Below are positions 1-64,000 of a stretch of 64,000 nucleotides of DNA, piece after piece. The position numbers and the translations under genes are program-made. The notes under the pieces are model-generated. The model was not told where the DNA came from and ran no database searches. It worked only from the letters and a program-made list of their open reading frames with translations. The stretch covers positions 1-64,000 of the forward strand of contig JASHNU010000081.1 of NCBI GenBank assembly GCA_030041475.1, read 5' to 3'. Within the stretch, counting starts at the first letter, position 1. Every line of letters starts with the position of its first letter. This DNA is from Candidatus Sulfotelmatobacter sp. GTDB taxonomy: Bacteria; Acidobacteriota; Terriglobia; Terriglobales; Acidobacteriaceae.

Positions 1-190
1 CGTGCCGGAAAACCTGATGGCGAAAATGCGTCCCTTATGACCGAGGGATTTATAAGGACCGGTGCGTACGTATCATCATCAAGTGCCCGGAGAACATTCT
101 CCACCTAAAGGCCGGATACATTTACGCGGACTGTCGTTCGTCAACTTTAAACCTCTTGCAGTCCGGCGGCGGACCATACATTTTCGCCAA

Positions 191-655
191 CTACTTATTT
201 TTTGATTCTTGCAGGGCCTTTTGTCCTTGGAACCATTTGAACAAGAAGAAGGCATGTACCCCGAATGCCCACAATGAAACTGTGAGGATTAGAGCAACCA
301 TGTCCGCAGCATAGATAGCGATACCGGCTAGGAAAGCCCAACGTTGTCCGTTGCGAGCCGCAAATCCCAATCCCAACATGACGAGCACCCACATTGCCGC
401 CGTGCTGTAGACCACCAAAGGATAGAAGGAGCCAAGCGGCCTGCCATAAAGTGTCAGAAGATCAACCGTGCCTACGTTGACCAGAATGTTCAGTCGTACC
501 GGAAGCAGGCCGGTGGCAAGCACAGATAGACCTGCGGCCCAAAAGAAATAATCTGCGTCACTTCGGCTCTCAGCAAGCAAATCGGCGCGTCGCTGCTCTT
601 CGTTGGCTTTATATTCTTCATCCGTTCGGCCAGCGCCAACGTTTAAAGTCTGCAT
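191..655 (-). CDS. Hypothetical small integral membrane protein
   Basis: A 154-residue protein with a charged N-terminus (about 35 residues, rich in E, R and D) followed by roughly four hydrophobic segments, so an inner-membrane protein with a cytoplasmic head is likely. I do not recognise the family. The ATG at 655 gives the start MQTLNV; a GTG four codons upstream (667) is possible, and neither has a strong ribosome binding site. It lies in a decayed, AT-richer stretch with transposase remnants, and its neighbours are also small membrane proteins. The function is unknown. Confidence 0.6.
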   Translation of the reverse strand: MQTLNVGAGRTDEEYKANEEQRRADLLAESRSDADYFFWAAGLSVLATGLLPVRLNILVNVGTVDLLTLYGRPLGSFYPLVVYSTAAMWVLVMLGLGFAARNGQRWAFLAGIAIYAADMVALILTVSLWAFGVHAFFLFKWFQGQKALQESKNK

Positions 656-690
656 AGTGCAATACACTATCGAGCCTATGGTTATGGGCG

Positions 691-727
691 CAATGGGAAT
701 TTTGAGTGTAATCGCAATGTTACGCCA
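691..727. repeat. Partial copy of an IS-end-like repeat
   Basis: This stretch carries a block ending in tttgagtgtaat that resembles the tttgagcgtaatgggga block at 2053-2070, and more loosely the block at 3210-3222. All three lie in the decayed region 660-3230 that also holds a truncated transposase. It is probably a remnant of a mobile-element end. The match is short, so the call is tentative. Confidence 0.3.
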
Positions 728-818
728 ACTGTCCTTTAGCCTTGCCTGTTTGACAGGCGCTCCCTTTGAAGTGGGTTGTCATCGTTCGCATGATCACCTA
801 GGAAAGGAACAGCGCTCG

Positions 819-919
819 ATGAGGGGTGAAAGGTATATTGGGCTCGACGTTCATCGAGCAACGATCTCCGCGCGGCGGTGATGGATTCCGCGAGTAAGGT
901 TGTGATGGAATCCATCCTG
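819..919 (+). pseudogene. Truncated, frameshifted IS110-type transposase start
   Basis: An ATG at 819 opens MRGERYIGLDVHRATIS, which matches the typical N-terminus of IS110-family transposases (YIGLDVHxATISVAVxD, carrying the first catalytic Asp of the DEDD RuvC-like domain). The frame breaks at about 875 (stop at 879-881). The expected continuation, VMDSASKVVMESIL, resumes in another frame from 880 to 919, and similarity then ends abruptly. About 35 codons of a protein that normally exceeds 300 residues remain. It is a dead fragment, and it shows that an IS110 element once sat here or inserted nearby. Family knowledge is from memory; both frames were read directly. Confidence 0.7.
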
Positions 920-960
920 TTCCACCCCCCGCCGCGTTCTGTAGATCTCAAGCGTTCTGC

Positions 961-1298
961 TCACCACTGGTGCTTAACAGCACTGCCCTGATAGAGGAGA
1001 AACGCGCCAGCCAGCAGCATTAGGGCGAGAGTAACCAGTTTTCTACGCTGCGGGATGCCGGACTTTGCAGCCACAATTGCAAACCAGACCGCAATCAAAA
1101 CGCAAATCGGTTTAGCGAAGGCGTAAAGTAAGAACATATATATGACCAAAATAGAGGGCAGGTGCTCTACACCCACAACACGGAAAATCCGAAGGAATAC
1201 GAATTGCACGAAGGGTCCGCCTGCAGCTATTGCGGTAAGGATCCAAGCGATCCACAGAATAACAGAATAACAGCGCCCCCCTTTGAAGTGTCCTTCAT
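961..1298 (-). pseudogene. Small membrane protein, apparently frameshifted near its start
   Basis: The downstream frame encodes about 105 residues with three strongly hydrophobic segments and ends in GSAVKHQW. It has no good start codon of its own. An ATG at 1298-1296, preceded by an AGGA-type ribosome binding site, opens MKDTSKGG but is one base out of frame. The two frames meet at a run of six G on the coding strand (complement of 1276-1281); one extra G would join them into a continuous, natural-looking membrane protein of about 112 residues. Either the gene is broken, it slips at the homopolymer, or the run is miscounted. The family is not recognised. Confidence 0.5.
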
Positions 1299-1406
1299 CC
1301 CGGATTCCTCGTTGCGTGGATTGCAGGTATTCTAATGGTGAAATGCGGCCCGACGGATATTGAGCAACATGGGGACAGCGCTTAGCAGATGAGCGTAATC
1401 GGGATG

Positions 1407-1964
1407 TTACGACATAGGTGTCGATTCCCGAGCCTGCTGGCTCTTCAAACGAAAGCGCGAACGAACATCGGCGCGCATAAAGAATACCCACCACCAAATG
1501 CTTACAGGTAGCAGAATTGTCAGTAGGCAACCCGCGAGTACATTCGTAAAATCTTGGACGACGAATAGTGCGTCGCTCACGTATTTGGGATGATGCAACT
1601 TCAAATAAGCCACGCAAGCAAACGCGGGCACGGTTGCCATGCAAAGCGTTACTCGTCGCGCCCAGCTGCGCAGCCTGAGAAGCCCTATCCCGGTAAGTAC
1701 CCCGATGACGGACAGGCACAGTGGAAGGCCCACGACCACCTCGTAGTATGGATGGCTTCTTTTAGGAAGTGTGATCAGTGCGTGGGGAGCGGCGGCCGCG
1801 GCAGCATAGCGATGGTACAGGATCGCATCGTTAAGTAGCAGCAGTCCAGACGGAAGCCAAATCAGCGCACTCACAACGAACTGAATTGCCGCAATGGGAA
1901 TTACTCCGCGCGGTCGATCCTGTCTCCCCTGTTCAGGCACCTGTTGGACAATTTGTGAGTCCAT
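1407..1964 (-). CDS. Hypothetical membrane protein
   Basis: A 185-residue protein with about four hydrophobic segments (near residues 22-45, 75-97, 105-122 and 133-160) and a basic C-terminal tail. The ATG at 1964 is preceded by a GAGGCG-type ribosome binding site. No enzymatic motif is visible and I do not recognise the family. It lies upstream of, and on the same strand as, the frameshifted small membrane gene; the 108-base gap leaves open whether they share a transcript. The region carries mobile-element remnants, so horizontal origin is plausible but unproven. Confidence 0.6.
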   Translation of the reverse strand: MDSQIVQQVPEQGRQDRPRGVIPIAAIQFVVSALIWLPSGLLLLNDAILYHRYAAAAAAPHALITLPKRSHPYYEVVVGLPLCLSVIGVLTGIGLLRLRSWARRVTLCMATVPAFACVAYLKLHHPKYVSDALFVVQDFTNVLAGCLLTILLPVSIWWWVFFMRADVRSRFRLKSQQARESTPMS

Positions 1965-2004
1965 TAAATTCGCCTCAAGAGAGTATAGCTAATCGTTGGC
2001 GTAA

Positions 2005-2080
2005 TCAGGCGTTAGCGCTCATTGACCACGCCCGGCGTTCTGGGGAAAGGGGTTTTGAGCGTAATGGGGATTTTGCAACA
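2005..2080. repeat. IS-end-like repeat, longest copy
   Basis: Begins with caggcgttagcgctcattga and ends with gagcgtaatggggattttgc. The first block recurs at 3179-3200 with two differences, and the second block partly at 3210-3222 and 696-712. Together with the transposase remnant, this looks like the leftover terminal region of an insertion sequence. IS21-type ends are my guess, not an established match. Confidence 0.4.
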
Positions 2081-2176
2081 GTTAGAGCGTGATCTGGTTT
2101 TGCGGGTCTGGAACCGAATGAAGGCTACGCCCCTTTTCACTAGTGAAACAGTCGATTGCGCCTGCACCCGAAGCGT

Positions 2177-3064
2177 TCAGGGTTGCTCGGCGAGCAAGGT
2201 GTCAATCTCCCTGGAGAGCCTGGTTTGGAACTGTTCGGAGCGATCATAGCCAGAATGGGTCAGACGTACCCGCCCGCGGGTGTCGATAATCACAAGCGAA
2301 GGGAAACCTTCCAGTTTGAGTAGTCCTTCGCTGGACGTCTCGCTACCCAAGGCGACCGGCAGAGTGTATCCCGCCTTCTGCATATAGGCGCGGGCTTTTT
2401 CCGGGGTTTCCCCGCCATCCCGCACATCAACGGCCCAGATGCTGACCCGCGAGTTTCCCTGGTATCGCTGGTAGAGCTTCTCAAGTTCCGGCATTTCCCG
2501 CCGACAGGCCGGGCACCAAGTGGCCCAGTAATCCAGGACGACCACGCGCCCCTGAAGTTCAGCTGAATTCACCACCGTGCCGTCGAGTTTCCTGATCGAA
2601 AAGAGGGGGGCGGGAGCGGTCATCTGACGAGTCGCGATCCGGGTGGCAAGTCCAGGGGCGGCGGTCACCACCACTAAAGCAAGTGCGGTAAGGGGAACAA
2701 GGAGCATCAAGGCTGCTCTGCTTGCGGAACGCAGCCAGAGGCGGCGGGCGTTCACACCGCAGATGGCGGAGAGATTCGCGATCAACAAAAGCACGGCGAC
2801 GACGAGATGCAGCAACTGCCCCCATAACAGAATGAGCAGAACGAGCGAACCGCCGGAACTCACTAAGAGTCCCTTCAGCCAGACGCTGCCAGGGCTGCCC
2901 TGCCCACGGACGAACCCCGCAGTGAGATACAGAACAGCAAGGCTCATGATGCAAAGGCGCAGGTCAGCGGCCAGATGAATGAAGGCATCACCGAGGATGA
3001 ACAGAACGAAGGCGGCCAATCCGGTAAGAATATCGGCCACGACGGAGGTGATCTTGATTCTCAT
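2177..3064 (-). CDS. MauE/DoxX-like membrane protein fused to TlpA-type thioredoxin
   Basis: 295 residues. The first 150 or so form four to five hydrophobic segments like the MauE/methylamine-utilisation family. The rest is a periplasmic thioredoxin-like domain with a WATWCPAC active site (about residues 183-190) and a later cis-Pro context (GFPSLV). Such fusions reduce or shuffle disulfides outside the membrane, often for cytochrome c or Cu-protein maturation. Start ATG 3064 has a GGAG-type ribosome binding site (GGAGGTCTGCGG). It is divergent from the Rrf2 regulator of the respiratory operon. A role in maturing the many CxxCH proteins or the CuB site encoded next door is an inference from location. 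Confidence 0.85.
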   Translation of the reverse strand: MRIKITSVVADILTGLAAFVLFILGDAFIHLAADLRLCIMSLAVLYLTAGFVRGQGSPGSVWLKGLLVSSGGSLVLLILLWGQLLHLVVAVLLLIANLSAICGVNARRLWLRSASRAALMLLVPLTALALVVVTAAPGLATRIATRQMTAPAPLFSIRKLDGTVVNSAELQGRVVVLDYWATWCPACRREMPELEKLYQRYQGNSRVSIWAVDVRDGGETPEKARAYMQKAGYTLPVALGSETSSEGLLKLEGFPSLVIIDTRGRVRLTHSGYDRSEQFQTRLSREIDTLLAEQP

Positions 3065-3178
3065 CCGCAGACCTCCCCGAAAGACTTTCTACTGGGAATA
3101 CGTAGGAGGACGCTTCGCGGTTCCATCCGTCGAGTACCGGACAAACGTCTTTTCCTGCGAAATCGTAACTTCTCTTAA

Positions 3179-3222
3179 CAGGCGTTAACACTCATTGACC
3201 CTCAATGAGTGAAATGGGGATC
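3179..3222. repeat. IS-end-like repeat, third copy, in the regulator upstream region
   Basis: Shares caggcgttaacactcattga with 2005-2024 (two differences) and aatggggat with 2063-2071. It contains the small inverted repeat ctcattgaccctcaatgag. The stretch 3065-3550 has no convincing gene; besides this repeat it holds the two regulatory palindromes listed separately. Confidence 0.45.
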
Positions 3223-3442
3223 TATCATCAGATGACCGTTCGGGACTAGGCCAATTGTTTAAGGGCGGTGAAGGGTTCTCTGGCCCAAGCGGGGAGCACG
3301 AATTAGGGAAGGGAACCTGAAGGTGCGCAACTTGCCTGGGCGCAATAGGTCTTTGCTCGTCGCACACTACAGACTTTCTAGAAGCAATACATCCTCCCGC
3401 CGCGTTAAGGGATCGGGTTGCCGAAATTCTTTGTCTCGAGTG

Positions 3443-3458
3443 CGTGACACGTGTCACA
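3443..3458. promoter_or_regulatory. CRP/FNR-family-like palindrome
   Basis: The sequence cGTGA-cacgtg-TCACa is a perfect inverted repeat that fits the CRP consensus TGTGA-N6-TCACA at nine of ten positions. It lies 93 bases upstream of the Rrf2 start codon, a typical activator distance. CRP/FNR-type control of respiratory genes is common, but the regulator is not encoded in this window. Confidence 0.45.
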
Positions 3459-3518
3459 AGCGTCGGTGCCCTGCGTCACAGACACACTCTCCCCGCACGA
3501 TCTAGATTCCTGAGTTCA

Positions 3519-3538
3519 ACTAGACCAAAAAGGTCCAA
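3519..3538. promoter_or_regulatory. Candidate Rrf2 operator
   Basis: The inverted repeat GACC-aaaaa-GGTC, with the right arm extended to GGTCCAA, ends about 12 bases before the Rrf2 start codon. IscR/NsrR/RsrR-type Rrf2 proteins bind AT-centred palindromes with GGTCCAA-like or GACC/GGTC half-sites, so an autoregulatory operator that would repress the leader of the whole respiratory operon is plausible. No -10/-35 pair is convincing. Confidence 0.4.
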
Positions 3539-3550
3539 TTTGGGAATTTC

Positions 3551-4060
3551 ATGCAGATCACTCGCGCTACGGATTACGCCGTCCGGGTGATGATTCATCT
3601 GGCAGGGCTGCCAACGGGCACCTCCCTCCGTCAATCGGAGTTGTCGAAGGCGACCGATGTGTCCGGCCACTTTCTGTCCAAGGTGCTGCAGCAATTGGTC
3701 CGGTCCCGGCTGATCCGGTCGCAGCGTGGAACGGGCGGCGGGTACACGCTAGCGGTTTCTGCGACGACCGTTTCGTTGCTCGACGTTGTCGAGGCCATGG
3801 AAGGACCCATTCGTTTGAACCAGTGCCTCGAGGAGGGACCTTCGTGCGACAGGAAGTCGTGGTGCCCCGCTCACCAGGTCTGGGCGGAAGCGCAATTGGC
3901 GGTGGCGCAAGTGCTGGGCGGGGCTGCGATCGCAAAACTGGCGGCACAAGCGGGAACAGTTTCGCCGGCGCAGTATCGGCGCCATGACGAGCCAATCTGG
4001 ATTTCCGGAATTCCCAGAAAGGGACGCGGCAAGCGGATCCATCGCAGTCATAGCCCATAG
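3551..4060 (+). CDS. Rrf2-family transcriptional regulator, Fe-S type
   Basis: 169 residues. The N-terminus MQITRATDYAVRVMIHLA is the classic Rrf2 winged-helix start, with the recognition helix around SGHFLSKVLQQLV (residues 37-49) and the wing RSQRGTGGGYTLA. Three cysteines spaced C-X6-C-X5-C (NQC...PSC...SWC, about residues 94-107) match the [Fe-S] ligand triad of IscR, NsrR and RsrR. The basic C-terminal tail after residue 140 is longer than usual. It opens the bc-cbb3 operon (9 bases before ccoS), so it probably senses Fe-S status, O2, NO or redox and controls the respiratory genes. Which signal cannot be read from sequence. Confidence 0.9.
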   Translation: MQITRATDYAVRVMIHLAGLPTGTSLRQSELSKATDVSGHFLSKVLQQLVRSRLIRSQRGTGGGYTLAVSATTVSLLDVVEAMEGPIRLNQCLEEGPSCDRKSWCPAHQVWAEAQLAVAQVLGGAAIAKLAAQAGTVSPAQYRRHDEPIWISGIPRKGRGKRIHRSHSP

Positions 4061-4069
4061 GAGCGGCAA

Positions 4070-4309
4070 ATGGAGCTTACCTGGCTCGCCATTATCGCCA
4101 GCTTGTGTATGGGAATTGGCGCGGTGCTCCTGTTCGTGTTTGCCGTCAAGAAGAACTACTTCCGGAACCTGGAAGACACCAAGTACCAGGTCTTCTGGTC
4201 AGACGTAGAAGAACTGGTCGACTCTCCTGAGGAGTCAACCCGACCGCACGGGGAAGTCGAGGAAGAAGAGAACGAGGAGGAAACGGATGAAGACTCCGGC
4301 GAAGCCTGA
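4070..4309 (+). CDS. ccoS: CcoS-like cbb3 oxidase assembly protein
   Basis: 79 residues: one N-terminal transmembrane helix (residues 3-25), then [20 protein letters not shown], which matches the CcoS pattern of a helix followed by a short N-x-FxDLE segment, and finally a very acidic tail (about 20 Asp/Glu in the last 35 residues). CcoS is required for incorporating redox cofactors into cbb3-type cytochrome oxidase. The acidic tail is longer than in proteobacterial CcoS. Its end overlaps the start of the Rieske gene by 23 bases, suggesting coupled translation. Confidence 0.8.
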
Positions 4310-4772
4310 GATTGAAGAAGGCGGGGACGCGATGACACGGCGGAGGCTATTGTCGTGGCTGAGCGGCTTCGGGCTGCTCGGCTCGCTGATTATCACGGTT
4401 CTCTCCAACCTGATCTTCATCAAGCCGCGCGCCACCTATGGTCAGCCCAATCGTTTCTCCATCGGCAAGCCTGAGGACTTTCCTTCCGGCGCCCGGCTCT
4501 CGCTCGATGCGCGCCGCGTCTGCATTGTGCGCGACGGCGACAAAATCGCCGCCATCTCCACCACCTGCACTCACCTGGGCTGCATCGTCTCGGTTTCCGA
4601 GACCGGCTTTGCCTGTCCCTGTCACGGTTCCCGCTATGACCAGGACGGCAATGTGACCGGCGGCCCGGCGCCGAGAGCCTTGCCCTGGTATCAGGTCAGC
4701 CTCGCGCCCAACGGCGACATCGAGGTCGACAAAGACACTGAGATTGAAGCGGGGAACTACTTGCGCGTATGA
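4287..4772 (+). CDS. qcrA: Rieske 2Fe-2S protein of a bc-type complex
   Basis: 161 residues. A basic RRR (18-20) precedes a hydrophobic anchor (about residues 21-45), consistent with Tat-dependent insertion. The Rieske domain has cluster ligands in CTHLGC (C94, H96, C99) and CPCHGS (C110, C112, H113); C99 and C112 would form the stabilising disulfide. It takes electrons from quinol at the Qo site of the cytochrome b encoded next. The ATG at 4287 is backed by a strong GAGGAGG site, preferable to the internal ATG at 4332. Its stop overlaps the cytochrome b start (ATGA). Confidence 0.93.
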
Positions 4773-6097
4773 GCAGCCAAACGAAAACTCGGAATCCGCT
4801 AATCGCTTTGCCGGAGAACATCTGGCGGTCGATCTTCCGCAACCCGCTCCCGTCGTCGGATCTGGGGCGGGCCTCGACCAGCTTCACTAACTTCTTTCTG
4901 CATCTGCATCCGGTCAAGGTGCACCGCAACAGCTTGCGGGCCACCTTCACGCTGGGCCTGGGCCTGATGGCGTTTTTCCTGTTCATGATTCTGGTGGTGA
5001 CCGGAATTCTCCTGATGTTTTATTACGTGCCCTCCACCACCCAGGCCTACGACCGCATGCTCGACCTGCGGGGGACGGTGGCGTTCGGCATTTTTCTGCG
5101 CAACATGCACCGCTGGTCGGCGCACGGCATGGTGGCCGTTGTCTTTCTGCATATGTGCCGCGTCTTCCTCACCGGCTCGTACAAGCCGCCCCGGGAATTT
5201 AACTGGGTGCTCGGCGTCTTGTTGCTGCTGGTCACCTTGTTCCTGAGCTTCACCGGCTACCTGCTGCCCTGGGACCAGCTGGCTTTCTGGGCGATTACTG
5301 TCGGAACCTCCATCGCGAGCTACGCGCCCATCGTCGGCAAGGAAGTGAAGTTTCTCTTGCTCGGCGACTCCACCGTCGGCCAGGAAGCATTGCTCCGGTT
5401 TTATGTGCTGCACGTCGCCGTGTTGCCGGCCGTGCTCTCGCTGCTGGTCGCCATTCACTTCTGGAGAATTCGCAAAGACGGCGGACTGTCGCGGCCGGAA
5501 GAAGAAGATGCGCTTCCTGCCGACGTGCCCGCGCCAACTCAGGTGGAAGTCGTGCAAGGCCCCGCGGTCGTCATGGCGACGTCTCCGGCGGCTGCAGCCG
5601 CGGCCCAGCCGGTGCTCGAAAAGCGTCACTACGGAATTCAGGGACTGGTGCGCGGGCCATTCACCAAAATCGGCAACGTGCCCGACCGCTCCGTTTTCGC
5701 CTGGCCCAATCTGTTCATGGCTGAGCTGGTGGTGTTTCTCATCACCGTTGCCGGAGTCTTGCTGGTTTCGCTGTTCTTCAACGCGCCTCTGGAAGAGCCG
5801 GTGAACGTGATGCATCCGCCGAATCCCGCCAAAGCGCCGTGGTATTTCCTGGGGTTGCAGGAGCAGGTGAGCTACTCGGCGTTTTGGGGAGGCGTCGGCA
5901 TCCCCACCATCGAGGTGCTGCTGTTGTTCCTGGTGCCGTATCTCGATCGCAAAATCGCGGGCGTGGGCCGTTGGTTCGCCCGGGAACGCCTGCTGGCCAA
6001 TTTCCTTTTTCTGACGTTCGTTATTGTAAACGTCGTTCTGATCATCATCGGGACATTCTTCCGCGGTCCGAACTGGGAGTTCGTATCGCCCTGGTGA
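4769..6097 (+). CDS. qcrB: Cytochrome b, fused b6/subunit IV form
   Basis: 442 residues, about eight transmembrane helices. Helix B carries H114-X13-H128 and helix D H215-X14-H230; the X14 spacing is the b6f/Gram-positive type rather than the mitochondrial X13. The Qo-site PEWY motif is present as APWY (356-359) in [14 protein letters not shown] Pro/Ala-rich, poorly conserved linker (about 240-285) joins the b6-like and subunit-IV-like halves. It oxidises menaquinol or ubiquinol and passes electrons to the Rieske protein and across the membrane. No separate cytochrome c1 gene exists; the multiheme cytochrome that follows is the likely acceptor. Confidence 0.93.
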
Positions 6098-8006
6098 ACG
6101 AAAGTGTCGAACCGAGATTGCCGACCCGAGAGTGTGATGAGAGTTTGAGGAGCCTCGTGAGCACGCGCGTAACGCTGGCCGTCGCAAGTTTCGTGGTGCT
6201 GATCGTGCACGGCATCGTCTTCTACGATCAGTTCTTCAACCGGTGGGAAAAGCACCAGACCGCCTACTTCGAGCAGGCCCGCAGCCTGGCGAAAACCGAT
6301 GCCGAACGGCGCGCGCTCGACCAGCGCAGCCCGCGCATCGAACAAATCATCGTCACGCAGTTTGGCGAATCGCGCGTCGACCGCTGCACCACCTGCCACG
6401 TCGCCAGCGACGACCCGCGCTTCCAGAATCACGCGCAGCCGCTGCGCACGCATCCTTACTCCGCTGCGCTGGGTGATGTGCAGGTTAACGGGCGCTGGGA
6501 ACGACGCCACAAGTTTACCGACTTCGGCTGCACCATTTGCCACGACGGTCAAGGACGCGGCCTCGAGTCCTTCTACGCGCACGGCGAGGACATCTTTTGG
6601 CCCGATCCCATGCTCGGCTACGTGACGCAGGCCAGCTGGCACACCGAATTTAGACCGAAGTTAACCGGCAAGGAGTACATGCAGGCAAACTGCGCCCAGT
6701 GCCACACAGAAGACAACTTTGCCGGAACTCCGCTGGTGCAACGCGGACGGCAGCTCTTCTTTGAGAAGGCCTGCTACGGCTGCCATCGCATCGAAGGGCT
6801 CTCCAACGGCACGCTGGGGCCCGATCTCAGCGATGTCGGCAAGAAATACAAGATCAATTATCTGTGGGAGCACACGGTCAACCCGCGCGCATTCCAGCCG
6901 ACCTCATTCATGCCGAAGTTCGATCTGAGCGACGAGGAAATCAAGGCGCTCACCGTTTTCCTAAAGAGCCGCCGCGGCATCAATTTCGCCGAAACTGCGC
7001 TTGGGCAATATCGCGCGCGACTGCAGCAGGTGAAAGCAGAGGGGGCGAAACAAGAGACGTCCGCAATGCCCTCCGCCATGCGCGGCGAGCAACTCATCGG
7101 CGAGCGCTCCTGCACGGCCTGTCACCGGCTGGGCGAAAAAGACGGCCACATCGCGCCCGATCTTTCCTACGAAGGTCTGATCCGCGACGAAGACTGGATG
7201 ATGGCCCATTTCCGCGAGCCCAAATCCAAGATTCCCGACTCCATCATGCCCGTCTTCGGATTCGCCGATGCGGACTTCCGTTCCATCTCCGCTTACCTGA
7301 AGACGCGCAGCACGCCGCCGCCGTTCAAGACGGCCGAGGAAATCTATAAGGGCCTGTGCGCGCGCTGCCACGGCGAGAAAGGCGATGGCAAGGGCGTCAC
7401 GTACCTGTATCTCGATCCGGCGCCGCGGGACCTGACCAAAGCGTCATTCATGAACAGCAAGCCGGAAGAGCGCTTCCTGCAATCGCTGAAGAACGGCGTC
7501 CCGGGCACGTCCATGCCGCCCTGGGAGCGCGTTCTCACCGACGAGCAGCGCCGCACAGTTCTCACTTATGTCTTCGAAACATTCGTGAAGGAGCCGCGCG
7601 GACAACTCAAGGAGCGCAAGGTTCCTGACAAGAATCCCGTTGCGTTCAACGTGGACTCGATCCATCGCGGCGAAGAAATTTTCCTCAATCGCTGCACCGG
7701 TTGCCACGGACGCAAGGCCGATGGCAAGGGGCCGAACTCGCTCGACATCAGCCCGCGCCCGCGCAACCTGCGCAATTCTTTCTTCATTAACAACGTTCCC
7801 GACAAGCGGCTGTTCGACTCGATTCTCTACGGCGTGCAGGGAACGGCTATGCCGTCCTGGATCGACTACGGCCTCACGCAGAACGATGCCGGCGATCTTA
7901 TTAATTTCATTCGAAGTTTGAACTCCCAGACGGCTTTGCCCGGCGGTGAGAAATCTCCAACCCTCACCTCGCAGGCGAATCTGTCCCAGACGAATCAGGA
8001 GGTGCC

Positions 8007-9443
<1,437 letters not shown>

Positions 9444-9453
9444 GGAGGATGCC

Positions 9454-10023
9454 ATGTTAGGAAACACTGACAAGAGTGCGATCGGCTTCGTGATTGCCGC
9501 CCTGGTGTTCTTCTTCATCGGAGGCCTGCTCACCACGGTCGTCCCGCCCCTGGTCGACAAGAGTTGGTCCAAGCCCTTTGAGAACGAAGATCCGTCGAAG
9601 GGGCCGACCGGGAAGCTGCGCCAGTACACCGAACTCGAGCTCAAGGGCCGCGCGATCTACGTTAAAGAGGGCTGCTGGTATTGCCACACGCAACAAACGC
9701 GCACGCTTCTGGCCGACACGAAGCGTTCCGGCTGGAAAGGCGTGGACTCGCCAATCTCCACGCCAGACGAGTTCGTCTATGACAGTCCTCACATGTTCGG
9801 CACGAAGCGCACGGGGCCTGATCTTTCCCGCGTCGGCGGCAAGTATGACCGGCAGTGGCACCGCACGCATTTCCGCAATCCGCGCGATCTGACGCCCGGT
9901 TCGGTCATGCCGCCGTTCCCGTGGATTGCCAACGATGACGAGCAGTTCAACGCGCTCGTGGCCTACATCCAGACTCTTGGCCGCGCCAAGAACTGGCGGC
10001 CCGACAACGACTACGAGAAGTAG
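9454..10023 (+). CDS. ccoO: cbb3 oxidase mono-heme subunit II
   Basis: 189 residues: an N-terminal transmembrane anchor (about 9-31), heme site CWYCH (C74-H78) in the CcoO-typical EGCWYCHTQQTR context, and a probable axial Met in PGSVMPPF. The FGTKRTGPDLSRVGG segment is also characteristic. It feeds electrons into CcoN. A strong TAAGGAGG site precedes it 10 bases after ccoN. Confidence 0.95.
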   Translation: MLGNTDKSAIGFVIAALVFFFIGGLLTTVVPPLVDKSWSKPFENEDPSKGPTGKLRQYTELELKGRAIYVKEGCWYCHTQQTRTLLADTKRSGWKGVDSPISTPDEFVYDSPHMFGTKRTGPDLSRVGGKYDRQWHRTHFRNPRDLTPGSVMPPFPWIANDDEQFNALVAYIQTLGRAKNWRPDNDYEK

Positions 10024-10034
10024 AGGACGCGACC

Positions 10035-10235
10035 ATGCACGACTACGTTTATCCCAGCATTTTCCTCGCGTATCTCATGTTCTTTCTATGCCTGGCGGGC
10101 GCCATCTACTTTCTAGTCCGCTCCCGCCATGGCGGCTACTGGGGAAGTCACAGCGAAGATCCCAAATACCGCATGCTGGCCGATGATGAAAGCGGCGCCG
10201 ATGCGGCCAACGAGACGAAGCAGGGAGGCCAGTGA
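10035..10235 (+). CDS. ccoQ: CcoQ-like small membrane subunit
   Basis: 66 residues: one transmembrane helix (about 7-28) followed by a hydrophilic tail rich in Asp, Ser and Gly. Size, topology and position directly after ccoO fit CcoQ, which stabilises cbb3 oxidase; sequence identity in this family is always low, so the name rests mainly on context. Its stop codon overlaps the next start (TGATG). Confidence 0.7.
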   Translation: MHDYVYPSIFLAYLMFFLCLAGAIYFLVRSRHGGYWGSHSEDPKYRMLADDESGADAANETKQGGQ

Positions 10236-10561
10236 TGGCAGAAACCAAAGTCCCAAAAGAACCTGAAACGGAAACCGATCTCCACCAATACGCTGACGGC
10301 TGGATCAGTGAACGCAAAGGCACCGGCGTTCCTGCATTCTTGAAGTTTGCCTACATCGTGATCATCGCCGGGGTGCTCGGCTATTTCTTCCTTTATATGA
10401 ACGGCGAAGTGAACCACTCCGATCGCGGCGCTCTCGTACGGCAGTTCAATGCGGTGACGCAGTCCTCGCCTGCCCTCATGTACGCGGTCATCGCGATGGT
10501 CGCCGTCTATGCCGTCATCGTAGTGGTGTTCGCGTTCAAAGCGGTTCGAAAAGACCAATAA
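10235..10561 (+). CDS. CcoP-like membrane stub lacking cytochrome domains
   Basis: 108 residues. A polar N-terminus (DLHQYADGWISERKG) is followed by a helix (about 33-53), a short loop, and a second helix (about 80-102). The N-terminus resembles the membrane part of CcoP/FixP, and the gene sits exactly where ccoP is expected, but there is no CxxCH anywhere. A normal CcoP carries two c-type hemes. Either this is an anchor whose heme domains are supplied by the seven-heme cytochrome upstream, or it is an unrelated subunit. Start ATG 10235 follows GGGAGG; a GTG one codon earlier is less likely. Confidence 0.65.
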   Translation: MAETKVPKEPETETDLHQYADGWISERKGTGVPAFLKFAYIVIIAGVLGYFFLYMNGEVNHSDRGALVRQFNAVTQSSPALMYAVIAMVAVYAVIVVVFAFKAVRKDQ

Positions 10562-10589
10562 GGACGAAGAAGGACAAGAAAGAAGACCG

Positions 10590-12578
10590 ATGAGCGAGTG
10601 GGCACAGTTCGAAGCGATCGAAGGGGCGGACTACTGGATCCGGATGGTGAAATGCCAGCACGCCTGCCCCGTGCACACGAACGCGTGCGGCTATGTGACC
10701 GCGATCGGCGAAGGCCGCTATGAGGATGCCTATCGCATCGCCCGCGCCACCAATCCCTTCGCTTCAATTTGCGGCCGGGTGTGCGGCGCTCCCTGCGAAG
10801 TGAACTGCCGCCGTGCCGACGTCGACGCTCCGGTTTCCATTCGGTCGCTGAAACGCTTTGTCACGACCCAGTTCGGTCCAGAATCCGGGGACTTCCACGT
10901 TTATCGCGAAGGCTGTGATCAGCGCATGTTGCCGCCGAACCGCGGAAACTACGAAAAAATCGCAGTTATTGGCGCCGGTGTTTCCGGGTTAACCGTGGCG
11001 CACGACCTCACCCAGATCGGTTACAAAATCACGATCTTCGAGGCGAACTCCGAACCGGGTGGCATGCTGACGGTCGGCGTGCCCGTCTTCCGCCTGTCGC
11101 GCGATCTGGTGAAGCGTGAGATCGACGCTGTTCTGTCGCTCGGCGTCGAACTCAAGTGCAACATGCGCCTTGGCCGCGACTTCACCATCGCCGATCTGCG
11201 TCGCCAGGGCTACAAAGCGATATTCCTCGGCATCGGCCTTCCCAAAGGACGCAAGCTGCCGCTGCCCGGTTCCGACCGCGAGATGGTCTACGACGGCATG
11301 GATTTCTTGCGTGCCTTCAACGAAGGCAAACCTCTTCCCCTGGGCCGGCGGGTCGTGGTCATTGGCGGCGGCAACGTCGCCTACGATGTGGCCCGATCCG
11401 CCGTCCGCCCCGCCGGTGCGGTGACGCGAGGCGAAGCCATCGCCGACATGGGGCGCGGCGAGCAGGTTGCTTATGACGTGGCCCGCTCTGCGTTGCGCCT
11501 TAGCGCTGACAAGGAAGTCCACGTGGTTTGTCTTGAGAAGCGCGAAGAAATGCCGGCTGACGAAATCGAAGTCATTGAAGGCGAAGAAGAAGGCATTAAG
11601 CTGCACAGCTCTCGGGGCCCCAAAGCCATCTTTGGCGAAAACGGAACCATCACGGCTCTGCGCACCATTCGCTGTACGTCTGTATTCGACCAAACCGGCC
11701 GCTTCAATCCCAGCTTCGATGAAAGCGATGTGGAAGACATCCCCGCAGACACCGTAATTTACGCCATCGGCCAGACTTCGGATCTCTCTTTCCTCAAGCC
11801 GGAAGATGGCGTCGAAAGTGAACGCGGCCTGATTAAGGTCAATCGCGAAACCTACCAGACCACGGCACCCGACGTCTTTGCCTGCGGCGACATTGCCCAC
11901 GGGCCGCGGCTTTTTATCGACGCCATCGCCTCGGCCCAGATTGCGGCCCGCTCCATGCACGACTTCCTGCGCGGCACCCGCACCGATATCGTGGTTCGCA
12001 GTCACTGGGCTCCCGCCGTCTACACCATGGCCGAGGGCTGGGACCGGCTGCCGCGCGCCACTCCACCTGTGATCGACGCCGCGCAACGTTCCGCCTCGCT
12101 GGAAATCATCGAAGAGAATTTTCCTGTCGAAGACGCCCAGCGCCAGGCTTCCCGCTGTCTGCGCTGCAACGTCAACACCGTCTTCGACACCTCCACCTGC
12201 ATCGCCTGCAACGGCTGTGTGGACGTGTGCCCGCAAAACGTCATTCGCCTGGTCGGCCTCAGCCAGCTCCGTCAGAACGGAAACGAGCAATGGAACGACA
12301 TGATCACGGCCACGCTGGGCATCAGTCGCGATGAGTTGCGCACCATGGGCGCCAGCGAATCGGGCCGTCGCGAACTCGACGCACTCGGCGGAGTCATGCT
12401 CAAGGATGAGACCACCTGCATCCGCTGTGCCCTGTGCGCCTCACGCTGCCCGACGCGCGCCGTGACCATGAAAAAGTTCGAGTTTTATCGCGAGTGTGTC
12501 ACCGTGCCGACGCCAAACAGCAAGATTCTGTACCGCGGCAGTGTCGTAGAGTCCGTTGCTCCACAGGGGGCGTTGTGA
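10590..12578 (+). CDS. GltD-like FAD/NAD(P) oxidoreductase with N- and C-terminal Fe-S modules
   Basis: 662 residues. Residues 20-85 hold Cys-rich motifs (C22, C26, C33; ICGRVCGAPCEVNC) of the GltD/dihydropyrimidine-dehydrogenase Fe-S domain. An FAD-binding GAGVSG (about 131-136) is followed by the NAD(P) site VIGGGNVA (about 257-264). Two ferredoxin-type 4Fe-4S motifs, CIACNGCVDVCP and CIRCALCASRCP, lie near the C-terminus. There is no membrane helix. A near-repeat of VAYDVARSA (about 263 and 294) flanks a 22-residue segment; similar extra helices occur in relatives. It would move electrons between NAD(P)H, flavin and a ferredoxin or quinone-linked partner. Its place inside a cbb3 operon, just before ccoG, suggests a link to assembly redox chemistry or an electron input. 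Confidence 0.85.
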   Translation: MSEWAQFEAIEGADYWIRMVKCQHACPVHTNACGYVTAIGEGRYEDAYRIARATNPFASICGRVCGAPCEVNCRRADVDAPVSIRSLKRFVTTQFGPESGDFHVYREGCDQRMLPPNRGNYEKIAVIGAGVSGLTVAHDLTQIGYKITIFEANSEPGGMLTVGVPVFRLSRDLVKREIDAVLSLGVELKCNMRLGRDFTIADLRRQGYKAIFLGIGLPKGRKLPLPGSDREMVYDGMDFLRAFNEGKPLPLGRRVVVIGGGNVAYDVARSAVRPAGAVTRGEAIADMGRGEQVAYDVARSALRLSADKEVHVVCLEKREEMPADEIEVIEGEEEGIKLHSSRGPKAIFGENGTITALRTIRCTSVFDQTGRFNPSFDESDVEDIPADTVIYAIGQTSDLSFLKPEDGVESERGLIKVNRETYQTTAPDVFACGDIAHGPRLFIDAIASAQIAARSMHDFLRGTRTDIVVRSHWAPAVYTMAEGWDRLPRATPPVIDAAQRSASLEIIEENFPVEDAQRQASRCLRCNVNTVFDTSTCIACNGCVDVCPQNVIRLVGLSQLRQNGNEQWNDMITATLGISRDELRTMGASESGRRELDALGGVMLKDETTCIRCALCASRCPTRAVTMKKFEFYRECVTVPTPNSKILYRGSVVESVAPQGAL

Positions 12579-13306
12579 CCCCGCTCGAGTTCGGACTGAT
12601 GTTCATGCTGGGTCTGGTCAGCAGTTTGCATTGCGTGCAGATGTGCGGACCCATCGTGCTTTCCTACAGCGTCGCCGTCAGTGAATTAACTAGACGCCAT
12701 AGCGGACGCTCCGCCGTTTCATCTCTCCTTCGCAACCATCTCGCCTACAACGCTGGTCGAATCCTCACCTACGCAGCGTTGGGCGCCCTCGCGGGGATCG
12801 CGGGAGGCACTCTGGGTCTGCTGGGACGTATCGCCGGATTCAGCCACGCAATCGCCGTCATATCAGGCGCATTGATGATCGTCGGCGGCATCACCATGCT
12901 TGGCGTCATTCCCGCGCGCGTGCTGGGCAGCAATCTTTTTCGGATTCCGTCCGCGTTTCTTCGGCGAGTGGGCCGCCTGATATCGGCGGCAGGCGCGGGT
13001 AACCGGTTCTTCCTCGGGCTCGCGCTTGGCTTCCTGCCCTGCGGGCTCATCTATGCCGCTTTGCTTAAAGCTATGGCTACTGGTTCCGCGCTCGCTGGGG
13101 CTTGTTCCATGTTGGCGTTTGGATCGGGGACCGCCGGAGCCTTGCTCGCGCTGGGAGTGTTCTCCTCCGCCATCCGCATGCGAGTGAACCGCTGGGGAAG
13201 CCAGTTGGCTGCGGCAGGTGTCACTCTGATGGGGATCCTGCTCGTGTGGCGCGGAACGATGCCGGGCATGCTGATGCTGGGGGGCCACATGCATGCTCAC
13301 CACTGA
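12575..13306 (+). CDS. SafE/TauE-type (UreH-like) membrane protein
   Basis: 243 residues and about six transmembrane helices. The family signature SSLHCVQMCGPIV (about 17-29) and the second half-repeat FLPCGLIYAALLKA are both present; the paired cysteines resemble DsbD/UreH-type transporters. The C-terminus is His/Met-rich (GMLMLGGHMHAHH), suggesting metal binding. The family is commonly labelled sulfite exporter, but members sitting beside ccoG/ccoI are thought to help Cu delivery to cbb3 oxidase. GTG 12575 overlaps the previous stop (GTGA), and the end overlaps ccoG. Confidence 0.85.
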   Translation: MTPLEFGLMFMLGLVSSLHCVQMCGPIVLSYSVAVSELTRRHSGRSAVSSLLRNHLAYNAGRILTYAALGALAGIAGGTLGLLGRIAGFSHAIAVISGALMIVGGITMLGVIPARVLGSNLFRIPSAFLRRVGRLISAAGAGNRFFLGLALGFLPCGLIYAALLKAMATGSALAGACSMLAFGSGTAGALLALGVFSSAIRMRVNRWGSQLAAAGVTLMGILLVWRGTMPGMLMLGGHMHAHH

Positions 13307-14657
13307 ATCCAAGTCGGGCAACCCGAACATAACCATCTCGACCCAGCCGCTGCCGAAGTGTGACCGCAAACCTCCTGTGCCTCCGCAGAAGTCTTTCGCC
13401 TATCACCGCTTCCGCAAGGCTGTTCATGTTGTCTGCGTCATTGTTTTCTTCACGCTTCCGTTCGCCAACCTGATGCGCGCCGACATTCCGCGTCAGCGCT
13501 TCTATTTCTTCGGCTACGAACTCTGGATCAGCGAATTCTCCATCCTCTTTTTCTCGCTGATGTTTCTAATGTTCATCGTGGCCGCCATGGCCATGCTCTA
13601 CGGCCGCGTCTATTGCGGCTATCTTTGCCCGCAAATGATTTTCAGCGAGGCGTCTCTGGCGCTCGAAAGCAAGCTGACCCGAACGGTGAATAAGTACGTT
13701 CGCTGGAGTGCGCGTCCGCGGAAGCTGCTCAGCCAGTTTCTGTTCTATGGCATCGCCACGCTGGCCTCGATTGTTCTGGCATTTATCTTTATTTCCTATT
13801 TTGTGGAACCACGCGACCTGCTGCACCGGCTGCTGGCGTTCGACATCAAGACCGCCGGCGGAATGGCAGGTGCGACCACCACGCTCCTCACCCTGCTGGA
13901 TTTTCTTTTTCTGCGGCAGCGATTTTGCACCACCGTTTGTCCCTACGGATACCTGCAGGGAATGCTCGGCGACGGCGACACCCTCATTGTTCAATATCGC
14001 GACGAAAACTGCGAGTGCATCGAGTGCAAGAAGTGTGTGCGCATTTGCCACATGGGCATCGATATCCGCACGTCGCCCTACCAGATCGAATGTATTCACT
14101 GCGGCGAGTGCATCGAGGCGTGTGTCGACGTGCTCGGCCGCCTGGGCAAAGAAGGCCTCATCCACTACGTGTGGGGAGAACACGGCGAGGAACTCGGAAC
14201 CGGCGACAAAACCTGGTATCAGAAGCTCGGAGTGCGCAATGCCAAGCGCGTGGTCGTTCTGCTGGTCATTCTCTTCTACGCAGCGGGACTGTTCACCGCA
14301 CTTTCCATGCGTCGTGCAGTGCTCGTCCGAATAGCGCCCGATCGCACCACGATGTACAGCGTAGGCAAGGATGGAACAATCTACAACCGCTTCCGCCTCC
14401 AGGTCGCCAATCGTGGGCACGAGCAGGCCATCGCCCAATTCTCAATTGAAGGCCTGCCGGGTACGTCTTTTGCCGATTTCGCAAACGCCATTGTCGTCAA
14501 TGCCGGCGACACGGTGGAACGCGAAGTAGAGATCGCCGCTCCATCGTCAGCGCCCCTTGCCCCGGGCGTGAACCACTTTCGCATCGTCAGCCGCGTGGGC
14601 AACGAAACGGATTTGGTCGAAGAGACATTCATAATGCCGTCGAGAGATGAACGGTGA
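13293..14657 (+). CDS. ccoG: Cytochrome oxidase accessory protein CcoG
   Basis: 454 residues. There are several transmembrane helices in the first half, with the motif YCGYLCPQMIF. Two 4Fe-4S motifs follow in the order expected for CcoG/RdxA/FixG: CECIECKKCVRICHMGIDIR and CIHCGECIEAC. A C-terminal Ig-like periplasmic domain (about 340-454) completes the family architecture. CcoG is a Cu(II)-reducing factor that hands Cu(I) to the cbb3 assembly machinery. ATG 13293 overlaps the end of the SafE-type gene by 14 bases. Confidence 0.93.
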   Translation: MLTTESKSGNPNITISTQPLPKCDRKPPVPPQKSFAYHRFRKAVHVVCVIVFFTLPFANLMRADIPRQRFYFFGYELWISEFSILFFSLMFLMFIVAAMAMLYGRVYCGYLCPQMIFSEASLALESKLTRTVNKYVRWSARPRKLLSQFLFYGIATLASIVLAFIFISYFVEPRDLLHRLLAFDIKTAGGMAGATTTLLTLLDFLFLRQRFCTTVCPYGYLQGMLGDGDTLIVQYRDENCECIECKKCVRICHMGIDIRTSPYQIECIHCGECIEACVDVLGRLGKEGLIHYVWGEHGEELGTGDKTWYQKLGVRNAKRVVVLLVILFYAAGLFTALSMRRAVLVRIAPDRTTMYSVGKDGTIYNRFRLQVANRGHEQAIAQFSIEGLPGTSFADFANAIVVNAGDTVEREVEIAAPSSAPLAPGVNHFRIVSRVGNETDLVEETFIMPSRDER

Positions 14658-14659
14658 GG

Positions 14660-14677
14660 GAACGCTCGTTCTTTTTT
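14660..14677 (+). terminator. Possible weak intrinsic terminator after ccoG
   Basis: The short inverted repeat gaacgctcgttc is followed directly by six T. The stem is only four to five base pairs, so termination would be partial. It separates the assembly genes from the exported-protein genes. Confidence 0.35.
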
Positions 14678-14731
14678 CGGAAGTGAGCGTGGGTCACAGA
14701 AATAACGGGAATCATAACTAGGAGGACACTC

Positions 14732-15892
14732 ATGGCACTCGGTGATCGGAACAAACTCTTAATCATGAGCATCGTGCTCATGGTTGCCGCAATCAGCTCC
14801 GTCGCAGCCTTCGCGCAAGCGTCGGAGCCCACTCAAATCGCAGCCAACACGACCCCGCCCACTGTTTCCAAGGCGGCTGGGGAACTCTCGCCTTCGACCG
14901 CCGTCTTGCAGGCTCGTATTGACGCGCAACAGCAGGAGATCAACCGGCTGAGCGCTCTGGTTGAGCAACTGCAAGCGTCACTTCAACCTGTTGCTTCAAC
15001 CCACCCCGTACTGCCAAGTTCGCTCACTGGATTCCTGCCTTCGTACGGCGCGGAGCCGGGTTCTCCGGCAGCACCTGCCGCACCCGAACCACTCGTCGCC
15101 ACCAACTCCACTCCACGAGAACTGCTGCCCGACATCGGGCACATCGGTGCAGAGCTCGGCTTTTTCGTGGGCGGAGCAACCAATCCTTATAAAGACAATA
15201 ACGGCTTCGCCACCGGCGGCTACATCGACCTGCCCTGGAAAAACGTCCCCGGCGGCAAACTCTCGTATGAAATCATGATCGGCCTGCAGCGGGCCGTCAC
15301 GACGCAGCAGACAACCTCCGGAGTGAACGTGCTGGTCAACGCCTCGCTGAACTCGTTCCTGGGCAACCAGGCAATGGGACTGCCCTTTTTCCTTGGCGTT
15401 GCACCGTCCACCGGTGGCACTCAGCCTCTGCTGCCCGATACCACCACCGTGCAGGAGCGGTCAAAAGTCCTGACGGTAGCTCCATTCGAACTGAAGTACG
15501 CGATCACGAAACTGGGCAGATTCCGTCCCTATGCGGTTGCCGGCCTGGGAGCGTATGTGTGGATCGGCTCAGACAACAACACTGCCGCCTTCAACGCCGT
15601 TACGTCGCTGAACAACTATGCGCCGGGCCTGGGAAACACTTATGGCGCTCTGGTGAACTCGCTGCTGCAAGGTTCGCAGATCGGAGGTCTGGTTCCGACT
15701 GCGCCGCAACTGGCTTCCCGCGGCGTGCCGCATGGCCAGGGCAACCTGCTGTTCGGGGGCCAGGTGGGCGGCGGCTTTGAGTTTCGCGTCACGCCGAAAC
15801 TCTCGCTGGGAGCGGATTTCCGCCGCAATCAGGTAGAAGGCGCCTTCGCCAGCTTCAACACGTTCACTTTCAAACAGGGCTTGCACTGGTAG
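14732..15892 (+). CDS. Exported protein with coiled coil and beta-barrel-like domain
   Basis: 386 residues. A signal peptide (cleavage near AFAQA, residue 28) is followed by a short heptad-like coiled coil (about 54-86, LQARIDAQQQEINRLSALVE), a Pro/Ala-rich linker, then 250 residues alternating in the manner of outer-membrane beta strands. The C-terminus FKQGLHW ends in an aromatic residue, as outer-membrane barrels do. The GGGFEFRVTPKLSLGADFR segment resembles the end of OmpA-type eight-strand barrels. It is preceded by a strong AGGAGG site. Its function is unknown; co-location suggests export or import of something needed by the respiratory locus, perhaps a metal. Confidence 0.7.
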   Translation: MALGDRNKLLIMSIVLMVAAISSVAAFAQASEPTQIAANTTPPTVSKAAGELSPSTAVLQARIDAQQQEINRLSALVEQLQASLQPVASTHPVLPSSLTGFLPSYGAEPGSPAAPAAPEPLVATNSTPRELLPDIGHIGAELGFFVGGATNPYKDNNGFATGGYIDLPWKNVPGGKLSYEIMIGLQRAVTTQQTTSGVNVLVNASLNSFLGNQAMGLPFFLGVAPSTGGTQPLLPDTTTVQERSKVLTVAPFELKYAITKLGRFRPYAVAGLGAYVWIGSDNNTAAFNAVTSLNNYAPGLGNTYGALVNSLLQGSQIGGLVPTAPQLASRGVPHGQGNLLFGGQVGGGFEFRVTPKLSLGADFRRNQVEGAFASFNTFTFKQGLHW

Positions 15893-15908
15893 GAAACCGG
15901 AGGCGGAC

Positions 15909-16463
15909 ATGTCAACCAAAAATGACAAAGCCAATCCCAGACCGGTTTCGCGGCGTCAGGTCTTGCAGACAGGCGGACTTTCGGTTGCGGCAGGAGTCAT
16001 GGCATCGGCCATGCCCGCAGCGGCCAAAGAAGCCCGCTTTGCCGGTGACCTGGCGATTCTGAACGTGGCCCTTGGCCTGGAACATCAGGCCATCGCCGCC
16101 TACGATGCCGGTGCTAAGAGTAAATTGCTCTCTGCCGATCAACTCAAGATCGCAGTCAGCTTTCAATCCGATCACAAGCGCCACCGCGACGCGCTGACGG
16201 GATTCATCAAGCGTTTCGGAGGGACGCCGGTCGCGCCGAAGAGCAGCTACGATTTCGGCACGATCACTTCTGCGGCAGATATCGTGAAACTCGCACAGAG
16301 CCTGGAGGACGGCGCGGAGGCCGCCTATCTGGCCAATGCGGGCAAACTCGAGAACCGCGAGATTCTGAACGCCGCGGTTCCCATTCTTGAGGACGAGGTG
16401 CGTCACAACACCGTCTTCAAACAACTGCTCGGCATGGATGTGACCGAGCGGTTGAAGTACTGA
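15909..16463 (+). CDS. Tat-exported ferritin-like protein, copy 1
   Basis: 184 residues. A Tat signal (SRRQVLQTGG, residues 14-23) precedes a four-helix ferritin-like domain with likely metal ligands in LEHQAIAAYDAG, SDHKRHRD, EDGAEAAY and EDEVRHN. The ExxH-type spacing is the ferritin/DUF4439-like pattern. It should fold with its metal in the cytoplasm and be exported to the periplasm. It lies 16 bases after the barrel protein and is followed by a paralogue. Metal storage, peroxide removal or metal delivery to the oxidase are all possible. Confidence 0.8.
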   Translation: MSTKNDKANPRPVSRRQVLQTGGLSVAAGVMASAMPAAAKEARFAGDLAILNVALGLEHQAIAAYDAGAKSKLLSADQLKIAVSFQSDHKRHRDALTGFIKRFGGTPVAPKSSYDFGTITSAADIVKLAQSLEDGAEAAYLANAGKLENREILNAAVPILEDEVRHNTVFKQLLGMDVTERLKY

Positions 16464-16486
16464 AGGCGGAAAGGAGGAACCAGTTC

Positions 16487-17062
16487 ATGCACACACAAAA
16501 ACCGGAATTGAACTCCGTGGCGCCCGTCCTCGAAAACAATGTGGCAGAAAGAAACGTTCGCCGGGAATGGCTTCGCCTGGCCAGCACAGCCAGCGTTGGA
16601 GCTATGGTTTTCCTGCTGACGGGAAACACGAAGAAGCTGTATGCACAATCGCTCCAAGGCGACCTGGGCATTCTGACGGCGGCACTGTATCTCGAACATG
16701 AAGCGGTCGCCGCCTATCAGGCCGGAGCTGAGAGCAAGCTGCTGTCGCCGGGCGTGCTTCAGCTTGCAGTTGCCTTCCAGAGCGACCACAAATATCACCG
16801 GGACGGAATCAGTGGAGTACTGAAATCGCTCGGTGTAGAACCGAAAGGGCCGGAGAAGAAGTACAACCTCGGGAGCTTGCATAGCGAGAAGGACATTCTT
16901 CGTCTGGCTCGGGATCGGGAGAACGGCGCCGTGCTGGCTTATGGCACACTGGCGTCGAACATCCTGACCAAGGCAGTACTGAACTTCGGCGCCAACGTGC
17001 TGGTGGATGAAGTCCGTCACCGCACGGTTTTGAATGCGGCTCTGGGTATACCGAACTACTGA
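16487..17062 (+). CDS. Tat-like exported ferritin-like protein, copy 2
   Basis: 191 residues, clearly a paralogue of the preceding gene: the same GDLxIL-xAxxLEHxAxAAY start of the domain, SDHKYHRDGI, ENGAVLAY and DEVRHRTV. The signal region has RREWLRLAS, a less canonical twin-arginine motif, then a hydrophobic stretch ending around YAQS. An AAGGAGG site precedes it. The two copies keep all the putative ligands but diverge elsewhere, so they may form a heteromer or serve different substrates. Confidence 0.8.
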   Translation: MHTQKPELNSVAPVLENNVAERNVRREWLRLASTASVGAMVFLLTGNTKKLYAQSLQGDLGILTAALYLEHEAVAAYQAGAESKLLSPGVLQLAVAFQSDHKYHRDGISGVLKSLGVEPKGPEKKYNLGSLHSEKDILRLARDRENGAVLAYGTLASNILTKAVLNFGANVLVDEVRHRTVLNAALGIPNY

Positions 17063-17071
17063 AGCGACAAC

Positions 17072-17100
17072 GCATGGGGCCGGCAATTCCGGCCCCATGC
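17072..17100 (+). terminator. Perfect 12-bp hairpin after the ferritin-like pair
   Basis: GCATGGGGCCGG and its exact reverse complement flank the loop CAATT. No T-tract follows, so this may be a transcript 3'-end stabiliser or a partial terminator rather than a classical intrinsic terminator. Confidence 0.6.
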
Positions 17101-17159
17101 CGAATTCGAGAGCAACATTTCAGGGCAAACGGGCAACTGCCCGATCAAGGAGTTAGAGT

Positions 17160-17354
17160 ATGAGCACCATGGCCATCGGATCGAGCCGCACCAACAGAAA
17201 AGTAGCACCGCTCACGTATTTCTTGGGGTTCATCTTTGCGCTGTTCATTGGAATTCTGATCTTCTGCTACGCCGTGACCAAGCGCACGAACCCGGTCTTT
17301 CTTGACGAGCACGGCAAGCCGGTTCCGCAAAGCAGCGAACACGCGCAGCACTGA
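17160..17354 (+). CDS. Small single-helix membrane protein
   Basis: 64 residues: a basic N-terminus, one transmembrane helix (about 19-40), and a polar tail. The start follows AAGGAG. It ends two bases before ccoI, so the two are surely co-transcribed. It could be a small cbb3 accessory subunit (CcoH would be larger); I cannot assign it to a family. Confidence 0.65.
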   Translation: MSTMAIGSSRTNRKVAPLTYFLGFIFALFIGILIFCYAVTKRTNPVFLDEHGKPVPQSSEHAQH

Positions 17355-17356
17355 AT

Positions 17357-19924
17357 ATGAGCTCGGGCCGAGAATGCGATCTGTGCGGCCTGCGCTGCGG
17401 CAAGCATCCCTTGCAGCAGGCAGTCGGTGAACTCGACCGCTACTTCTGCTGCCTCGGCTGCATGAACGTGTATCTCATCCTCTGGGAGAGCGGCGCAATC
17501 CAGGCCGGGCAAGACGTTCGCGAGACCGAATTATTCCAGCGCAGCCTTCAGCTTGGGCTGATCTCCAATCGTGCGTCGGACGAAGTCTCTTCCGAAACCA
17601 TCGCCACGCCCGCCGGTCCGACGGAGGAACTTCTTCTTCATGTGACCGGCATGTGGTGCACCTCATGCGCGTGGCTTATCGAGCATGCAATCGCGACAGT
17701 CCCGGGAGTGGTCAAAGCCGAAGCCTCGTTCGCTGCTGATCTGGTCAAAGTGCAATACCAACCCCAGATTACTCCGTCGGAGCGCGTGATGAGCCGTATC
17801 AATGCCCTCGGCTACAAAGCTCAAACTTACGAGGACCACAACGAGGCGGCCGATGCCGAACGCCGCGACCTGATCATCCGCTTCGGTCTGGCCGCATTTC
17901 TCTGGGCCAACGTGATGAGTTTCAGCCTTGCGCTCTATGCCGGATACTTCGAACAGATCTCCGGCAGTGTGCGCCGCGGTCTTCCCTTTCTTCTCATGGC
18001 TCTGGCCACCCCCGTCGTTTTTTACTGCGCGCAGCCGGTGTTGCGCGTCGCCTGGCGCGGTTTGCTCAATCGCACCATCCGCATGGAGTCCTTGCTGGCG
18101 CTCGGCATTCTGGCGGCTTACGGCTACAGCGTGGTGCAGGCTTTCCGCGGCGAGATTCACCTTTACTTCGATACCGCAACAGTCATCGTCGCGCTCGTGC
18201 TGGCGGGAAAACTGATCGAACGCAACGCGAAGGAGAAGGCCTCGCATTGGATCGCCCAACTCCATCGCATGATGCCCAATAAGGCTCGCCTGCTGAGCAA
18301 AGGGACAGAGCGCTTCGTCAGCGCGGACGCTCTCGAGCCTGGGCAGATCTTCGTAGTCAAAGCGGGCGAGCGCATTCCAGCTGATGGAGTTGTCACCGAA
18401 GGCGAGTCGCACGCCGATGAATCGCTTCTGACTGGTGAATCAGTCCCTGTTAGAAAACGAAGCGGAGAAAATGTTGCCGCCGGCAGCATCAATGTCGACG
18501 GTGTCATCAGTGTGCAGGCAACCAATTCCGCCAGTGATTCGACGTTGTCGCGCATCATTGCACTCGTCGAGAAGGCGCTCAGCAGCCGCTCCGACCTGGA
18601 GCGAACGGTCGATCGCGTGTCTCGCATTTTCGTTCCCTGCGTCGTGCTGACCGCCCTGCTGACATTTCTTTTCACCTGGACCGCCGGCGCCGCGACTCTC
18701 GCTCAGGCCCTGATGCGTGCCATCACCGTGCTGGTCATCGCCTGCCCTTGTGCGCTGGGGCTGGCCACGCCATTGGCCATTACCGCTGCTTTCGGCGCGG
18801 CGTCGCGCCACGGCATCCTGGTTCGCGATGGCCACGTGCTCGAAACTCTGCGCAAGGTCGACACCGTCATCCTCGACAAAACCGGAACCGTGACAGAAGG
18901 CAAGTTTTCGCTTCTTGAGTTCGTGGCATGCCGGCGGTTCTGTGCCGAGCCGGTCCTGGCCGGAGTCGCACCCTCCGGCCAGGCCACGATGCTAGATTCT
19001 GCAGTTTCCCCCAGCGTTCCATCCGACGACGAAACCCTGCCCCTGCTCGCCTCACTCGAACAGTATTCAGAACACCCGCTGGCCAAGGCCGTTGCAGACT
19101 TCGCCCGCCAACAGCGCTTGACTATGCATGACGCGACTTCGGTCGAGATCCATAAAGGCCGTGGCATCACGGGCGTCGTCGGCGAAAAAAACGTCTTCGT
19201 CGGGAACCGCCGCCTCACCAGGGAACTCGGCATCTGGATCGACGAGGCTGCAGAGCAACAGGCCTCCCAGTGGGAGGAACAAGGCAAGACCGTTTCATTC
19301 CTGGGCTGGAATGGCGAACTGCGCACTCTGGCTGCTTTCGGCGACCGCCTGAAGCCTGAAGCCGTCGACCTTGTCATGGAACTAAAGCGCCGTGGACTTG
19401 ATGTCCATCTCGTTTCTGGCGACGCCCGCGCCACCACGAAATGGATCGCCTCCTGCGTCGGCAGCGATTCATATGAATGCGAAGTTCTTCCCGAAGAAAA
19501 GGCCGGTGTGGTGCGAAGGTTGCAAGAACAGGGCGCCGTGGTCGCAATGGTCGGCGACGGCATCAACGACGCTCCAGCCCTCGCTCAGGCCGATCTCGGC
19601 ATTGCCATGGGTTCCGGCGCCGATGTCGCCATGAAGGCCGCGGCAGTCGTGATGATGAACAACTCACTGCACAAAGTCCTCGACGTCTTTGCGCTTTCGC
19701 AGAAAACCATGCGCATCGTGCGGCAGAATCTCTTCTGGGCTTTCTTCTACAACACTGCCGGAATCACGCTCGCAGTAGCCGGAATTTTGAACCCCATCAT
19801 GGCAGCTTCTGCCATGTTGCTCTCCAGCTTGTCGGTCGTGGGGAATTCGATGCGCCTTGCCCGATCTGAGAAATTGCGTCCCGCCCAAGCCAGAATACTT
19901 TCGCCGTTCAGGCAGCCCGGCTGA
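17357..19924 (+). CDS. ccoI: Copper-exporting P-type ATPase for cbb3 assembly
   Basis: 855 residues. The N-terminal CDLCGLRCG...CCLGC segment and the HMA motif MWCTSCAW (about 98-105) bind Cu. The transmembrane CPCALG motif, the phosphorylation site DKTGT, the HP motif in SEHPLA, and MVGDGINDAP are all present: a P1B-type Cu+ ATPase of the CcoI/FixI (CopA2) kind. It pumps Cu into the periplasm for the CuB site of CcoN. An insert of about 30 residues between FVAC and DDETLPLL (18926-19025) contains a perfect 11-bp inverted repeat in the DNA (18955-18965 and 18973-18983) and looks like an acquired palindromic element. It is the last gene of the operon and faces the kinase gene. Confidence 0.92.
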   Translation: MSSGRECDLCGLRCGKHPLQQAVGELDRYFCCLGCMNVYLILWESGAIQAGQDVRETELFQRSLQLGLISNRASDEVSSETIATPAGPTEELLLHVTGMWCTSCAWLIEHAIATVPGVVKAEASFAADLVKVQYQPQITPSERVMSRINALGYKAQTYEDHNEAADAERRDLIIRFGLAAFLWANVMSFSLALYAGYFEQISGSVRRGLPFLLMALATPVVFYCAQPVLRVAWRGLLNRTIRMESLLALGILAAYGYSVVQAFRGEIHLYFDTATVIVALVLAGKLIERNAKEKASHWIAQLHRMMPNKARLLSKGTERFVSADALEPGQIFVVKAGERIPADGVVTEGESHADESLLTGESVPVRKRSGENVAAGSINVDGVISVQATNSASDSTLSRIIALVEKALSSRSDLERTVDRVSRIFVPCVVLTALLTFLFTWTAGAATLAQALMRAITVLVIACPCALGLATPLAITAAFGAASRHGILVRDGHVLETLRKVDTVILDKTGTVTEGKFSLLEFVACRRFCAEPVLAGVAPSGQATMLDSAVSPSVPSDDETLPLLASLEQYSEHPLAKAVADFARQQRLTMHDATSVEIHKGRGITGVVGEKNVFVGNRRLTRELGIWIDEAAEQQASQWEEQGKTVSFLGWNGELRTLAAFGDRLKPEAVDLVMELKRRGLDVHLVSGDARATTKWIASCVGSDSYECEVLPEEKAGVVRRLQEQGAVVAMVGDGINDAPALAQADLGIAMGSGADVAMKAAAVVMMNNSLHKVLDVFALSQKTMRIVRQNLFWAFFYNTAGITLAVAGILNPIMAASAMLLSSLSVVGNSMRLARSEKLRPAQARILSPFRQPG
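18926..19025 (+). repeat. Palindromic element lying in frame inside ccoI
   Basis: Arms cctggccggag / ctccggccagg (18955-18965 and 18973-18983), a perfect 11-bp stem with a 7-base loop, encode part of an extra segment in the nucleotide-binding domain of CcoI that I do not expect in this family. The reading frame stays open throughout. Confidence 0.55.
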
Positions 19925-19951
19925 TTTCAGTCGGGATCAGTTAAGCCCCGG

Positions 19952-22549
19952 TCATTTCAATCCCCGGACCACATACGCCTCCGACAGCACTTGAACGTAG
20001 ATGTAGGCATAGGTGCTGCCGTCATTTGAGAACAGCGGACTGGCCACATTTGTGACCCCGGCCGGAACGCTGTCGCCCAGTGTCCTCCACAGCTCCATTT
20101 TCCCGGTGGTCGTGTTCACCTTGTAGACCTTTGCGGTTCGCTCCCGCTGCAGGGCGGAGGCCGCGTAGACCGAGGTCCCGTCGGCTGTCCACGAGCTGAC
20201 GTAGTACTGCGGGTCAAGGCCCGGAATCGGATGCAGGCCTCCTCCTTCCAGCGGCCAAATCCCCCATTTCCCGTCAGGTCCGACCACGGCTAAATTGCGC
20301 CCATCGGGAGATAAGATCGTACCGGTAACGCCCTCGGGCGTAATGGGCCTGGCATCGCCCGTACCCACATCAATCACGTAATCACGAGCTCCATGCCCTG
20401 CTTCGACTCCGCCGGCCACCAAGTGCTTTCCATCGGCCAGGAAGCGTCCCTCGGCATAGGCAATCTGATCGTGGGTCAACGTCCTCGCTTCTCCTGCGCC
20501 CGTCGGCACCACGCTGAGCGGCCCGCCTTTCGGCGGCTTGGTGATCACCCACTTCGTGTCCGGCGACATTGCCAGAGCGTTGCCTTCGCCCACGCGGATG
20601 GGAGGCGAGCCATCGGTATCGCGCAGAAAGACGGTGTAATTCGGCCCACCTCCTTCGCCGGATTCCTCGAACAGGAGCTTCTTCCCGTCCCGGCTGATGT
20701 CTCTAACGATGGACCAGCCCAGCCAGCCCAGTTCCCGCTCTTCCTTCATGCCCGGAGCGAGCCCGCGAATGCCGATCCTCTGCTGATTTGTCACCAGCAG
20801 CGCTATGCCGTTGCGCACATCCTCCAACCACATACCGCCGGGAACATTGGTGATATTGCGCAGTTTGCCGCTGAGCGTCACACCGCGCAGATTGTCCGCA
20901 GGCCCAATGCGTGTGGAAGTAAACCACACCTCGTCGCCGGCTGGCGACCACAAAAGGCCCTCGATGGACTCCCATCCCGTGGAGAGTTTCCTTTCATGGC
21001 CCTCCATGTCAACCACGGCTAGCGAGCCCTCATCGTCGCCTCCCGTATTTTCGTGGTCGGCGAAAGCCACCCATTTGCCGTCGGGCGAAATCTTCGGCGT
21101 GCTGATCCAGTTGATGCTGTCTACCAGGGTATGGCCGATGGGATATTCCAGCTGCCAGTGCCTGGTCGAAGGGATAAAGTGCACCACAGCCATGTTCTGG
21201 CCGTCCGCTGCCCAATCGGCGTCCTCGACGTTGTCGAGAACCTCCCGCGGTGTTCCTCCGCTCAGCGGAACCCGGGCCAGCGTTCCCATCCTGGCATAGC
21301 CCGCCAGACCAACGGTGTTGAGCCGGACGGCTAGTTCTCCGTTCTTCGAGATCGCCAGCAACTCCGTGTCTTTCATCCCGAGTTCGCGCGCGCCGGTCTC
21401 GTCGGTTCGGGCCAGGTACATCTGGCTGCTGCCGCCGTCCCACGCGGCGCTGTAGACGACCGTGCCGTCGGGAGTGAACCGGGCGTTTCCGATCGAACCA
21501 GTGCGGAAGGTAAGCTGCTGGTACTCCGGCGGAGCCACCGCGCCACCGCCGCGTCCCAGCCACCAGCCCAGGCCGAGCGCTGCCGCCGCGATCGCGACGA
21601 CGCCTGCCGCAGCGACCAGCGAAGACCGGGTTCCTGCGGTCTTCGTTGGTTCTTTTTCCAGCACTGCTTGCGCGCCCGACTTGCTGGTCCCAGAAACTTC
21701 CGTCAGCGCTTCCAGATCAAACGCCAGGTCGCCCGCTGACTGAAACCTCTGCGCCGGATGCTTCTCCATGCAGTGCCGCACAATCCGCTCCAGCCCCGGT
21801 GGAACGTTGCGCGCCGTCTCTGAAAGCTCAGGCGTCTCTTCTTTCAGGATCGCGCTCATGGTGTCGGCCGCGGTTTCACCGTGAAACGCACGCTTGCCCG
21901 AGATCATCTCGTAGAGAATCGCTCCGAACGAAAAAATGTCGGTGCGATGGTCGGCCGGTTTTCCCCGAACCTGCTCTGGAGACATATATCCCGCCGTGCC
22001 CATCACTACGCCGGCTTCGGTGGCTACCTGCAGGGTCGGTGCGTCTCCGCTGCCGCTCGTGGCCTCCGGCTTGGTCAGCTTGGCCAGGCCGAAATCGAGA
22101 ATCTTCACCCGCCCATCGTTGGTGAGAAACAGATTTTCCGGCTTCAGGTCGCGGTGCACGATTCCTTTTTCGTGCGCCGCCGCCAGCCCGCGCGCCACCT
22201 GAGTTGCGTACTCAATGACGCGCCGCACCGGCAATGGCCCCGTCCGCAGCCGCTCCCGCAGCGTCTCCCCTTCCAGCAATTCGCTTACGACATACGGGGC
22301 GCCTCGCTCCTCGCCAATGTCGAAGATCGAAAGAATGTTTGGATGATTCAGAGCTGCCGCCGCCCGTGCTTCCTGGGCAAAGCGCTGCAGCCGTTCGCGG
22401 TCCGCCGAGAACGTCGCTGGCAGAACCTTGATCGCGACCGTGCGGTCCAGCCGCGAATCGTGCGCGCGATACACCTCGCCCATCCCGCCCGCGCCTATCA
22501 TCGACTGAATTTCGTACGGCCCAAGTTTCGTTCCTGGATTCAGTGCCAT
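19952..22549 (-). CDS. Membrane Ser/Thr protein kinase with extracellular beta-propeller
   Basis: 865 residues. The N-terminal PknB-type kinase domain is complete: G-loop GAGGMGEV (19-26), K41 in AIKVL, the catalytic HRDLKPEN (D134), DFG (152-154) and APE-like SPEQ. A single transmembrane helix (about 311-332) leads to a TolB/WD40-like beta-propeller of about 520 residues with repeated SPDGK-type turns. It should bind a ligand or protein outside the membrane and phosphorylate targets inside. Such kinases are greatly expanded in Acidobacteriota. It converges on ccoI with a 27-base gap; no functional link is implied. Confidence 0.92.
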   Translation of the reverse strand: MALNPGTKLGPYEIQSMIGAGGMGEVYRAHDSRLDRTVAIKVLPATFSADRERLQRFAQEARAAAALNHPNILSIFDIGEERGAPYVVSELLEGETLRERLRTGPLPVRRVIEYATQVARGLAAAHEKGIVHRDLKPENLFLTNDGRVKILDFGLAKLTKPEATSGSGDAPTLQVATEAGVVMGTAGYMSPEQVRGKPADHRTDIFSFGAILYEMISGKRAFHGETAADTMSAILKEETPELSETARNVPPGLERIVRHCMEKHPAQRFQSAGDLAFDLEALTEVSGTSKSGAQAVLEKEPTKTAGTRSSLVAAAGVVAIAAAALGLGWWLGRGGGAVAPPEYQQLTFRTGSIGNARFTPDGTVVYSAAWDGGSSQMYLARTDETGARELGMKDTELLAISKNGELAVRLNTVGLAGYARMGTLARVPLSGGTPREVLDNVEDADWAADGQNMAVVHFIPSTRHWQLEYPIGHTLVDSINWISTPKISPDGKWVAFADHENTGGDDEGSLAVVDMEGHERKLSTGWESIEGLLWSPAGDEVWFTSTRIGPADNLRGVTLSGKLRNITNVPGGMWLEDVRNGIALLVTNQQRIGIRGLAPGMKEERELGWLGWSIVRDISRDGKKLLFEESGEGGGPNYTVFLRDTDGSPPIRVGEGNALAMSPDTKWVITKPPKGGPLSVVPTGAGEARTLTHDQIAYAEGRFLADGKHLVAGGVEAGHGARDYVIDVGTGDARPITPEGVTGTILSPDGRNLAVVGPDGKWGIWPLEGGGLHPIPGLDPQYYVSSWTADGTSVYAASALQRERTAKVYKVNTTTGKMELWRTLGDSVPAGVTNVASPLFSNDGSTYAYIYVQVLSEAYVVRGLK

Positions 22550-22604
22550 GAGTGAGTGATGTGTCGCGGCATTATACCTGTGCTGCGTGCCGCTTCGCGA
22601 AGAA

Positions 22605-23162
22605 CTACTTCGCCGCCTCTATCTCCTCGGCCATGGCCAGCATTTTTGTGACGCTGTTCCAGTTCCGGGCAGTACCGCGGGTCCCGACTTGCCTTTCCAG
22701 TGATGACCAAGGCAGCTTCGATCGGCCGGCGCCGTTCGGGAAATAGATGTAAACTTCGCGCCCGATCAGGTGCACCTCCTCGGGATCGGGCTTCAGAGCG
22801 AGCAAATTCGCCCGCGCCTCACGAATGGGCTCCTCGGCCAGAAAACTGATGAGCAGTTTGCCGGGATTGAGACCCCTGCGGCGGGCAAATGGATTTCGAG
22901 CGATGGCGCTACGGAACTCGTCCGGGGTACGAAGAATCACATCCGGGCGGAAGCCGGCTTTGCGTTCGATCGCCTCTTCAATCTTGCGGCGCAGCGCCGC
23001 CAGATTCTTCTCTTTCGTCCGGAAGATCACGTTGCCACTCTGCACGTAAGTGCGCGGATCCTCCAGCTTGAGAGATCTGTAGATCGCGCACAGCACATCC
23101 ATCTTAATGCGATTGTGAGCGCCGACGTTGACGCCGCGCAGCAAGGAAATCACGACCGACAT
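22605..23162 (-). CDS. DUF1697 family protein
   Basis: 185 residues from the ATG at 23162 (MSVVISLLRGVNVG), which has an AAGGAA-type ribosome binding site. The N-terminal LLRGVNVGxxNxIKM and YVQSGNVIF segments are the signature of the DUF1697/UPF family, cytoplasmic proteins of unknown function with an alpha/beta fold. It lies upstream of the kinase gene with a gap of 55 bases and may be co-transcribed. The function is unknown. Confidence 0.85.
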   Translation of the reverse strand: MSVVISLLRGVNVGAHNRIKMDVLCAIYRSLKLEDPRTYVQSGNVIFRTKEKNLAALRRKIEEAIERKAGFRPDVILRTPDEFRSAIARNPFARRRGLNPGKLLISFLAEEPIREARANLLALKPDPEEVHLIGREVYIYFPNGAGRSKLPWSSLERQVGTRGTARNWNSVTKMLAMAEEIEAAK

Positions 23163-23399
23163 GGCCGTTCCTTTCCGTTGGTGGGCTTTCAAGGGCAATG
23201 ACATCATACGCGAGCCGGGCGGCTTCCAGACCACCCGCAGCCTGCCCTCTCGAGTCCGCCTCGAACCAAGAAAATCACTTTGAGCGGGACGGGTCTTCTC
23301 TCAGAATCAGAGAAAGTGGCAAGATTGCGCTGATCGTCGCGCCCTCGTCTGAAGCAGATGTGCAGGCCTGTCCATCGGGCCTGCGGGGAGATGTGCCAT

Positions 23400-23600
23400 A
23401 TGTCGGGACAGGTGGTTCTGTATTTTGACGATCAGGCTGACGCGTTGCGTTTCGCTCTCGCGGCAGGCTCAGTAATGGCGGGCGAAGGCGGCAAGTTCAC
23501 CAGCGAACTGGTGGAAGAGACCGCCAGAGTCACGCGCATCCGTCTTGATGCAGTGAACGCCGGAAATTCCAAGAAGCAAAATCCTGGCTGCGCTGCTTAG
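23400..23600 (+). CDS. Small conserved-looking hypothetical protein
   Basis: 66 residues from the ATG at 23400 (MSGQVVLYFDDQADALRFAL), which follows GGGGAG. The sequence looks like a compact ferredoxin-like or ACT-like fold with a helix after the first strand, and has no membrane segment. Family not recognised. It stands alone between DUF1697 (divergent) and the STAS gene (convergent). Confidence 0.55.
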   Translation: MSGQVVLYFDDQADALRFALAAGSVMAGEGGKFTSELVEETARVTRIRLDAVNAGNSKKQNPGCAA

Positions 23601-23662
23601 CGGTGTCCCTCGCGCATATTCGCCCGGGATTACTTAGATTCGCCACGTATCCCAGCAACTTC

Positions 23663-24010
23663 CTACGCGTTTCCCGCATTCGTGAATGCTTCAATGGCGT
23701 CGGACAGCGTGGGAAACATCAGAAAAACCTGCTCGACCTTTGTAATTTCGAAAACCCTGCGTACCCGCTGGTTCACTCCCGTCAAGGCAACGCGCCTGCC
23801 GGACTTGGTGCAGGAAGTGCATGCGCTCACCAGCGATCCCAGTCCGGATGAGTCCAGATACGGAACACCCGTCAGGTCCAGAATCATCGTGGGAGCGTCC
23901 TCGCGCCGCACCGCATTCATGAACGGTGACACATTTTCCATGGTCAGCGGACCGCGGAAGCTCAGCACTCCCCGGTCCAGACGTTCGACCTCCAACGGTT
24001 CCGACGGCAT
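23663..24010 (-). CDS. STAS-domain anti-sigma factor antagonist
   Basis: 115 residues forming a single STAS domain. The phosphorylatable serine motif YLDSSGLGSLV (S54/S55) is intact, as in SpoIIAA and RsbV. Such proteins release a sigma factor by binding its anti-sigma kinase when unphosphorylated. No anti-sigma kinase or phosphatase gene is nearby, so its partners must be encoded elsewhere. Confidence 0.88.
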   Translation of the reverse strand: MPSEPLEVERLDRGVLSFRGPLTMENVSPFMNAVRREDAPTMILDLTGVPYLDSSGLGSLVSACTSCTKSGRRVALTGVNQRVRRVFEITKVEQVFLMFPTLSDAIEAFTNAGNA

Positions 24011-24206
24011 GGAGGAGCGATTTTAGGCCACATCACAAAGCGCGTTCAAGTGGAAGTCTGATGAAAGTCCGCCTTTGGCGCCTTTACTCAGGCCGGAATT
24101 TCGTTTGTAATTTTTTTGTGTTTTCTGCGAAGAAACCTCTCTTGGGAGCCTGCCATTGCTAGGATTGCAGACATGGCATGTGGGGAGAAACGGATGACGA
24201 AACGAC

Positions 24207-25943
24207 TTGGAAATTCACGCAGGTGTTCGCAATAGCCATTCCAGTGTTGCCGAGGTGAGCGCTGAAGCCAGCGCCGAACAAAACCTCACGCAAGCTCCGC
24301 CGCGCCATCCCAAGGGAACCGAAGCCCGCATCCTGCTGACCTCGGTCTTCGGACCATACGCGCAGGACGATGAATTCGGCAGCCGCTCCATCAATCCTAT
24401 GGAGCTTTATCACAATCAGGTCACGCGCGCCCAGGGCAGCTTTTCCCTCCGCATGTTTCATCGTTCCTGGGGCATCATGCTGATCCAGGCCAATATCTCC
24501 GCCCCCTGCACAGTTCTGGATTTTCCAACTCGCAAGGCCTTCGCTCGCGAGCTCACAAAACACGACTACGACATCGTCGGCATCTCGTCCATCATCGTGA
24601 ACGTGGGCAAGGTGCGGGAGATGTGCCGCCTGATTCGCAAACTCTCGCCGCACTCCGAAATCGTTGTGGGAGGCCACGTCGCCGCCATACCGAGAATCGA
24701 ATCTATGATCGACGCCGACCACATTGTGCGCGGCGAGGGCGTTTCCTGGATGCGGCGTTATCTCGGCCAAGACGAAACCGCTCCCATCCGCCATCCTGCG
24801 ATCGTCTCCGGATTGCGCACGCGCATCATGGGCATTCGTTTACCAGACCGCAAAGGCGCGACTGCCGCAACCATCATCCCGTCGGTCGGCTGCCCCATGG
24901 GATGCAATTTCTGCACGACCTCGGCTTTCTTCGGCGGCAAGGGCAAGTTCGTCAACTTCTTCGAGAGCGGCGACGAGCTATTCGAAGTCATGAGCCGTAT
25001 GGAAGACAAGCTCAAAGTGCATTCTTTCTTCGTGATGGACGAAAATTTCCTGCTGCATCGCCCGCGCGCCATGCGTCTGCTCGAGCGCATGAAAGAAGCC
25101 GGCAAAAGCTGGACGATGTCAGTCTTCGCCTCCGCCAACGCGATCCGCAAGTACACCATGCAGGAACTAGTCGATCTCGGAGTTTCGTGGCTCTGGATGG
25201 GCCTGGAGTCTCCGCAGGCCACCTACAACAAGCTGCATGGCACAGACACGCGCCAGCTCACCCGCGAATTGCGCGAACACGGAATTCGCGTGCAAGGGTC
25301 CACCATCATCGGTCTGGAGCACCACACTCCCGACAACATCATTGCCGAGATCGAGCACGCCGTTTCCCACGATACCGACTTCCATCAGTTCATGCTCTAC
25401 ACCCCGGTTCCTGGCACGCCTCTGTACCAGCAAATGGCCGAGGAAGGCCGAATGCTCGGTGACATGGACTACGCCGACGTTCATGGCCAGTTCAAGTTCA
25501 ATTTCAGGCACGCGGCGATTTCACGCGACGACTCCAAACGCTTTCTCGACTGGGCGTTTTGGCGCGATTTCGAAGCTAACGGGCCCAGCCTGTACCGCAT
25601 TGCTCGCACCTTGTTGACAGGCTGGAAACGCTACAAGGATTGGCCGGACGCGCGCGTGCGTGAGCGCTTTGCCCACGAGATGCGCCGCCTGGCCGGTGTC
25701 TACAGCTCGGCACTCTGGGCCATGGAGCGTCAGTTCCGGAAAGTGGATCGCGATGTCAGTGAGCAGATTCGCGCCCTGCGCCACGAATTCCAGCAGGAGT
25801 CTGGAGCCGCAGCTCGTATGCTTCCGGTTCTGCTCGGTCCCGTTTTGCTGTGGACCACGCGCCGGGAAGCGAGACGTTTGGCGCGCGGAAAAACCTACGA
25901 GCCGCCTACGATTCTTGAACGCACGAATTGGGCGGGCGCCTAG
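24207..25943 (+). CDS. B12-binding-type radical SAM protein
   Basis: 578 residues. An N-terminal Rossmann-like domain (about 40-185) resembles cobalamin-binding domains but lacks an obvious DxHxxG. The radical SAM core follows with CPMGCNFC (C229, C233, C236) and GLESP and GLEHHTPD motifs. The C-terminal 150 residues are helical with a hydrophobic patch. It probably methylates or rearranges a lipid or natural-product substrate; the substrate is not evident. The start is uncertain: TTG 24207 or GTG 24255. An ATG at 24194 with a better ribosome binding site opens a 13-codon reading frame (MTKRLGNSRRCSQ) that overlaps the start one frame off, so a leader peptide or a frameshift is possible. Confidence 0.82.
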   Translation: MEIHAGVRNSHSSVAEVSAEASAEQNLTQAPPRHPKGTEARILLTSVFGPYAQDDEFGSRSINPMELYHNQVTRAQGSFSLRMFHRSWGIMLIQANISAPCTVLDFPTRKAFARELTKHDYDIVGISSIIVNVGKVREMCRLIRKLSPHSEIVVGGHVAAIPRIESMIDADHIVRGEGVSWMRRYLGQDETAPIRHPAIVSGLRTRIMGIRLPDRKGATAATIIPSVGCPMGCNFCTTSAFFGGKGKFVNFFESGDELFEVMSRMEDKLKVHSFFVMDENFLLHRPRAMRLLERMKEAGKSWTMSVFASANAIRKYTMQELVDLGVSWLWMGLESPQATYNKLHGTDTRQLTRELREHGIRVQGSTIIGLEHHTPDNIIAEIEHAVSHDTDFHQFMLYTPVPGTPLYQQMAEEGRMLGDMDYADVHGQFKFNFRHAAISRDDSKRFLDWAFWRDFEANGPSLYRIARTLLTGWKRYKDWPDARVRERFAHEMRRLAGVYSSALWAMERQFRKVDRDVSEQIRALRHEFQQESGAAARMLPVLLGPVLLWTTRREARRLARGKTYEPPTILERTNWAGA

Positions 25944-25973
25944 TTCTTGTGCCTTGCCGGGCTCGCGCCGTTC

Positions 25974-26471
25974 TTAACAGCGGCGATAGCCGATCGCGAA
26001 GAAAATTCCGAGAGCGAGGATCAGCAGGCCTGCGCACACTAGAATGACCCAGAGTCGTCGCGAACCCGAAAGCTGCGTCAGCCGCAGCGCCGCCGGATCG
26101 GCCGTCGGCAGTGACGAACAAAGCCTGTCCACCACTCCGCGATAGACATTCCACAACAAAAGTCCGGGTCCAATGTAGAGCAGCGTCGCGGTAATCGCGT
26201 ACACCACGAGCCCAAATTTCAGTTTGTAGGCCAGCGGAGCCGAACGCTCGTCGAATGTCAGCGACTGAGTAATGGCAATCGCAGCGGTTGATCCGGTGAC
26301 GTTAATGAGCTGGGCGGCAACGATGTAGACCTTCACCAGCGATTTGATCTTGGGTTCGTCGGGGGTATCGACGAAGTAGGCAAGCCGGCGCGGCCCGCGA
26401 GGAAGGAAGACCAACTTTCCACTCTCGTCCTTCGCGAACTGCCGGTCGGCGAGATTATCCAAAATTCCCAT
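25974..26471 (-). CDS. Hypothetical membrane protein
   Basis: 165 residues from the ATG at 26471 (MGILDNLADRQF). A soluble N-terminus of about 50 residues is followed by two or three hydrophobic segments and a final helix near the C-terminus (about 140-160). The N-terminal half (FLPRGPRRLAYFVDTPDEPKI) looks conserved in character, but I do not recognise the family. It converges on the radical SAM gene. Confidence 0.65.
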   Translation of the reverse strand: MGILDNLADRQFAKDESGKLVFLPRGPRRLAYFVDTPDEPKIKSLVKVYIVAAQLINVTGSTAAIAITQSLTFDERSAPLAYKLKFGLVVYAITATLLYIGPGLLLWNVYRGVVDRLCSSLPTADPAALRLTQLSGSRRLWVILVCAGLLILALGIFFAIGYRRC

Positions 26472-26627
26472 CACGGTTCCCCGCTGCATTTCCAAGTATG
26501 AGTAGGTCTGTGGTCTGAGCCTAACGCAGTCGAGGAAGGGCGCAAGTCACAGAGGTAACGGGTACGTTCAGTGAGTGTCGGCGCACGGAGCCAGATTGAC
26601 GAGCGGTAATTCGAGCGGCTGCGGCAG

Positions 26628-27032
26628 CTACCCCGTCTTGCGCGTCGACAGCATGGTCAGGATTTCGCGCAGTCCCTGGCGGATGTGCTGAATTTCCGAG
26701 TGCGAATGCGAAGGGAAAGGAATCGCAGCCTGCGTTTTGTCGGTTTTGGTTTCCGCCCGCAAGTGCTGCCGTGCTCCCGCAATGGTGAAGCCCTGCTCGT
26801 AGAGCAGCTCCTTGATGCGCAGCACGTTTTCGACATCGCGCTTGCGGTACATGCGCTGCCCAGTGCTGCTTTTCACGGGCTTCAGCTGCGGAAACTCAGA
26901 TTCCCAGAAGCGCAGCACATACGCCGGCAGGTGGCACAGCGTCGCCACTTCGCCGATGCGGAAATAAAGCTTGTCGGGGATGACCACTTCACCGGCCTTC
27001 GCCTTGCTCGTGCTCTTCTTCCTTGCAGCCAT
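26628..27032 (-). CDS. MerR-family transcriptional regulator
   Basis: 134 residues. A Lys-rich N-terminus is followed by the MerR winged helix-turn-helix (LYFRIGEVATLCHLPAYVLRFWE, residues 22-44; TGQRMYRKRDVENVLRIKELL, 57-77) and a short dimerisation helix. It lacks an effector domain, like the small MerR proteins (HspR/CarA N-terminal type) often found near ihf genes. The target is unknown. Confidence 0.9.
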   Translation of the reverse strand: MAARKKSTSKAKAGEVVIPDKLYFRIGEVATLCHLPAYVLRFWESEFPQLKPVKSSTGQRMYRKRDVENVLRIKELLYEQGFTIAGARQHLRAETKTDKTQAAIPFPSHSHSEIQHIRQGLREILTMLSTRKTG

Positions 27033-27234
27033 CTGGAGGGCTCCGCCAAAGCCGGAGCGTCACTATTGTGACATACCTGCGGTCCGAGACATCGGAGATT
27101 TTCGCAAACGAGCCGCATTCGGCACTCAGCACTTGGCCCCACACTCAGCTCTTGAGGGTTCACGATAGAGGGTCTCGCAGGAACTGACCTGGCTGAATGC
27201 GGACGGATGATTGCTCCAAGCTCAAAATGGAAAA

Positions 27235-27261
27235 GCCTCTCAAGAGGTTCTCTTAAGAGGC
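27235..27261 (-). terminator. Intrinsic terminator for the microgene
   Basis: A 12-bp inverted repeat with one mismatch and a 3-base loop (gcctctcaagag / ctcttaagaggc). On the minus strand it is followed by TTTT, giving an intrinsic terminator 34 bases after the stop codon of the lysine-rich microgene. Confidence 0.7.
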
Positions 27262-27294
27262 CTGTGCAGCTCGCGCAAGGCTGTCCTCGCTGCG

Positions 27295-27336
27295 TTAGTG
27301 CTTCTTTTTCTTTTTTGCTTTCTTCTTGGTTGCCAT
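27295..27336 (-). CDS. 13-residue lysine-rich microprotein
   Basis: The minus strand reads ATG at 27336, encoding MATKKKAKKKKKH and then TAA. A near-perfect GGAGG ribosome binding site lies seven bases upstream of the ATG, and an intrinsic terminator lies 34 bases downstream, so this is a complete, isolated gene-like unit only 42 bases long. Nine of its 13 residues would be Lys or His, giving a strongly cationic peptide that could bind RNA, DNA or acidic proteins. Upstream and downstream genes start and end well away from it. Translation is inferred from the signals; I know of similar lysine-only short reading frames in Acidobacteria but cannot confirm them here. Confidence 0.55.
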   Translation of the reverse strand: MATKKKAKKKKKH

Positions 27337-27543
27337 GAAGTTCCTCCGTGAACGATTCTCCCTTTGCAGGAGTGTTGAACTTTGGGCCCTTGAATCTCCA
27401 GGCCAACCCTAGCGCTAGTATGGGAAGGCCCTATAACGCAAGATATTGCGGCAGGATCGAACAAACTGTCAACAGAATTCTGAAAACCGGGTGGCTTCCG
27501 TCGCAGGTGCGGCCGGGACTCGCGTTCGATTACACTGCGCTTC

Positions 27544-29259
27544 ATGGCGCGCGATCCGGTCGAACTCGAAATCTTCAAGAACGTATTTCATTCCATAGCC
27601 GAAGAAATGGGCGCCGCCCTGCGCCGAACCGCGTTCTCGCCCAACATCAAAGAGCGGCGTGACTATTCCTGTGCGGTTTTTGACCGGGCCGGCGAAGTCA
27701 TCGCCATGGGCGACCACATGCCTGTGCATCTCGGTTCCATGCCCATGTCGGTCCGCGCGGCAATCGACAGCGGCGCCATGCAGCCGGGCGATGTTGTCAT
27801 GCTCAACGATCCTTTTCGCGGAGGCACGCACCTGCCCGACATCACCCTCGTCGCGCGCGTCTACGTAAACTCCGCATATGTGGCGCGGACACTCCTGTCC
27901 GAGAACGTTTCTAGAAAAGGCCGCCGTGCCGGGAAGGTTTCTGAGAAACCGCATTTCTACGTCGCCTCTCGCGCTCACCATGCCGACGTCGGCGGATCCT
28001 ATCCCGGATCGATGGGCCTTTGCCGCGAAATCTACCAGGAAGGGGTCCGCATCCCTCCGGTCAAACTGATGCGCGCGGGCGTGCTTGATCGCGATGTGCT
28101 TTCGCTGCTGCTTAATAATGTCCGGACTCCCGACGAACGCGAAGGCGATCTGGGCGCTCAACTCGCTTCCTGCCACACCGGAGACGAGCGCCTGCGCGAG
28201 ATTTGCGCGCACTATGGCGTGAAGCGGGTCACGGCTGCCGCAGCCGAGCTGCAGGACTACGCCGAAGAGCTGATGCGTGCCTTCCTGCAGAATGTCCCCG
28301 CCGGCCAGTACCAAGCTGAAGACTTTCTCGACAACGACGGCGTTACTGACAAAGAGGTGAAGATCGCAGCAACGGTAACAGTCGCAGAAAATGCCGGACC
28401 CAGGCAACGGAATGTGTGGGGCCGGGTTTCTGCCCCGCCCAAGAGGAGGCGCAGCCTCCCCGGTACAAAGCCGCTCGTCACCGTCGACTTCACTGGCAGT
28501 GATCCTCAGGTCGAAGGCAGTGTGAACGCGGTCGCCGCGATCACCTACTCCGCCTGCTTCTACGTATTCCGCTGTCTGCTCGCCGAAGACGTTCCCGCCG
28601 CCGCCGGCCTGATGCGCCCCATCCGCGTGATCGCCCCCGAAGGAACGATTGTCAATGCGCGCCCTCCTGCGGCCGTTGCCGGGGGCAACGTGGAGACCTC
28701 GCAGCGGATTGTCGACGTCTTGCTCCGCGCCTTGGCGCAGGCCGTCCCCGACCGCATTCCCGCCGCGGCCTCGGGCACCATGAACAATCTCACCATCGGC
28801 GGAATCGATCCCCGTACTGCCGAGCCCTTCGCGTACTACGAGACCGTCGCGGGCGGCATGGGTGCCGGGCCCGGCAAGGCGGGCGTTTCCGGCGTCCATA
28901 CGCACATGACGAATTCGCTGAACACTCCCGCCGAAGCGCTGGAGTATGCGTATCCCCTGCGCGTCCGCCGATATTCGCTGCGCCCTGCGAGCGGCGGCCC
29001 GGGCAAGTTTAGCGGTGGCGACGGCATTGTGCGCGAAATCGAAGTGCTCACCGATTGCGAAGCGACTTTGCTCGCTGACCGCCGCTCCCGCGGCCCATGG
29101 GGCGTGGCTGGCGGCGCCGATGGCGCGCCGGGCAAAACGTCGATCACTCGCAGCAACGGCACAGTCGAGCCCATGCCCGGAAAATTCTCGACGCGCCTCC
29201 GCCCCGGCGAGCGCATCACGATTGAAACGCCAGGAGGCGGCGGCTGGGGCACAGCTTAG
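27544..29259 (+). CDS. Hydantoinase B/oxoprolinase-family subunit
   Basis: 571 residues. The HyuB fold is recognisable from DPVELEIFKNVFHSIAEEMG, the DHMPVHLGSMP and NDPFRGGTHLPD segments, VDFTGSDPQVEGSVN, and the C-terminal GGGGWG. HyuB pairs with HyuA to hydrolyse hydantoins or 5-oxoproline with ATP, or in acetone-carboxylase relatives; no hyuA is adjacent, which is unusual. Two extra segments interrupt conserved blocks: about 27880-27950 and 28384-28478. Both are open in frame and rich in DNA inverted repeats, and they account for much of the length beyond the usual 510-530 residues. Confidence 0.88.
   Translation: MARDPVELEIFKNVFHSIAEEMGAALRRTAFSPNIKERRDYSCAVFDRAGEVIAMGDHMPVHLGSMPMSVRAAIDSGAMQPGDVVMLNDPFRGGTHLPDITLVARVYVNSAYVARTLLSENVSRKGRRAGKVSEKPHFYVASRAHHADVGGSYPGSMGLCREIYQEGVRIPPVKLMRAGVLDRDVLSLLLNNVRTPDEREGDLGAQLASCHTGDERLREICAHYGVKRVTAAAAELQDYAEELMRAFLQNVPAGQYQAEDFLDNDGVTDKEVKIAATVTVAENAGPRQRNVWGRVSAPPKRRRSLPGTKPLVTVDFTGSDPQVEGSVNAVAAITYSACFYVFRCLLAEDVPAAAGLMRPIRVIAPEGTIVNARPPAAVAGGNVETSQRIVDVLLRALAQAVPDRIPAAASGTMNNLTIGGIDPRTAEPFAYYETVAGGMGAGPGKAGVSGVHTHMTNSLNTPAEALEYAYPLRVRRYSLRPASGGPGKFSGGDGIVREIEVLTDCEATLLADRRSRGPWGVAGGADGAPGKTSITRSNGTVEPMPGKFSTRLRPGERITIETPGGGGWGTA
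27880..27950 (+). repeat. Palindromic element in frame inside hyuB, site 1
   Basis: Contains two perfect hairpins: CGGACA-ctcc-TGTCCG (27886-27901) and GGTTTC-tga-GAAACC (27936-27950). The first resembles the intergenic gcggacgcattcgtccgc at 62566-62583. It encodes an extra segment (VARTLLSENVSRKG...) between the conserved VYVNSAY and HFYVASRAHHADVGG of HyuB. Confidence 0.6.
28384..28478 (+). repeat. Palindromic element in frame inside hyuB, site 2
   Basis: Contains GGAGGC-gca-GCCTCC (28445-28459) and GGGGC...GCCCC (28418-28436). It encodes an Arg/Pro-rich segment (NAGPRQRNVWGRVSAPPKRR) between the conserved IAATVTV and VTVDFTGSDPQ blocks of HyuB, where relatives have only a few residues. 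Confidence 0.55.
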
Positions 29260-29313
29260 GATTCGCGTGGCGGAAATGGCATCAGGAAAATGCGAGCGGA
29301 GAAGGAGCTTAAA

Positions 29314-29664
29314 ATGCACATCGTGAAGTCAGTCGGAGTGATGTCGTTCGCAAAAATTATGGGTTTGGTATACGGGTGCCTGGGTTTGATCGTTGTCCCC
29401 TTTTTCTTGATCGCCGGCCTCGCGGGATCATTCGCGAGCCCGGATAAATCCGCGTTTCCGTTTGCTGGTGCCATTGGAGTTGCATTTACCATTCTCGCGC
29501 CCCTTATTTACGGAGGCATGGGATTCGTGTTCGGGGCGATCGGTGCACTGATTTACAACCTTGTCGCGAAGTGGATCGGCGGTCTTGAACTGGAACTGGA
29601 GGTGCGGCCTTCGGCTCCATCCGCACCGTATCCCTTAAGTCCTCCGGCGACTCCGAACATCTAA
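29314..29664 (+). CDS. Conserved small membrane protein
   Basis: 116 residues from the ATG at 29314, which follows AAGGAG; an in-frame ATG at 29290 is less well placed. Two hydrophobic segments (about 12-40 and 55-85) with Gly-rich FGAIGALIYNLVAKWIGGLELEL after them. The pattern is familiar from small Acidobacterial and Bacteroidetes membrane proteins of unknown function (DUF3566-like). It lies 54 bases after hyuB on the same strand. Confidence 0.7.
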   Translation: MHIVKSVGVMSFAKIMGLVYGCLGLIVVPFFLIAGLAGSFASPDKSAFPFAGAIGVAFTILAPLIYGGMGFVFGAIGALIYNLVAKWIGGLELELEVRPSAPSAPYPLSPPATPNI

Positions 29665-29688
29665 CACTCAGAAGAATTGGAGACCGTA

Positions 29689-30234
29689 ATGGACGCAGCA
29701 GCCCACTATCTCGAAGAAGCCCGCCGCCAGTTTCGCGGCCACAAACGCATGGGCGAAAACGCCATGGCCCAACTGCGCGACGAAGATTTCTTCGTCACGC
29801 TCGACCCGGAATCCAACTCCGTCGCCGTTCTCGTCAAGCATCTCGCCGGGAACATGCGCTCACGTTTCACCGACTTTCTTACGAGCGACGGCGAAAAGCC
29901 CGACCGTTTCCGCGATCGCGAATTCGAAATCACTCCCTCAACCACCCGCGCCGACGTCATGAAATGGTGGGACGACGGCTGGGCCATCGTGCTGAGCACG
30001 ATCGAATCGCTCAAGCCGGAAGACGTGATGCGCACGGTGACCGTCCGAAGCGAGCCCCACACTGTGCTGCAGGCCATCAACCGCCAGATCGCCCACTATG
30101 CCCAGCACACCGGACAGATCGTCTTCCTCGCTAAGCATCTGCGCTCCAGCGAATGGAAGACTCTGAGCATTCCGCGCGGCAAATCCGAGGACTACAAAAC
30201 CGCCCCAACAAAACCATACAAGCCGCAAGCCTGA
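29689..30234 (+). CDS. DinB/DUF1572 family protein
   Basis: 181 residues from ATG 29689, preceded by TTGGAG. A four-helix bundle with the metal-ligand histidines expected of the DinB superfamily: HL in VLVKHLAGNM, and H...H in AHYAQHTGQIVFLAKH. DUF1572 members are uncharacterised, probably metal-dependent transferases acting with small thiols such as bacillithiol. It follows the small membrane protein by 24 bases. Confidence 0.85.
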   Translation: MDAAAHYLEEARRQFRGHKRMGENAMAQLRDEDFFVTLDPESNSVAVLVKHLAGNMRSRFTDFLTSDGEKPDRFRDREFEITPSTTRADVMKWWDDGWAIVLSTIESLKPEDVMRTVTVRSEPHTVLQAINRQIAHYAQHTGQIVFLAKHLRSSEWKTLSIPRGKSEDYKTAPTKPYKPQA

Positions 30235-30245
30235 CAGCGCTTGAT

Positions 30246-30350
30246 TGTCATTCTGAGCAAGCGTTCTGTGCGCAGCGAAGGACCTGGGCGAGCCGCGCGA
30301 TCGGGGCGCGTTCTTTGCGACGCAACAATCGCGCGCTTGGCTCGTTTCCG
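30246..30350. repeat. Long copy of the TGTCATTCTGAGC dispersed repeat
   Basis: Starts with ttgtcattctgagc, contains gcgcagcgaagga-cctgggcgagccgcgcgat, and ends with a complementary atcgcgcgcttggctcg, so the second half folds back on itself (arms gagccgcgcgat and atcgcgcgcttggctc). It is closely matched at 51011-51113. It fills the gap before kbl. Confidence 0.8.
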
Positions 30351-30464
30351 AATCAGCGCGTCCTCGCCCCGTTCGACCCAACTGCCATCCCAGTACTAGA
30401 CTAGACTGTTGCAATCCACATTCATCCGCGCAAATCCGTGGCGAAAGGGTTCTGAGGTTTTCCG

Positions 30465-31679
30465 ATGACCACCGCAACCCGCATCAATCCGCTCTCCTAC
30501 CTTACCGACCAGCTCGACGAACTCAAAGCCAAGGGCACGCATTTCAAGCTGCGCGTGCTCGAAGACGAGCAGGCGCCCGTCTGCACCTTCGACGGCAAGA
30601 AAGTCATCAACCTGGCGTCGAACAATTATCTCGGCCTGACCACCCATCCCCTGCTGCGCGAAGCCGCAATCGAAGCCACACGCAAATACGGCGTCGGGTC
30701 AGGCGCCGTCCGGACCATCGCCGGCACGATGAAAATCCACATGGAGCTGGAGGAAAAAATCGCGCGCTTCAAGAACGTCGAAGCCTGCGTCGTCTTCCAA
30801 TCCGGATTCGCGGCCAACGCCGGCACCGTCTCTGCCGTGCTCGGCAAAGACGACTTCATCATCTCCGACGCGCTCAACCACGCCTCCATCATCGACGGCG
30901 CACGCCTCTCCAAAGCCAAAATTCTCGTCTTCCGCCACAAGGACATTGCCCACGCCGAAGAACAACTCGCCAGCGTGAAGAACGAGCCCGGCAAAAAGCT
31001 GCTCATCACTGATGGCGTCTTTTCCATGGACGGCGACATCGGCCCGCTGCCTGCGCTCTGCGACCTTGCCGAAAAATACGGCGCCATCATGATGGTCGAT
31101 GACGCCCACGCCTCCGGCGTTCTCGGCCGCAACGGCCGCGGCACCATCGATCACTTCAAAATGCACGGCCGCGTCGACATTCAGGTCGGCACGCTCTCCA
31201 AAGCCATCGGCGCGCTCGGCGGCTACGTCTGCGGCACGCACGATCTCATCGACTTCCTCTATCACCGAGCGCGGCCATTTTTGTTCTCTACGTCACATCC
31301 GCCTTCAGTAGCGGCAACATGCATCGCAGCCTTCGACGTTCTCGAAAACGAACCCGAGCGCATGGAGAAACTCTGGGAGAACACGCATTTCTGGAAAAAA
31401 GAGCTCGGCCTGCTCGGCTTCGACATCGGAGGCCGCACCACCCCCGCCAGCGAAACTCCCATCACGCCCATCATCATCGGCGACGGCAAGCTCACCATGG
31501 ATTTTTCGCGCGAACTGTTCAAGGAAGGCGTGCTCGGCACCGGCATCGCGTTCCCGACGGTGCCCGAAGGCAAGGCCCGCATCCGCACCATCATGACCGC
31601 CACGCACACGATGGAAGAATTGGAGCAGGCACTGGGCGTGCTGAAGAGCGTGGGAAAGAGGATGGGAATTCTAATCTAG
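30465..31679 (+). CDS. kbl: Glycine C-acetyltransferase (2-amino-3-ketobutyrate CoA ligase)
   Basis: 404 residues. A PLP-dependent alpha-oxoamine synthase: SNNYLGL near residue 52, NHASIIDGARLS, VDDAHASGVLGRNGRG, and the PLP lysine K246 in VGTLSKAIGALGG. It cleaves 2-amino-3-ketobutyrate with CoA to glycine and acetyl-CoA in threonine breakdown, or runs in reverse. The AONS paralogue BioF and serine palmitoyltransferase share the fold; the N-terminus and the GSGAVRTIAGTMxxHxELE block fit Kbl best. No threonine dehydrogenase gene is in the window. Confidence 0.88.
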   Translation: MTTATRINPLSYLTDQLDELKAKGTHFKLRVLEDEQAPVCTFDGKKVINLASNNYLGLTTHPLLREAAIEATRKYGVGSGAVRTIAGTMKIHMELEEKIARFKNVEACVVFQSGFAANAGTVSAVLGKDDFIISDALNHASIIDGARLSKAKILVFRHKDIAHAEEQLASVKNEPGKKLLITDGVFSMDGDIGPLPALCDLAEKYGAIMMVDDAHASGVLGRNGRGTIDHFKMHGRVDIQVGTLSKAIGALGGYVCGTHDLIDFLYHRARPFLFSTSHPPSVAATCIAAFDVLENEPERMEKLWENTHFWKKELGLLGFDIGGRTTPASETPITPIIIGDGKLTMDFSRELFKEGVLGTGIAFPTVPEGKARIRTIMTATHTMEELEQALGVLKSVGKRMGILI

Positions 31680-31713
31680 GATTTCCGTGTGAGGGAAGGG
31701 CTCCGCGAGCACC

Positions 31714-32283
31714 TCATTGGGACTTCTTCTGTTCTTTGCCTGGAACCAATTGAAACGCAGTGCCCTCCATCAGTTGCTCCTGCGATGCTTTCGTCACAAG
31801 GTTGCATTGTTTATCAGGCGGCTTAGTCGGTGCCTGTGTGCGCAGAACGTTTCCAGTTTTGAAATCGATGTCAATTGTGTAAGAGATACGACATGCGCCA
31901 CCGATAAAACGAGCCGTCAGACCATCTGTTCTCCAGCTAATGATGTCGTACTCGGTGTGATCAGGCTGGACTTGAAATCCAAAGAGCGGAAGCACCGTTG
32001 CCGATTCTTCACTGCAGCCGCCTTCTTTTCTGTAGAGCCCTGGTTTATCGCAAGTAAGATTCGAGACTGAAAAACCGATCGCATCCTCTTCGTCTTTTCT
32101 ATCCACCCACATCCAGTGGCCACTCGCGTATACGCTCACAGTCGGTTTGGTGCTGTACTTGACGGCGTTCGCTGGTTTTTCCTTCTCATCGATAAGATGG
32201 AAAGCCTGCAGTTTATATGTTGTTTGTGCATACGTCGGCCCGGCCAGTAGCACGCTAAACAAAATCACCCTTCGCCACTGCAT
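31714..32283 (-). CDS. Hypothetical secreted protein
   Basis: 189 residues: a signal peptide (MQWRRVILFSVLLAGPTYAQ) followed by a soluble domain with about four cysteines, probably forming two disulfides (LTCDKPG, GGCSEE, GACRIS, KQCNLV). The base composition is noticeably more AT-rich than its neighbours, suggesting acquisition. The family is not recognised. Confidence 0.65.
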   Translation of the reverse strand: MQWRRVILFSVLLAGPTYAQTTYKLQAFHLIDEKEKPANAVKYSTKPTVSVYASGHWMWVDRKDEEDAIGFSVSNLTCDKPGLYRKEGGCSEESATVLPLFGFQVQPDHTEYDIISWRTDGLTARFIGGACRISYTIDIDFKTGNVLRTQAPTKPPDKQCNLVTKASQEQLMEGTAFQLVPGKEQKKSQ

Positions 32284-32328
32284 TGTGCCCCCCTTTGAGG
32301 TAAAAGCGTCGCCGAGCTTCGCTCGGGT

Positions 32329-32350
32329 GGACAGCCGGGGCGGCTGCCCT
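32329..32350. repeat. Dispersed GGACAGCCG hairpin
   Basis: ggacagccggggcggctgccc is an inverted repeat with one mismatch and a 3-base loop. The same hairpin core occurs inside mutS2 (63727-63748) and, degraded, at 62529-62547. Confidence 0.6.
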
Positions 32351-32368
32351 ACATGAGCGGATTAGATT

Positions 32369-33673
32369 TCAATCCGCCCTGTGCACAATCTTTCCGCCAA
32401 CCACTGTCGCCACTACTTTCCCTGTCAGCTGCCAGCCGTCAAACGGACTGTTGCGAGACATCGACCGCGACTTCGCCACTTCAAACGTCCACCGTTTCTT
32501 GGGATCGAAAATTGTCACATCGGCAAAATTGCCTTTAGCCAGCGACCCGCGTCCGCGCAGATCGAAAACCCGCGCCGGCCCCGCCGTAAATAGTTCGACG
32601 ATGCGCGCCAGAGGAATCCTGTGCTCGCGATGGAGTTTCGTGATCGCCAGGGCCAGCGCCGTCTCCAGCCCCGTTACGCCGAACGACGCCCTCTCGAACT
32701 CCACCTGCTTTTCGTGCAGCGCATGCGGCGCGTGGTCGGTGGCGATCGCGTCCACCGTGCCATCGGCTAGCGCAACCAGAATCGCCTCCAGGTCCGAAGC
32801 CGAGCGCAGCGGAGGGTTCATCTTGCAGTTCGTGTCATATTCGCCCACGTTTTCGTCGATCAAAGTGAAATGATGCGGCGTCACTTCACACGTCACGCGT
32901 GCCCTCGCTCGCTTGCCGCGGCGCACGGCCTTCAGGGAGTCGGCGGTCGAGAGATGCGCCACATGCAGCCGCGACTCCCGAATGTGCTGCGCCAGCGTCA
33001 CGTCCCGATCCACAATCGCTGCCTCCGCCACCGCCGGCATTCCAAACAGCCCCAGGCGGAACGCAGTTGGCCCGGCGTGCATCGAGCAATTCACCGTAAG
33101 CCGCGTGTCCTCGGCATGCTGCACAATAGGGAAATTCAGCTGCGCGCCGAGCGTCAGCGCTGCGCGCATGACATCGTCGTTGAGAATCGGCTTGCCATCA
33201 TCGGTGACGGCAACCGCGCCCGCGCGCTGCAGCCCGCCGAAGTCGCTGAGCGTTGTGCCGCGGCTGCCGCGCGTGGCCGCCGCAATGGGAAACACATTCA
33301 CCATCGCGCCGCGCTCCGGACTCCGCAGCCACGTGACCCACTCTGCCGTGTCTACCACCGGCGCAGTGTTCGGCATGGTGCAAACCGAGGTGAACCCTCC
33401 CGCCGCCGCCGCGGCCGTGCCGGTTGCGATCGTCTCTTTGTATCCCTGACCCGGCTCGCGCAGGTGCACGTGCAGATCAATAAAGCCCGGCGCAACCGCC
33501 AGCCCGCGCGCGTCGAATTTTTCGTCGGCGCTGCCGCGAATCTTGTTCGGCGGAGCCACTTCCGCCACCCGCCCCTCACGCAGGAGCACGTCCATCGGCG
33601 CGTTGATCTTCGCCGCCGGATCAATCAGCTGCCCGCCCCGAATGAGCAGACTCTTGTTTTCCTGGCGGGTCAT
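32369..33673 (-). CDS. pyrC: Dihydroorotase
   Basis: 434 residues, a class I (PyrC/allantoinase-type) amidohydrolase. Metal-ligand DLHVHLREPG (H68, H70), the third and fourth ligand regions VQHAED and VAHLSTA, and the catalytic Asp in ATDHAPH are all intact. It cyclises carbamoyl aspartate to dihydroorotate in pyrimidine synthesis. pyrB lies upstream on the same strand, separated by a broken reading frame, so the usual tight pyrB-pyrC coupling has been disrupted. Confidence 0.93.
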   Translation of the reverse strand: MTRQENKSLLIRGGQLIDPAAKINAPMDVLLREGRVAEVAPPNKIRGSADEKFDARGLAVAPGFIDLHVHLREPGQGYKETIATGTAAAAAGGFTSVCTMPNTAPVVDTAEWVTWLRSPERGAMVNVFPIAAATRGSRGTTLSDFGGLQRAGAVAVTDDGKPILNDDVMRAALTLGAQLNFPIVQHAEDTRLTVNCSMHAGPTAFRLGLFGMPAVAEAAIVDRDVTLAQHIRESRLHVAHLSTADSLKAVRRGKRARARVTCEVTPHHFTLIDENVGEYDTNCKMNPPLRSASDLEAILVALADGTVDAIATDHAPHALHEKQVEFERASFGVTGLETALALAITKLHREHRIPLARIVELFTAGPARVFDLRGRGSLAKGNFADVTIFDPKKRWTFEVAKSRSMSRNSPFDGWQLTGKVVATVVGGKIVHRAD

Positions 33674-33891
33674 CCACTGCTCCTGGAGGACTTCTTTACC
33701 GCGGATTCAAGCGGATTTCGCGGATTTTTTCTGTCATTCTCGAACGCATAGCGCTTGAATTGCGCACTCGGGCCGTGCCCTAGTTCCCTGTGGATGCTGA
33801 AAAAGATGCCGATCAGCTTTTCGGTGAGATCTGCATGTTTCAATCCGCGTTGATCCGCGTACATCCGTGGAATTGAAGTCACGGTTCTCAT
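33670..33891 (-). pseudogene. Truncated GxxExxY-family gene between pyrB and pyrC
   Basis: The frame reads ...GLKHADLTEKLIGIFFSIHRELGHGPS, which matches the N-terminus of GxxExxY proteins (KHADLTxxIIGxFYxVxxxLGxGFxExxYE). After LGHG the sequence diverges into unrelated residues and the family motif itself is missing; a full protein has about 120-140 residues. It is a remnant that sits exactly where pyrB and pyrC would normally meet. Confidence 0.6.
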
Positions 33892-34802
33892 TTCGCCTTC
33901 CCCAGCGCCCGCGCGAGAATTGCCATCCGCATCGGCACTCCATTGCGGACCTCGTCCACAATCACCGACTGCGTCCCATCCGCCACGTCCGCCGTCAGTT
34001 CCAGCCCGCGAATAATCGGTCCCGGATGCATCACCAGAGCGTCTCGCTTCGCCAGTTTCAGCCGCGCTGCAGTCATCTGGTAGCGCGCAATGTAGCTCTC
34101 AAGCTTAATCCGGTGCCCGGCCATGCGCTCTTTCTGCACGCGCAGCAGCATGATGACATCGGTCCCGCGCAGCGCGTCTTCAATGTGCCGCGTTATGCGC
34201 AGCCCCGGCGCGAGCGTCGCTGCCACCTCCGGCACGAACTCCGGCGGGCCGCACAGCGTTACCGTCACGCCGAACTTCGTCAGCAGATGGCAGGCGCTGC
34301 GGGCCACGCGGCTGTGAAAGATGTCGCCAATAATCGTGACGTGCAGCCCCTTGAACGATTTTTGGTGCTTCAGGATGGTGTACGCATCGAGCAGCGCCTG
34401 CGACGGATGTTCGTGCATGCCGTCGCCCGCGTTAATGACCGGAATGTCGAGGTGCTCGGCCATCAAATGCGGCGCTCCGGCTGAAGGATGCCGCATGACA
34501 ATGCAATCCGCTCCCACGGCACGCAGCGTGTAGCCGGTGTCCAGGACTGATTCGCCCTTCTCGATGCTGGAACTGGAGGCTTGCAGCAGCGTTGTCATCG
34601 CCCCCAGCGACTTTGCCGCGAACTCGAACGAAGACCGCGTCCGCGTCGAATTCTCGTAGAACAGAAGCACCACGCGTTTGCCGCGCAGCAGCGGGCGCGT
34701 CTTCAGCGGATTCATGCGGCGGGCCAGTTTGAGCAGGCCCAGGATCTCCTTCGCTTCGAGATGCTCGATCCCGAGCAGCGAACCGCGTGCGGGCGTATTC
34801 AT
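33888..34802 (-). CDS. pyrB: Aspartate carbamoyltransferase catalytic subunit
   Basis: 304 residues from the ATG at 34802 (MNTPARGSLLGIEHL); the upstream in-frame ATG at 34853 adds an implausible 17-residue extension. Carbamoyl-phosphate motif ENSTRTRSSFE, the second-site MRHPSAG, and HPSQALLDAYTI are present. It condenses carbamoyl phosphate and aspartate, the first committed step of pyrimidine synthesis. No pyrI and no pyrR-type attenuator is visible upstream. Confidence 0.93.
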   Translation of the reverse strand: MNTPARGSLLGIEHLEAKEILGLLKLARRMNPLKTRPLLRGKRVVLLFYENSTRTRSSFEFAAKSLGAMTTLLQASSSSIEKGESVLDTGYTLRAVGADCIVMRHPSAGAPHLMAEHLDIPVINAGDGMHEHPSQALLDAYTILKHQKSFKGLHVTIIGDIFHSRVARSACHLLTKFGVTVTLCGPPEFVPEVAATLAPGLRITRHIEDALRGTDVIMLLRVQKERMAGHRIKLESYIARYQMTAARLKLAKRDALVMHPGPIIRGLELTADVADGTQSVIVDEVRNGVPMRMAILARALGKAK

Positions 34803-34870
34803 CGGGAAAAATACAAACGGTGCATGATACGCGGCAGACGCGGATGGCCGCAAGAGGTTAGATCACGCGC

Positions 34871-35530
34871 TTAGACTTTGTCGCGTCGGCCCAGAATGGC
34901 CCCGCCCAATGCACCACCGAGGCCGGCCAGCACAACAAACAGCACCGAAAATACCACACCACCGATGACCAGCATCATCACTAGGCCTTCTGGCGTCTTC
35001 AACTGCTCCAGAGCAGCGTGCACCTGCGGATCGGCCGGGCGAGCTGCGGCCCACTTCTCAGCGCCCTCGATGATCTGACTCCGAATTTTCGTTCGAACGT
35101 CCGGCGCCGTGGCCGCCACAGCCAGGAATACCGCCGTGATGCCAAAGCAAAATACGCCACTGATCGCGCCCAGTTGCGCCCCTCTTGACGCCCGCATGGG
35201 CCCCGGATTGCGCCGGCTATAAAGTGCGACCGCGAGAAATCCTGCGCCCAGCACCGCCGCAGGAAAGGTCAACCCTAGCACCATCGAAAGCGCGGCCAGC
35301 AGCGCCGCTCCCGCGCAGGCGCTCAGCGCGTGCGGCCATTGCAGCGGCAACGCCGCGCCGGGAGCCATCCTCGCACTTTCGGTCTGTGGACTGAGCGCCG
35401 CGGCATCGCCCGCAGCGGATACGCTCACAGGCTCGGCAATCGCTACCCGAATCTGGGGAGCGCCGCAATGCCGGCAGAAGGGAACTCCCTCCTCGACCGC
35501 TTGTCCGCACTTGTAGCAGGGTTGCTCCAT
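34871..35530 (-). CDS. Zinc-ribbon membrane protein
   Basis: 219 residues. The N-terminal CYKCGQAVEEGVPFCRHCG is a zinc ribbon (C5, C8, C19, C22); about four hydrophobic segments follow in the remainder (about 65-105, 120-140, 180-212). Similar zinc-ribbon membrane proteins are frequent in Acidobacteriota and uncharacterised. It precedes pyrB on the same strand. Confidence 0.75.
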   Translation of the reverse strand: MEQPCYKCGQAVEEGVPFCRHCGAPQIRVAIAEPVSVSAAGDAAALSPQTESARMAPGAALPLQWPHALSACAGAALLAALSMVLGLTFPAAVLGAGFLAVALYSRRNPGPMRASRGAQLGAISGVFCFGITAVFLAVAATAPDVRTKIRSQIIEGAEKWAAARPADPQVHAALEQLKTPEGLVMMLVIGGVVFSVLFVVLAGLGGALGGAILGRRDKV

Positions 35531-35682
35531 CGTTGCTCAGCCTCGGCGTCGCTCAACCGGCGCCGCTCGACGGCTTGAGAAATCTGAGAAGGGCTTCTTC
35601 TGAGAGTATCGCACGCCTCGGCGGGACGCAAAGCCGCGGTCTGTTGCAAATTAAATTCACATCGGCGTACGACTCTGTAGCG

Positions 35683-36276
35683 CTAAATATCCGCTTCCTT
35701 GCCGTGCGTGCGCACGTACACCAGCGAGAAGCTCGATCCCTTTCCCTGCGGCTGGACGGCAACAATGTGCTGATTCTCTTTCGTGCCGACCTTCAGCTCC
35801 GTGCCGTTGCCGCCCGAAGATTCGCAGGTGAGTTCGTGCGACCCGTGATCCGATTCCTTGATGTCGGTGTTCGCATCGAGATGGCTGGTGTGGCACACCA
35901 GAATGTTGCCGTACTTCTTAAGCTGGTCCTGATAGAACGAGACGACCTTCGCCGGCGGGTCGTCCGAATCGTATTCGAGGGCGACGACCTTGATTCCGAA
36001 GCCAAAGCCGGAGATGTTGACGTTGGCACTCTTGTCCTCGCCGCTGGAGTCGCTCTGCTTCAGCCGCGCGCCGGGATACACCGCCAGCCCTACATCCTGT
36101 ACGTCGGCTCCCTTGCTCACATGAATTCCGCCCACGGGTGTGCTGATATCGACTTTCTTATCCTCTCCGTTGCCTTCCTTTTGCACGTTTACGCTGCACG
36201 CTGGCAGAATCGCCACCGCGAATGCAGCCAAGCCCACTACGAACGGGCAAGCGAATTGAAATTTAGTTCCGCACAT
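35683..36276 (-). CDS. Lipoprotein of unknown function
   Basis: 197 residues from the ATG at 36276, which has a strong AGGAGG site eight bases upstream. The lipobox LPAC (about residue 20) marks a lipid-anchored protein. The rest is soluble, with GVAVYPGA-like GLAVYPGARL and KVVSFYQDQLKKYG segments seen in families annotated as putative lipoproteins. Its start overlaps the end of the GH3 gene by 14 bases, so the two are co-transcribed. Confidence 0.8.
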   Translation of the reverse strand: MCGTKFQFACPFVVGLAAFAVAILPACSVNVQKEGNGEDKKVDISTPVGGIHVSKGADVQDVGLAVYPGARLKQSDSSGEDKSANVNISGFGFGIKVVALEYDSDDPPAKVVSFYQDQLKKYGNILVCHTSHLDANTDIKESDHGSHELTCESSGGNGTELKVGTKENQHIVAVQPQGKGSSFSLVYVRTHGKEADI

Positions 36277-38131
36277 GAGACGACCCTCCTTGAGCGAGTT
36301 GTGCCGGACGCGCGATGCCCGCACCTCGCTCTGCGACATTGGGAATTGTGACCGGCAAGTGGCCGCGAATCGGTATCTCGCCGAACAACGCCTTCACCGC
36401 GGCTACCTCCGATACGGTCGCGTTCGAAAAAGTGCACAAGTAACTTTCGATCTTTGGGAAATCGCTGGCAAGATACGGATTTCCCATCGCAACCACCGCG
36501 GTTTTGTCCGCCGCATGATCGAGAACCTGTGCCAGTAGCGTGCCCGTGGCGTCGGCCAGGCTCACCGAGTTGCCCACCTTGCCAGCAGTCGGAATCACAT
36601 ACACCGCCGCTACCACGGTCTGAGCCTGGTCTACGGCCTTCAGCACCTCGTCCGTCATTCCGCCGGCGATCCGCGGATCCACATAAATCACGTGGGCGTC
36701 GGGAATGCGGGTGCGAAACTCGCGCCCAAAGGCGCGCCCGGAATCCAGCCGCACATCCTCGGAAAACAGAATCGCGACCGTGTCGTTATGTGTCTCCTCC
36801 TTCGTCATGTACGGAAGCCCGGCCTTCCCGGTTCCCTTGCCCTTCAGAGGAAGCACCTTGCCATTGTCGCGCACGAGTGTAATTGCGGCCTCGGCCACGT
36901 GCTGACCAAAAGCCATGCTTTCCGGTTTTCCCACCGCTGTCGCCAAGGCATTCACGTCCACCGTGCGCGATTCGTTCAACCGCAAAGACGCCTTCATTTT
37001 CAATATCTTCAACACCGACGCGTCCAGCCGCTGCCGCGAAATCTCCCCCGACTGTGCCGCCTTGAGCATCGCCTCATACGAGGCGCCCAGATCGGCCGGA
37101 ATCAGCAGCAGGTCGTTCCCCGCCTTGAACGACTCAACCGCCGCCCCTCCAATATTGCCGGCATACAGATGCGTCAGTCCCGCCATGTCGAGCGCATCGG
37201 TCACAATCACGCCCTTAAATCCCATCTGCTTTTCGAGCAGGTCGCTCACCACCGCCGGCGAAATCGTCGCCACGTGATTCGGATCGGCATCGAGCGCCGG
37301 CACAGTAACGTGTGCCACCATCACGGAATCGACACCGGCTGCAATCGCTTGCCGGAAAGGTGGCAGTTCAATCGTATCCAGATGCGCGCGGTCGCCATTC
37401 ACGCTCGCCACGCCCAGATGCGAATCCGTGGCGGTGTCACCGTGGCCAGGGAAGTGCTTCACCGTGGTCAGCATCCCCGATTCGTGCGCACCCTTGATGT
37501 ACGCCGCCACCAGATCTCCCACCTCCTTGGGATCTTCTCCGAACGAGCGCGTGTTGATGATCGGGTTCGCGGGATTCGAATTCACGTCGGCGTCCGGGAA
37601 AAAATTCCACTGCACGCCGATGGCGCGCGCCTCCTCTCCCGTGATGCGCCCGAACGACTCAGCATCCTCCACGCTGCCCACCGCGCCGAACGCCATCGCA
37701 TGAGGGAAAACGGTCGTCCCTTGCAGCCGCATGGAAACGCCGCGCTCAAAGTCCGCCGCCACCAACAACGGAAGTTTCGAATCCCGCTGCAAGCGGTTCA
37801 GCAACTCCGCCGCTTCATAAGGCTCGCTGCGCAGAAGGAACGGTCCGTCCACGTGCACCGTCATGGCGAACGACCCGATGTGATACTTCTGCATGTCGTC
37901 GCGCCACTGCAAATATTCCGGATTCTCGACGTTCAGAAATCCCGCGCGGCACCAGATCATGAATAGCTGGCCGATCTTTTCCTCGAGCGTCAGCTTGTGG
38001 AGCGTCTTCTGCGCCCATCTCTCGCCGTCGCGGCTGAGATGAATCGGCCCCGCCGCCCGCGCAGGTTTTTCCTTGGCAAAGGCCGGCAGAAGAATGAGAA
38101 CGAAAAGAATGAAGCAAAGGTTTTTGCGCAT
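36263..38131 (-). CDS. GH3 beta-N-acetylhexosaminidase
   Basis: 622 residues from the ATG at 38131 (MRKNLCFILFVLILLPAFA), giving a signal peptide. The NagZ-type catalytic dyad motif KHFPGHGDTATDSH and the nucleophile region VIVTDALDMAGL are intact, so it cleaves N-acetylglucosamine from peptidoglycan or chitin-like glycans in the periplasm. The C-terminal 200 residues form the second GH3 alpha/beta domain. It is followed by the overlapping lipoprotein gene. Confidence 0.9.
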   Translation of the reverse strand: MRKNLCFILFVLILLPAFAKEKPARAAGPIHLSRDGERWAQKTLHKLTLEEKIGQLFMIWCRAGFLNVENPEYLQWRDDMQKYHIGSFAMTVHVDGPFLLRSEPYEAAELLNRLQRDSKLPLLVAADFERGVSMRLQGTTVFPHAMAFGAVGSVEDAESFGRITGEEARAIGVQWNFFPDADVNSNPANPIINTRSFGEDPKEVGDLVAAYIKGAHESGMLTTVKHFPGHGDTATDSHLGVASVNGDRAHLDTIELPPFRQAIAAGVDSVMVAHVTVPALDADPNHVATISPAVVSDLLEKQMGFKGVIVTDALDMAGLTHLYAGNIGGAAVESFKAGNDLLLIPADLGASYEAMLKAAQSGEISRQRLDASVLKILKMKASLRLNESRTVDVNALATAVGKPESMAFGQHVAEAAITLVRDNGKVLPLKGKGTGKAGLPYMTKEETHNDTVAILFSEDVRLDSGRAFGREFRTRIPDAHVIYVDPRIAGGMTDEVLKAVDQAQTVVAAVYVIPTAGKVGNSVSLADATGTLLAQVLDHAADKTAVVAMGNPYLASDFPKIESYLCTFSNATVSEVAAVKALFGEIPIRGHLPVTIPNVAERGAGIARPAQLAQGGSSHVRN

Positions 38132-38166
38132 GAAGTGAACAATAGCAGAAGTTCCCGAATCAGCGT

Positions 38167-39129
38167 TCATCCGGGTGAATCCGCGGCGTGAATCCCAAGC
38201 AAAGAATTCTCCACCCGCGCAATGACCGCGGAGACAATCCCCGGATCGTCCCCGAACCCGCCAAGCCACACGACCTCCGGCTCACGCCGGAACCACGTGA
38301 TCTGCCGCTTTGCGTAGTTGCGGTGTGCCTGCTGCGCGGCTTCGACGGCCTTTTCGAGGCTGAGCTCACCATTTAGGAATTCGACCGCCTGCCTGTATCC
38401 GAGTGACAGTAACGGTCGTGCGCTCGCGCCGTATTTTTCGTGCAAGCACTTCGTCTCTTCGATCAGTCCCTCGTTAAACATGCGGCTCGCACGTTGATTA
38501 ATGCGTTCATAGAGGGCCGCTCGATCCGGATCAAGCCCCAGCCGCAGAATCCGGAAGCCCGCAAGCGGATCTCGTCCCTTTTGCCACAAGTCGCTCATTT
38601 TCTGCCTCGAGGCCATACAAACCTCAATCGCGCGAATCAGCTTGGGCACATCGTTGGCATGAATTTTCTCTGCCGCTGCAGGGTCTAGCCGGGCGAGAAT
38701 CTGATGCACGTATACCGAGCCCTTCGTGGCGGCTCGCTCCCGCAACCGCGCGCGCAACTCCTCCGAACGCTGCGGCCCGGGAAACAGTCCCTCGATCAGC
38801 GCCCGCAGGTAAAGGCCGGTGCCTCCCACCACGATCGGCACATGATTGCGCGCCTTGATTTCCTCGAGCACGGTGCGTGCCCTGCGCGCATACTCCCCCG
38901 CGGTTACAAACTCGTTCGGCTCAACGCAGTCGAAAAGGTGATGCGGAACACGTGCGCGTTCGGCCACCGTCGGCTTGGCTGTCCCGATGTCAAACTCGCG
39001 GTACATCGCGACCGAATCGCAGTTGACGATCTCTCCGTGGAATTTTTCCGCGAGTGCCAGCGACAACGCCGTTTTCCCGCTGGCCGTCGGACCGAGCACG
39101 GCAACCAGCAGCGGTTCCCACTTGGACAT
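38167..39129 (-). CDS. miaA: tRNA dimethylallyltransferase
   Basis: 320 residues from the ATG at 39129 (MSKWEPLLVAVLGPTASGKT). The P-loop GPTASGKT, the DSVAMYREFDIGTAKP and HHLFD motifs, and the C-terminal QITWFRRE zinc-binding-like tail are all typical. It adds a dimethylallyl group to A37 of tRNAs reading codons that begin with U. It lies downstream of the 59-residue membrane gene with only 20 bases between. Confidence 0.94.
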   Translation of the reverse strand: MSKWEPLLVAVLGPTASGKTALSLALAEKFHGEIVNCDSVAMYREFDIGTAKPTVAERARVPHHLFDCVEPNEFVTAGEYARRARTVLEEIKARNHVPIVVGGTGLYLRALIEGLFPGPQRSEELRARLRERAATKGSVYVHQILARLDPAAAEKIHANDVPKLIRAIEVCMASRQKMSDLWQKGRDPLAGFRILRLGLDPDRAALYERINQRASRMFNEGLIEETKCLHEKYGASARPLLSLGYRQAVEFLNGELSLEKAVEAAQQAHRNYAKRQITWFRREPEVVWLGGFGDDPGIVSAVIARVENSLLGIHAADSPG

Positions 39130-39149
39130 TCTCTGCGAGTGCCCCACCC

Positions 39150-39329
39150 TCAGCGCGGGCTCCACTGAATTTCGTGCCAGTAACGAACCAGGGTCAGGAT
39201 CAGCAGCATGAACGCAATCAAGAGCAGACCGGTAGTCTCCGAAGCGTACACGGCGTGGCGGTGGTGCTTATGCTCATGCGCCGAGTCGTCCGGCAGTTTG
39301 CTCTCTGGACTTGGGGAGCGCACGCACAT
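39150..39329 (-). CDS. Small 59-residue membrane protein upstream of miaA
   Basis: An ATG at 39329 opens a 59-codon frame ending at 39150: a polar, His-rich N-terminus (AHEHKHHRH, about 22-30) and one transmembrane helix (about 37-52, LLLIAFMLLILTLVRY), ending WHEIQWSPR. Its stop codon lies 20 bases before the miaA start, so they are probably co-transcribed. It is one residue below the usual 60-residue reporting cut-off. The His cluster could bind a metal; function unknown. Confidence 0.6.
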   Translation of the reverse strand: MCVRSPSPESKLPDDSAHEHKHHRHAVYASETTGLLLIAFMLLILTLVRYWHEIQWSPR

Positions 39330-39366
39330 ATTGTAGACCCGCCGGTGCTAAACTACGGCGTCGTCC

Positions 39367-40248
39367 ATGGCCGTCCCGCAAAACAACAGCAAAATCGTGC
39401 GCTTTGGCGTCTTCGAGCTCGATCTCAGCGCCGGCGAACTGCGCAAGAGTGGCGCCAAGTTGCGGCTGCAGGGCCAGCCATTCCAGGTTCTCGCCCTGCT
39501 CCTCGATCGCCCCGGCGAAGTGGTCACGCGCGACCAGCTGCGCCAACAACTCTGGCCGGCCGACACCTTCGTCGACTTCGACCACAGCCTCAACACCGCC
39601 ATCAACAAAGTGCGCGAGGCTCTCGGCGACTCCGCCTCCAGCCCTCGTTACGTCGAGACCCTGGCCCGTCGCGGCTACCGCTTCATCGCGCCGCTGCATC
39701 CCACCAAACAGCCCGAGCCTCTCGCCGCACCCACCTCCACCGCCGCGACCGCACAGCCCGCCGCCTTCCATCCCGAACTCCACATCCCCATCCCTCGCCG
39801 CGCCATTACCCGCAGCCTCTTCGGGCTGATTCAGGTGATGTATCTGGCGTTCTATCTCTCGGCCCTCTTCCGGCTGCGAACGATCCAGCTCATCGCGACC
39901 AATTACTTCTTGTCGCCTCTGGCCGCCGTGGCGCTCCCGATCGCAGTCCTCGTCACGGCTGGCGTGGGCATTCCCCTGCGCCTCTATCTGATCTCAGCCA
40001 TCAGCTTCGATTATCAGCGCTTGGACGAAAAATTCCGCCGCATGTTCTTGTTCATCCTGGTGCTGGACGAGTTATGGGCCGTCGCCCCGTTTCTCTTGAT
40101 TCACGACATCGGTCTGGGCGCGGCCTTCGCCGCGACGGCTGCGCTGCTCTACGTTCCATTCGCCGAGCGTTCTCTGATTCGCATGGCTTATGTTTCGCCG
40201 CCGCAATCGGAACCGCCGAAATCCGCCCCGGCGAACCCGGGAGGCTGA
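39367..40248 (+). CDS. CadC/ToxR-like membrane protein with winged-helix DNA-binding domain
   Basis: 293 residues. The N-terminal OmpR/PhoB-type winged helix (about residues 10-108: FELDLSAGELRKSG, FQVLALLLDRPGEVVTRDQLRQQLW, VETLARRGYRF) is followed by a Pro-rich linker (about 110-145) and four to five hydrophobic segments to the C-terminus. Acidobacteria encode many such proteins, usually with a TPR or propeller tail; here the tail is purely transmembrane. It may sense a membrane signal and bind DNA directly. The gene is divergent from the 59-residue membrane gene and miaA. Confidence 0.85.
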   Translation: MAVPQNNSKIVRFGVFELDLSAGELRKSGAKLRLQGQPFQVLALLLDRPGEVVTRDQLRQQLWPADTFVDFDHSLNTAINKVREALGDSASSPRYVETLARRGYRFIAPLHPTKQPEPLAAPTSTAATAQPAAFHPELHIPIPRRAITRSLFGLIQVMYLAFYLSALFRLRTIQLIATNYFLSPLAAVALPIAVLVTAGVGIPLRLYLISAISFDYQRLDEKFRRMFLFILVLDELWAVAPFLLIHDIGLGAAFAATAALLYVPFAERSLIRMAYVSPPQSEPPKSAPANPGG

Positions 40249-40371
40249 TTTTGCCGGAACGATTCTCACCAATCGTCCGTAACTACTATCAGGATAGACG
40301 GGAGTGTGCCCCGCCGATCTGGAGGATCCTCGAAAGCCCAATCGAAAGGCCAGCCGAAAGGATGACAACTT

Positions 40372-41208
40372 ATGAACTCCACCCTGATGAAATGCGTCTG
40401 CCTCACAATTCTGGCAGCCTTCGCTGTCGCCCTGCCCGCCGCGGCCGATGACTGGACCAAACCCTACACCATCACCGGCAAACCCGATCTCCGCATCGAA
40501 ACCTCCGACGCCAACATCCACGTCACCACCTGGGATCAGAACACCATCGAGGCCAGGGTCACTACGTCGGGCTACAAGATTGGCGAAGGCGGCATTCAGA
40601 TCGACGATCATCAGAACGGCGACTCGGTCGAAATCGAGGTGCGTTATCCCCATCATGATTTCAACATCGGCATTCTGCATGTCGATCGGAACCGCCGCGT
40701 CGACGTCAGTATCCAGATGCCCCGCGAGGGCCGCGTCAACCTGCGCACCGGAGACGGCAAGATCGAACTCGCCGGCCTCAAAGGCGAAATGACCCTGCAC
40801 AGCGGCGACGGTTCCGAAAATCTCGACAGCGTCGACGGCAAGCTGCACGCCTCGACCGGCGACGGCCACATCCGCGCCAGCGGCCGCTTCGACGATCTCG
40901 ACCTCAAGACCGGCGATGGCCGCGTCGAAGTCCGCGCTGCCGCCGGTTCATCCCTTGCCACGAGTTGGAGGCTTGAAACCGGCGACGGCAGCGTGACTCT
41001 CGAAATCCCCGAGAACCTGAGCGCCGACGTTGACCTGCATACCAACGACGGCCACATCGATCTCGACATGCCCGTCACTACCCAGGGAGGTCTGCGCGAA
41101 CACGAAATCCGCGGCAAGTTGAACGGCGGCGGTAACCTGCTCACCATCCACACCGGCGACGGCTCGATCCACTTGCGAAAAGGAGATTCGAGTTCGTCCC
41201 GGCTTTGA
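40372..41208 (+). CDS. DUF4097 beta-repeat exported protein
   Basis: 278 residues with a signal peptide (cleavage after PAAA, about residue 25). The mature part is a beta-helix-like repeat domain with seven recurring [ST]-x-DG turns about 18-22 residues apart (RTGDGK, HSGDGS, STGDGH, KTGDGR, ETGDGS, HTNDGH, HTGDGS). DUF4097 proteins are periplasmic or surface-bound, of unknown function. A GGAAAGGA ribosome binding site lies upstream. Confidence 0.85.
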   Translation: MNSTLMKCVCLTILAAFAVALPAAADDWTKPYTITGKPDLRIETSDANIHVTTWDQNTIEARVTTSGYKIGEGGIQIDDHQNGDSVEIEVRYPHHDFNIGILHVDRNRRVDVSIQMPREGRVNLRTGDGKIELAGLKGEMTLHSGDGSENLDSVDGKLHASTGDGHIRASGRFDDLDLKTGDGRVEVRAAAGSSLATSWRLETGDGSVTLEIPENLSADVDLHTNDGHIDLDMPVTTQGGLREHEIRGKLNGGGNLLTIHTGDGSIHLRKGDSSSSRL

Positions 41209-41288
41209 GGGGCGTCTGACAACTGCCTTGACGCCCGGGCTTATACTTTTCGGTCTCACTAATTCTGTCGCCTTGTGAAGAGGTATTC

Positions 41289-43319
41289 ATGGCAATCCTC
41301 CGCAATAGTCTTTTTGCTCTTCTTGCAGCCTGCTTCCTCTCAGCCGCCCTCGCCCAGCAGCCCGCCACGTCTAAACCTGAGCCGGCTCTCGGCGTCACTT
41401 CCATGGATCGCACAGCCGATCCCTGCGTCGATTTCTTCCAATATTCCTGCGGCGGATGGATCAAGAACAATCCTATCCCTCCCGACCAATCTTCCTGGGA
41501 CACGTATTCCAAGATGGAAGACGAGAATCGCGGCCGCCTCCGCGGCATTCTTGAAGCCGCCGCCGCGCCCGATCCCGGCCGCAACGCCGTCACGCAGAAA
41601 ATCGGCGACTACTACGCCTCGTGCACCGATGAAAAATCCATCGACACCAAGGGCGCCGCGCCGCTTCAGCCGACACTCGACCGGATTGCCAAACTCAGTT
41701 CCAAGGCCGATCTCGCCGATATCGCCGCGTCCATGACCTACGACAATGTCATCTTTCGCTTCGGCTCCCACCAGGACTACCACGACACGACTCAGGTCAT
41801 TGCCAACGTCGATCAGGGCGGCCTCGGCCTTCCAGACCGCGACTACTACACCAAGGACGACGCCAAGTCGAAAGAGTTGCGCGACAAGTACGTGGCGCAC
41901 GTGCAGAAGATGTTCCAACTGCTCGGCGACAAACCTGACACCGCCGCCGCTGAAGCGCAAACTGTGATGCGCATCGAAACCGCTCTCGCCAACGGTTCCA
42001 TGAAGCGCGTGGACCGCCGCGATCCCAAAAACCGCGACCATAAGACGGCTATCGCTGATTTCGAGAAAACGGCTCCCGAATTTCAGTGGCAGGTTTATTT
42101 CGCTAAGGTCGGAGTACCTTCGCTCACGTCCCTCAACGTCTCCTCACCCAACTTTTTCACGGCGATGAATGATGAGTTGAGCAAAGAATCTCTCGCCGAC
42201 TGGAAAACTTACTTGCGCTGGCGCCTCGTCCATGCCGACGCGCCGCATCTCTCTTCAGCGTTTCTGAACGAAAACTTCGCCTTTTATGGAAAGACCCTGC
42301 AGGGCCAGGAGGAGCTCAAACCACGCTGGAAGCGCTGCACCGAAGAAATCGACGACAATCTCGGCGAGGCTCTCGGCCAGGCTTACGTCGAAAAATATTT
42401 CAGCGCCGAAGCCAAGCAGGCCGCTCTCAAGATGGTGAAGGAAATCGAAGCCGCGATGGAACAGGACATCAACTCGCTCAGCTGGATGTCGCCCGCCACC
42501 AAACAGCAGGCCCTCGAGAAACTGCACAAAATGGCCAACAAAATCGGTTATCCCGACAAGTGGCGCGATTACTCCAAACTCGAAATCATCCGCGGCGACG
42601 AACTGGGCAACGTCGAGCGCTCCCGCCAGTTCGAATTCAATCGCGATCTCGCCAAGATCGGCAAGCCCATCGATCGCGGCGAGTGGGACATGACCGCTCC
42701 CACCGTCAACGCCTATTACAACGACCAGATGAACGACATCAACTTTCCCGCTGGCGTGCTGCAGCCGCCCGCCTTCGATCTCAATTCCGACGCCGCTCCC
42801 AACTACGGCGACACCGGCGGCACCATCGGCCACGAGCTCACCCACGGCTTCGACGACCAGGGCCGGAAGTTCGACGCCAACGGCAACCTGCGCGACTGGT
42901 GGACTGAAGACGATGGGAAGGAATTCGAAAAGCGCGCCAAGTGCATCTCCGACCAGTATTCCAGCTACGTGATCATCGACGACATCAAGATCAACGGCAA
43001 ACTAACTCTCGGCGAAGACGTCGCCGACCTGGGCGGCCTCATCCTCGCCTACATGGCGTGGCAAGCGGATACCAAAGGCCAGAAGCTGGAGCCCATCGAG
43101 GGCCTCACGCCGGAGCAGCGCTTCTTCGTCGGCTATGGACAGAGCTGGTGCGGCCACACCCGCGACGAAACTAAGCGCCTGCGCGCCACCGTCGATCCGC
43201 ATTCGCCCGAAAAATACCGCACCAACGGTGTCGTCTCGAACATGCCGCAATTTCAGGAAGCCTTCCACTGCAAGGCCGGCTCACCCATGGTGAACTCCAA
43301 CCGCTGCAGCGTATGGTAG
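41289..43319 (+). CDS. M13-family (neprilysin/PepO-like) zinc metallopeptidase
   Basis: 676 residues with a signal peptide (to about residue 22). The gluzincin motif is GHELTHGFD (H515, E516, H519), with the third zinc ligand in GEDVADLGG (E576, D580). NAYYN and CXVW-type ends (C-terminal NRCSVW) are typical of M13. It degrades peptides outside the cytoplasm. It stands alone, 80 bases after the DUF4097 gene. Confidence 0.93.
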   Translation: MAILRNSLFALLAACFLSAALAQQPATSKPEPALGVTSMDRTADPCVDFFQYSCGGWIKNNPIPPDQSSWDTYSKMEDENRGRLRGILEAAAAPDPGRNAVTQKIGDYYASCTDEKSIDTKGAAPLQPTLDRIAKLSSKADLADIAASMTYDNVIFRFGSHQDYHDTTQVIANVDQGGLGLPDRDYYTKDDAKSKELRDKYVAHVQKMFQLLGDKPDTAAAEAQTVMRIETALANGSMKRVDRRDPKNRDHKTAIADFEKTAPEFQWQVYFAKVGVPSLTSLNVSSPNFFTAMNDELSKESLADWKTYLRWRLVHADAPHLSSAFLNENFAFYGKTLQGQEELKPRWKRCTEEIDDNLGEALGQAYVEKYFSAEAKQAALKMVKEIEAAMEQDINSLSWMSPATKQQALEKLHKMANKIGYPDKWRDYSKLEIIRGDELGNVERSRQFEFNRDLAKIGKPIDRGEWDMTAPTVNAYYNDQMNDINFPAGVLQPPAFDLNSDAAPNYGDTGGTIGHELTHGFDDQGRKFDANGNLRDWWTEDDGKEFEKRAKCISDQYSSYVIIDDIKINGKLTLGEDVADLGGLILAYMAWQADTKGQKLEPIEGLTPEQRFFVGYGQSWCGHTRDETKRLRATVDPHSPEKYRTNGVVSNMPQFQEAFHCKAGSPMVNSNRCSVW

Positions 43320-43373
43320 AAGAATCAGGGAGGAACTCTGGGACTGGTGAGGATTCGCGCCGTGACGCCCGTT

Positions 43374-44474
43374 CTACTGCAGATCTTTCTCGTTGAGGTT
43401 GTACAGGAAGATGCACCGTAACTGCAGGTACTGTCCCCCTTGCTTGGTAAACTCATCCGGTAACGGTGGAAACGGATTCGATCCCTGGATGCCGCCCCAC
43501 GCCGCACGATCCAACGCCGTGTCATCCGACGTAGCCGCCAGCCTCATTCCCGCCACGCTGCCGTCTCTCAAAATGGCAAACTCGATCGCCAGCTTCCCCT
43601 TTTTCAGGATCGGTGGATAAACGGATTCGGGGAGTACTTCATACCAATGCCTCATAATCTCCAGCCGAATTCGCTCCAGGTACGGAGCGAAATCCACGCC
43701 CATTGTGTCGCTCAGAATTTCCAGGCTGCCGGCTTCACTTCCGCGCGCGGCGCTGTTCACTCCGAAATAACCCTCTTGCCCTCCAGCGCCTCGCCGCGCC
43801 GCCGCAGCTTCCGTGGCTTGCTGAATTGCCGACCCCGGACTCATCTGTCCCATATATTTGCTGAACGAATTGTTGGGGCGTGGCGGTGCTTGCAGTTGCG
43901 CGGTCTGGTTCGTCTCAAACTGCGGCCGCGATGCCGATTGCTGTCCTTGCTGCTGAGCCGGGTTCTGCGCCGTCGCCTGCTGTTGCGGCCCCGGAGGCCC
44001 GCTCGGCCCCGGCATTCCCGGAGGCGGTGTCTGCAGAATCTTCCGCAATTCCTTCGGATCGAGTTGCGGATGCCGCGTCATCGCAATGCGATCTTTGTCC
44101 GATAAAATGTTCGTCCTTGGCCTGCGCGTCAGTTTCTCCGCATCCGGCGGCAACGCCAGCACAGTCACGTTCTGATCCTTGAATGCATCTGAGTGCGTCA
44201 CTACCACCGGATGCCAGACAAATTTCTGAATGACCTTGAAATTCCACAAAGTAATAAACACCAGCAGATGCACGATGATCGAAATCCACGCCGCTTCCCG
44301 CCGCCGCGATCGCTCCAGATCATCCTGCAGTTGGATCAGCAGGTGCGGAACCCGCGCATCGAACTCCTGATACGACGTTTCCCATTCGACGCTGTCATAC
44401 AGCGCAAGCTGCTCCGGCTGCGGCTTCTCAAGCGGGGCGGCCGGGTCTTGGAATGGGATTTGGGTGATCGACAT
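43374..44474 (-). CDS. TonB-family protein
   Basis: 366 residues from the ATG at 44474 (MSITQIPFQDP). A cytoplasmic N-terminus is followed by one transmembrane helix (about 65-82, WISIIVHLLVFITLW), a Pro/Gln/Gly-rich linker with a collagen-like PPPGMPGPSGPPGP stretch, and a C-terminal TonB-like domain (about 275-366, YLERIRLEIMRHW...KGKLAIEFAILRDGSVAGM). It may energise outer-membrane transporters; no exbB/exbD is adjacent. Confidence 0.85.
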   Translation of the reverse strand: MSITQIPFQDPAAPLEKPQPEQLALYDSVEWETSYQEFDARVPHLLIQLQDDLERSRRREAAWISIIVHLLVFITLWNFKVIQKFVWHPVVVTHSDAFKDQNVTVLALPPDAEKLTRRPRTNILSDKDRIAMTRHPQLDPKELRKILQTPPPGMPGPSGPPGPQQQATAQNPAQQQGQQSASRPQFETNQTAQLQAPPRPNNSFSKYMGQMSPGSAIQQATEAAAARRGAGGQEGYFGVNSAARGSEAGSLEILSDTMGVDFAPYLERIRLEIMRHWYEVLPESVYPPILKKGKLAIEFAILRDGSVAGMRLAATSDDTALDRAAWGGIQGSNPFPPLPDEFTKQGGQYLQLRCIFLYNLNEKDLQ

Positions 44475-44816
44475 GGGCTGGGTCTGTGGTGTCCCTTTGG
44501 CCAATAAGTTCTTAAATGAAGCTCGGCCGTACGCGCTGCCTCGCTGGTCGTTAGAAACGAAAATACAGTCACACGTTGCATCCGGCCTTCGCGGAGGCAA
44601 GGCGTGCCGTATCCGGCGCGTTAAGGCTCACTTGTCCTTATTCTCGCATCTTTCCCGCCATTCCGCTCCATCCAGATGCGAGCCCGACTTAGGCATGTAA
44701 ACATATGTAAAGAGAGACGCTTAGGAGCCAGGGGCGTTGGGATATCCTGGCCCCCCAATTTCTAGGTTTGTCATTCCGAGCGGAACAAGGAACCTGTTTG
44801 TCCGGGGCGGCGCAAC
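44475..44816. other. Intergenic region with one repeat copy
   Basis: No convincing gene. It holds a short tgtcattccgagcggaacaaggaacctg repeat copy at 44767-44796, directly after the end of the oxidoreductase gene. No promoter or terminator was convincing. Confidence 0.5.
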
Positions 44817-45938
44817 CTACCTTGCCATCCCCGCCAAATCGACCTTCTTTCCATGCTCCCGGATTGCCGCCACAATCTCCAACGCCAAGCCGAGCGCCCG
44901 CCGTCCGTCCTCCAGCGGAACCACCGGCCTCGACCTCTGCCGCACCGACTGCAGAAACGATTTCAATTCCGCGTGCAGCGGCTCCTCCGATGCCACCGCC
45001 GGCTTCGCCACACCGATCTGAGGATTCACCGACGGCGTCCCTGCCACAGCCCCATCCTTGCCAACCGTGAATACCAGCACCTCCTGCCGCCCATAGTCCA
45101 CCGACACATACTGCCGCGGCTGAAAGAAGCGTAGCTTGCGCACGCGCTCGGTCGAGACCCGGCTGGCGGTGAAATTCGCAATGCAGCCCGACTCCAGTTC
45201 CAGCCTCACGTTCGCGATGTCCACTTTCCCCGACAAAATCGGCAGGCCTACCGCGCGTACTTCCTTCACCGCCGAGTTCGCAAACGCCAGCACGATGTCG
45301 AGATCGTGAATCATCAGGTCGAGCACCACGTCCACGTCCAGCGATCGCGGCGTGAACACGCTCAGCCGGTGGACTTCAAAAAACATTGGCTGCGTCAGCA
45401 AAGGCAGCGTCGCCCTCACCGCCGGATTGAAACGCTCGAGATGTCCAACCTGAGCAATCCGTTTGTTGGCCGCAGCCAGCGCTACCAACTCGTCTGCCTC
45501 CGCCAGCGTGGCCGCCAGCGGCTTCTCGATCAACACATCCACGCCCGCCTTCATCAACTGCCGCGCCACTGTCAGATGACGCACCGTCGGCACCGCCACC
45601 GATGCCGCCTGCACCTCGCTGTGCGTCGTCAGCATCTGCTCCACCGACCCGAACGCCTTGCAGCCAAACTCGCGCGCCACCGCGTCGGCCCGGCTCACAT
45701 CCGAATCGATCACCCCCAGCAAATACACGCCCTCGCCTTGCTGCTCCAGTTCCTTGTAGACTCGGGCGTGGTTGCGTCCGAAAACCCCCACGCCCACCAC
45801 GGCGACGTAGATCTGATTTTTTGCTGACCGATTCTGCACTGGTGAATTTTGCTGCTGCAGATTCTGGGAAGACAAGCTTTGCGAAGACTGCTTATGTGCT
45901 GGCAGGGCAGATTCTCGTTGGCCGGTTGCCGGAAACAA
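44817..45938 (-). CDS. Gfo/Idh/MocA-family oxidoreductase of the lipid A cluster
   Basis: 373 residues. A Gln/Ser-rich N-terminus of about 40 residues is followed by a Rossmann NAD(P) domain (VAVVGVGVFGRNHA) and the catalytic EKPLA motif, then the Gfo/Idh C-terminal domain with LDLMIHDLDIVLAF. It is downstream of lpxI (with DinB between) on the same strand. Gfo/Idh enzymes next to lpxA include GnnA, which oxidises UDP-GlcNAc at C3 for 2,3-diamino lipid A, but no gnnB aminotransferase lies nearby, so this is a hypothesis only. The true start may be near residue 43. Confidence 0.8.
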   Translation of the reverse strand: MFPATGQRESALPAHKQSSQSLSSQNLQQQNSPVQNRSAKNQIYVAVVGVGVFGRNHARVYKELEQQGEGVYLLGVIDSDVSRADAVAREFGCKAFGSVEQMLTTHSEVQAASVAVPTVRHLTVARQLMKAGVDVLIEKPLAATLAEADELVALAAANKRIAQVGHLERFNPAVRATLPLLTQPMFFEVHRLSVFTPRSLDVDVVLDLMIHDLDIVLAFANSAVKEVRAVGLPILSGKVDIANVRLELESGCIANFTASRVSTERVRKLRFFQPRQYVSVDYGRQEVLVFTVGKDGAVAGTPSVNPQIGVAKPAVASEEPLHAELKSFLQSVRQRSRPVVPLEDGRRALGLALEIVAAIREHGKKVDLAGMAR

Positions 45939-45991
45939 ATTGTAAACGGAATCGCTGCAAAGAGCATCTGCCTAAGCGGCGAAGGTTAGAC

Positions 45992-46020
45992 TTGTCATTC
46001 CGAGCGGAGCGAGGAATCTG
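45992..46020. repeat. Short copy of the TGTCATTCCGAGC dispersed repeat
   Basis: ttgtcattccgagcggagcgaggaatctg, nearly identical to 62678-62706. Confidence 0.8.
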
Positions 46021-46087
46021 CTTCTCTAATCCGCCCGTCGGAGCGTGCCAAGAAAGGACCTCAATGCGGAGGGCAGCGCTCACATCG

Positions 46088-46570
46088 TTATCCGCGCACC
46101 GCCTTCCTCAAAATCGCTATTTGCCCCGCGTGATACAGCTCGTGCTGCGCCACTCCATGCAGCAAATGATAGAAATCGTATTTCTTGCCCGGACATCTGT
46201 CTCTCAACCGCGCCTCACTCAACCCCGCCACGATCTTGACTAACGTTTCGTGCGTGCGCTTGGCGTGTGCAACAGCCTCGCGCCATGCCGCCTCGGTCGG
46301 CTCGGGCACCCGCGGAAAATTTTTTTTGCCCGTAAGCTGCGTCTTCTTCCCGCTTAGCCTCTTCATCGCCGCCCCGTCCCATGCCTCAATATGCAGCACA
46401 AGCTCCCAAATACTGTGCACATCGGGAATCGGCCGCGCTGCCGCCGTGGCGGCATCCACATCCTCGAGCAGCTCGAGCAACGCCGGCCCATGCCACGCGT
46501 CGCCCTGAAACGCCCGGCGCAACTGATCCGCAATCCGCACAGCCTCTGCCATTTTCGTTGAAGTCTTCAT
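46088..46570 (-). CDS. DinB-family protein
   Basis: 160 residues. The DinB four-helix bundle is recognisable from HSIWELVLHIEAWD (first metal His), AWREAVAHAK and the last helix HGVAQHELYHAGQIAIL (HxxxH ligands). Probably a metal-dependent thiol transferase or hydrolase of unknown substrate. It lies between lpxI and the Gfo/Idh gene on the same strand. Confidence 0.88.
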   Translation of the reverse strand: MKTSTKMAEAVRIADQLRRAFQGDAWHGPALLELLEDVDAATAAARPIPDVHSIWELVLHIEAWDGAAMKRLSGKKTQLTGKKNFPRVPEPTEAAWREAVAHAKRTHETLVKIVAGLSEARLRDRCPGKKYDFYHLLHGVAQHELYHAGQIAILRKAVRG

Positions 46571-46595
46571 ACCTCGTATTCGATCCTTGGAAGTA

Positions 46596-46740
46596 ACAGT
46601 GGGTGCCCCACTCTACGTGGTTTTCGTAGGGTGGAGATTTTGATTCTCCGATTTTCCTCGCGGTTGCCCCCCGTGTCGCGTTTTCTGCGACAGGGTGGGG
46701 ATGTTGAATTCCCGAAGGTGCCCCATCCTAGCGTCGCGCG
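46596..46740. repeat. Dispersed hairpin cluster, intergenic copy
   Basis: Contains cggttgccccccgtgtcgcg-ttttct-gcgacagggtgggg (46661-46700), nearly identical to an in-frame segment of mutS2 (63643-63683), plus related tgccccact...gggtgg arms on both sides. The stretch between DinB and lpxI has no gene. Confidence 0.75.
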
Positions 46741-46761
46741 GGCTCGACTCTCCAAATAAAA

Positions 46762-47607
46762 CTAAGCTTGGGCCACAACCGTAATCCCCGCCACGTCCGC
46801 CGCCTCAACAACCCTCTGTCCATCCAGCAGCAAACACTTGCCCGCATCCAGCGCCAGGCACGTCGCCCCCGCCGCTCGCATCACCTCTATCGTCTTTACG
46901 CCCACCACCGGAACATCGAACCGCATATCCTGATTCGGCTTCGCAATCTTCACCACAGTCAGAGCGCGACTCAGTGTCGAAGCTTCACCCTGCAAAGACC
47001 GCATGATCTGCCCCGCCCGCTCAATCGTTGCGTCCGTCCCCTCCATTGCCTCCACCGCCACGCACGCTGATTCCGCCACCACCACCGTCTGCCCGATATC
47101 GTGCTGCGCCACCTGCCGCGCCACCTTGCGGCCATAATCAATGTTCAGCCGCTCCTGCTCCGTCGGCCCGCGTTTCGTCAGCACGCCCGCCTTCACCAGC
47201 AACGGCTCCAGCAGCCACGTCGATGTCTCCAGCGTGATACCCTCATCCGCCAAAACCTTGGCCACCGCGCCCAACAGCGAATCCGTATTCCGAGTGGTCA
47301 GCGACAGCAAGAGTTTCCCGAGGCGCCAGTCCGGCCGGATGCTCGAAAAAATTTGTGCATGCTTCACTTGCCCGGCCATTACCGCTCGTCGCACGCCCTC
47401 GTGCTGAAAAGTCTCAATCAGCCGCGACAACTCGCCTAGCGAAAGCCAGTACACCGCCGCGGCACCATGCGACTCGATCTCTGGAAACGCCTCTTCCTTG
47501 ATCGCCGCCACCACCACGTCATATCCCTGCGCCCGCGCAGCATCGAGCACAAGAAAGGGGAACTTGCCGTTGCCCGCAATCAGCCCAAGTTTTTCCTTCG
47601 CGTTCAT
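46762..47607 (-). CDS. lpxI: UDP-2,3-diacylglucosamine pyrophosphatase LpxI
   Basis: 281 residues from the ATG at 47607 (MNAKEKLGLIAGNGKFP). The N-terminal LGLIAGNGxxP, the AMAGQVKH-like VMAGQVKHAQIF, and the C-terminal DMRFDVPVVGVKTIE are DUF1009/LpxI hallmarks. It hydrolyses UDP-2,3-diacylglucosamine to lipid X in lipid A synthesis, replacing LpxH. lpxA and fabZ lie a few kb away on the same strand. Confidence 0.93.
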   Translation of the reverse strand: MNAKEKLGLIAGNGKFPFLVLDAARAQGYDVVVAAIKEEAFPEIESHGAAAVYWLSLGELSRLIETFQHEGVRRAVMAGQVKHAQIFSSIRPDWRLGKLLLSLTTRNTDSLLGAVAKVLADEGITLETSTWLLEPLLVKAGVLTKRGPTEQERLNIDYGRKVARQVAQHDIGQTVVVAESACVAVEAMEGTDATIERAGQIMRSLQGEASTLSRALTVVKIAKPNQDMRFDVPVVGVKTIEVMRAAGATCLALDAGKCLLLDGQRVVEAADVAGITVVAQA

Positions 47608-47711
47608 GAATGAAATTTCAAAAAATGTCGAGCGCACGCCAGTCTAGCATCCGACCTTGAAAAACCTCGCGCGCACATTACAATCTATTTGCGATTAGCA
47701 ATGTAGTTTCC

Positions 47712-47792
47712 TTGTCATCCTGAGCCAGCGTCGTTTGCGCAGCGAAGGATCTGGGCGAGCGACCGCGCGTCATCCCGCACGAGCGGGATGAC
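47712..47792. repeat. Copy of the TGTCATCCTGAGC dispersed repeat
   Basis: cttgtcatcctgagccagcg...gcgcagcgaaggatctgggcgagc, followed by a hairpin (gtcatcccgca-cgagc-gggatgac). It fills the gap before pepF. Confidence 0.75.
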
Positions 47793-47843
47793 AATCAGGC
47801 GCGACGCGAGCATCCTTATCAACTCACCCTGGAAGGAGCACTC

Positions 47844-49748
47844 ATGCCGACTGAACACTCCAGCCCGCGCAATCTTCCTCTCCGCGGCGCCGCCACTCTC
47901 GTTCCTGCAACTCAAGACCGCGATCGCGCCAAGATTCCCGACGAGTACAAATGGGATCTCACGCCCATCTACGCTTCCGATCAGGCCTGGCGCGCCGAAA
48001 AAGACAAGCTCGCCGCCGAACTACCCAGGCTCCGCGAGTTTCAGGGGACGCTCGCGTCGTCCGCCTCCCGTCTCGCCGACGCTCTCGAAACCCAAAGCCG
48101 TTTCGACAAGGAACTCACGCGTCTCTACGTCTACGCCAGCATGATGTCCGACCAGGACACCCGCGTCAGTACCTATCAGGGCATGCAGCAGGAAATGATT
48201 CAGCTCGCCGCCGCGCTCGGCACCGAATGCGCCTTCATCGAACCCGAAATCCTGGAAATGAAGCTGGACGACGCCAACATCGCGCGCTTCCTCGCCGCAG
48301 AGCCGCGCCTCGACATTTACCGCCAATACCTCGATGACATCGCCCGCCGCCGCGCCCACACGCTCTCGAACGCCGAAGAAAAACTCCTCGCCGCTTCTTC
48401 GGTCATGGCCAGCGGACCCTCCAGCGTCTTCGGCATTTTCAGCGACGCCGATTTTCCTTATCCCTCTGTCACCCTCAGCGATGGCCAGACCGCCCGGCTC
48501 GACAAGGCCGCTTTCGCTCTGCATCGCGCCTCCACCACGCGCGAAGACCGTCAGAAAGTCATGGAAGCCTTCTTCACCGCGCTGGGAAAATATCGCGCCA
48601 CCATTGGCTCCCTGATGAACTCCAACATCCAGACTTCCCTCTTCTACGCCCACGCCCGGAAATACGAGACTTCTTTGCGAGCCTCTCTCGACCAGCCCAA
48701 CATTCCCGTCTCCGTCTATTCGCGCCTGGTCGATGGAGTCAACCGCAATCTTTCAAGCTTTCATCGCTACCTGAAACTGCGCCGCCGAATGCTCAATGTT
48801 CCCGACCTTCATTACTACGACCTCTATGCTCCGCTCGTCGCCTCGGTCAATCTCAGCTATCCCGTCGACGCCGCCGAGCGCAACATCCTCGAAGCCCTCG
48901 CCCCGCTCGGCCCCGAATATTGCGCCGGCGCCCGCCGTTCCTTCTCCGAGCGCTGGATCGACATGTATCCCACCGAAGGCAAACACGCCGGCGCTTACTC
49001 GCAAGGCGCCGCCTACGACGTTCACCCCTACATGCTGCTCAACTACAACGGCAAGTATGACGACATGAGCACGCTGGCCCACGAACTCGGCCACACCATG
49101 CACAGCTATTTCTCCAACAAAACCCAGCCCTACCCGCTATCGTCCTATACCACGTTCGTGGCCGAAGTCGCCTCCACCTTCAACGAAGCGCTCCTGCTCG
49201 ATTACATGCTCCGCCAGATCAAAGACAACTCGACGCGCCTCTCCCTGCTCGGCAACTATCTCGAAAGCGTCAAAGGCACCGTCTTCCGTCAGACGCAGTT
49301 TGCCGAATTCGAACTGCGCATGCACGAGATGGTCGAGCAAGGCAAGCCCCTCACCGGCGACGAACTCTCGCGGCTCTACAGTGAAATCGTGCGGCGTTAT
49401 TACGGGCACGATCAAAGCGTCTGCATCGTCGACGACTACGTCGCCAACGAGTGGTCGATGATTCCCCACTTCTACAGCGCCTTCTACGTGTTCCAGTACG
49501 CGACCTCATTCACCGCGTCTTCCGCGTTGTCGGAAAAAGTTCTCGCCCGCGAACCCGGAGCCACCGAGCGTTACCTGAAATTTATTTCCGCCGGACGATC
49601 CAAATATCCCATCGACCTGCTCAAAGACGCCGGCGTCGACATGACCACCGACGAACCTCTCGAACTGACCGTCAGAAAGATGAACCGCGTCATGGACGAG
49701 ATGGAGAAGTTGCTGGATAAGACGGGAACTTCCGCCACCGGGAGCTAG
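47844..49748 (+). CDS. pepF: Oligoendopeptidase F
   Basis: 634 residues, M3 family. The zinc motif HELGHTMHSYF (H413, E414, H417) and the downstream third ligand region (STFNEALLLDYM) are intact; the N-terminal helical lobe of about 230 residues is normal. Cytoplasmic degradation of oligopeptides. A GGAAGGAG site precedes the start. It sits on the opposite strand from, and in the middle of, the lipid A set. Confidence 0.92.
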   Translation: MPTEHSSPRNLPLRGAATLVPATQDRDRAKIPDEYKWDLTPIYASDQAWRAEKDKLAAELPRLREFQGTLASSASRLADALETQSRFDKELTRLYVYASMMSDQDTRVSTYQGMQQEMIQLAAALGTECAFIEPEILEMKLDDANIARFLAAEPRLDIYRQYLDDIARRRAHTLSNAEEKLLAASSVMASGPSSVFGIFSDADFPYPSVTLSDGQTARLDKAAFALHRASTTREDRQKVMEAFFTALGKYRATIGSLMNSNIQTSLFYAHARKYETSLRASLDQPNIPVSVYSRLVDGVNRNLSSFHRYLKLRRRMLNVPDLHYYDLYAPLVASVNLSYPVDAAERNILEALAPLGPEYCAGARRSFSERWIDMYPTEGKHAGAYSQGAAYDVHPYMLLNYNGKYDDMSTLAHELGHTMHSYFSNKTQPYPLSSYTTFVAEVASTFNEALLLDYMLRQIKDNSTRLSLLGNYLESVKGTVFRQTQFAEFELRMHEMVEQGKPLTGDELSRLYSEIVRRYYGHDQSVCIVDDYVANEWSMIPHFYSAFYVFQYATSFTASSALSEKVLAREPGATERYLKFISAGRSKYPIDLLKDAGVDMTTDEPLELTVRKMNRVMDEMEKLLDKTGTSATGS

Positions 49749-49774
49749 GTTCTCTGCAGACGGAGCTTGGCGAT

Positions 49775-50101
49775 ATGAAATGGGGAGAGGTTTTCAGCTT
49801 CCGGCGCAAGAGGCTTCCTCTGTGGGCCGGCTTGTGCACGGGATGCTCTGACGGATCGAATCCAGAATATCCAGCGGGAGAGAAACACGCACTCCTTGCT
49901 ATGGTGTGCGCGCACGAGTCGGACGCGCAGAATGCGATCTGCTCCCTGCTCCAATCCAACGGGTGGCGTGACCCGGAGCTTAGCAAACTTAAACTGCTAA
50001 GTGAGCCGTTCCATAGCGACGATCCGGCCATGCTCGCGTGTCACGAGAACGCGACCAAAAGGCAGGGTGGAATCGTAGTCTATTCTGATCCGATTCAGTA
50101 G
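49775..50101 (+). CDS. Hypothetical protein
   Basis: 108 residues with a GGAG-type site nine bases upstream. No membrane segment. The middle (HALLAMVCAHESDAQNAICSLLQSNGW) and the end (GGIVVYSDPIQ) look protein-like, and three-base periodicity is reasonable. Family not recognised. It follows pepF by 26 bases. Confidence 0.5.
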   Translation: MKWGEVFSFRRKRLPLWAGLCTGCSDGSNPEYPAGEKHALLAMVCAHESDAQNAICSLLQSNGWRDPELSKLKLLSEPFHSDDPAMLACHENATKRQGGIVVYSDPIQ

Positions 50102-50119
50102 CCGCGAAGCGGCAAAAGA

Positions 50120-50192
50120 ATTCAGCCCACGGCGCAAGCCGTGGGTGGTAAGTGAAAAGGGAAGCCGCAAGCCCCGAAGGGGCGAAAGAAAC
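50120..50192. repeat. Dispersed GCCCACGG / CCCCGAAGGGG repeat
   Basis: Includes the hairpin cccacggcgcaagccgtggg and the block agccccgaaggggcgaaagaa. The second block recurs with two differences at 51758-51778. Such repeats are common between genes in this genome and others of its phylum. Confidence 0.65.
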
Positions 50193-50968
50193 TACTTGAT
50201 CACGCCCCGCTCGCTCGTCTCAATGAACCTTATCAGCATCTCCACATCCTCGCCCCGGTCCGCCTCCGACTTCAGCCGCTCCAGCGCCTGCGACGTGTTC
50301 ATCTTCGAAGCCAGCAGAATCTTGTATGCATGATGCAGCTTCGCGATCCGCTCTTTCGAAAACCCGCGCCGCTGCAACCCGACTTTATTCAGCAAATACG
50401 CATGCGTCTCCCGCGCCGCCGACGTCATCGAGAACGGCAGCACATCCTGCGTAATCGTCGTCCCTCCGCCGATATACGCATGCGCCCCGATCCTCACATA
50501 CTGATGCACCGGGCACAGCGCCCCCACTACCGCCCACTCTTCCACCGTGACGTGCCCGCCCAGCGTCGCGCCGTTCACCAGCATGGCGTGATCGCCAATT
50601 AAGCAATCGTGCCCGATGTGCGTATACGCCATGATCAGCAGGTGGCTGCCAACTTTCGTCAGCCCGCCGCCCTTCACCGTCCCGCGATTGATGGTCACGC
50701 ACTCGCGAATCTCGTTGTGCTCGCCAATCTCCAGCCGCGTCGGCTCGCCCTTATAGGTCACATCCTGCGGCGCCATGCCGATCGCCGCGAAGGGAAAGAA
50801 CACATTGTCCGCGCCAATCTTCGTCGGCCCCTCGATCGCCACATGCGAGATCAGCCTGCAGTTCTCTCCCAACTCCACATCCGCGCCAATCACGCAATAC
50901 GGCCCCACCTGGCACGAGGCCGGAACCTTCGCGCCCGGATCAATAATTGCCGTGGGATGGATGTTCAT
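50192..50968 (-). CDS. lpxA: UDP-N-acetylglucosamine acyltransferase
   Basis: 258 residues. N-terminal left-handed beta-helix of hexapeptide repeats (NIHPTAIIDPGAKVPASCQVG...), the catalytic His region MAYTHIGHDCLIGDHAMLVNG, and the C-terminal helical domain (GLQRRGFSKERIAKLHHAYKIL). It transfers a hydroxyacyl chain from ACP to UDP-GlcNAc, the first step of lipid A synthesis. fabZ lies upstream with an intervening repeat. Confidence 0.95.
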   Translation of the reverse strand: MNIHPTAIIDPGAKVPASCQVGPYCVIGADVELGENCRLISHVAIEGPTKIGADNVFFPFAAIGMAPQDVTYKGEPTRLEIGEHNEIRECVTINRGTVKGGGLTKVGSHLLIMAYTHIGHDCLIGDHAMLVNGATLGGHVTVEEWAVVGALCPVHQYVRIGAHAYIGGGTTITQDVLPFSMTSAARETHAYLLNKVGLQRRGFSKERIAKLHHAYKILLASKMNTSQALERLKSEADRGEDVEMLIRFIETSERGVIK

Positions 50969-51010
50969 GAAGGAAGGATGAAACTGGAAGTTGGCAGCAG
51001 AGAAATTAGC

Positions 51011-51113
51011 ATGTCATCCTGAGCGAAGTGCACTTTACTGAGCGAAGGACATGGGCGAGCCGCGCGATGTGGCGCGTTCTCTGCGCCACTCAAACGCGCG
51101 TTTGGCTCACTTC
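51011..51113. repeat. Long copy of the TGTCATCCTGAGC dispersed repeat
   Basis: Matches 30246-30350 along its length: atgtcatcctgagc, gagcgaaggac-atgggcgagccgcgcgat, an inner perfect hairpin TGGCGC-gttctct-GCGCCA, and the closing arm cgcgcgtttggctc. It separates lpxA from fabZ. Confidence 0.8.
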
Positions 51114-51114
51114 C

Positions 51115-51645
51115 TTATTCCTCACTCGCCTCCCCCGCCCCACGCCCGCGCGAGCTCTCAATCAGCTGGCACGACACAATCGCCTCGGCCACGCGCCGTG
51201 TCCCGACAAACGCATAACCTTGCATCTTCGCCGCGGTCATGCCCGGCACCGCGCGCCAGCCTTTCACTTCCACTTCCAGCCGCAGCTGATCCCCCGGACT
51301 CACCGGACGCCGAAATTTCGCCCGCTCGATCCCGGTAAACACCATCACTTTGTCGTCGCGATTTTCCACTTCGGTTAGCAGCAGCGCGCCCCCGGCCTGT
51401 GCAATCGCCTCCACGATCAGCACGCCAGGCATGATGGGCAGCCCGGGAAAATGTCCGTTAAAAAATGGCTCATTGATGGTGACGTTCTTGATCGCGATAA
51501 TGCGCTCCTTGCGCTTCAACTCCAGCACCCTGTCGATCAGCAGAAGGGGATACCGGTGCGGCAAGATCTTCAGAATCTCGTGGATATCGAACCCCGTCTT
51601 CGCCCCAAGCGGAGTTTCCGTCACAGCCGGAGTACTCTCAGTCAT
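51115..51645 (-). CDS. fabZ: 3-hydroxyacyl-ACP dehydratase FabZ
   Basis: 176 residues. Hotdog-fold dehydratase with [13 protein letters not shown] (active-site His), [26 protein letters not shown] (catalytic Glu) and [21 protein letters not shown]. The C-terminus is extended with a charged tail. It dehydrates 3-hydroxyacyl-ACPs in fatty acid elongation; pairing with lpxA is the usual lipid A arrangement. Confidence 0.95.
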
Positions 51646-51715
51646 CGATTCTTCTCAAACGGCTTGAAGATTATACTGTACGCCTTGTCAGCCGCATTGC
51701 GGCGGGATGTGAAAG

Positions 51716-51778
51716 CCCGGCACGGCAGTGCCGGGTGACAAGCAGGAGAAGAGAGGTAGCCCCGTAGGGGCGACAGAA
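51716..51778. repeat. Dispersed hairpin repeats before the M20 gene
   Basis: Holds the perfect hairpin CCCGGCAC-ggca-GTGCCGGG and the block agccccgtaggggcgacagaa, which matches 50172-50192 with two differences. Confidence 0.65.
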
Positions 51779-51825
51779 CTTGAACAATCGAAACATGCGG
51801 CAGAGATTCGCGACACCGAGATAAC

Positions 51826-53013
51826 ATGCCCTCAAGAAAAACGACCGGTACGAATCCTTCAAACAATCTCCAGCGCGACCGCCTCCGCTACTTCGAAGCG
51901 CGGCAGGACGCCCTCGTCCGAACCATCTGCGACTTCGCCGAAATCGAATCCCCCAGCGACAACAAGCCCGCCGCTGACCGCGTGGGTGCCCTGCTGGCGG
52001 AAAGATTTCGTTCGCTTGGCGGTGAAGTCCAAATTCATCACGCCTCCGACTACGGCGACAACCTCCAGATCGATTTTCCAGCAACCGCCGCCGCAAACTC
52101 CAAGCCCGTCCTCCTGCTCGGCCATTTCGACACCGTCTGCCCGCTTGGCACGCTCCCCAACATGCCTTGCCACATCACCGACGGTCGTCTCTACGGCCCC
52201 GGTGTCCTCGACATGAAATCCGGCCTGGCGCTCATGCTTTTCGCGATCGAAGCCCTGCAAACCTGGCACTCCGGCCTGCCCCGCCCCGTTACCGTGTTTC
52301 TGGTTTCTGACGAAGAAGTCGGCAGTGGTTCTTCCCGCGCGATCACCGAAGCCCTCGCGAAAAAATCCGCCGCGGTTCTCGTGCTCGAGCCCGCCGCCGG
52401 TGAGCGCGGCGCCGTCAAGACCGCCCGCAAAGGCGTTGGCGACTACACGCTCACCGTCAAGGGCGTCGCGGCCCACGCCGGGCTCGATCCCGGCAAAGGA
52501 CACAGCGCCATCCTCGAACTCGCCCGCCAGATCACCCGCATCTCGAAGCTCAACGACCTGCGCCGCGGCCTCTCCCTCAACCCCGGAGTCATTCGCGGCG
52601 GCACGCGCACCAACGTCATCGCCGCCGAGGCCGCCGTCGAAATCGATGTCCGGGTCACGCACGCCAGGCAGGCCGCCGCTCTCGACCGCAAACTCCGCGC
52701 CCTGAAGCCGTTCGACAAGCGCTGCCATCTTTCGATCGAAGGCGGCATCAATCGCATGCCCATGGAGCGCACCGCCGGCGTCGCCGCGCTCTACAGAAAA
52801 GCCAAGGCCATCGCCGGCGAAATTGACTGGAAGCTCGAAGAAGCCGCGGTCGGCGGCGGCTCCGACGGGAACTTCACCGCCAACCTCGGCATTCCTACGC
52901 TCGATGGTCTCGGCGGAGTCGGCGCGGGCGCTCACGCCACGCACGAACACATTGTGATCTCCGAATTGCCCCGCCGCGGCCTGCTTCTGGCCGGATTGAT
53001 CGAGAGCGCGTGA
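51826..53013 (+). CDS. M20-family metallopeptidase (carboxypeptidase G2-like)
   Basis: 395 residues. Metal-binding LLLGHFDTVCP (H and D), DMKSG, the catalytic SDEEVGSGSSR and the ligand-bearing GGGSDGNF and HATHEH motifs are intact; the inserted lid domain (about 195-310) contains HAGLDPGKG. It removes C-terminal glutamate or similar residues from peptides or folate-like substrates. No signal peptide is visible. Confidence 0.92.
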   Translation: MPSRKTTGTNPSNNLQRDRLRYFEARQDALVRTICDFAEIESPSDNKPAADRVGALLAERFRSLGGEVQIHHASDYGDNLQIDFPATAAANSKPVLLLGHFDTVCPLGTLPNMPCHITDGRLYGPGVLDMKSGLALMLFAIEALQTWHSGLPRPVTVFLVSDEEVGSGSSRAITEALAKKSAAVLVLEPAAGERGAVKTARKGVGDYTLTVKGVAAHAGLDPGKGHSAILELARQITRISKLNDLRRGLSLNPGVIRGGTRTNVIAAEAAVEIDVRVTHARQAAALDRKLRALKPFDKRCHLSIEGGINRMPMERTAGVAALYRKAKAIAGEIDWKLEEAAVGGGSDGNFTANLGIPTLDGLGGVGAGAHATHEHIVISELPRRGLLLAGLIESA

Positions 53014-53069
53014 CATCTCCGGTCGTCGACACGGCTTCTGCGAATTGTGGGTCCGGTGCAGAACCTGAT

Positions 53070-53146
53070 TTGAAAAGGCGCGGCTTCAACCGCGCCGCTA
53101 CAATCTCTATCAAGAACTCTGGGGGCTTTAGCCCGCTGATGCCTGG
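53070..53146. repeat. Dispersed GCGGCTTCAACCGC / GGGGCTTTAGCCC repeat
   Basis: ggcgcggcttcaaccgcgcc is a hairpin, and gggggctttagcccgctgat is a close relative of cgcgggcttcagcccctgat at 59203-59222. Both recur only in gene gaps in this window. Confidence 0.6.
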
Positions 53147-53156
53147 AATAAACCGC

Positions 53157-53489
53157 ATGCTCAAATTCATGGTCGTTCTTTACCGCCGCCCCGATTTCAC
53201 TCACGGCCAATTCCGCCACCATCTCGAACAGGTTCACAAGCCTTTGGCCCTGAATCTCCCCGGCTTGCGCAAGTATGCGCAGAACTATGTCCTGCCCGAT
53301 CCCACGCGCAATCCCGAATGGGACGCGATCGTCGAACTCTATTTCGATAACTGGGAAGCCATGGAAGCCGCCTGGGCCAGCCCCCAGGGCGCCGCTTCCG
53401 ACGCCGATCTTCCCCTCTTCGCCGACCTCACCCGCACCTCGTGGTCAGCAGTGGAAGAAGTCGCCGCACAAATCAGGGTCCTGCCGTGA
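53157..53489 (+). CDS. EthD-family protein
   Basis: 110 residues from ATG 53157 (MLKFMVVLYRRPDFTHGQFRHHLEQVHKPLA). EthD signature: a start of the form LLKRKPGLTxEEFRxxWxxxHxPLA, ending in a second strand with SWSAVEEV. A small ferredoxin-like-fold dimer of unknown precise role. An ATG seven codons upstream (53139) is possible. It overlaps the end of the methyltransferase gene by 17 bases at their 3' ends. Confidence 0.85.
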   Translation: MLKFMVVLYRRPDFTHGQFRHHLEQVHKPLALNLPGLRKYAQNYVLPDPTRNPEWDAIVELYFDNWEAMEAAWASPQGAASDADLPLFADLTRTSWSAVEEVAAQIRVLP

Positions 53490-54153
53490 AGACCAGAAAA
53501 TAATCCACCTTGTCCGGCTTGACGAAGTCATACTTGTCCAGCAGCCGGTAGCCCGCCTGCTTCGCTTCGCGAATCACCACTTCGCTCCCCACTCCGTGAT
53601 TCTCGCCATTTCCATTGCGGTCAATGATCCCCACTTTCGCCCCCGGACGCAGCGCCGCCCGCAGGTTGCGCAGCAGCACCACCGGATGTGCCACCTCGTG
53701 ATATGCCTTCAGCATTAGAACCGCGTCAACCGAATCCGCCGGCAACATCGGATCATCCGGCTGGCTCAGGATCGCCTTCGTATTCGCAAGGTGTTCATCC
53801 TTCACTCGCTTTTCGATGTACTGAATCGCCTCTGGATTGATGTCCACTGCGTACACCGTCCCGCCTGTACCCACGCGCCGCGCCGCCCGCACCGTAAACC
53901 ACCCCGAACCGGCCCCAATGTCGGCCACCGACTTCCCCGGCATAATCCCCAGAATGTCGATCACCCGGTTGATCTGCAGCCGCTCGTCGCGCCCCGGCGA
54001 TTCGAAAATCGTCAAGTCGCCCGTGTAGGGCTCACTGGTTTTTCGCTGCCCGCCCGCAGCAGCAGGCGCCTGTGCCGCGCTCTGCGAATACACGAAGACC
54101 GCGCCCGCAGCAAGAAGCACAAACGAAATAACTGCCCGACGTATTTTGTGCAT
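53473..54153 (-). CDS. Exported class I SAM-dependent methyltransferase
   Basis: 226 residues. A signal peptide (MHKIRRAVISFVLLAAGAVFVYSQ) precedes a Rossmann methyltransferase core with VADIGAGSGWFTVRAAR (motif I), YAVDINPEAI (motif II acidic) and DAVLMLKAYHEV. Methyltransferases with a periplasmic signal are known in Acidobacteriota and Myxococcota, but how SAM reaches the periplasm is unclear. The substrate is unknown. Confidence 0.85.
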   Translation of the reverse strand: MHKIRRAVISFVLLAAGAVFVYSQSAAQAPAAAGGQRKTSEPYTGDLTIFESPGRDERLQINRVIDILGIMPGKSVADIGAGSGWFTVRAARRVGTGGTVYAVDINPEAIQYIEKRVKDEHLANTKAILSQPDDPMLPADSVDAVLMLKAYHEVAHPVVLLRNLRAALRPGAKVGIIDRNGNGENHGVGSEVVIREAKQAGYRLLDKYDFVKPDKVDYFLVFTAGP

Positions 54154-54291
54154 GTAGAACCCGCTCCGAAAACTCTACTTTCAACGATAGACCCATCCGC
54201 TCCGAATTGGTGAGCGACCCCGTGCTTTTTGACTCGCCGACTCGACTAGCCTAGAATTTACGCAGGGTGTTGCACAAACGACGGAGGAGCT

Positions 54292-54483
54292 ATGGGTGAA
54301 CTCTCAATCTGGCATTGGCTGTTGGTGCTTGCCATCGCTCTGCTCCTGTTTGGACCATCCAAGCTCGGCTCTCTCGGCAAAGGTCTGGGCGAAGGCATCC
54401 GCAATTTCAAGTCCGCGATAAAGGAAGGCGAAGAAGGAAAAAAGGAAGGACAAGCCGGGGCCAAGACCGAAGAGAAAAAGTGA
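54292..54483 (+). CDS. tatA: Twin-arginine translocation protein TatA/E
   Basis: 63 residues: a short N-terminal helix (IWHWLLVLAIALLLF), the FGPSKLGSLGKGLGEGIRNFKSAI amphipathic helix with the FGxxKL and G-rich pattern of TatA, and a charged Lys/Glu tail. It forms the pore of the Tat system that exports, among others, the Rieske and ferritin-like proteins of this window. No tatC is adjacent. Confidence 0.92.
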   Translation: MGELSIWHWLLVLAIALLLFGPSKLGSLGKGLGEGIRNFKSAIKEGEEGKKEGQAGAKTEEKK

Positions 54484-54519
54484 AGCCAAGAAATCAAGAA
54501 ATCCTGAGGTCGGCTGGCG

Positions 54520-55122
54520 TCAAACCCGTTTTAGCTCCCTGAGCATCCTCTTCACCAGCGCCACCGGCAATCCCACCACGTTGCTGTAATCGCCTTCAAT
54601 GTGTGGAATCCACCGCGACGCTTTCCCCTGAATCGCATAGGCTCCTGCCTTGTCCATCGGCTCACCAGTGGCCACATACTCCCGAATCTCGTCGTCCGCG
54701 ACTTCGTTCATAATGACCTGAGTTGTTTCAGAACAACTCATGATCCTCGGTCCCTCCGCCGAGTGAAGACTAGCCCCTAGCCCCTGACCCCTGGCCCCTG
54801 TTGCCACACACACTCCCGTAATGACTTCATGTACCCGTCCCGCCAGCAGCCGCAGCATCCGCGCCGCATCCTCACCATTCACGGGCTTGCCCAGAATCTT
54901 CCCCTCCACCACCACGACCGTGTCCGCTGCCAGCACCACATCCTGCGGACGCTTCCGCCACACTGCCAGGGCCTTCTCCCGCGCCAGCCGCTCCGCGCAC
55001 GCACGCGCCGATTCGCCCTGCAGCGGCGTTTCGTCAATATCCGCCGCCTCGACCACAAACGAAATCCCCGCATTGCGCAAGAGTTCCTGTCGTCGCGGCG
55101 AAGCCGAAGCCAGCACAAGCAT
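54520..55122 (-). CDS. maf: Maf-family nucleotide pyrophosphatase
   Basis: 200 residues. [38 protein letters not shown], and YAIQGKAS are the Maf core. It hydrolyses non-canonical or canonical nucleoside triphosphates (dTTP/UTP or modified). The SETTQV block is displaced from VITGVCV by about 20 extra residues ([20 protein letters not shown]). The corresponding DNA, 54747-54812, carries a tandem agcccct/agcccctg/acccctg/gcccctg array and the hairpin ctcgg-tccctccg-ccgag, and looks like an acquired insert. Confidence 0.92.
54747..54812. repeat. Tandem CCCCT repeat lying in frame inside maf
   Basis: The run tagcccctagcccctgaccc continues as a tandem array of seven- to eight-base units and encodes a Gly-rich insert in Maf with no stop codon. 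A related run, ccctgcccccttagccccct, occurs between genes at 60664-60683. Confidence 0.5.
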
Positions 55123-55174
55123 GTCCCTGATTCTATCGGGATGGGCGTGATTCTATCGAAAGCTCTGAAGGGGC

Positions 55175-55543
55175 TTACCCGGCGATCAACTCGATTCGGT
55201 TTCCGAATGGATCAAAGATGTGGCAGCGCCGCACGCCGGGGATGTTATCGTCGTCCTTAATTTCGACTCCCGCCGCACGCAGACGCGCCGTAAGCGAATC
55301 ATAGTCCCGGCAACGCAGGGCCGGATGCGCCTTCTTCGCGGGGCCAAAGTTATCTTCCACCCCAAGGTGAATCTGTACTCCACCGCTCTCAAACCAGCAA
55401 CCGCCGCGCTTTGCGAGTCCCCGCGGCTTGAGGACTTCTTTCATACCGAGCAGATCGCCATAGAAACGGCGAGCGGCTTCTTCTTCGCCGGCCGGCATGG
55501 CGAGTTGCACATGATCGATCGCGCTAAACGGAGAGTGGGCCAT
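55175..55543 (-). CDS. VOC-superfamily (glyoxalase-like) protein
   Basis: 122 residues. A single vicinal-oxygen-chelate domain: IDHVQLAMPAGEEEAARRFYGDLLGM, RGGCWFESGGVQIHLGVE, and a C-terminal RCHIFDPFGNRIELI. Candidate metal ligands are His in IDHVQ, His in QIHLG and Glu in RIELI. The substrate is unknown. Confidence 0.88.
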   Translation of the reverse strand: MAHSPFSAIDHVQLAMPAGEEEAARRFYGDLLGMKEVLKPRGLAKRGGCWFESGGVQIHLGVEDNFGPAKKAHPALRCRDYDSLTARLRAAGVEIKDDDNIPGVRRCHIFDPFGNRIELIAG

Positions 55544-55693
55544 GCGAACAGTCAGATTTTACGCGAGAACATGGGCCACGCTCATTCGGCGAACTTCGAG
55601 GCGAACTCGGCGGGGCGAAATATCCGAAGTCTGACGCCCCGCGCCCGACACTCGATTTCCGCCTGTTAGAATTGAAATTTAGCCGCCGCCATC

Positions 55694-57499
55694 ATGGACT
55701 CCCAGCACATCCGCAATTTCGCCATCATCGCGCACATCGACCACGGCAAATCCACGCTGGCCGACCGCCTGCTGGAGCTCACCGGGTCGCTCACCGCGCG
55801 CGAGATGCAGGCCCAGGTGCTCGATTCCATGGACCTTGAGCGCGAGCGTGGCATCACCATCAAGGCCCACGCCGTCCGCATGGCCTACACTGCGCACGAC
55901 GGCGAAACCTATCAGCTCAATCTCATCGATACTCCCGGCCACGTCGATTTCTCCTACGAAGTCTCGCGCTCTCTCGCCTCCTGCGAAGGCGCGCTGCTCG
56001 TTGTCGACGCCTCCCAGGGCGTCGAAGCGCAAACCCTCGCCAACTCCTATCTCGCCATCAATCACGGCCTCGAAATCATTCCGGTCATCAACAAGATCGA
56101 CCTGCAATCTGCCGACATTCCGCGCACAAAACAAATGATCGAGAGCGCCGTCGGCCTCGACGCCAGTGACGCCGTCCTCATCAGCGCGAAAACCGGCCAG
56201 GGCGTGCCCGACGTTCTCGAAGCCATCGTCAAGCGCATCCCTCCGCCCAAAGGGTCGCCCGAAAACCGGCTCCAGGCGCTGGTTTTCGACTCCTGGTTCG
56301 ACTCCTACCGCGGCGTCATCGTTCTCACCCGCGTCTTTCAAGGGACGCTGCGCAAAGGACAAAAAATCCGCCTGTGGTCAAACGGTCGTGTATTCGACGT
56401 CGAAGCGCTTGGCGTCCTCACCCCGAAACCCGTCGACATCGACGAACTGAAAGCCGGCGAAGCCGGATTCCTCATCGCCAACATCAAGAATGTCGCCGAC
56501 ACCAAAATCGGCGACACTATCACCGACGACGCGAATCCTGCCATCGAGCCGCTTCCCGGGTTCGAAGAAATCAAACCCATGGTCTTCGCCGGACTCTACA
56601 CCGTCGATGCCCATGAACACACCCAACTGCGCGAAGCGCTCGAAAAACTCCGCCTCAACGACTCCTCATTTTTCTTCGAACCCGAAAGCTCCGCCGCTCT
56701 CGGTTTCGGCTTCCGTTGCGGCTTTCTCGGCCTGCTCCACATGGAGATCATCCAGGAGCGCCTCGAACGCGAATTTGGCCTCGCTCTCATCACCACCGCG
56801 CCCGGCGTGCGCTACAAAATCACTCTCACCGACGGAACATTGATCGAGATCGATAACCCTTCGCGCTGGCCCGATCCCAGCGAGATCGACAAAGTCGAAG
56901 AGCCGGTGATTCTGGCCACGATCCTGACTAACGAGGAATATGTCGGCGGAATCCTGAAGCTCGTGGAAGAGAAGCGTGGCAAGCAGAAGACTTTCGAATA
57001 CGTTAGTTCGTCACGCGTGATGCTGCACTACGAACTGCCGCTGAACGAGATTGTGCTCGATTTCTACGACCGCCTCAAGACTGTGTCACGCGGCTACGCT
57101 TCGCTCGATTACCACCTTGCCGGTTACTGGGAATCTCCCATGGTCAAGCTTGACATTCTTGTCGCCGGGGATCCCGTCGACGCGCTCTCCATCATCGTGC
57201 ATCGTGAGTTCGCGTACGAACGCGGCAAAGCCCTCGTCTCCAAAATGCGCGAACTGATCCCTCGCCAGATGTTCGAAGTCCCCATCCAGGCCTCCATCGG
57301 CGCCAAGATCATCGCCCGCGAGACGGTCCACGCCATGCGCAAGAACGTCCTCGCTAAATGCTACGGCGGCGACATCACCCGCAAACGCAAATTGCTCGAG
57401 AAACAAAAGGAAGGCAAGAAGCGCATGAAGCGCATCGGACGCGTCGACATCCCCCAAGAAGCCTTCCTCGCCGTCCTGAAAGTCGGCGAAGACAGCTGA
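55694..57499 (+). CDS. lepA: Elongation factor 4 (LepA)
   Basis: 601 residues. GTPase motifs [23 protein letters not shown] and NKIDL are intact, followed by the LepA-specific C-terminal domain with [17 protein letters not shown]. The length is normal. It acts on the ribosome during initiation and under stress. No ribosome binding site is obvious, which is common in lepA. Confidence 0.96.
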
Positions 57500-57512
57500 G
57501 GATCAATCCCCA

Positions 57513-57566
57513 CCGTCATTCTGAGCGCAGCGCGAGCGCCGCGAGCGCGAGTCGAAGAATCCCTAT
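57513..57566. repeat. Copy of the GTCATTCTGAGC dispersed repeat
   Basis: gtcattctgagcgcagcgcg...gcgagtcgaagaatccctat; a variant of the family with an expanded centre. Confidence 0.75.
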
Positions 57567-57608
57567 CCGACCCCGATTCCCACCCGGCTCAGCACTGCAG
57601 GTAAGAAT

Positions 57609-58805
57609 CTACCTTCCCGCCGCTTCCGACCGCGACTTCTCCTGCTCCTGAAACGCCGGCACCTGGGCCAGCACGTCCACGAACACGCGCCGGAACTGTT
57701 CAAACAATTCCTCGAACTGGCCCACTTCATCATCTGAGCTGACCTTAATTTCGGTCGCGTAATCCCCGCCCACCACGCGTGTCGCTACCACAATGATGTG
57801 GTCCAGCCGCCGAAATACCAGTCGGCCGAGCATGCCCGAAATCAGCATGCCACCGAGCGCCAGCGCCGCGATCGTCAACCCCACCAGCACGTTCTGCGTG
57901 TGCCACATCGCCAGGTAAAAGCTCGAAATGTCCCGCACCACGAACATCGCCCCCACGGTATTCCCCGCCGCATCGTGAATCGGAAAAATGCCGCGCACGA
58001 ACACCGAATTCCCCTGCCGAAACCGCTCCAGCACCTCGCCCTCGCCCGGAACTGCCGCCAGATCGCCCGCGAATCGAATAATGCTTTCCGAGTCCGTCGT
58101 CTTGTCCGCGACCACGAAGTTCGGATTGTCCTCCCAGTTATCGCGCCGCTTCCACACTTTGCTCGAATCCGCCCAGAACTGCCGGTCCACAAATTTCTTG
58201 CTCAGCAACAATCCATAGTCGTTTCCCGTCTGGCTCTTCATCGTGTGGATGAACTGCCCCAGTTCCTCGCCGAATTCCACGTAGCCGGTCACATTCGCCT
58301 GTGCATCGTAAAACGGCCGCAGGATTCGCACCGCAAATCCCGCCTTGGCCAGCTCGTTGCCCGTGACCATGACATGCGTGCGTACGACTTCCTTGTCGAT
58401 GAACCGATTCAACTGATCCCCGAACTTGCCCGGATTGTGCAACCGCAGGAACACGCTCATATCCGGCTCAGCCGTGTGAAACATCCAGTTCGTGATGCCT
58501 TCGCTCTTCAGTTCCGGATACAGCGGCCCCGTCAACTCCAGCAGCCGCTCCCGATCTCGCGCTACAAACGCATCGCGCACCTGCGGGTTCACAATCAGCA
58601 TGTCGCTCACCGCTGTCATCTTGCTGATTTCCCGCGCTTCCAGAATCGTGAAAAGCTTCTGCGCCCCGGACACCGACTCCGTCGCCAGCACATGTGAGTT
58701 GCGTTCGAAGCTGTAATGCATCAGAACAATAATGCTGCCCACTCCCAGCACCAGACAGCCCAACAACGCGCCCAGTACCTTTGCGCGAATTGAATTCCAT
58801 TTCAT
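57609..58805 (-). CDS. Cache-HAMP membrane sensor without output domain
   Basis: 398 residues. Two transmembrane helices (about 7-28 and 300-325) flank a periplasmic domain of about 270 residues with the character of a double Cache/PAS-like sensor, and a cytoplasmic HAMP domain (about 327-380) follows. It ends with a short coiled tail; no kinase, GGDEF or MCP signalling domain follows. It may signal through a partner protein, or be a truncated sensor. The small gene immediately upstream is probably co-transcribed and could be that partner. Confidence 0.82.
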   Translation of the reverse strand: MKWNSIRAKVLGALLGCLVLGVGSIIVLMHYSFERNSHVLATESVSGAQKLFTILEAREISKMTAVSDMLIVNPQVRDAFVARDRERLLELTGPLYPELKSEGITNWMFHTAEPDMSVFLRLHNPGKFGDQLNRFIDKEVVRTHVMVTGNELAKAGFAVRILRPFYDAQANVTGYVEFGEELGQFIHTMKSQTGNDYGLLLSKKFVDRQFWADSSKVWKRRDNWEDNPNFVVADKTTDSESIIRFAGDLAAVPGEGEVLERFRQGNSVFVRGIFPIHDAAGNTVGAMFVVRDISSFYLAMWHTQNVLVGLTIAALALGGMLISGMLGRLVFRRLDHIIVVATRVVGGDYATEIKVSSDDEVGQFEELFEQFRRVFVDVLAQVPAFQEQEKSRSEAAGR

Positions 58806-58815
58806 ACACTGCTCC

Positions 58816-59016
58816 TTACAGGGTCAGGTTGAGTACTTCTTTCGCGGCAGCTTTCAGTTTGGCGATCGCGTCCGGGTCATCGGGCGTGCTCGGCGTGATG
58901 AACGCCAGCACCTTCCCCGACCGCAATCCGATCTTGCCCTTCACAGCCATCGGGTCCAGCCCGTCCGCCGTTATCTTTGCCTCAATCTTTAACTTCAAGT
59001 CATTCAGTTGACCCAC
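58816..59016 (-). CDS. Small hypothetical protein, partner of the Cache-HAMP sensor
   Basis: 66 residues, soluble, with a helix-strand pattern and a final helix (DDPDAIAKLKAAAKEVLN). It begins 10 bases before the sensor gene on the same strand, so the two surely share an mRNA. Family not recognised. Confidence 0.6.
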   Translation of the reverse strand: MGQLNDLKLKIEAKITADGLDPMAVKGKIGLRSGKVLAFITPSTPDDPDAIAKLKAAAKEVLNLTL

Positions 59017-59398
59017 AAGCCAGACCCTCCCGCGGCGTGCCTTCGAGCAGGCCGCGACGCCAGAACAGGTGGTTCCGCTCTTACCATCGGGGAAATTTCA
59101 GGAGGACTTTAATTAGGACGCAGTTGCAATCCCCTAGCCGCGCTTCTGGCCTGATTAGTACCGTGGAAGAGCGGCCCTTCAGGGCTGCGTCGGGGAATCA
59201 CAGATTCGCGGGCTTCAGCCCCTGATGTTCTAGGTTGTCATTCCCAGCCCTGAGAGAAACATGTCATGCAGCGGCAGCCACCGATGTTAAGCCTGCCCTG
59301 AGCAAGCGCAGCAGCGAAGGGGCTGTCGGTCGAGTGAAACTCGACAACGCCGTCCGAGGTTACAACCGACGGGCCGAAACCGGAATACCGAACGCCCA
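59017..59398. other. Intergenic region filled with dispersed repeats
   Basis: No convincing gene. It contains agagcggcccttcagggctg and cgcgggcttcagcccctgat (relatives of 53070-53146), a decayed ttgtcattcccagccctgag (59236-59256), and a gcccctgagcaagcgcagcagcgaagggg stretch resembling the centre of the TGTCATC family. Confidence 0.6.
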
Positions 59399-60520
59399 CT
59401 ACCCCAACATCCGCGCCGCATCCTTCGCGTAATACGTCAGAATGATGCTCGCGCCCGCGCGCCGGATCGACACCAGCGACTCCATCATCACCCGGTCGCG
59501 CTCAATCCAATTGTTTCGCGCTGCGGCCTCGATCATGGCATACTCGCCAGACACCTGATATGCCGCCAGCGGCAAATCAAACCGCTCCCGCGCCGCCCGA
59601 ATCACATCCAGATACGGCATGGCCGGCTTCACCATGATCATGTCCGCGCCTTCTTCCACATCCGCCGCGATCTCGCGCATTGCCTCGCGAATATTCGCTC
59701 CATCCATCTGATACGACCGCCGGTCGCCGAACTGCGGCGCCGAATCCGCCGCCTCGCGGAAAGGCCCATAAAATCCCGACGCGAACTTCGCCGCATACGA
59801 CAGTATCGGAGTGTTGATGAACCCCGCCTCGTCGAGCGCCTTGCGGATCGCCGCCACGCGCCCGTCCATCATGTCCGACGGCGCAATCACGTCGATCCCA
59901 GCCCGCGTCAGCGACACCGAAGTCCGCGCCAGCAACTCCAGCGAGGCATCATTCACGATCTCGAACGACGACTGTGTCGCGCGTCCAACACGCTCCACCA
60001 CTGCTGCCAGATCTTCCATCGCCTTCTGCTTTTCCTTTTTGCCTTTCACCGCGACCACGCCCATTTCCTTCATGGCCCGGCTGGCAGCGGCACCCAAAGA
60101 TTGCGGCGGCATCGTCGCCTTCACAATTCCGCAATGCCCATGCGACATGTACTCGCACAAGCAAACGTCGCCCATCACAATCAGCCCCGGCGCCTCGTGC
60201 TTGATCGCCCGCGCCGCCTGCTGCACGATCCCATCGTCGGCCCACGCGCCCGTTGCCACTTCATCCTTCTTGTCGGGAAGCCCAAACAGAATCACCGACG
60301 GGACGCCCAGCGCATGCACTTCCCGCGCCTCCCGCACCGCTTCGTCCACCGACAAATTGAACACGCCCGGCATCGATCGCACTTCCTTCCGCACCCCCTC
60401 CCCGGGACACACGAACATCGGGTAGACGAATGCATCCGGCGTCAGGCGAGTTTCACTGACCAGATTGCGCAATTCCGCGGTTCGACGCAGGCGGCGGAGG
60501 CGGGTTACAGGGAATGCCAT
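59399..60520 (-). CDS. hemB: Porphobilinogen synthase with an unusual insert
   Basis: 373 residues from the ATG at 60520 ([14 protein letters not shown]). The zinc-binding [14 protein letters not shown], the Schiff-base lysine regions [14 protein letters not shown] and [10 protein letters not shown], and APSDMMDGR are intact. It joins two 5-aminolevulinate molecules to form porphobilinogen, the start of heme synthesis, and so serves the cytochromes encoded earlier. About 50 residues ([20 protein letters not shown]...), encoded by 59960-60120, lie between HCGIV and IVNDAS, where typical HemB proteins have fewer than ten. The length is correspondingly greater than the usual 325-335. Confidence 0.92.
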
Positions 60521-60762
60521 GGCAGATTCATCCTTCGGAGGGCGGCCCAAACACGCCTTCACTCCTTTGATTCTAGAACATCTTGAACGGCAGCGGCCGA
60601 AGATCAAAGGATAACGGCGAAGCTGTCATTTGATCCCTTACTTCTGATTTCTCATGCCTGCCACCCTGCCCCCTTAGCCCCCTGAACCTATGACAAAAGT
60701 AACCACTCTCATTCCCCTCGGTCCTCGGAATCCAGCATCGACTCCCCTAAAATTAAAATCGA

Positions 60763-62517
60763 ATGACTCTATTTCAACGGCACCGCTGGTTTGTGGCTGC
60801 GGCCGGGATCGCCCTGGTCTTTGCCTCCGTGTCGTTGACCGCGCACAAGAGCCACGCTCTCACCGCCTTTGCAGATCTCATGGCTTTCGTCCTGCCCTTA
60901 ATCGGCGCAGGCATTGCCTTCGCTAACGCCTTCAACCGCCCGCGCGTAGAGCGCAGCTTCTGGGCCATGATGACATTGGGTTTCGCCCTTTGGGCGAGCA
61001 ATGAGGGGGCCTGGGCCTGGTTTGAGCTCGCACTGCATAAGGATATTCCCGATCCCTTTTTCTTTGACATCATTCTTTTCTTTCATACCCTGCCCATGAT
61101 CGCCGCCGTGGCCTGGCGTCCGGACTTGCAGAAAAAGGAAGGCCGAGTCCACCTGAGCGCGCTCAACTTTCTCATGCTGCTCGGCTGGTGGGTTTTCTTG
61201 TACGCCTTTATCGTATTTCCCCACCAGTACGTTGTGATGAATCTGGTCACGTACAACGTCTACTACGACCGCCTTTTTGCGGTGGAGAACGGCCTCTTGC
61301 TGGTCCTTCTCGGCTTGGCCATTTGGACCAGTTCCGGCGGATGGCGCCGCCTTTACCTACATTTTCTCGGGGCCACCCTGCTGTATGCAGTTAACTCTCA
61401 GCTGCTCGACCGCGCCGCGGTTCAGAAGTCGTACTACTCCGGCAGTCCCTATGACATCGGTCTCATCGCAACCCTCGTGTGGATGCTCGCCGCATCCCTT
61501 TCAGCCCGCCAGTGGGATCTAAAAACCGTCGAATACCGGCTCGACTCGCGATGGAAGCAAGTGGTGCCCCGTGCTGCCATGCTCGCCATCCTGTCGCTGC
61601 CGGTGTTGGGCCTGTGGACTGTTCTGCGCGACCAATCCTCGTTTCGCACGGTCGCCTTCCGCATTTTCATTGTGCTGGGCGCAATGCTGGTCCTAGGCAC
61701 GTTCGTCTTTTTCCGGCAGTTTTTCCAGAACCAGGCCCTGATGACATTGCTGCGCGACTCGCGCCATAGCTACGATGGCCAGAAGCGCCTGCAGAGCCAA
61801 CTGGTACAGAAAGAAAAGCTGGCTTCCCTGGGCACGCTGGTCGCAGGCGCCGCCCGGGAGATCAACAACCCCCTCACGTCCATCATGAATAGCTCGGAGC
61901 AGCTTTGGGCACAGCCCGGCCTCACCGATCAGCAGAACGCCTTACTGCGGAAGATCGTGCACCAGGCCAGCCGCACCCGCGATCTCGTCGCCAACCTGCT
62001 CAGCTTCGCCCAGCAGTCGCCCGGCGAAAAACAAATCGTCGATCTCACCATCCTGCTCAGCCGTGCTGCTCAAATGCTCGAATCCCGCGCCTCTTCCGGC
62101 AAAGTCCGCGTCAGCGTGTCGATCCAACCCGATCTTCCCCGCGTCCGGGCCAACGCCAATCAGATGTTCCAGGCCTTCATCGAAATCATCGAGAACGCCG
62201 TGGACGCCACCATTGAAGCAGACAACTCCGGAATGGTCGAAATTACCGCGCGCCGCCAGGGCGGCGAAATCGTGCTCTCCTTTTCCGACACCGGACTCGG
62301 TATTCGAGAACCTGAGCGCGTATTCGATCCCTTCTACACCACCAAGGCCGTCGGCAAAGGCACCGGCCTCGGGCTGAGCGTCGTTTATGGCGTCATCCAG
62401 GACCATGGCGGCCAAATCACTTGCCAGAACAAGCCCGAGGGCGGAGCTCTGTTCATCGTCCGCCTCCCCGTCGCCGCCGAATCCGCAGCCCACGTAGCCG
62501 CCGCCTCCGGCGACTAA
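60763..62517 (+). CDS. Histidine-kinase-like membrane protein lacking the phospho-acceptor His
   Basis: 584 residues. The N-terminal half has about eight transmembrane helices (7TM/MASE-like); a HisKA-like helix follows, then an intact HATPase_c domain (N-box EIIENAVDATIEA, G1 SDTGLGI, G2 KGTGLGLS). In the H-box, the expected VAHEINNPL reads AAREINNPL: the phosphorylated His is replaced by R365 (codon CGG at 61855-61857). All surrounding H-box residues are conserved. It therefore should bind ATP but not autophosphorylate at the usual site: a pseudokinase, or one whose acceptor is elsewhere. No response regulator is adjacent. Confidence 0.9.
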   Translation: MTLFQRHRWFVAAAGIALVFASVSLTAHKSHALTAFADLMAFVLPLIGAGIAFANAFNRPRVERSFWAMMTLGFALWASNEGAWAWFELALHKDIPDPFFFDIILFFHTLPMIAAVAWRPDLQKKEGRVHLSALNFLMLLGWWVFLYAFIVFPHQYVVMNLVTYNVYYDRLFAVENGLLLVLLGLAIWTSSGGWRRLYLHFLGATLLYAVNSQLLDRAAVQKSYYSGSPYDIGLIATLVWMLAASLSARQWDLKTVEYRLDSRWKQVVPRAAMLAILSLPVLGLWTVLRDQSSFRTVAFRIFIVLGAMLVLGTFVFFRQFFQNQALMTLLRDSRHSYDGQKRLQSQLVQKEKLASLGTLVAGAAREINNPLTSIMNSSEQLWAQPGLTDQQNALLRKIVHQASRTRDLVANLLSFAQQSPGEKQIVDLTILLSRAAQMLESRASSGKVRVSVSIQPDLPRVRANANQMFQAFIEIIENAVDATIEADNSGMVEITARRQGGEIVLSFSDTGLGIREPERVFDPFYTTKAVGKGTGLGLSVVYGVIQDHGGQITCQNKPEGGALFIVRLPVAAESAAHVAAASGD

Positions 62518-62528
62518 GAGGACCATGT

Positions 62529-62583
62529 AGGGACAGCCGCGGCTATCCGGAAAATTTCGTGTGGGGCGGACGCATTCGTCCGC
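62529..62583. repeat. Dispersed GGACAGCCG and GCGGACGCATTCGTCCGC hairpins
   Basis: gggacagccgcggctatcc (related to 32329-32350 and to a segment inside mutS2) and gcggacgcattcgtccgc (62566-62583, related to the first hairpin of the insert in hyuB). They lie just after the histidine-kinase-like gene. Confidence 0.6.
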
Positions 62584-62677
62584 TCCTGAGCAGTGAAGCC
62601 GCGCCTGAGATCCAGTTCGCGCTATCCATCACGACTGTCATTCGAAGCAAATGCGAGCGCGCCCCCACCTAAATTTT

Positions 62678-62706
62678 TGTCATTCCGAGCGGAGCGAGGA
62701 ATCTGC
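62678..62706. repeat. Short copy of the TGTCATTCCGAGC dispersed repeat
   Basis: ttgtcattccgagcggagcgaggaatctg, almost identical to 45992-46020. Confidence 0.8.
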
Positions 62707-62734
62707 TTTTGTACTTCCTGTACCATAACTAGCG

Positions 62735-64000
62735 ATGTCTTCCGCGCTGCTCCACACCTCCGCGCGCGTCCTCGAGTTCGACTCCCTCCGCGAACTTCTC
62801 CGCGGATACGCTCCCTCCCCGCTCGGCCAGCAGCGCATCTCGACGCTCGCTCCCTCCACCGATCGCGCCTGGATCGAAACTCAACAAATCCTCACCACCG
62901 AAATCCGTGAATTCTGGCGCGTCGGCGGGCGCTTCGATTTCTTCGGCCTGACCGAAATCGCCCCACTTGTCGAGAAATCCCGCATCGCCGGCGCGGCCCT
63001 CGAAACCGCCGAAATTCGCGACGTAATCCTCGTCGTTGACCGTGCTGCCGAATGGCACGAGATCGCCCTTCACCCGCCCGCCAGCATGAAATCCGACTGG
63101 CGCGAAACCACCGCCCTCTCCCGCCAGATCGGCGACTTCACCGACTTTCTGCGCTCCTTCCGCAACAAAATTCAGCCCGACGGAATCCTCGACGACAAAG
63201 CCTCGCCCGAACTCGCCCGCATCCGCCGCGACATCGAAAAACAGCGTCGCGCCATCCAGGACTCGCTCCGCTCCTACCTGCGTCGCCTCGCCGAAGACGG
63301 CGCGCTGCAGGAGGAACTCGTCACCATCCGCGGCGAGCGCTTCGTCATCCCCGTCAAAGTCGAACACAAGCGCCGCGTGCAGGGCGTCGTCCACGGCGCC
63401 AGTTCCAGCGGCCAGACCGTATTCGTCGAGCCGCTCGAAACCATCGAGCAGAACAACGAACTCGTCCGCCTCCTCGAAGAAGAGCTCGCCGAAATTCACC
63501 GCATCCTGCTCGAAATGACCGCCCGCATCGGCACGAATGCCGCCGCCATTCTTGCCGCCGTCGATACGCTCGCCGAACTCGAACTCCAGTTCGCCAAGGC
63601 CCGCTTCGCCGAAGACTACAGCTGCGTCGAAGCAAAAGTTGCGGTTGCCCCACCCTTGTCGCGCTCTTTGCGACAGGGTGGGGACTCTGCCGAAGCCGGA
63701 AGCCCGAAGCTGCAAGATTCATGTGGGGACAGCCGCCCTCGGCTGTCCATGGCGGGCGAATCCCGCCTTTTGCTGCACAATGCAAGGCATCCCCTCCTCG
63801 AACGGAACCTCAAAGCCAAAGGTGCAACCGTCGTTCCCATCACCATCGAACTCGAAGGAGACCACCGCCAGCTCATCATCACCGGCCCCAACACCGGAGG
63901 CAAAACCGTCGCGCTCAAAACCGTCGGCCTGTTCGCGCTCATGGCCCAATCCGGCCTTCCCGTTCCCGCCGACCGTGCCGAACTTCCCGTCTTCGACGCC
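62735..64000 (+). CDS. mutS2: Endonuclease MutS2 (partial, runs off the window)
   Basis: 422 codons from the ATG at 62735 without a stop; the 3' end is outside the window. MutS2 core: clamp and lever regions, TIRGERFVIPVKVEHKRRVQGVVHGASSSGQTVFVEPLE, NARHPLLE and Walker A TGPNTGGKTVALKT (about 387-400). MutS2 suppresses recombination or rescues collided ribosomes. Between YSCV and RLLLHNARHPLLE about 45 extra residues (EAKVAVAPPLSRSLRQGG...) are encoded by 63641-63770, which contains two perfect or near-perfect DNA hairpins shared with intergenic repeats. The frame is open throughout. Confidence 0.93.
   Translation, partial: MSSALLHTSARVLEFDSLRELLRGYAPSPLGQQRISTLAPSTDRAWIETQQILTTEIREFWRVGGRFDFFGLTEIAPLVEKSRIAGAALETAEIRDVILVVDRAAEWHEIALHPPASMKSDWRETTALSRQIGDFTDFLRSFRNKIQPDGILDDKASPELARIRRDIEKQRRAIQDSLRSYLRRLAEDGALQEELVTIRGERFVIPVKVEHKRRVQGVVHGASSSGQTVFVEPLETIEQNNELVRLLEEELAEIHRILLEMTARIGTNAAAILAAVDTLAELELQFAKARFAEDYSCVEAKVAVAPPLSRSLRQGGDSAEAGSPKLQDSCGDSRPRLSMAGESRLLLHNARHPLLERNLKAKGATVVPITIELEGDHRQLIITGPNTGGKTVALKTVGLFALMAQSGLPVPADRAELPVFDA
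63643..63770 (+). repeat. Two dispersed palindromic repeats in frame inside mutS2
   Basis: Hairpin 1: ccccacccttgtcgc / gcgacagggtgggg (63648-63662 and 63670-63683), nearly identical to intergenic 46661-46700. Hairpin 2: GGACAGCCG-ccct-CGGCTGTCC (63727-63748), related to intergenic 32329-32350 and 62529-62547. Together they encode the extra residues in MutS2 without a stop. Confidence 0.8.

Follow-up and report, generated by a model that had tools for sequence, protein, structure and literature searches.

Short palindromes appear to have repeatedly invaded, in frame, a flexible joint of MutS2 in a group of soil Acidobacteriota

Rickettsia palindromes such as RPE-1 and others are kept in frame inside conserved proteins. 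Intragenic REPs have also been described in several species, many of them in genes of DNA repair and replication (uvrA, recB and dnaE2), and two Xanthomonas recB genes were hit at about the same site (PMC3733652, in the sections available to us). Those sections also name the Rickettsia palindromic elements (RPEs) and list Acidobacteria among the bacteria with RAYT-like (TIRYT) transposases. A preliminary description of the present locus, which confined well-known cases of palindromes surviving as protein-coding sequence to Rickettsia and a handful of others, thus drew the circle too narrowly. REPs are overwhelmingly extragenic in P. fluorescens SBW25, where the commonest 16-mers have 1,067 occurrences, 14 of which overlap genes (PMC3116915, available sections). 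The strings mutS and mutL are absent from the main text of PMC3733652, and a literature search among open-licence papers, available in part, returned no mutS2 gene with such repeats.

The window, the whole stretch of 64,000 nucleotides analysed here, contains the start of a mutS2 gene on the plus strand (62735..64000) that is cut by the window end and complete in the contig (62735-65290, 852 aa). The frame is open through an insert in the 63643..63770 region as far as the TAA stop at 65290, and the protein scores 742 bits against the MutS2 model NCBIfam TIGR01069 (cut-off 400) and contains MutS_V, MSSS and Smr domains; the position, frame and lack of stops first reported for the insert were thereby confirmed. 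The insert lies in a hypervariable linker before the ATPase domain, 46 residues long in this protein (residues 299-344, 63629..63766, plus strand), between ...FAKARFAEDYSCV and LLLHNARHPLLE, with tblastn anchors on both flanks in 136 loci. When the linker was placed on structure by alignment to solved MutS2 chains, 12 residues (290-301) of 8qpp, which we take to be Bacillus subtilis MutS2, were unaligned against 49 (296-344) in the window's protein, and the linker is probably a surface loop. The original estimate that the insert adds 38-45 residues holds against the shortest linkers (8 residues) only, and not against the median of 19 in the 136 loci or the 12 residues of 8qpp.

The insert consists, in order, of a family-A hairpin, a spacer and a two-hairpin family-B element. 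The family-A palindrome (63643..63686, plus strand) is read as VAPPLSRSLRQGGD and scores highest among all A matches in the genome (E 1.5e-19), which excludes a chance origin. Its stem, CCCCACCCT(T)GTCGC / GCGACAGGGTGGGG, is formed by 63648-63656 and 63658-63662 with 63670-63683, leaving a bulged T at 63657 and a loop at 63663-63669. The spacer (63687..63720, plus strand; CTGCCGAAGCC...GATTC) ends in a manner resembling the usual left neighbours of genomic B copies (TC before ATGT). The family-B element (63721..63767, plus strand; CM match, E 8.6e-14, likewise excluding chance) is read as CGDSRPRLSMAGESR and begins with ATGTGGGGAC at 63721; it has a GTGG foot, a first hairpin at 63727-63748 with a perfect 9-bp stem (63727-63735 / 63740-63748), and a second hairpin, GGCGGG-CGAAT-CCCGCC (63751-63767), that is part of the element and was absent from the preliminary description. 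A known RNA family was rejected as the identity of these palindromes, since Rfam gave no matches at E≤1 in 62400-64000 and nothing but a tRNA in 11 loci with repeat copies.

Both families have further copies in the window. The partner first proposed for A at 46661-46700 is a genuine A-model match at 46660..46703 (plus strand, E 2.8e-9), and that proposed for B at 32329-32350 lies within a B match with a GTAG foot and both hairpins (32309..32354, minus strand, E 2.6e-9). Neither copy is spanned by any of the six best-scoring nearby ORFs, so both appear to be intergenic, in line with the original proposal that the two families also exist outside genes here. A degenerate B copy, ATGTAGGGACAGCCGCGGCTATCC (62525..62560, plus strand; CM match, E 4.9e-4), occupies the gap upstream of mutS2 between ORFs ending at 62514 and starting at 62735, where the single spanning ORF among those shown scores -0.11. 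Other repeats are also present: a dispersed repeat TTGTCATTCCGAGCGGAGCGAGGAATCTGC occurs at 44750-44799, 45974-46023 and 62659-62708, and a further family, TTGTCATTCTGAGC...GCGCAGCGAAGGACCTGGGC, at 30245-30301, 47712-47768 and 51026-51068.

In its own 4.6-Mb genome the A model gave 68 matches at E≤0.1 (57 at E<0.001), four of them repeating a palindrome already matched on the other strand, which leaves 64 places, and the B model gave 84 (82 at E<0.001). In these searches 150 of 2541 and 150 of 5691 candidates were scored, respectively, so that some copies may have escaped detection; the weakest matches could be due to chance. Copies elsewhere in the genome, which the preliminary description had made a test of its proposal, are thus numerous, and 17 further A copies were seen among the 30 own-genome loci inspected. 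An A or B match was present in all 45 genus genomes searched, own genome included. The A consensus of 13 copies carries neither a GTAG nor a CGTC tag, and is free of stops in all six frames. GTGG or GTAG precedes the stem in all ten genomic B copies used for the model, the GTGG foot being presumably a variant of the GTAG tag of REPs; the GTGG form is stop-free in all six frames and the GTAG form in five. Among these ten copies seven base pairs have changed on both sides, six of them in hairpin 2, and none of 500 shuffles produced as many. A and B are dispersed REP-type repeats. In one relative (L062, G120 contig 4, 764-1426) eight strong family-A copies, with starts 63-107 nt apart, lie just 5′ of mutS2.

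For a distant relative from another genus (G034), a search of the genome with its mutS2 linker yielded 52 matches, the linker itself among them and some places hit on both strands, whereas a control of 273 coding bases upstream of the linker matches itself only. About ten of the 52 matches span two inverted A-like hairpins as a single unit, resembling a REPIN. The mutS2 linker of L204 has a stretch similar to TTGTCATTCCGAGCGGAGCGAGGAATCTGC, and that part (about 52-86) matches further places in G034.

We examined 120 of the matched places in the own genome (70 of the 84 for B and 50 of the 68 for A) for location within ORFs with coding-like flanks. A total of 106 did not qualify, including 60 of the 70 B matches, and the remaining 14 comprised ten B (mutS2 included) and four A. 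Pfam domains were found in 13 of these 14 ORFs, the exception being L241, which had no Pfam match. B stands in frame in RecG (L100), with 32 residues where 1gm5 has 4; in ValRS (L117), between the catalytic and anticodon-binding domains, with 32 residues where 1gax has 6; and in ribonucleotide reductase (RNR, L233), with 75 residues where 7b9p has 45. The RNR match (38.8 bits) was accepted as BLAST also detects it and the solved relative is without the stretch. Dispersed palindromes accordingly lie in frame in intact conserved ORFs in mutS2, RecG, ValRS and RNR, and the count by frame suggested at the outset shows B read in three frames: RecG and RNR share one, whereas MutS2 and ValRS each use a different one. 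Six weak ORF matches (28-39 bits; L234, L235, L238, L247, L260 and L269) were set aside as possibly decayed copies or chance, and A in MnmE as a net insertion was rejected by comparison with 1xzp.

The 136 distinct loci with MutS2 anchored on both flanks came from whole-genome searches and named records, under titles such as Candidatus Sulfotelmatobacter, Acidobacteriaceae, Terriglobia and the like. Matches were obtained in 105 genomes of the family outside the genus, 82 of which were used, and in 37 of the genus, 35 of which were used; none was obtained in 12 of 120 family and 8 of 45 genus genomes. Records that were identical were counted as one locus, and four loci were dropped, three without a C-terminal anchor (L062, L274 and L313) and one with an out-of-frame stretch containing N (L158). 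Linker length ranges from 8 to 85 residues (median 19; at least 15 in 83 of the 136), and the 180 residues upstream show 25 indels in 135 rows, each of 1-2 residues. By content 34 linkers were classed as B, seven as Q (CAGGGCTTCAGCCC), six as S (GAGCGAAGTCGAAGGG), five as A, 30 as other long and 60 as short, six linkers holding two kinds; Q and S were assigned by pattern, and B and A were checked by model. The weakest B linker counted was L153 (E 0.0043). Not counted were L079, whose match is on the reverse strand (E 3e-4), L338, which matches part of the model (E 0.0013), and L039 and L084 (E 0.014 and 0.025). The A class is backed by the A model in L061, L332, L338 and L348, and weakly in L204 (E 0.0013); L193, classed as other, matches the same model at E 0.0067. 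None of 54 distant family loci added later had B in the linker by the B model. Dispersal was examined for A, B and the L204 linker. Q is a candidate dispersed repeat at most, as neither the 136 loci outside their linkers nor the own-genome loci examined held a copy; S was seen at four places in the latter. Many relatives therefore lack the window's segment or carry another one, rather than all Acidobacterial MutS2 proteins sharing it. The proposal that mobile palindromes persist as protein-coding sequence is supported, and what had been described as one copy is really a recurrently colonised site.

Linkers of at least 45 nt were compared with neighbouring mutS2 windows of the same length. The perfect stem was longer than in any such window in 18 of 28 linkers from the genus and 9 of 36 from elsewhere, and not longer than in every control window in the other 37 of 64 (10 genus, 27 elsewhere). 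By folding energy, nine genus linkers and six from elsewhere beat every control window, against 0.37 and 0.46 expected. Taken across these relatives, a flexible joint of MutS2 appears to have been invaded repeatedly, and in frame, by short palindromes in this group of soil Acidobacteriota.

A MutS2 tree from which the linker was excluded requires at least 51 changes of class, and B must have been gained or lost at least 20 times. These counts are soft, since weak support of the tree (29 of its 133 inner branches are starred) inflates them. The strongest single case of turnover is the pair formed by the window's gene and L273 (JASHSV010000079.1), the nearest relative found and well supported on the tree: the two proteins have 734 of 804 residues in common outside the linker (91%), and the hairpins in the L273 linker differ from those of the window's gene. 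Outside the linker the two genes differ at 25% of four-fold sites against 4.4% of second positions, and judging from the sequences this part of MutS2 is under purifying selection. Linker content has been exchanged wholesale between L061 and L273. B lies reversed in the linker of L045, and comparison of L157 with L081 revealed a nested insertion, a 24-nt S element inside B. A second, less frequently used insertion place was found just before the Walker A motif, between ELE and QLIITGPNTGGKT, which are 30 aa apart in 111 of 129 loci; L273 carries an A-type hairpin there in frame (3105-3153, E 1.7e-5), and L163, whose record is also that of L331, has a 22-aa insert that matches B on the opposite strand (1004-1051, E 9.7e-7).

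We consider it probable that the linker is a landing pad, in which repeated in-frame insertion or replacement of REPs is tolerated at a flexible joint. The site would be an unconstrained stretch between the lever/clamp part and the ATPase domain, in which dispersed palindromes (A, B and other kinds in relatives) would insert, replace each other and nest; because the palindromes are without stops in most or all frames, net in-frame events would leave a working MutS2, and the linker would be tolerated rather than selected. Weighing against this reading are the near-constant placement of B within its own clade and the G126 variant, both described below, the 37 long linkers whose stems do not exceed the controls, the lack of Q copies outside linkers, the weak support of the tree and the lack of a transposase beside B. 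Three places in the own genome encode a Y1 transposase. One of them is a REP-associated tyrosine transposase gene adjoining a tRNA gene (L092, contig 49: 4369-4701; NF047646, 112.7 bits, cut-off 80), with inverted hairpins of the CCCACCCTTCG...CGAAGGGTGGG type on either side, where A-model matches lie on opposite strands (C49:4141-4179, E 0.011; C49:4794-4832, E 8.8e-5). These hairpins differ from A at the stem tip, indicating kinship and not identity. A would most likely be moved by this resident enzyme, a Y1/HUH single-strand enzyme of which it is a candidate substrate, and single-strand transposition would then be the route into mutS2. B shares with GTAG-class REPs the foot tetranucleotide and the many dispersed, mostly extragenic copies; no RAYT flanked by the same hairpin was seen, as none of the three Y1 places has a B-model match within 2.5 kb, in a 112-contig assembly from which one may be missing.

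The DNA of B in mutS2 is conserved beyond the needs of the peptide. Among 13 genus loci with B (78 pairs) the median identity at four-fold sites of the flanks is 0.44, against 25-28 of 28 bases in B. In 16 linkers with a CGDSRPRLS-type motif, identical residues share their codon in 748 of 854 cases within the element (0.876) against a flank mean of 0.532, and the element exceeds the flanks in 114 of 120 pairs. This is the opposite of the stronger conservation of amino acids than of DNA that was named in the preliminary description as evidence against a mobile origin; it indicates that the copies are renewed or constrained as DNA, and on both measures passive inheritance of B as protein sequence was rejected. 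Simple copying from the resident pool was also rejected. It draws weak support from the GGCCG variant, which makes up a larger share of the genome's copies where mutS2 has it (5 vs 12 genomes, one-sided p 0.015, post hoc and among related species), and is contradicted by G126, where the mutS2 hairpin variant is the sole exact copy of that variant in the genome and was therefore not recently copied from the resident pool.

For B within the own clade, a single ancient insertion, inherited vertically and kept near the consensus by gene conversion and self-templated arm correction, is a serious possibility to which we give rather less than even weight. In the 49 rows of this clade B is nearly constant in position, orientation and frame, the sole departure being a weak match in reverse (L079); a single old insertion renewed where it stands accounts for this better than numerous independent insertions at random. 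The higher GGCCG share noted above would also suit conversion, as would the compensated stem changes in the 25 mutS2 linkers that match the B model: 96.9% of cells pair and 37 cells have changed on both sides, with none of 500 shuffles doing as well, although this covariation is supportive rather than proof of selection because the alignment was fitted to the B structure and its rows are related. In G126, however, there is no other exact copy of the variant to serve as conversion donor, and an ancient B insertion leaves unexplained the A, Q, S and other palindromes at the site, the reversed B of L045, the nested insertions and the exchange between L061 and L273. It is compatible with the landing-pad reading for the other palindromes.

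Selection on the hairpin at the nucleotide level, for instance because a fold in the mRNA delays the ribosome between two domains or regulates mutS2 expression, could likewise account for the excess codon identity and for the paired stems, but seems unlikely to us, given that 60 of the 136 loci are short and without a recognised repeat, some of them nested among carriers, that many different palindromes occupy the linker, and that the element is also present in unrelated genes and outside coding-like ORFs. MutS2 in Bacillus acts on collided ribosomes. A more elaborate version, in which MutS2 would be autoregulated by ribosome stalling on hairpins of its own message, each lineage renewing them from its active REP family, is decidedly improbable. 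That the peptide itself is selected, as a new interaction or a flexible spacer of defined sequence, is hardly credible: CGDSRPRLS does recur in many species, but the codon identity points to identity at the DNA level, different genes of the own genome use three frames of B, and linkers differ strongly in several close pairs. An artefact of short repeats misjoined in metagenome assemblies can be dismissed almost entirely, for although the contigs of two relatives stop at or near the site (L062/L274, 66 bases past the N-terminal match; L313, about 14 codons before its end), 136 loci drawn from many assemblies have collinear flanks that stay in frame.

If the linker is a landing pad as we propose, mutS2 could serve as a flight recorder of palindrome mobility, its flanks giving a clock and its reading frame filtering the events, so that rates, target choice and replacement of REP elements become measurable across tens of species, and whether intragenic palindromes are refreshed by transposition, conversion or selection becomes testable. 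In these Acidobacteriota dispersed palindromes supply protein sequence, being read in more than one frame and recurring at a single joint, where closely related species thus carry quite different peptides.

The elements compare with three described systems. They resemble REP/REPIN-RAYT systems (PMC3116915) in being short hairpins, in the GTAG or GTGG foot (B here), in forming inverted doublets as a unit (about ten places in G034) and in the presence of a RAYT flanked by related inverted hairpins, as seen for A; those in PMC3116915 are overwhelmingly extragenic, whereas here copies also lie inside mutS2, RecG, ValRS and RNR. With RPEs they have in common in-frame palindromes in conserved proteins; the differences are that 106 of the 120 places examined here failed the coding-like ORF test and that a REP-type transposase is present. 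Intragenic GTAG/CGTC REPs are likewise short dispersed palindromes inside ORFs, but in the sections of PMC3733652 available to us no site is shown to turn over fast and to have been recolonised, in tens of species, by more than one family. The new part is a single linker of a conserved protein entered repeatedly by several palindrome families, with exchange between close relatives.
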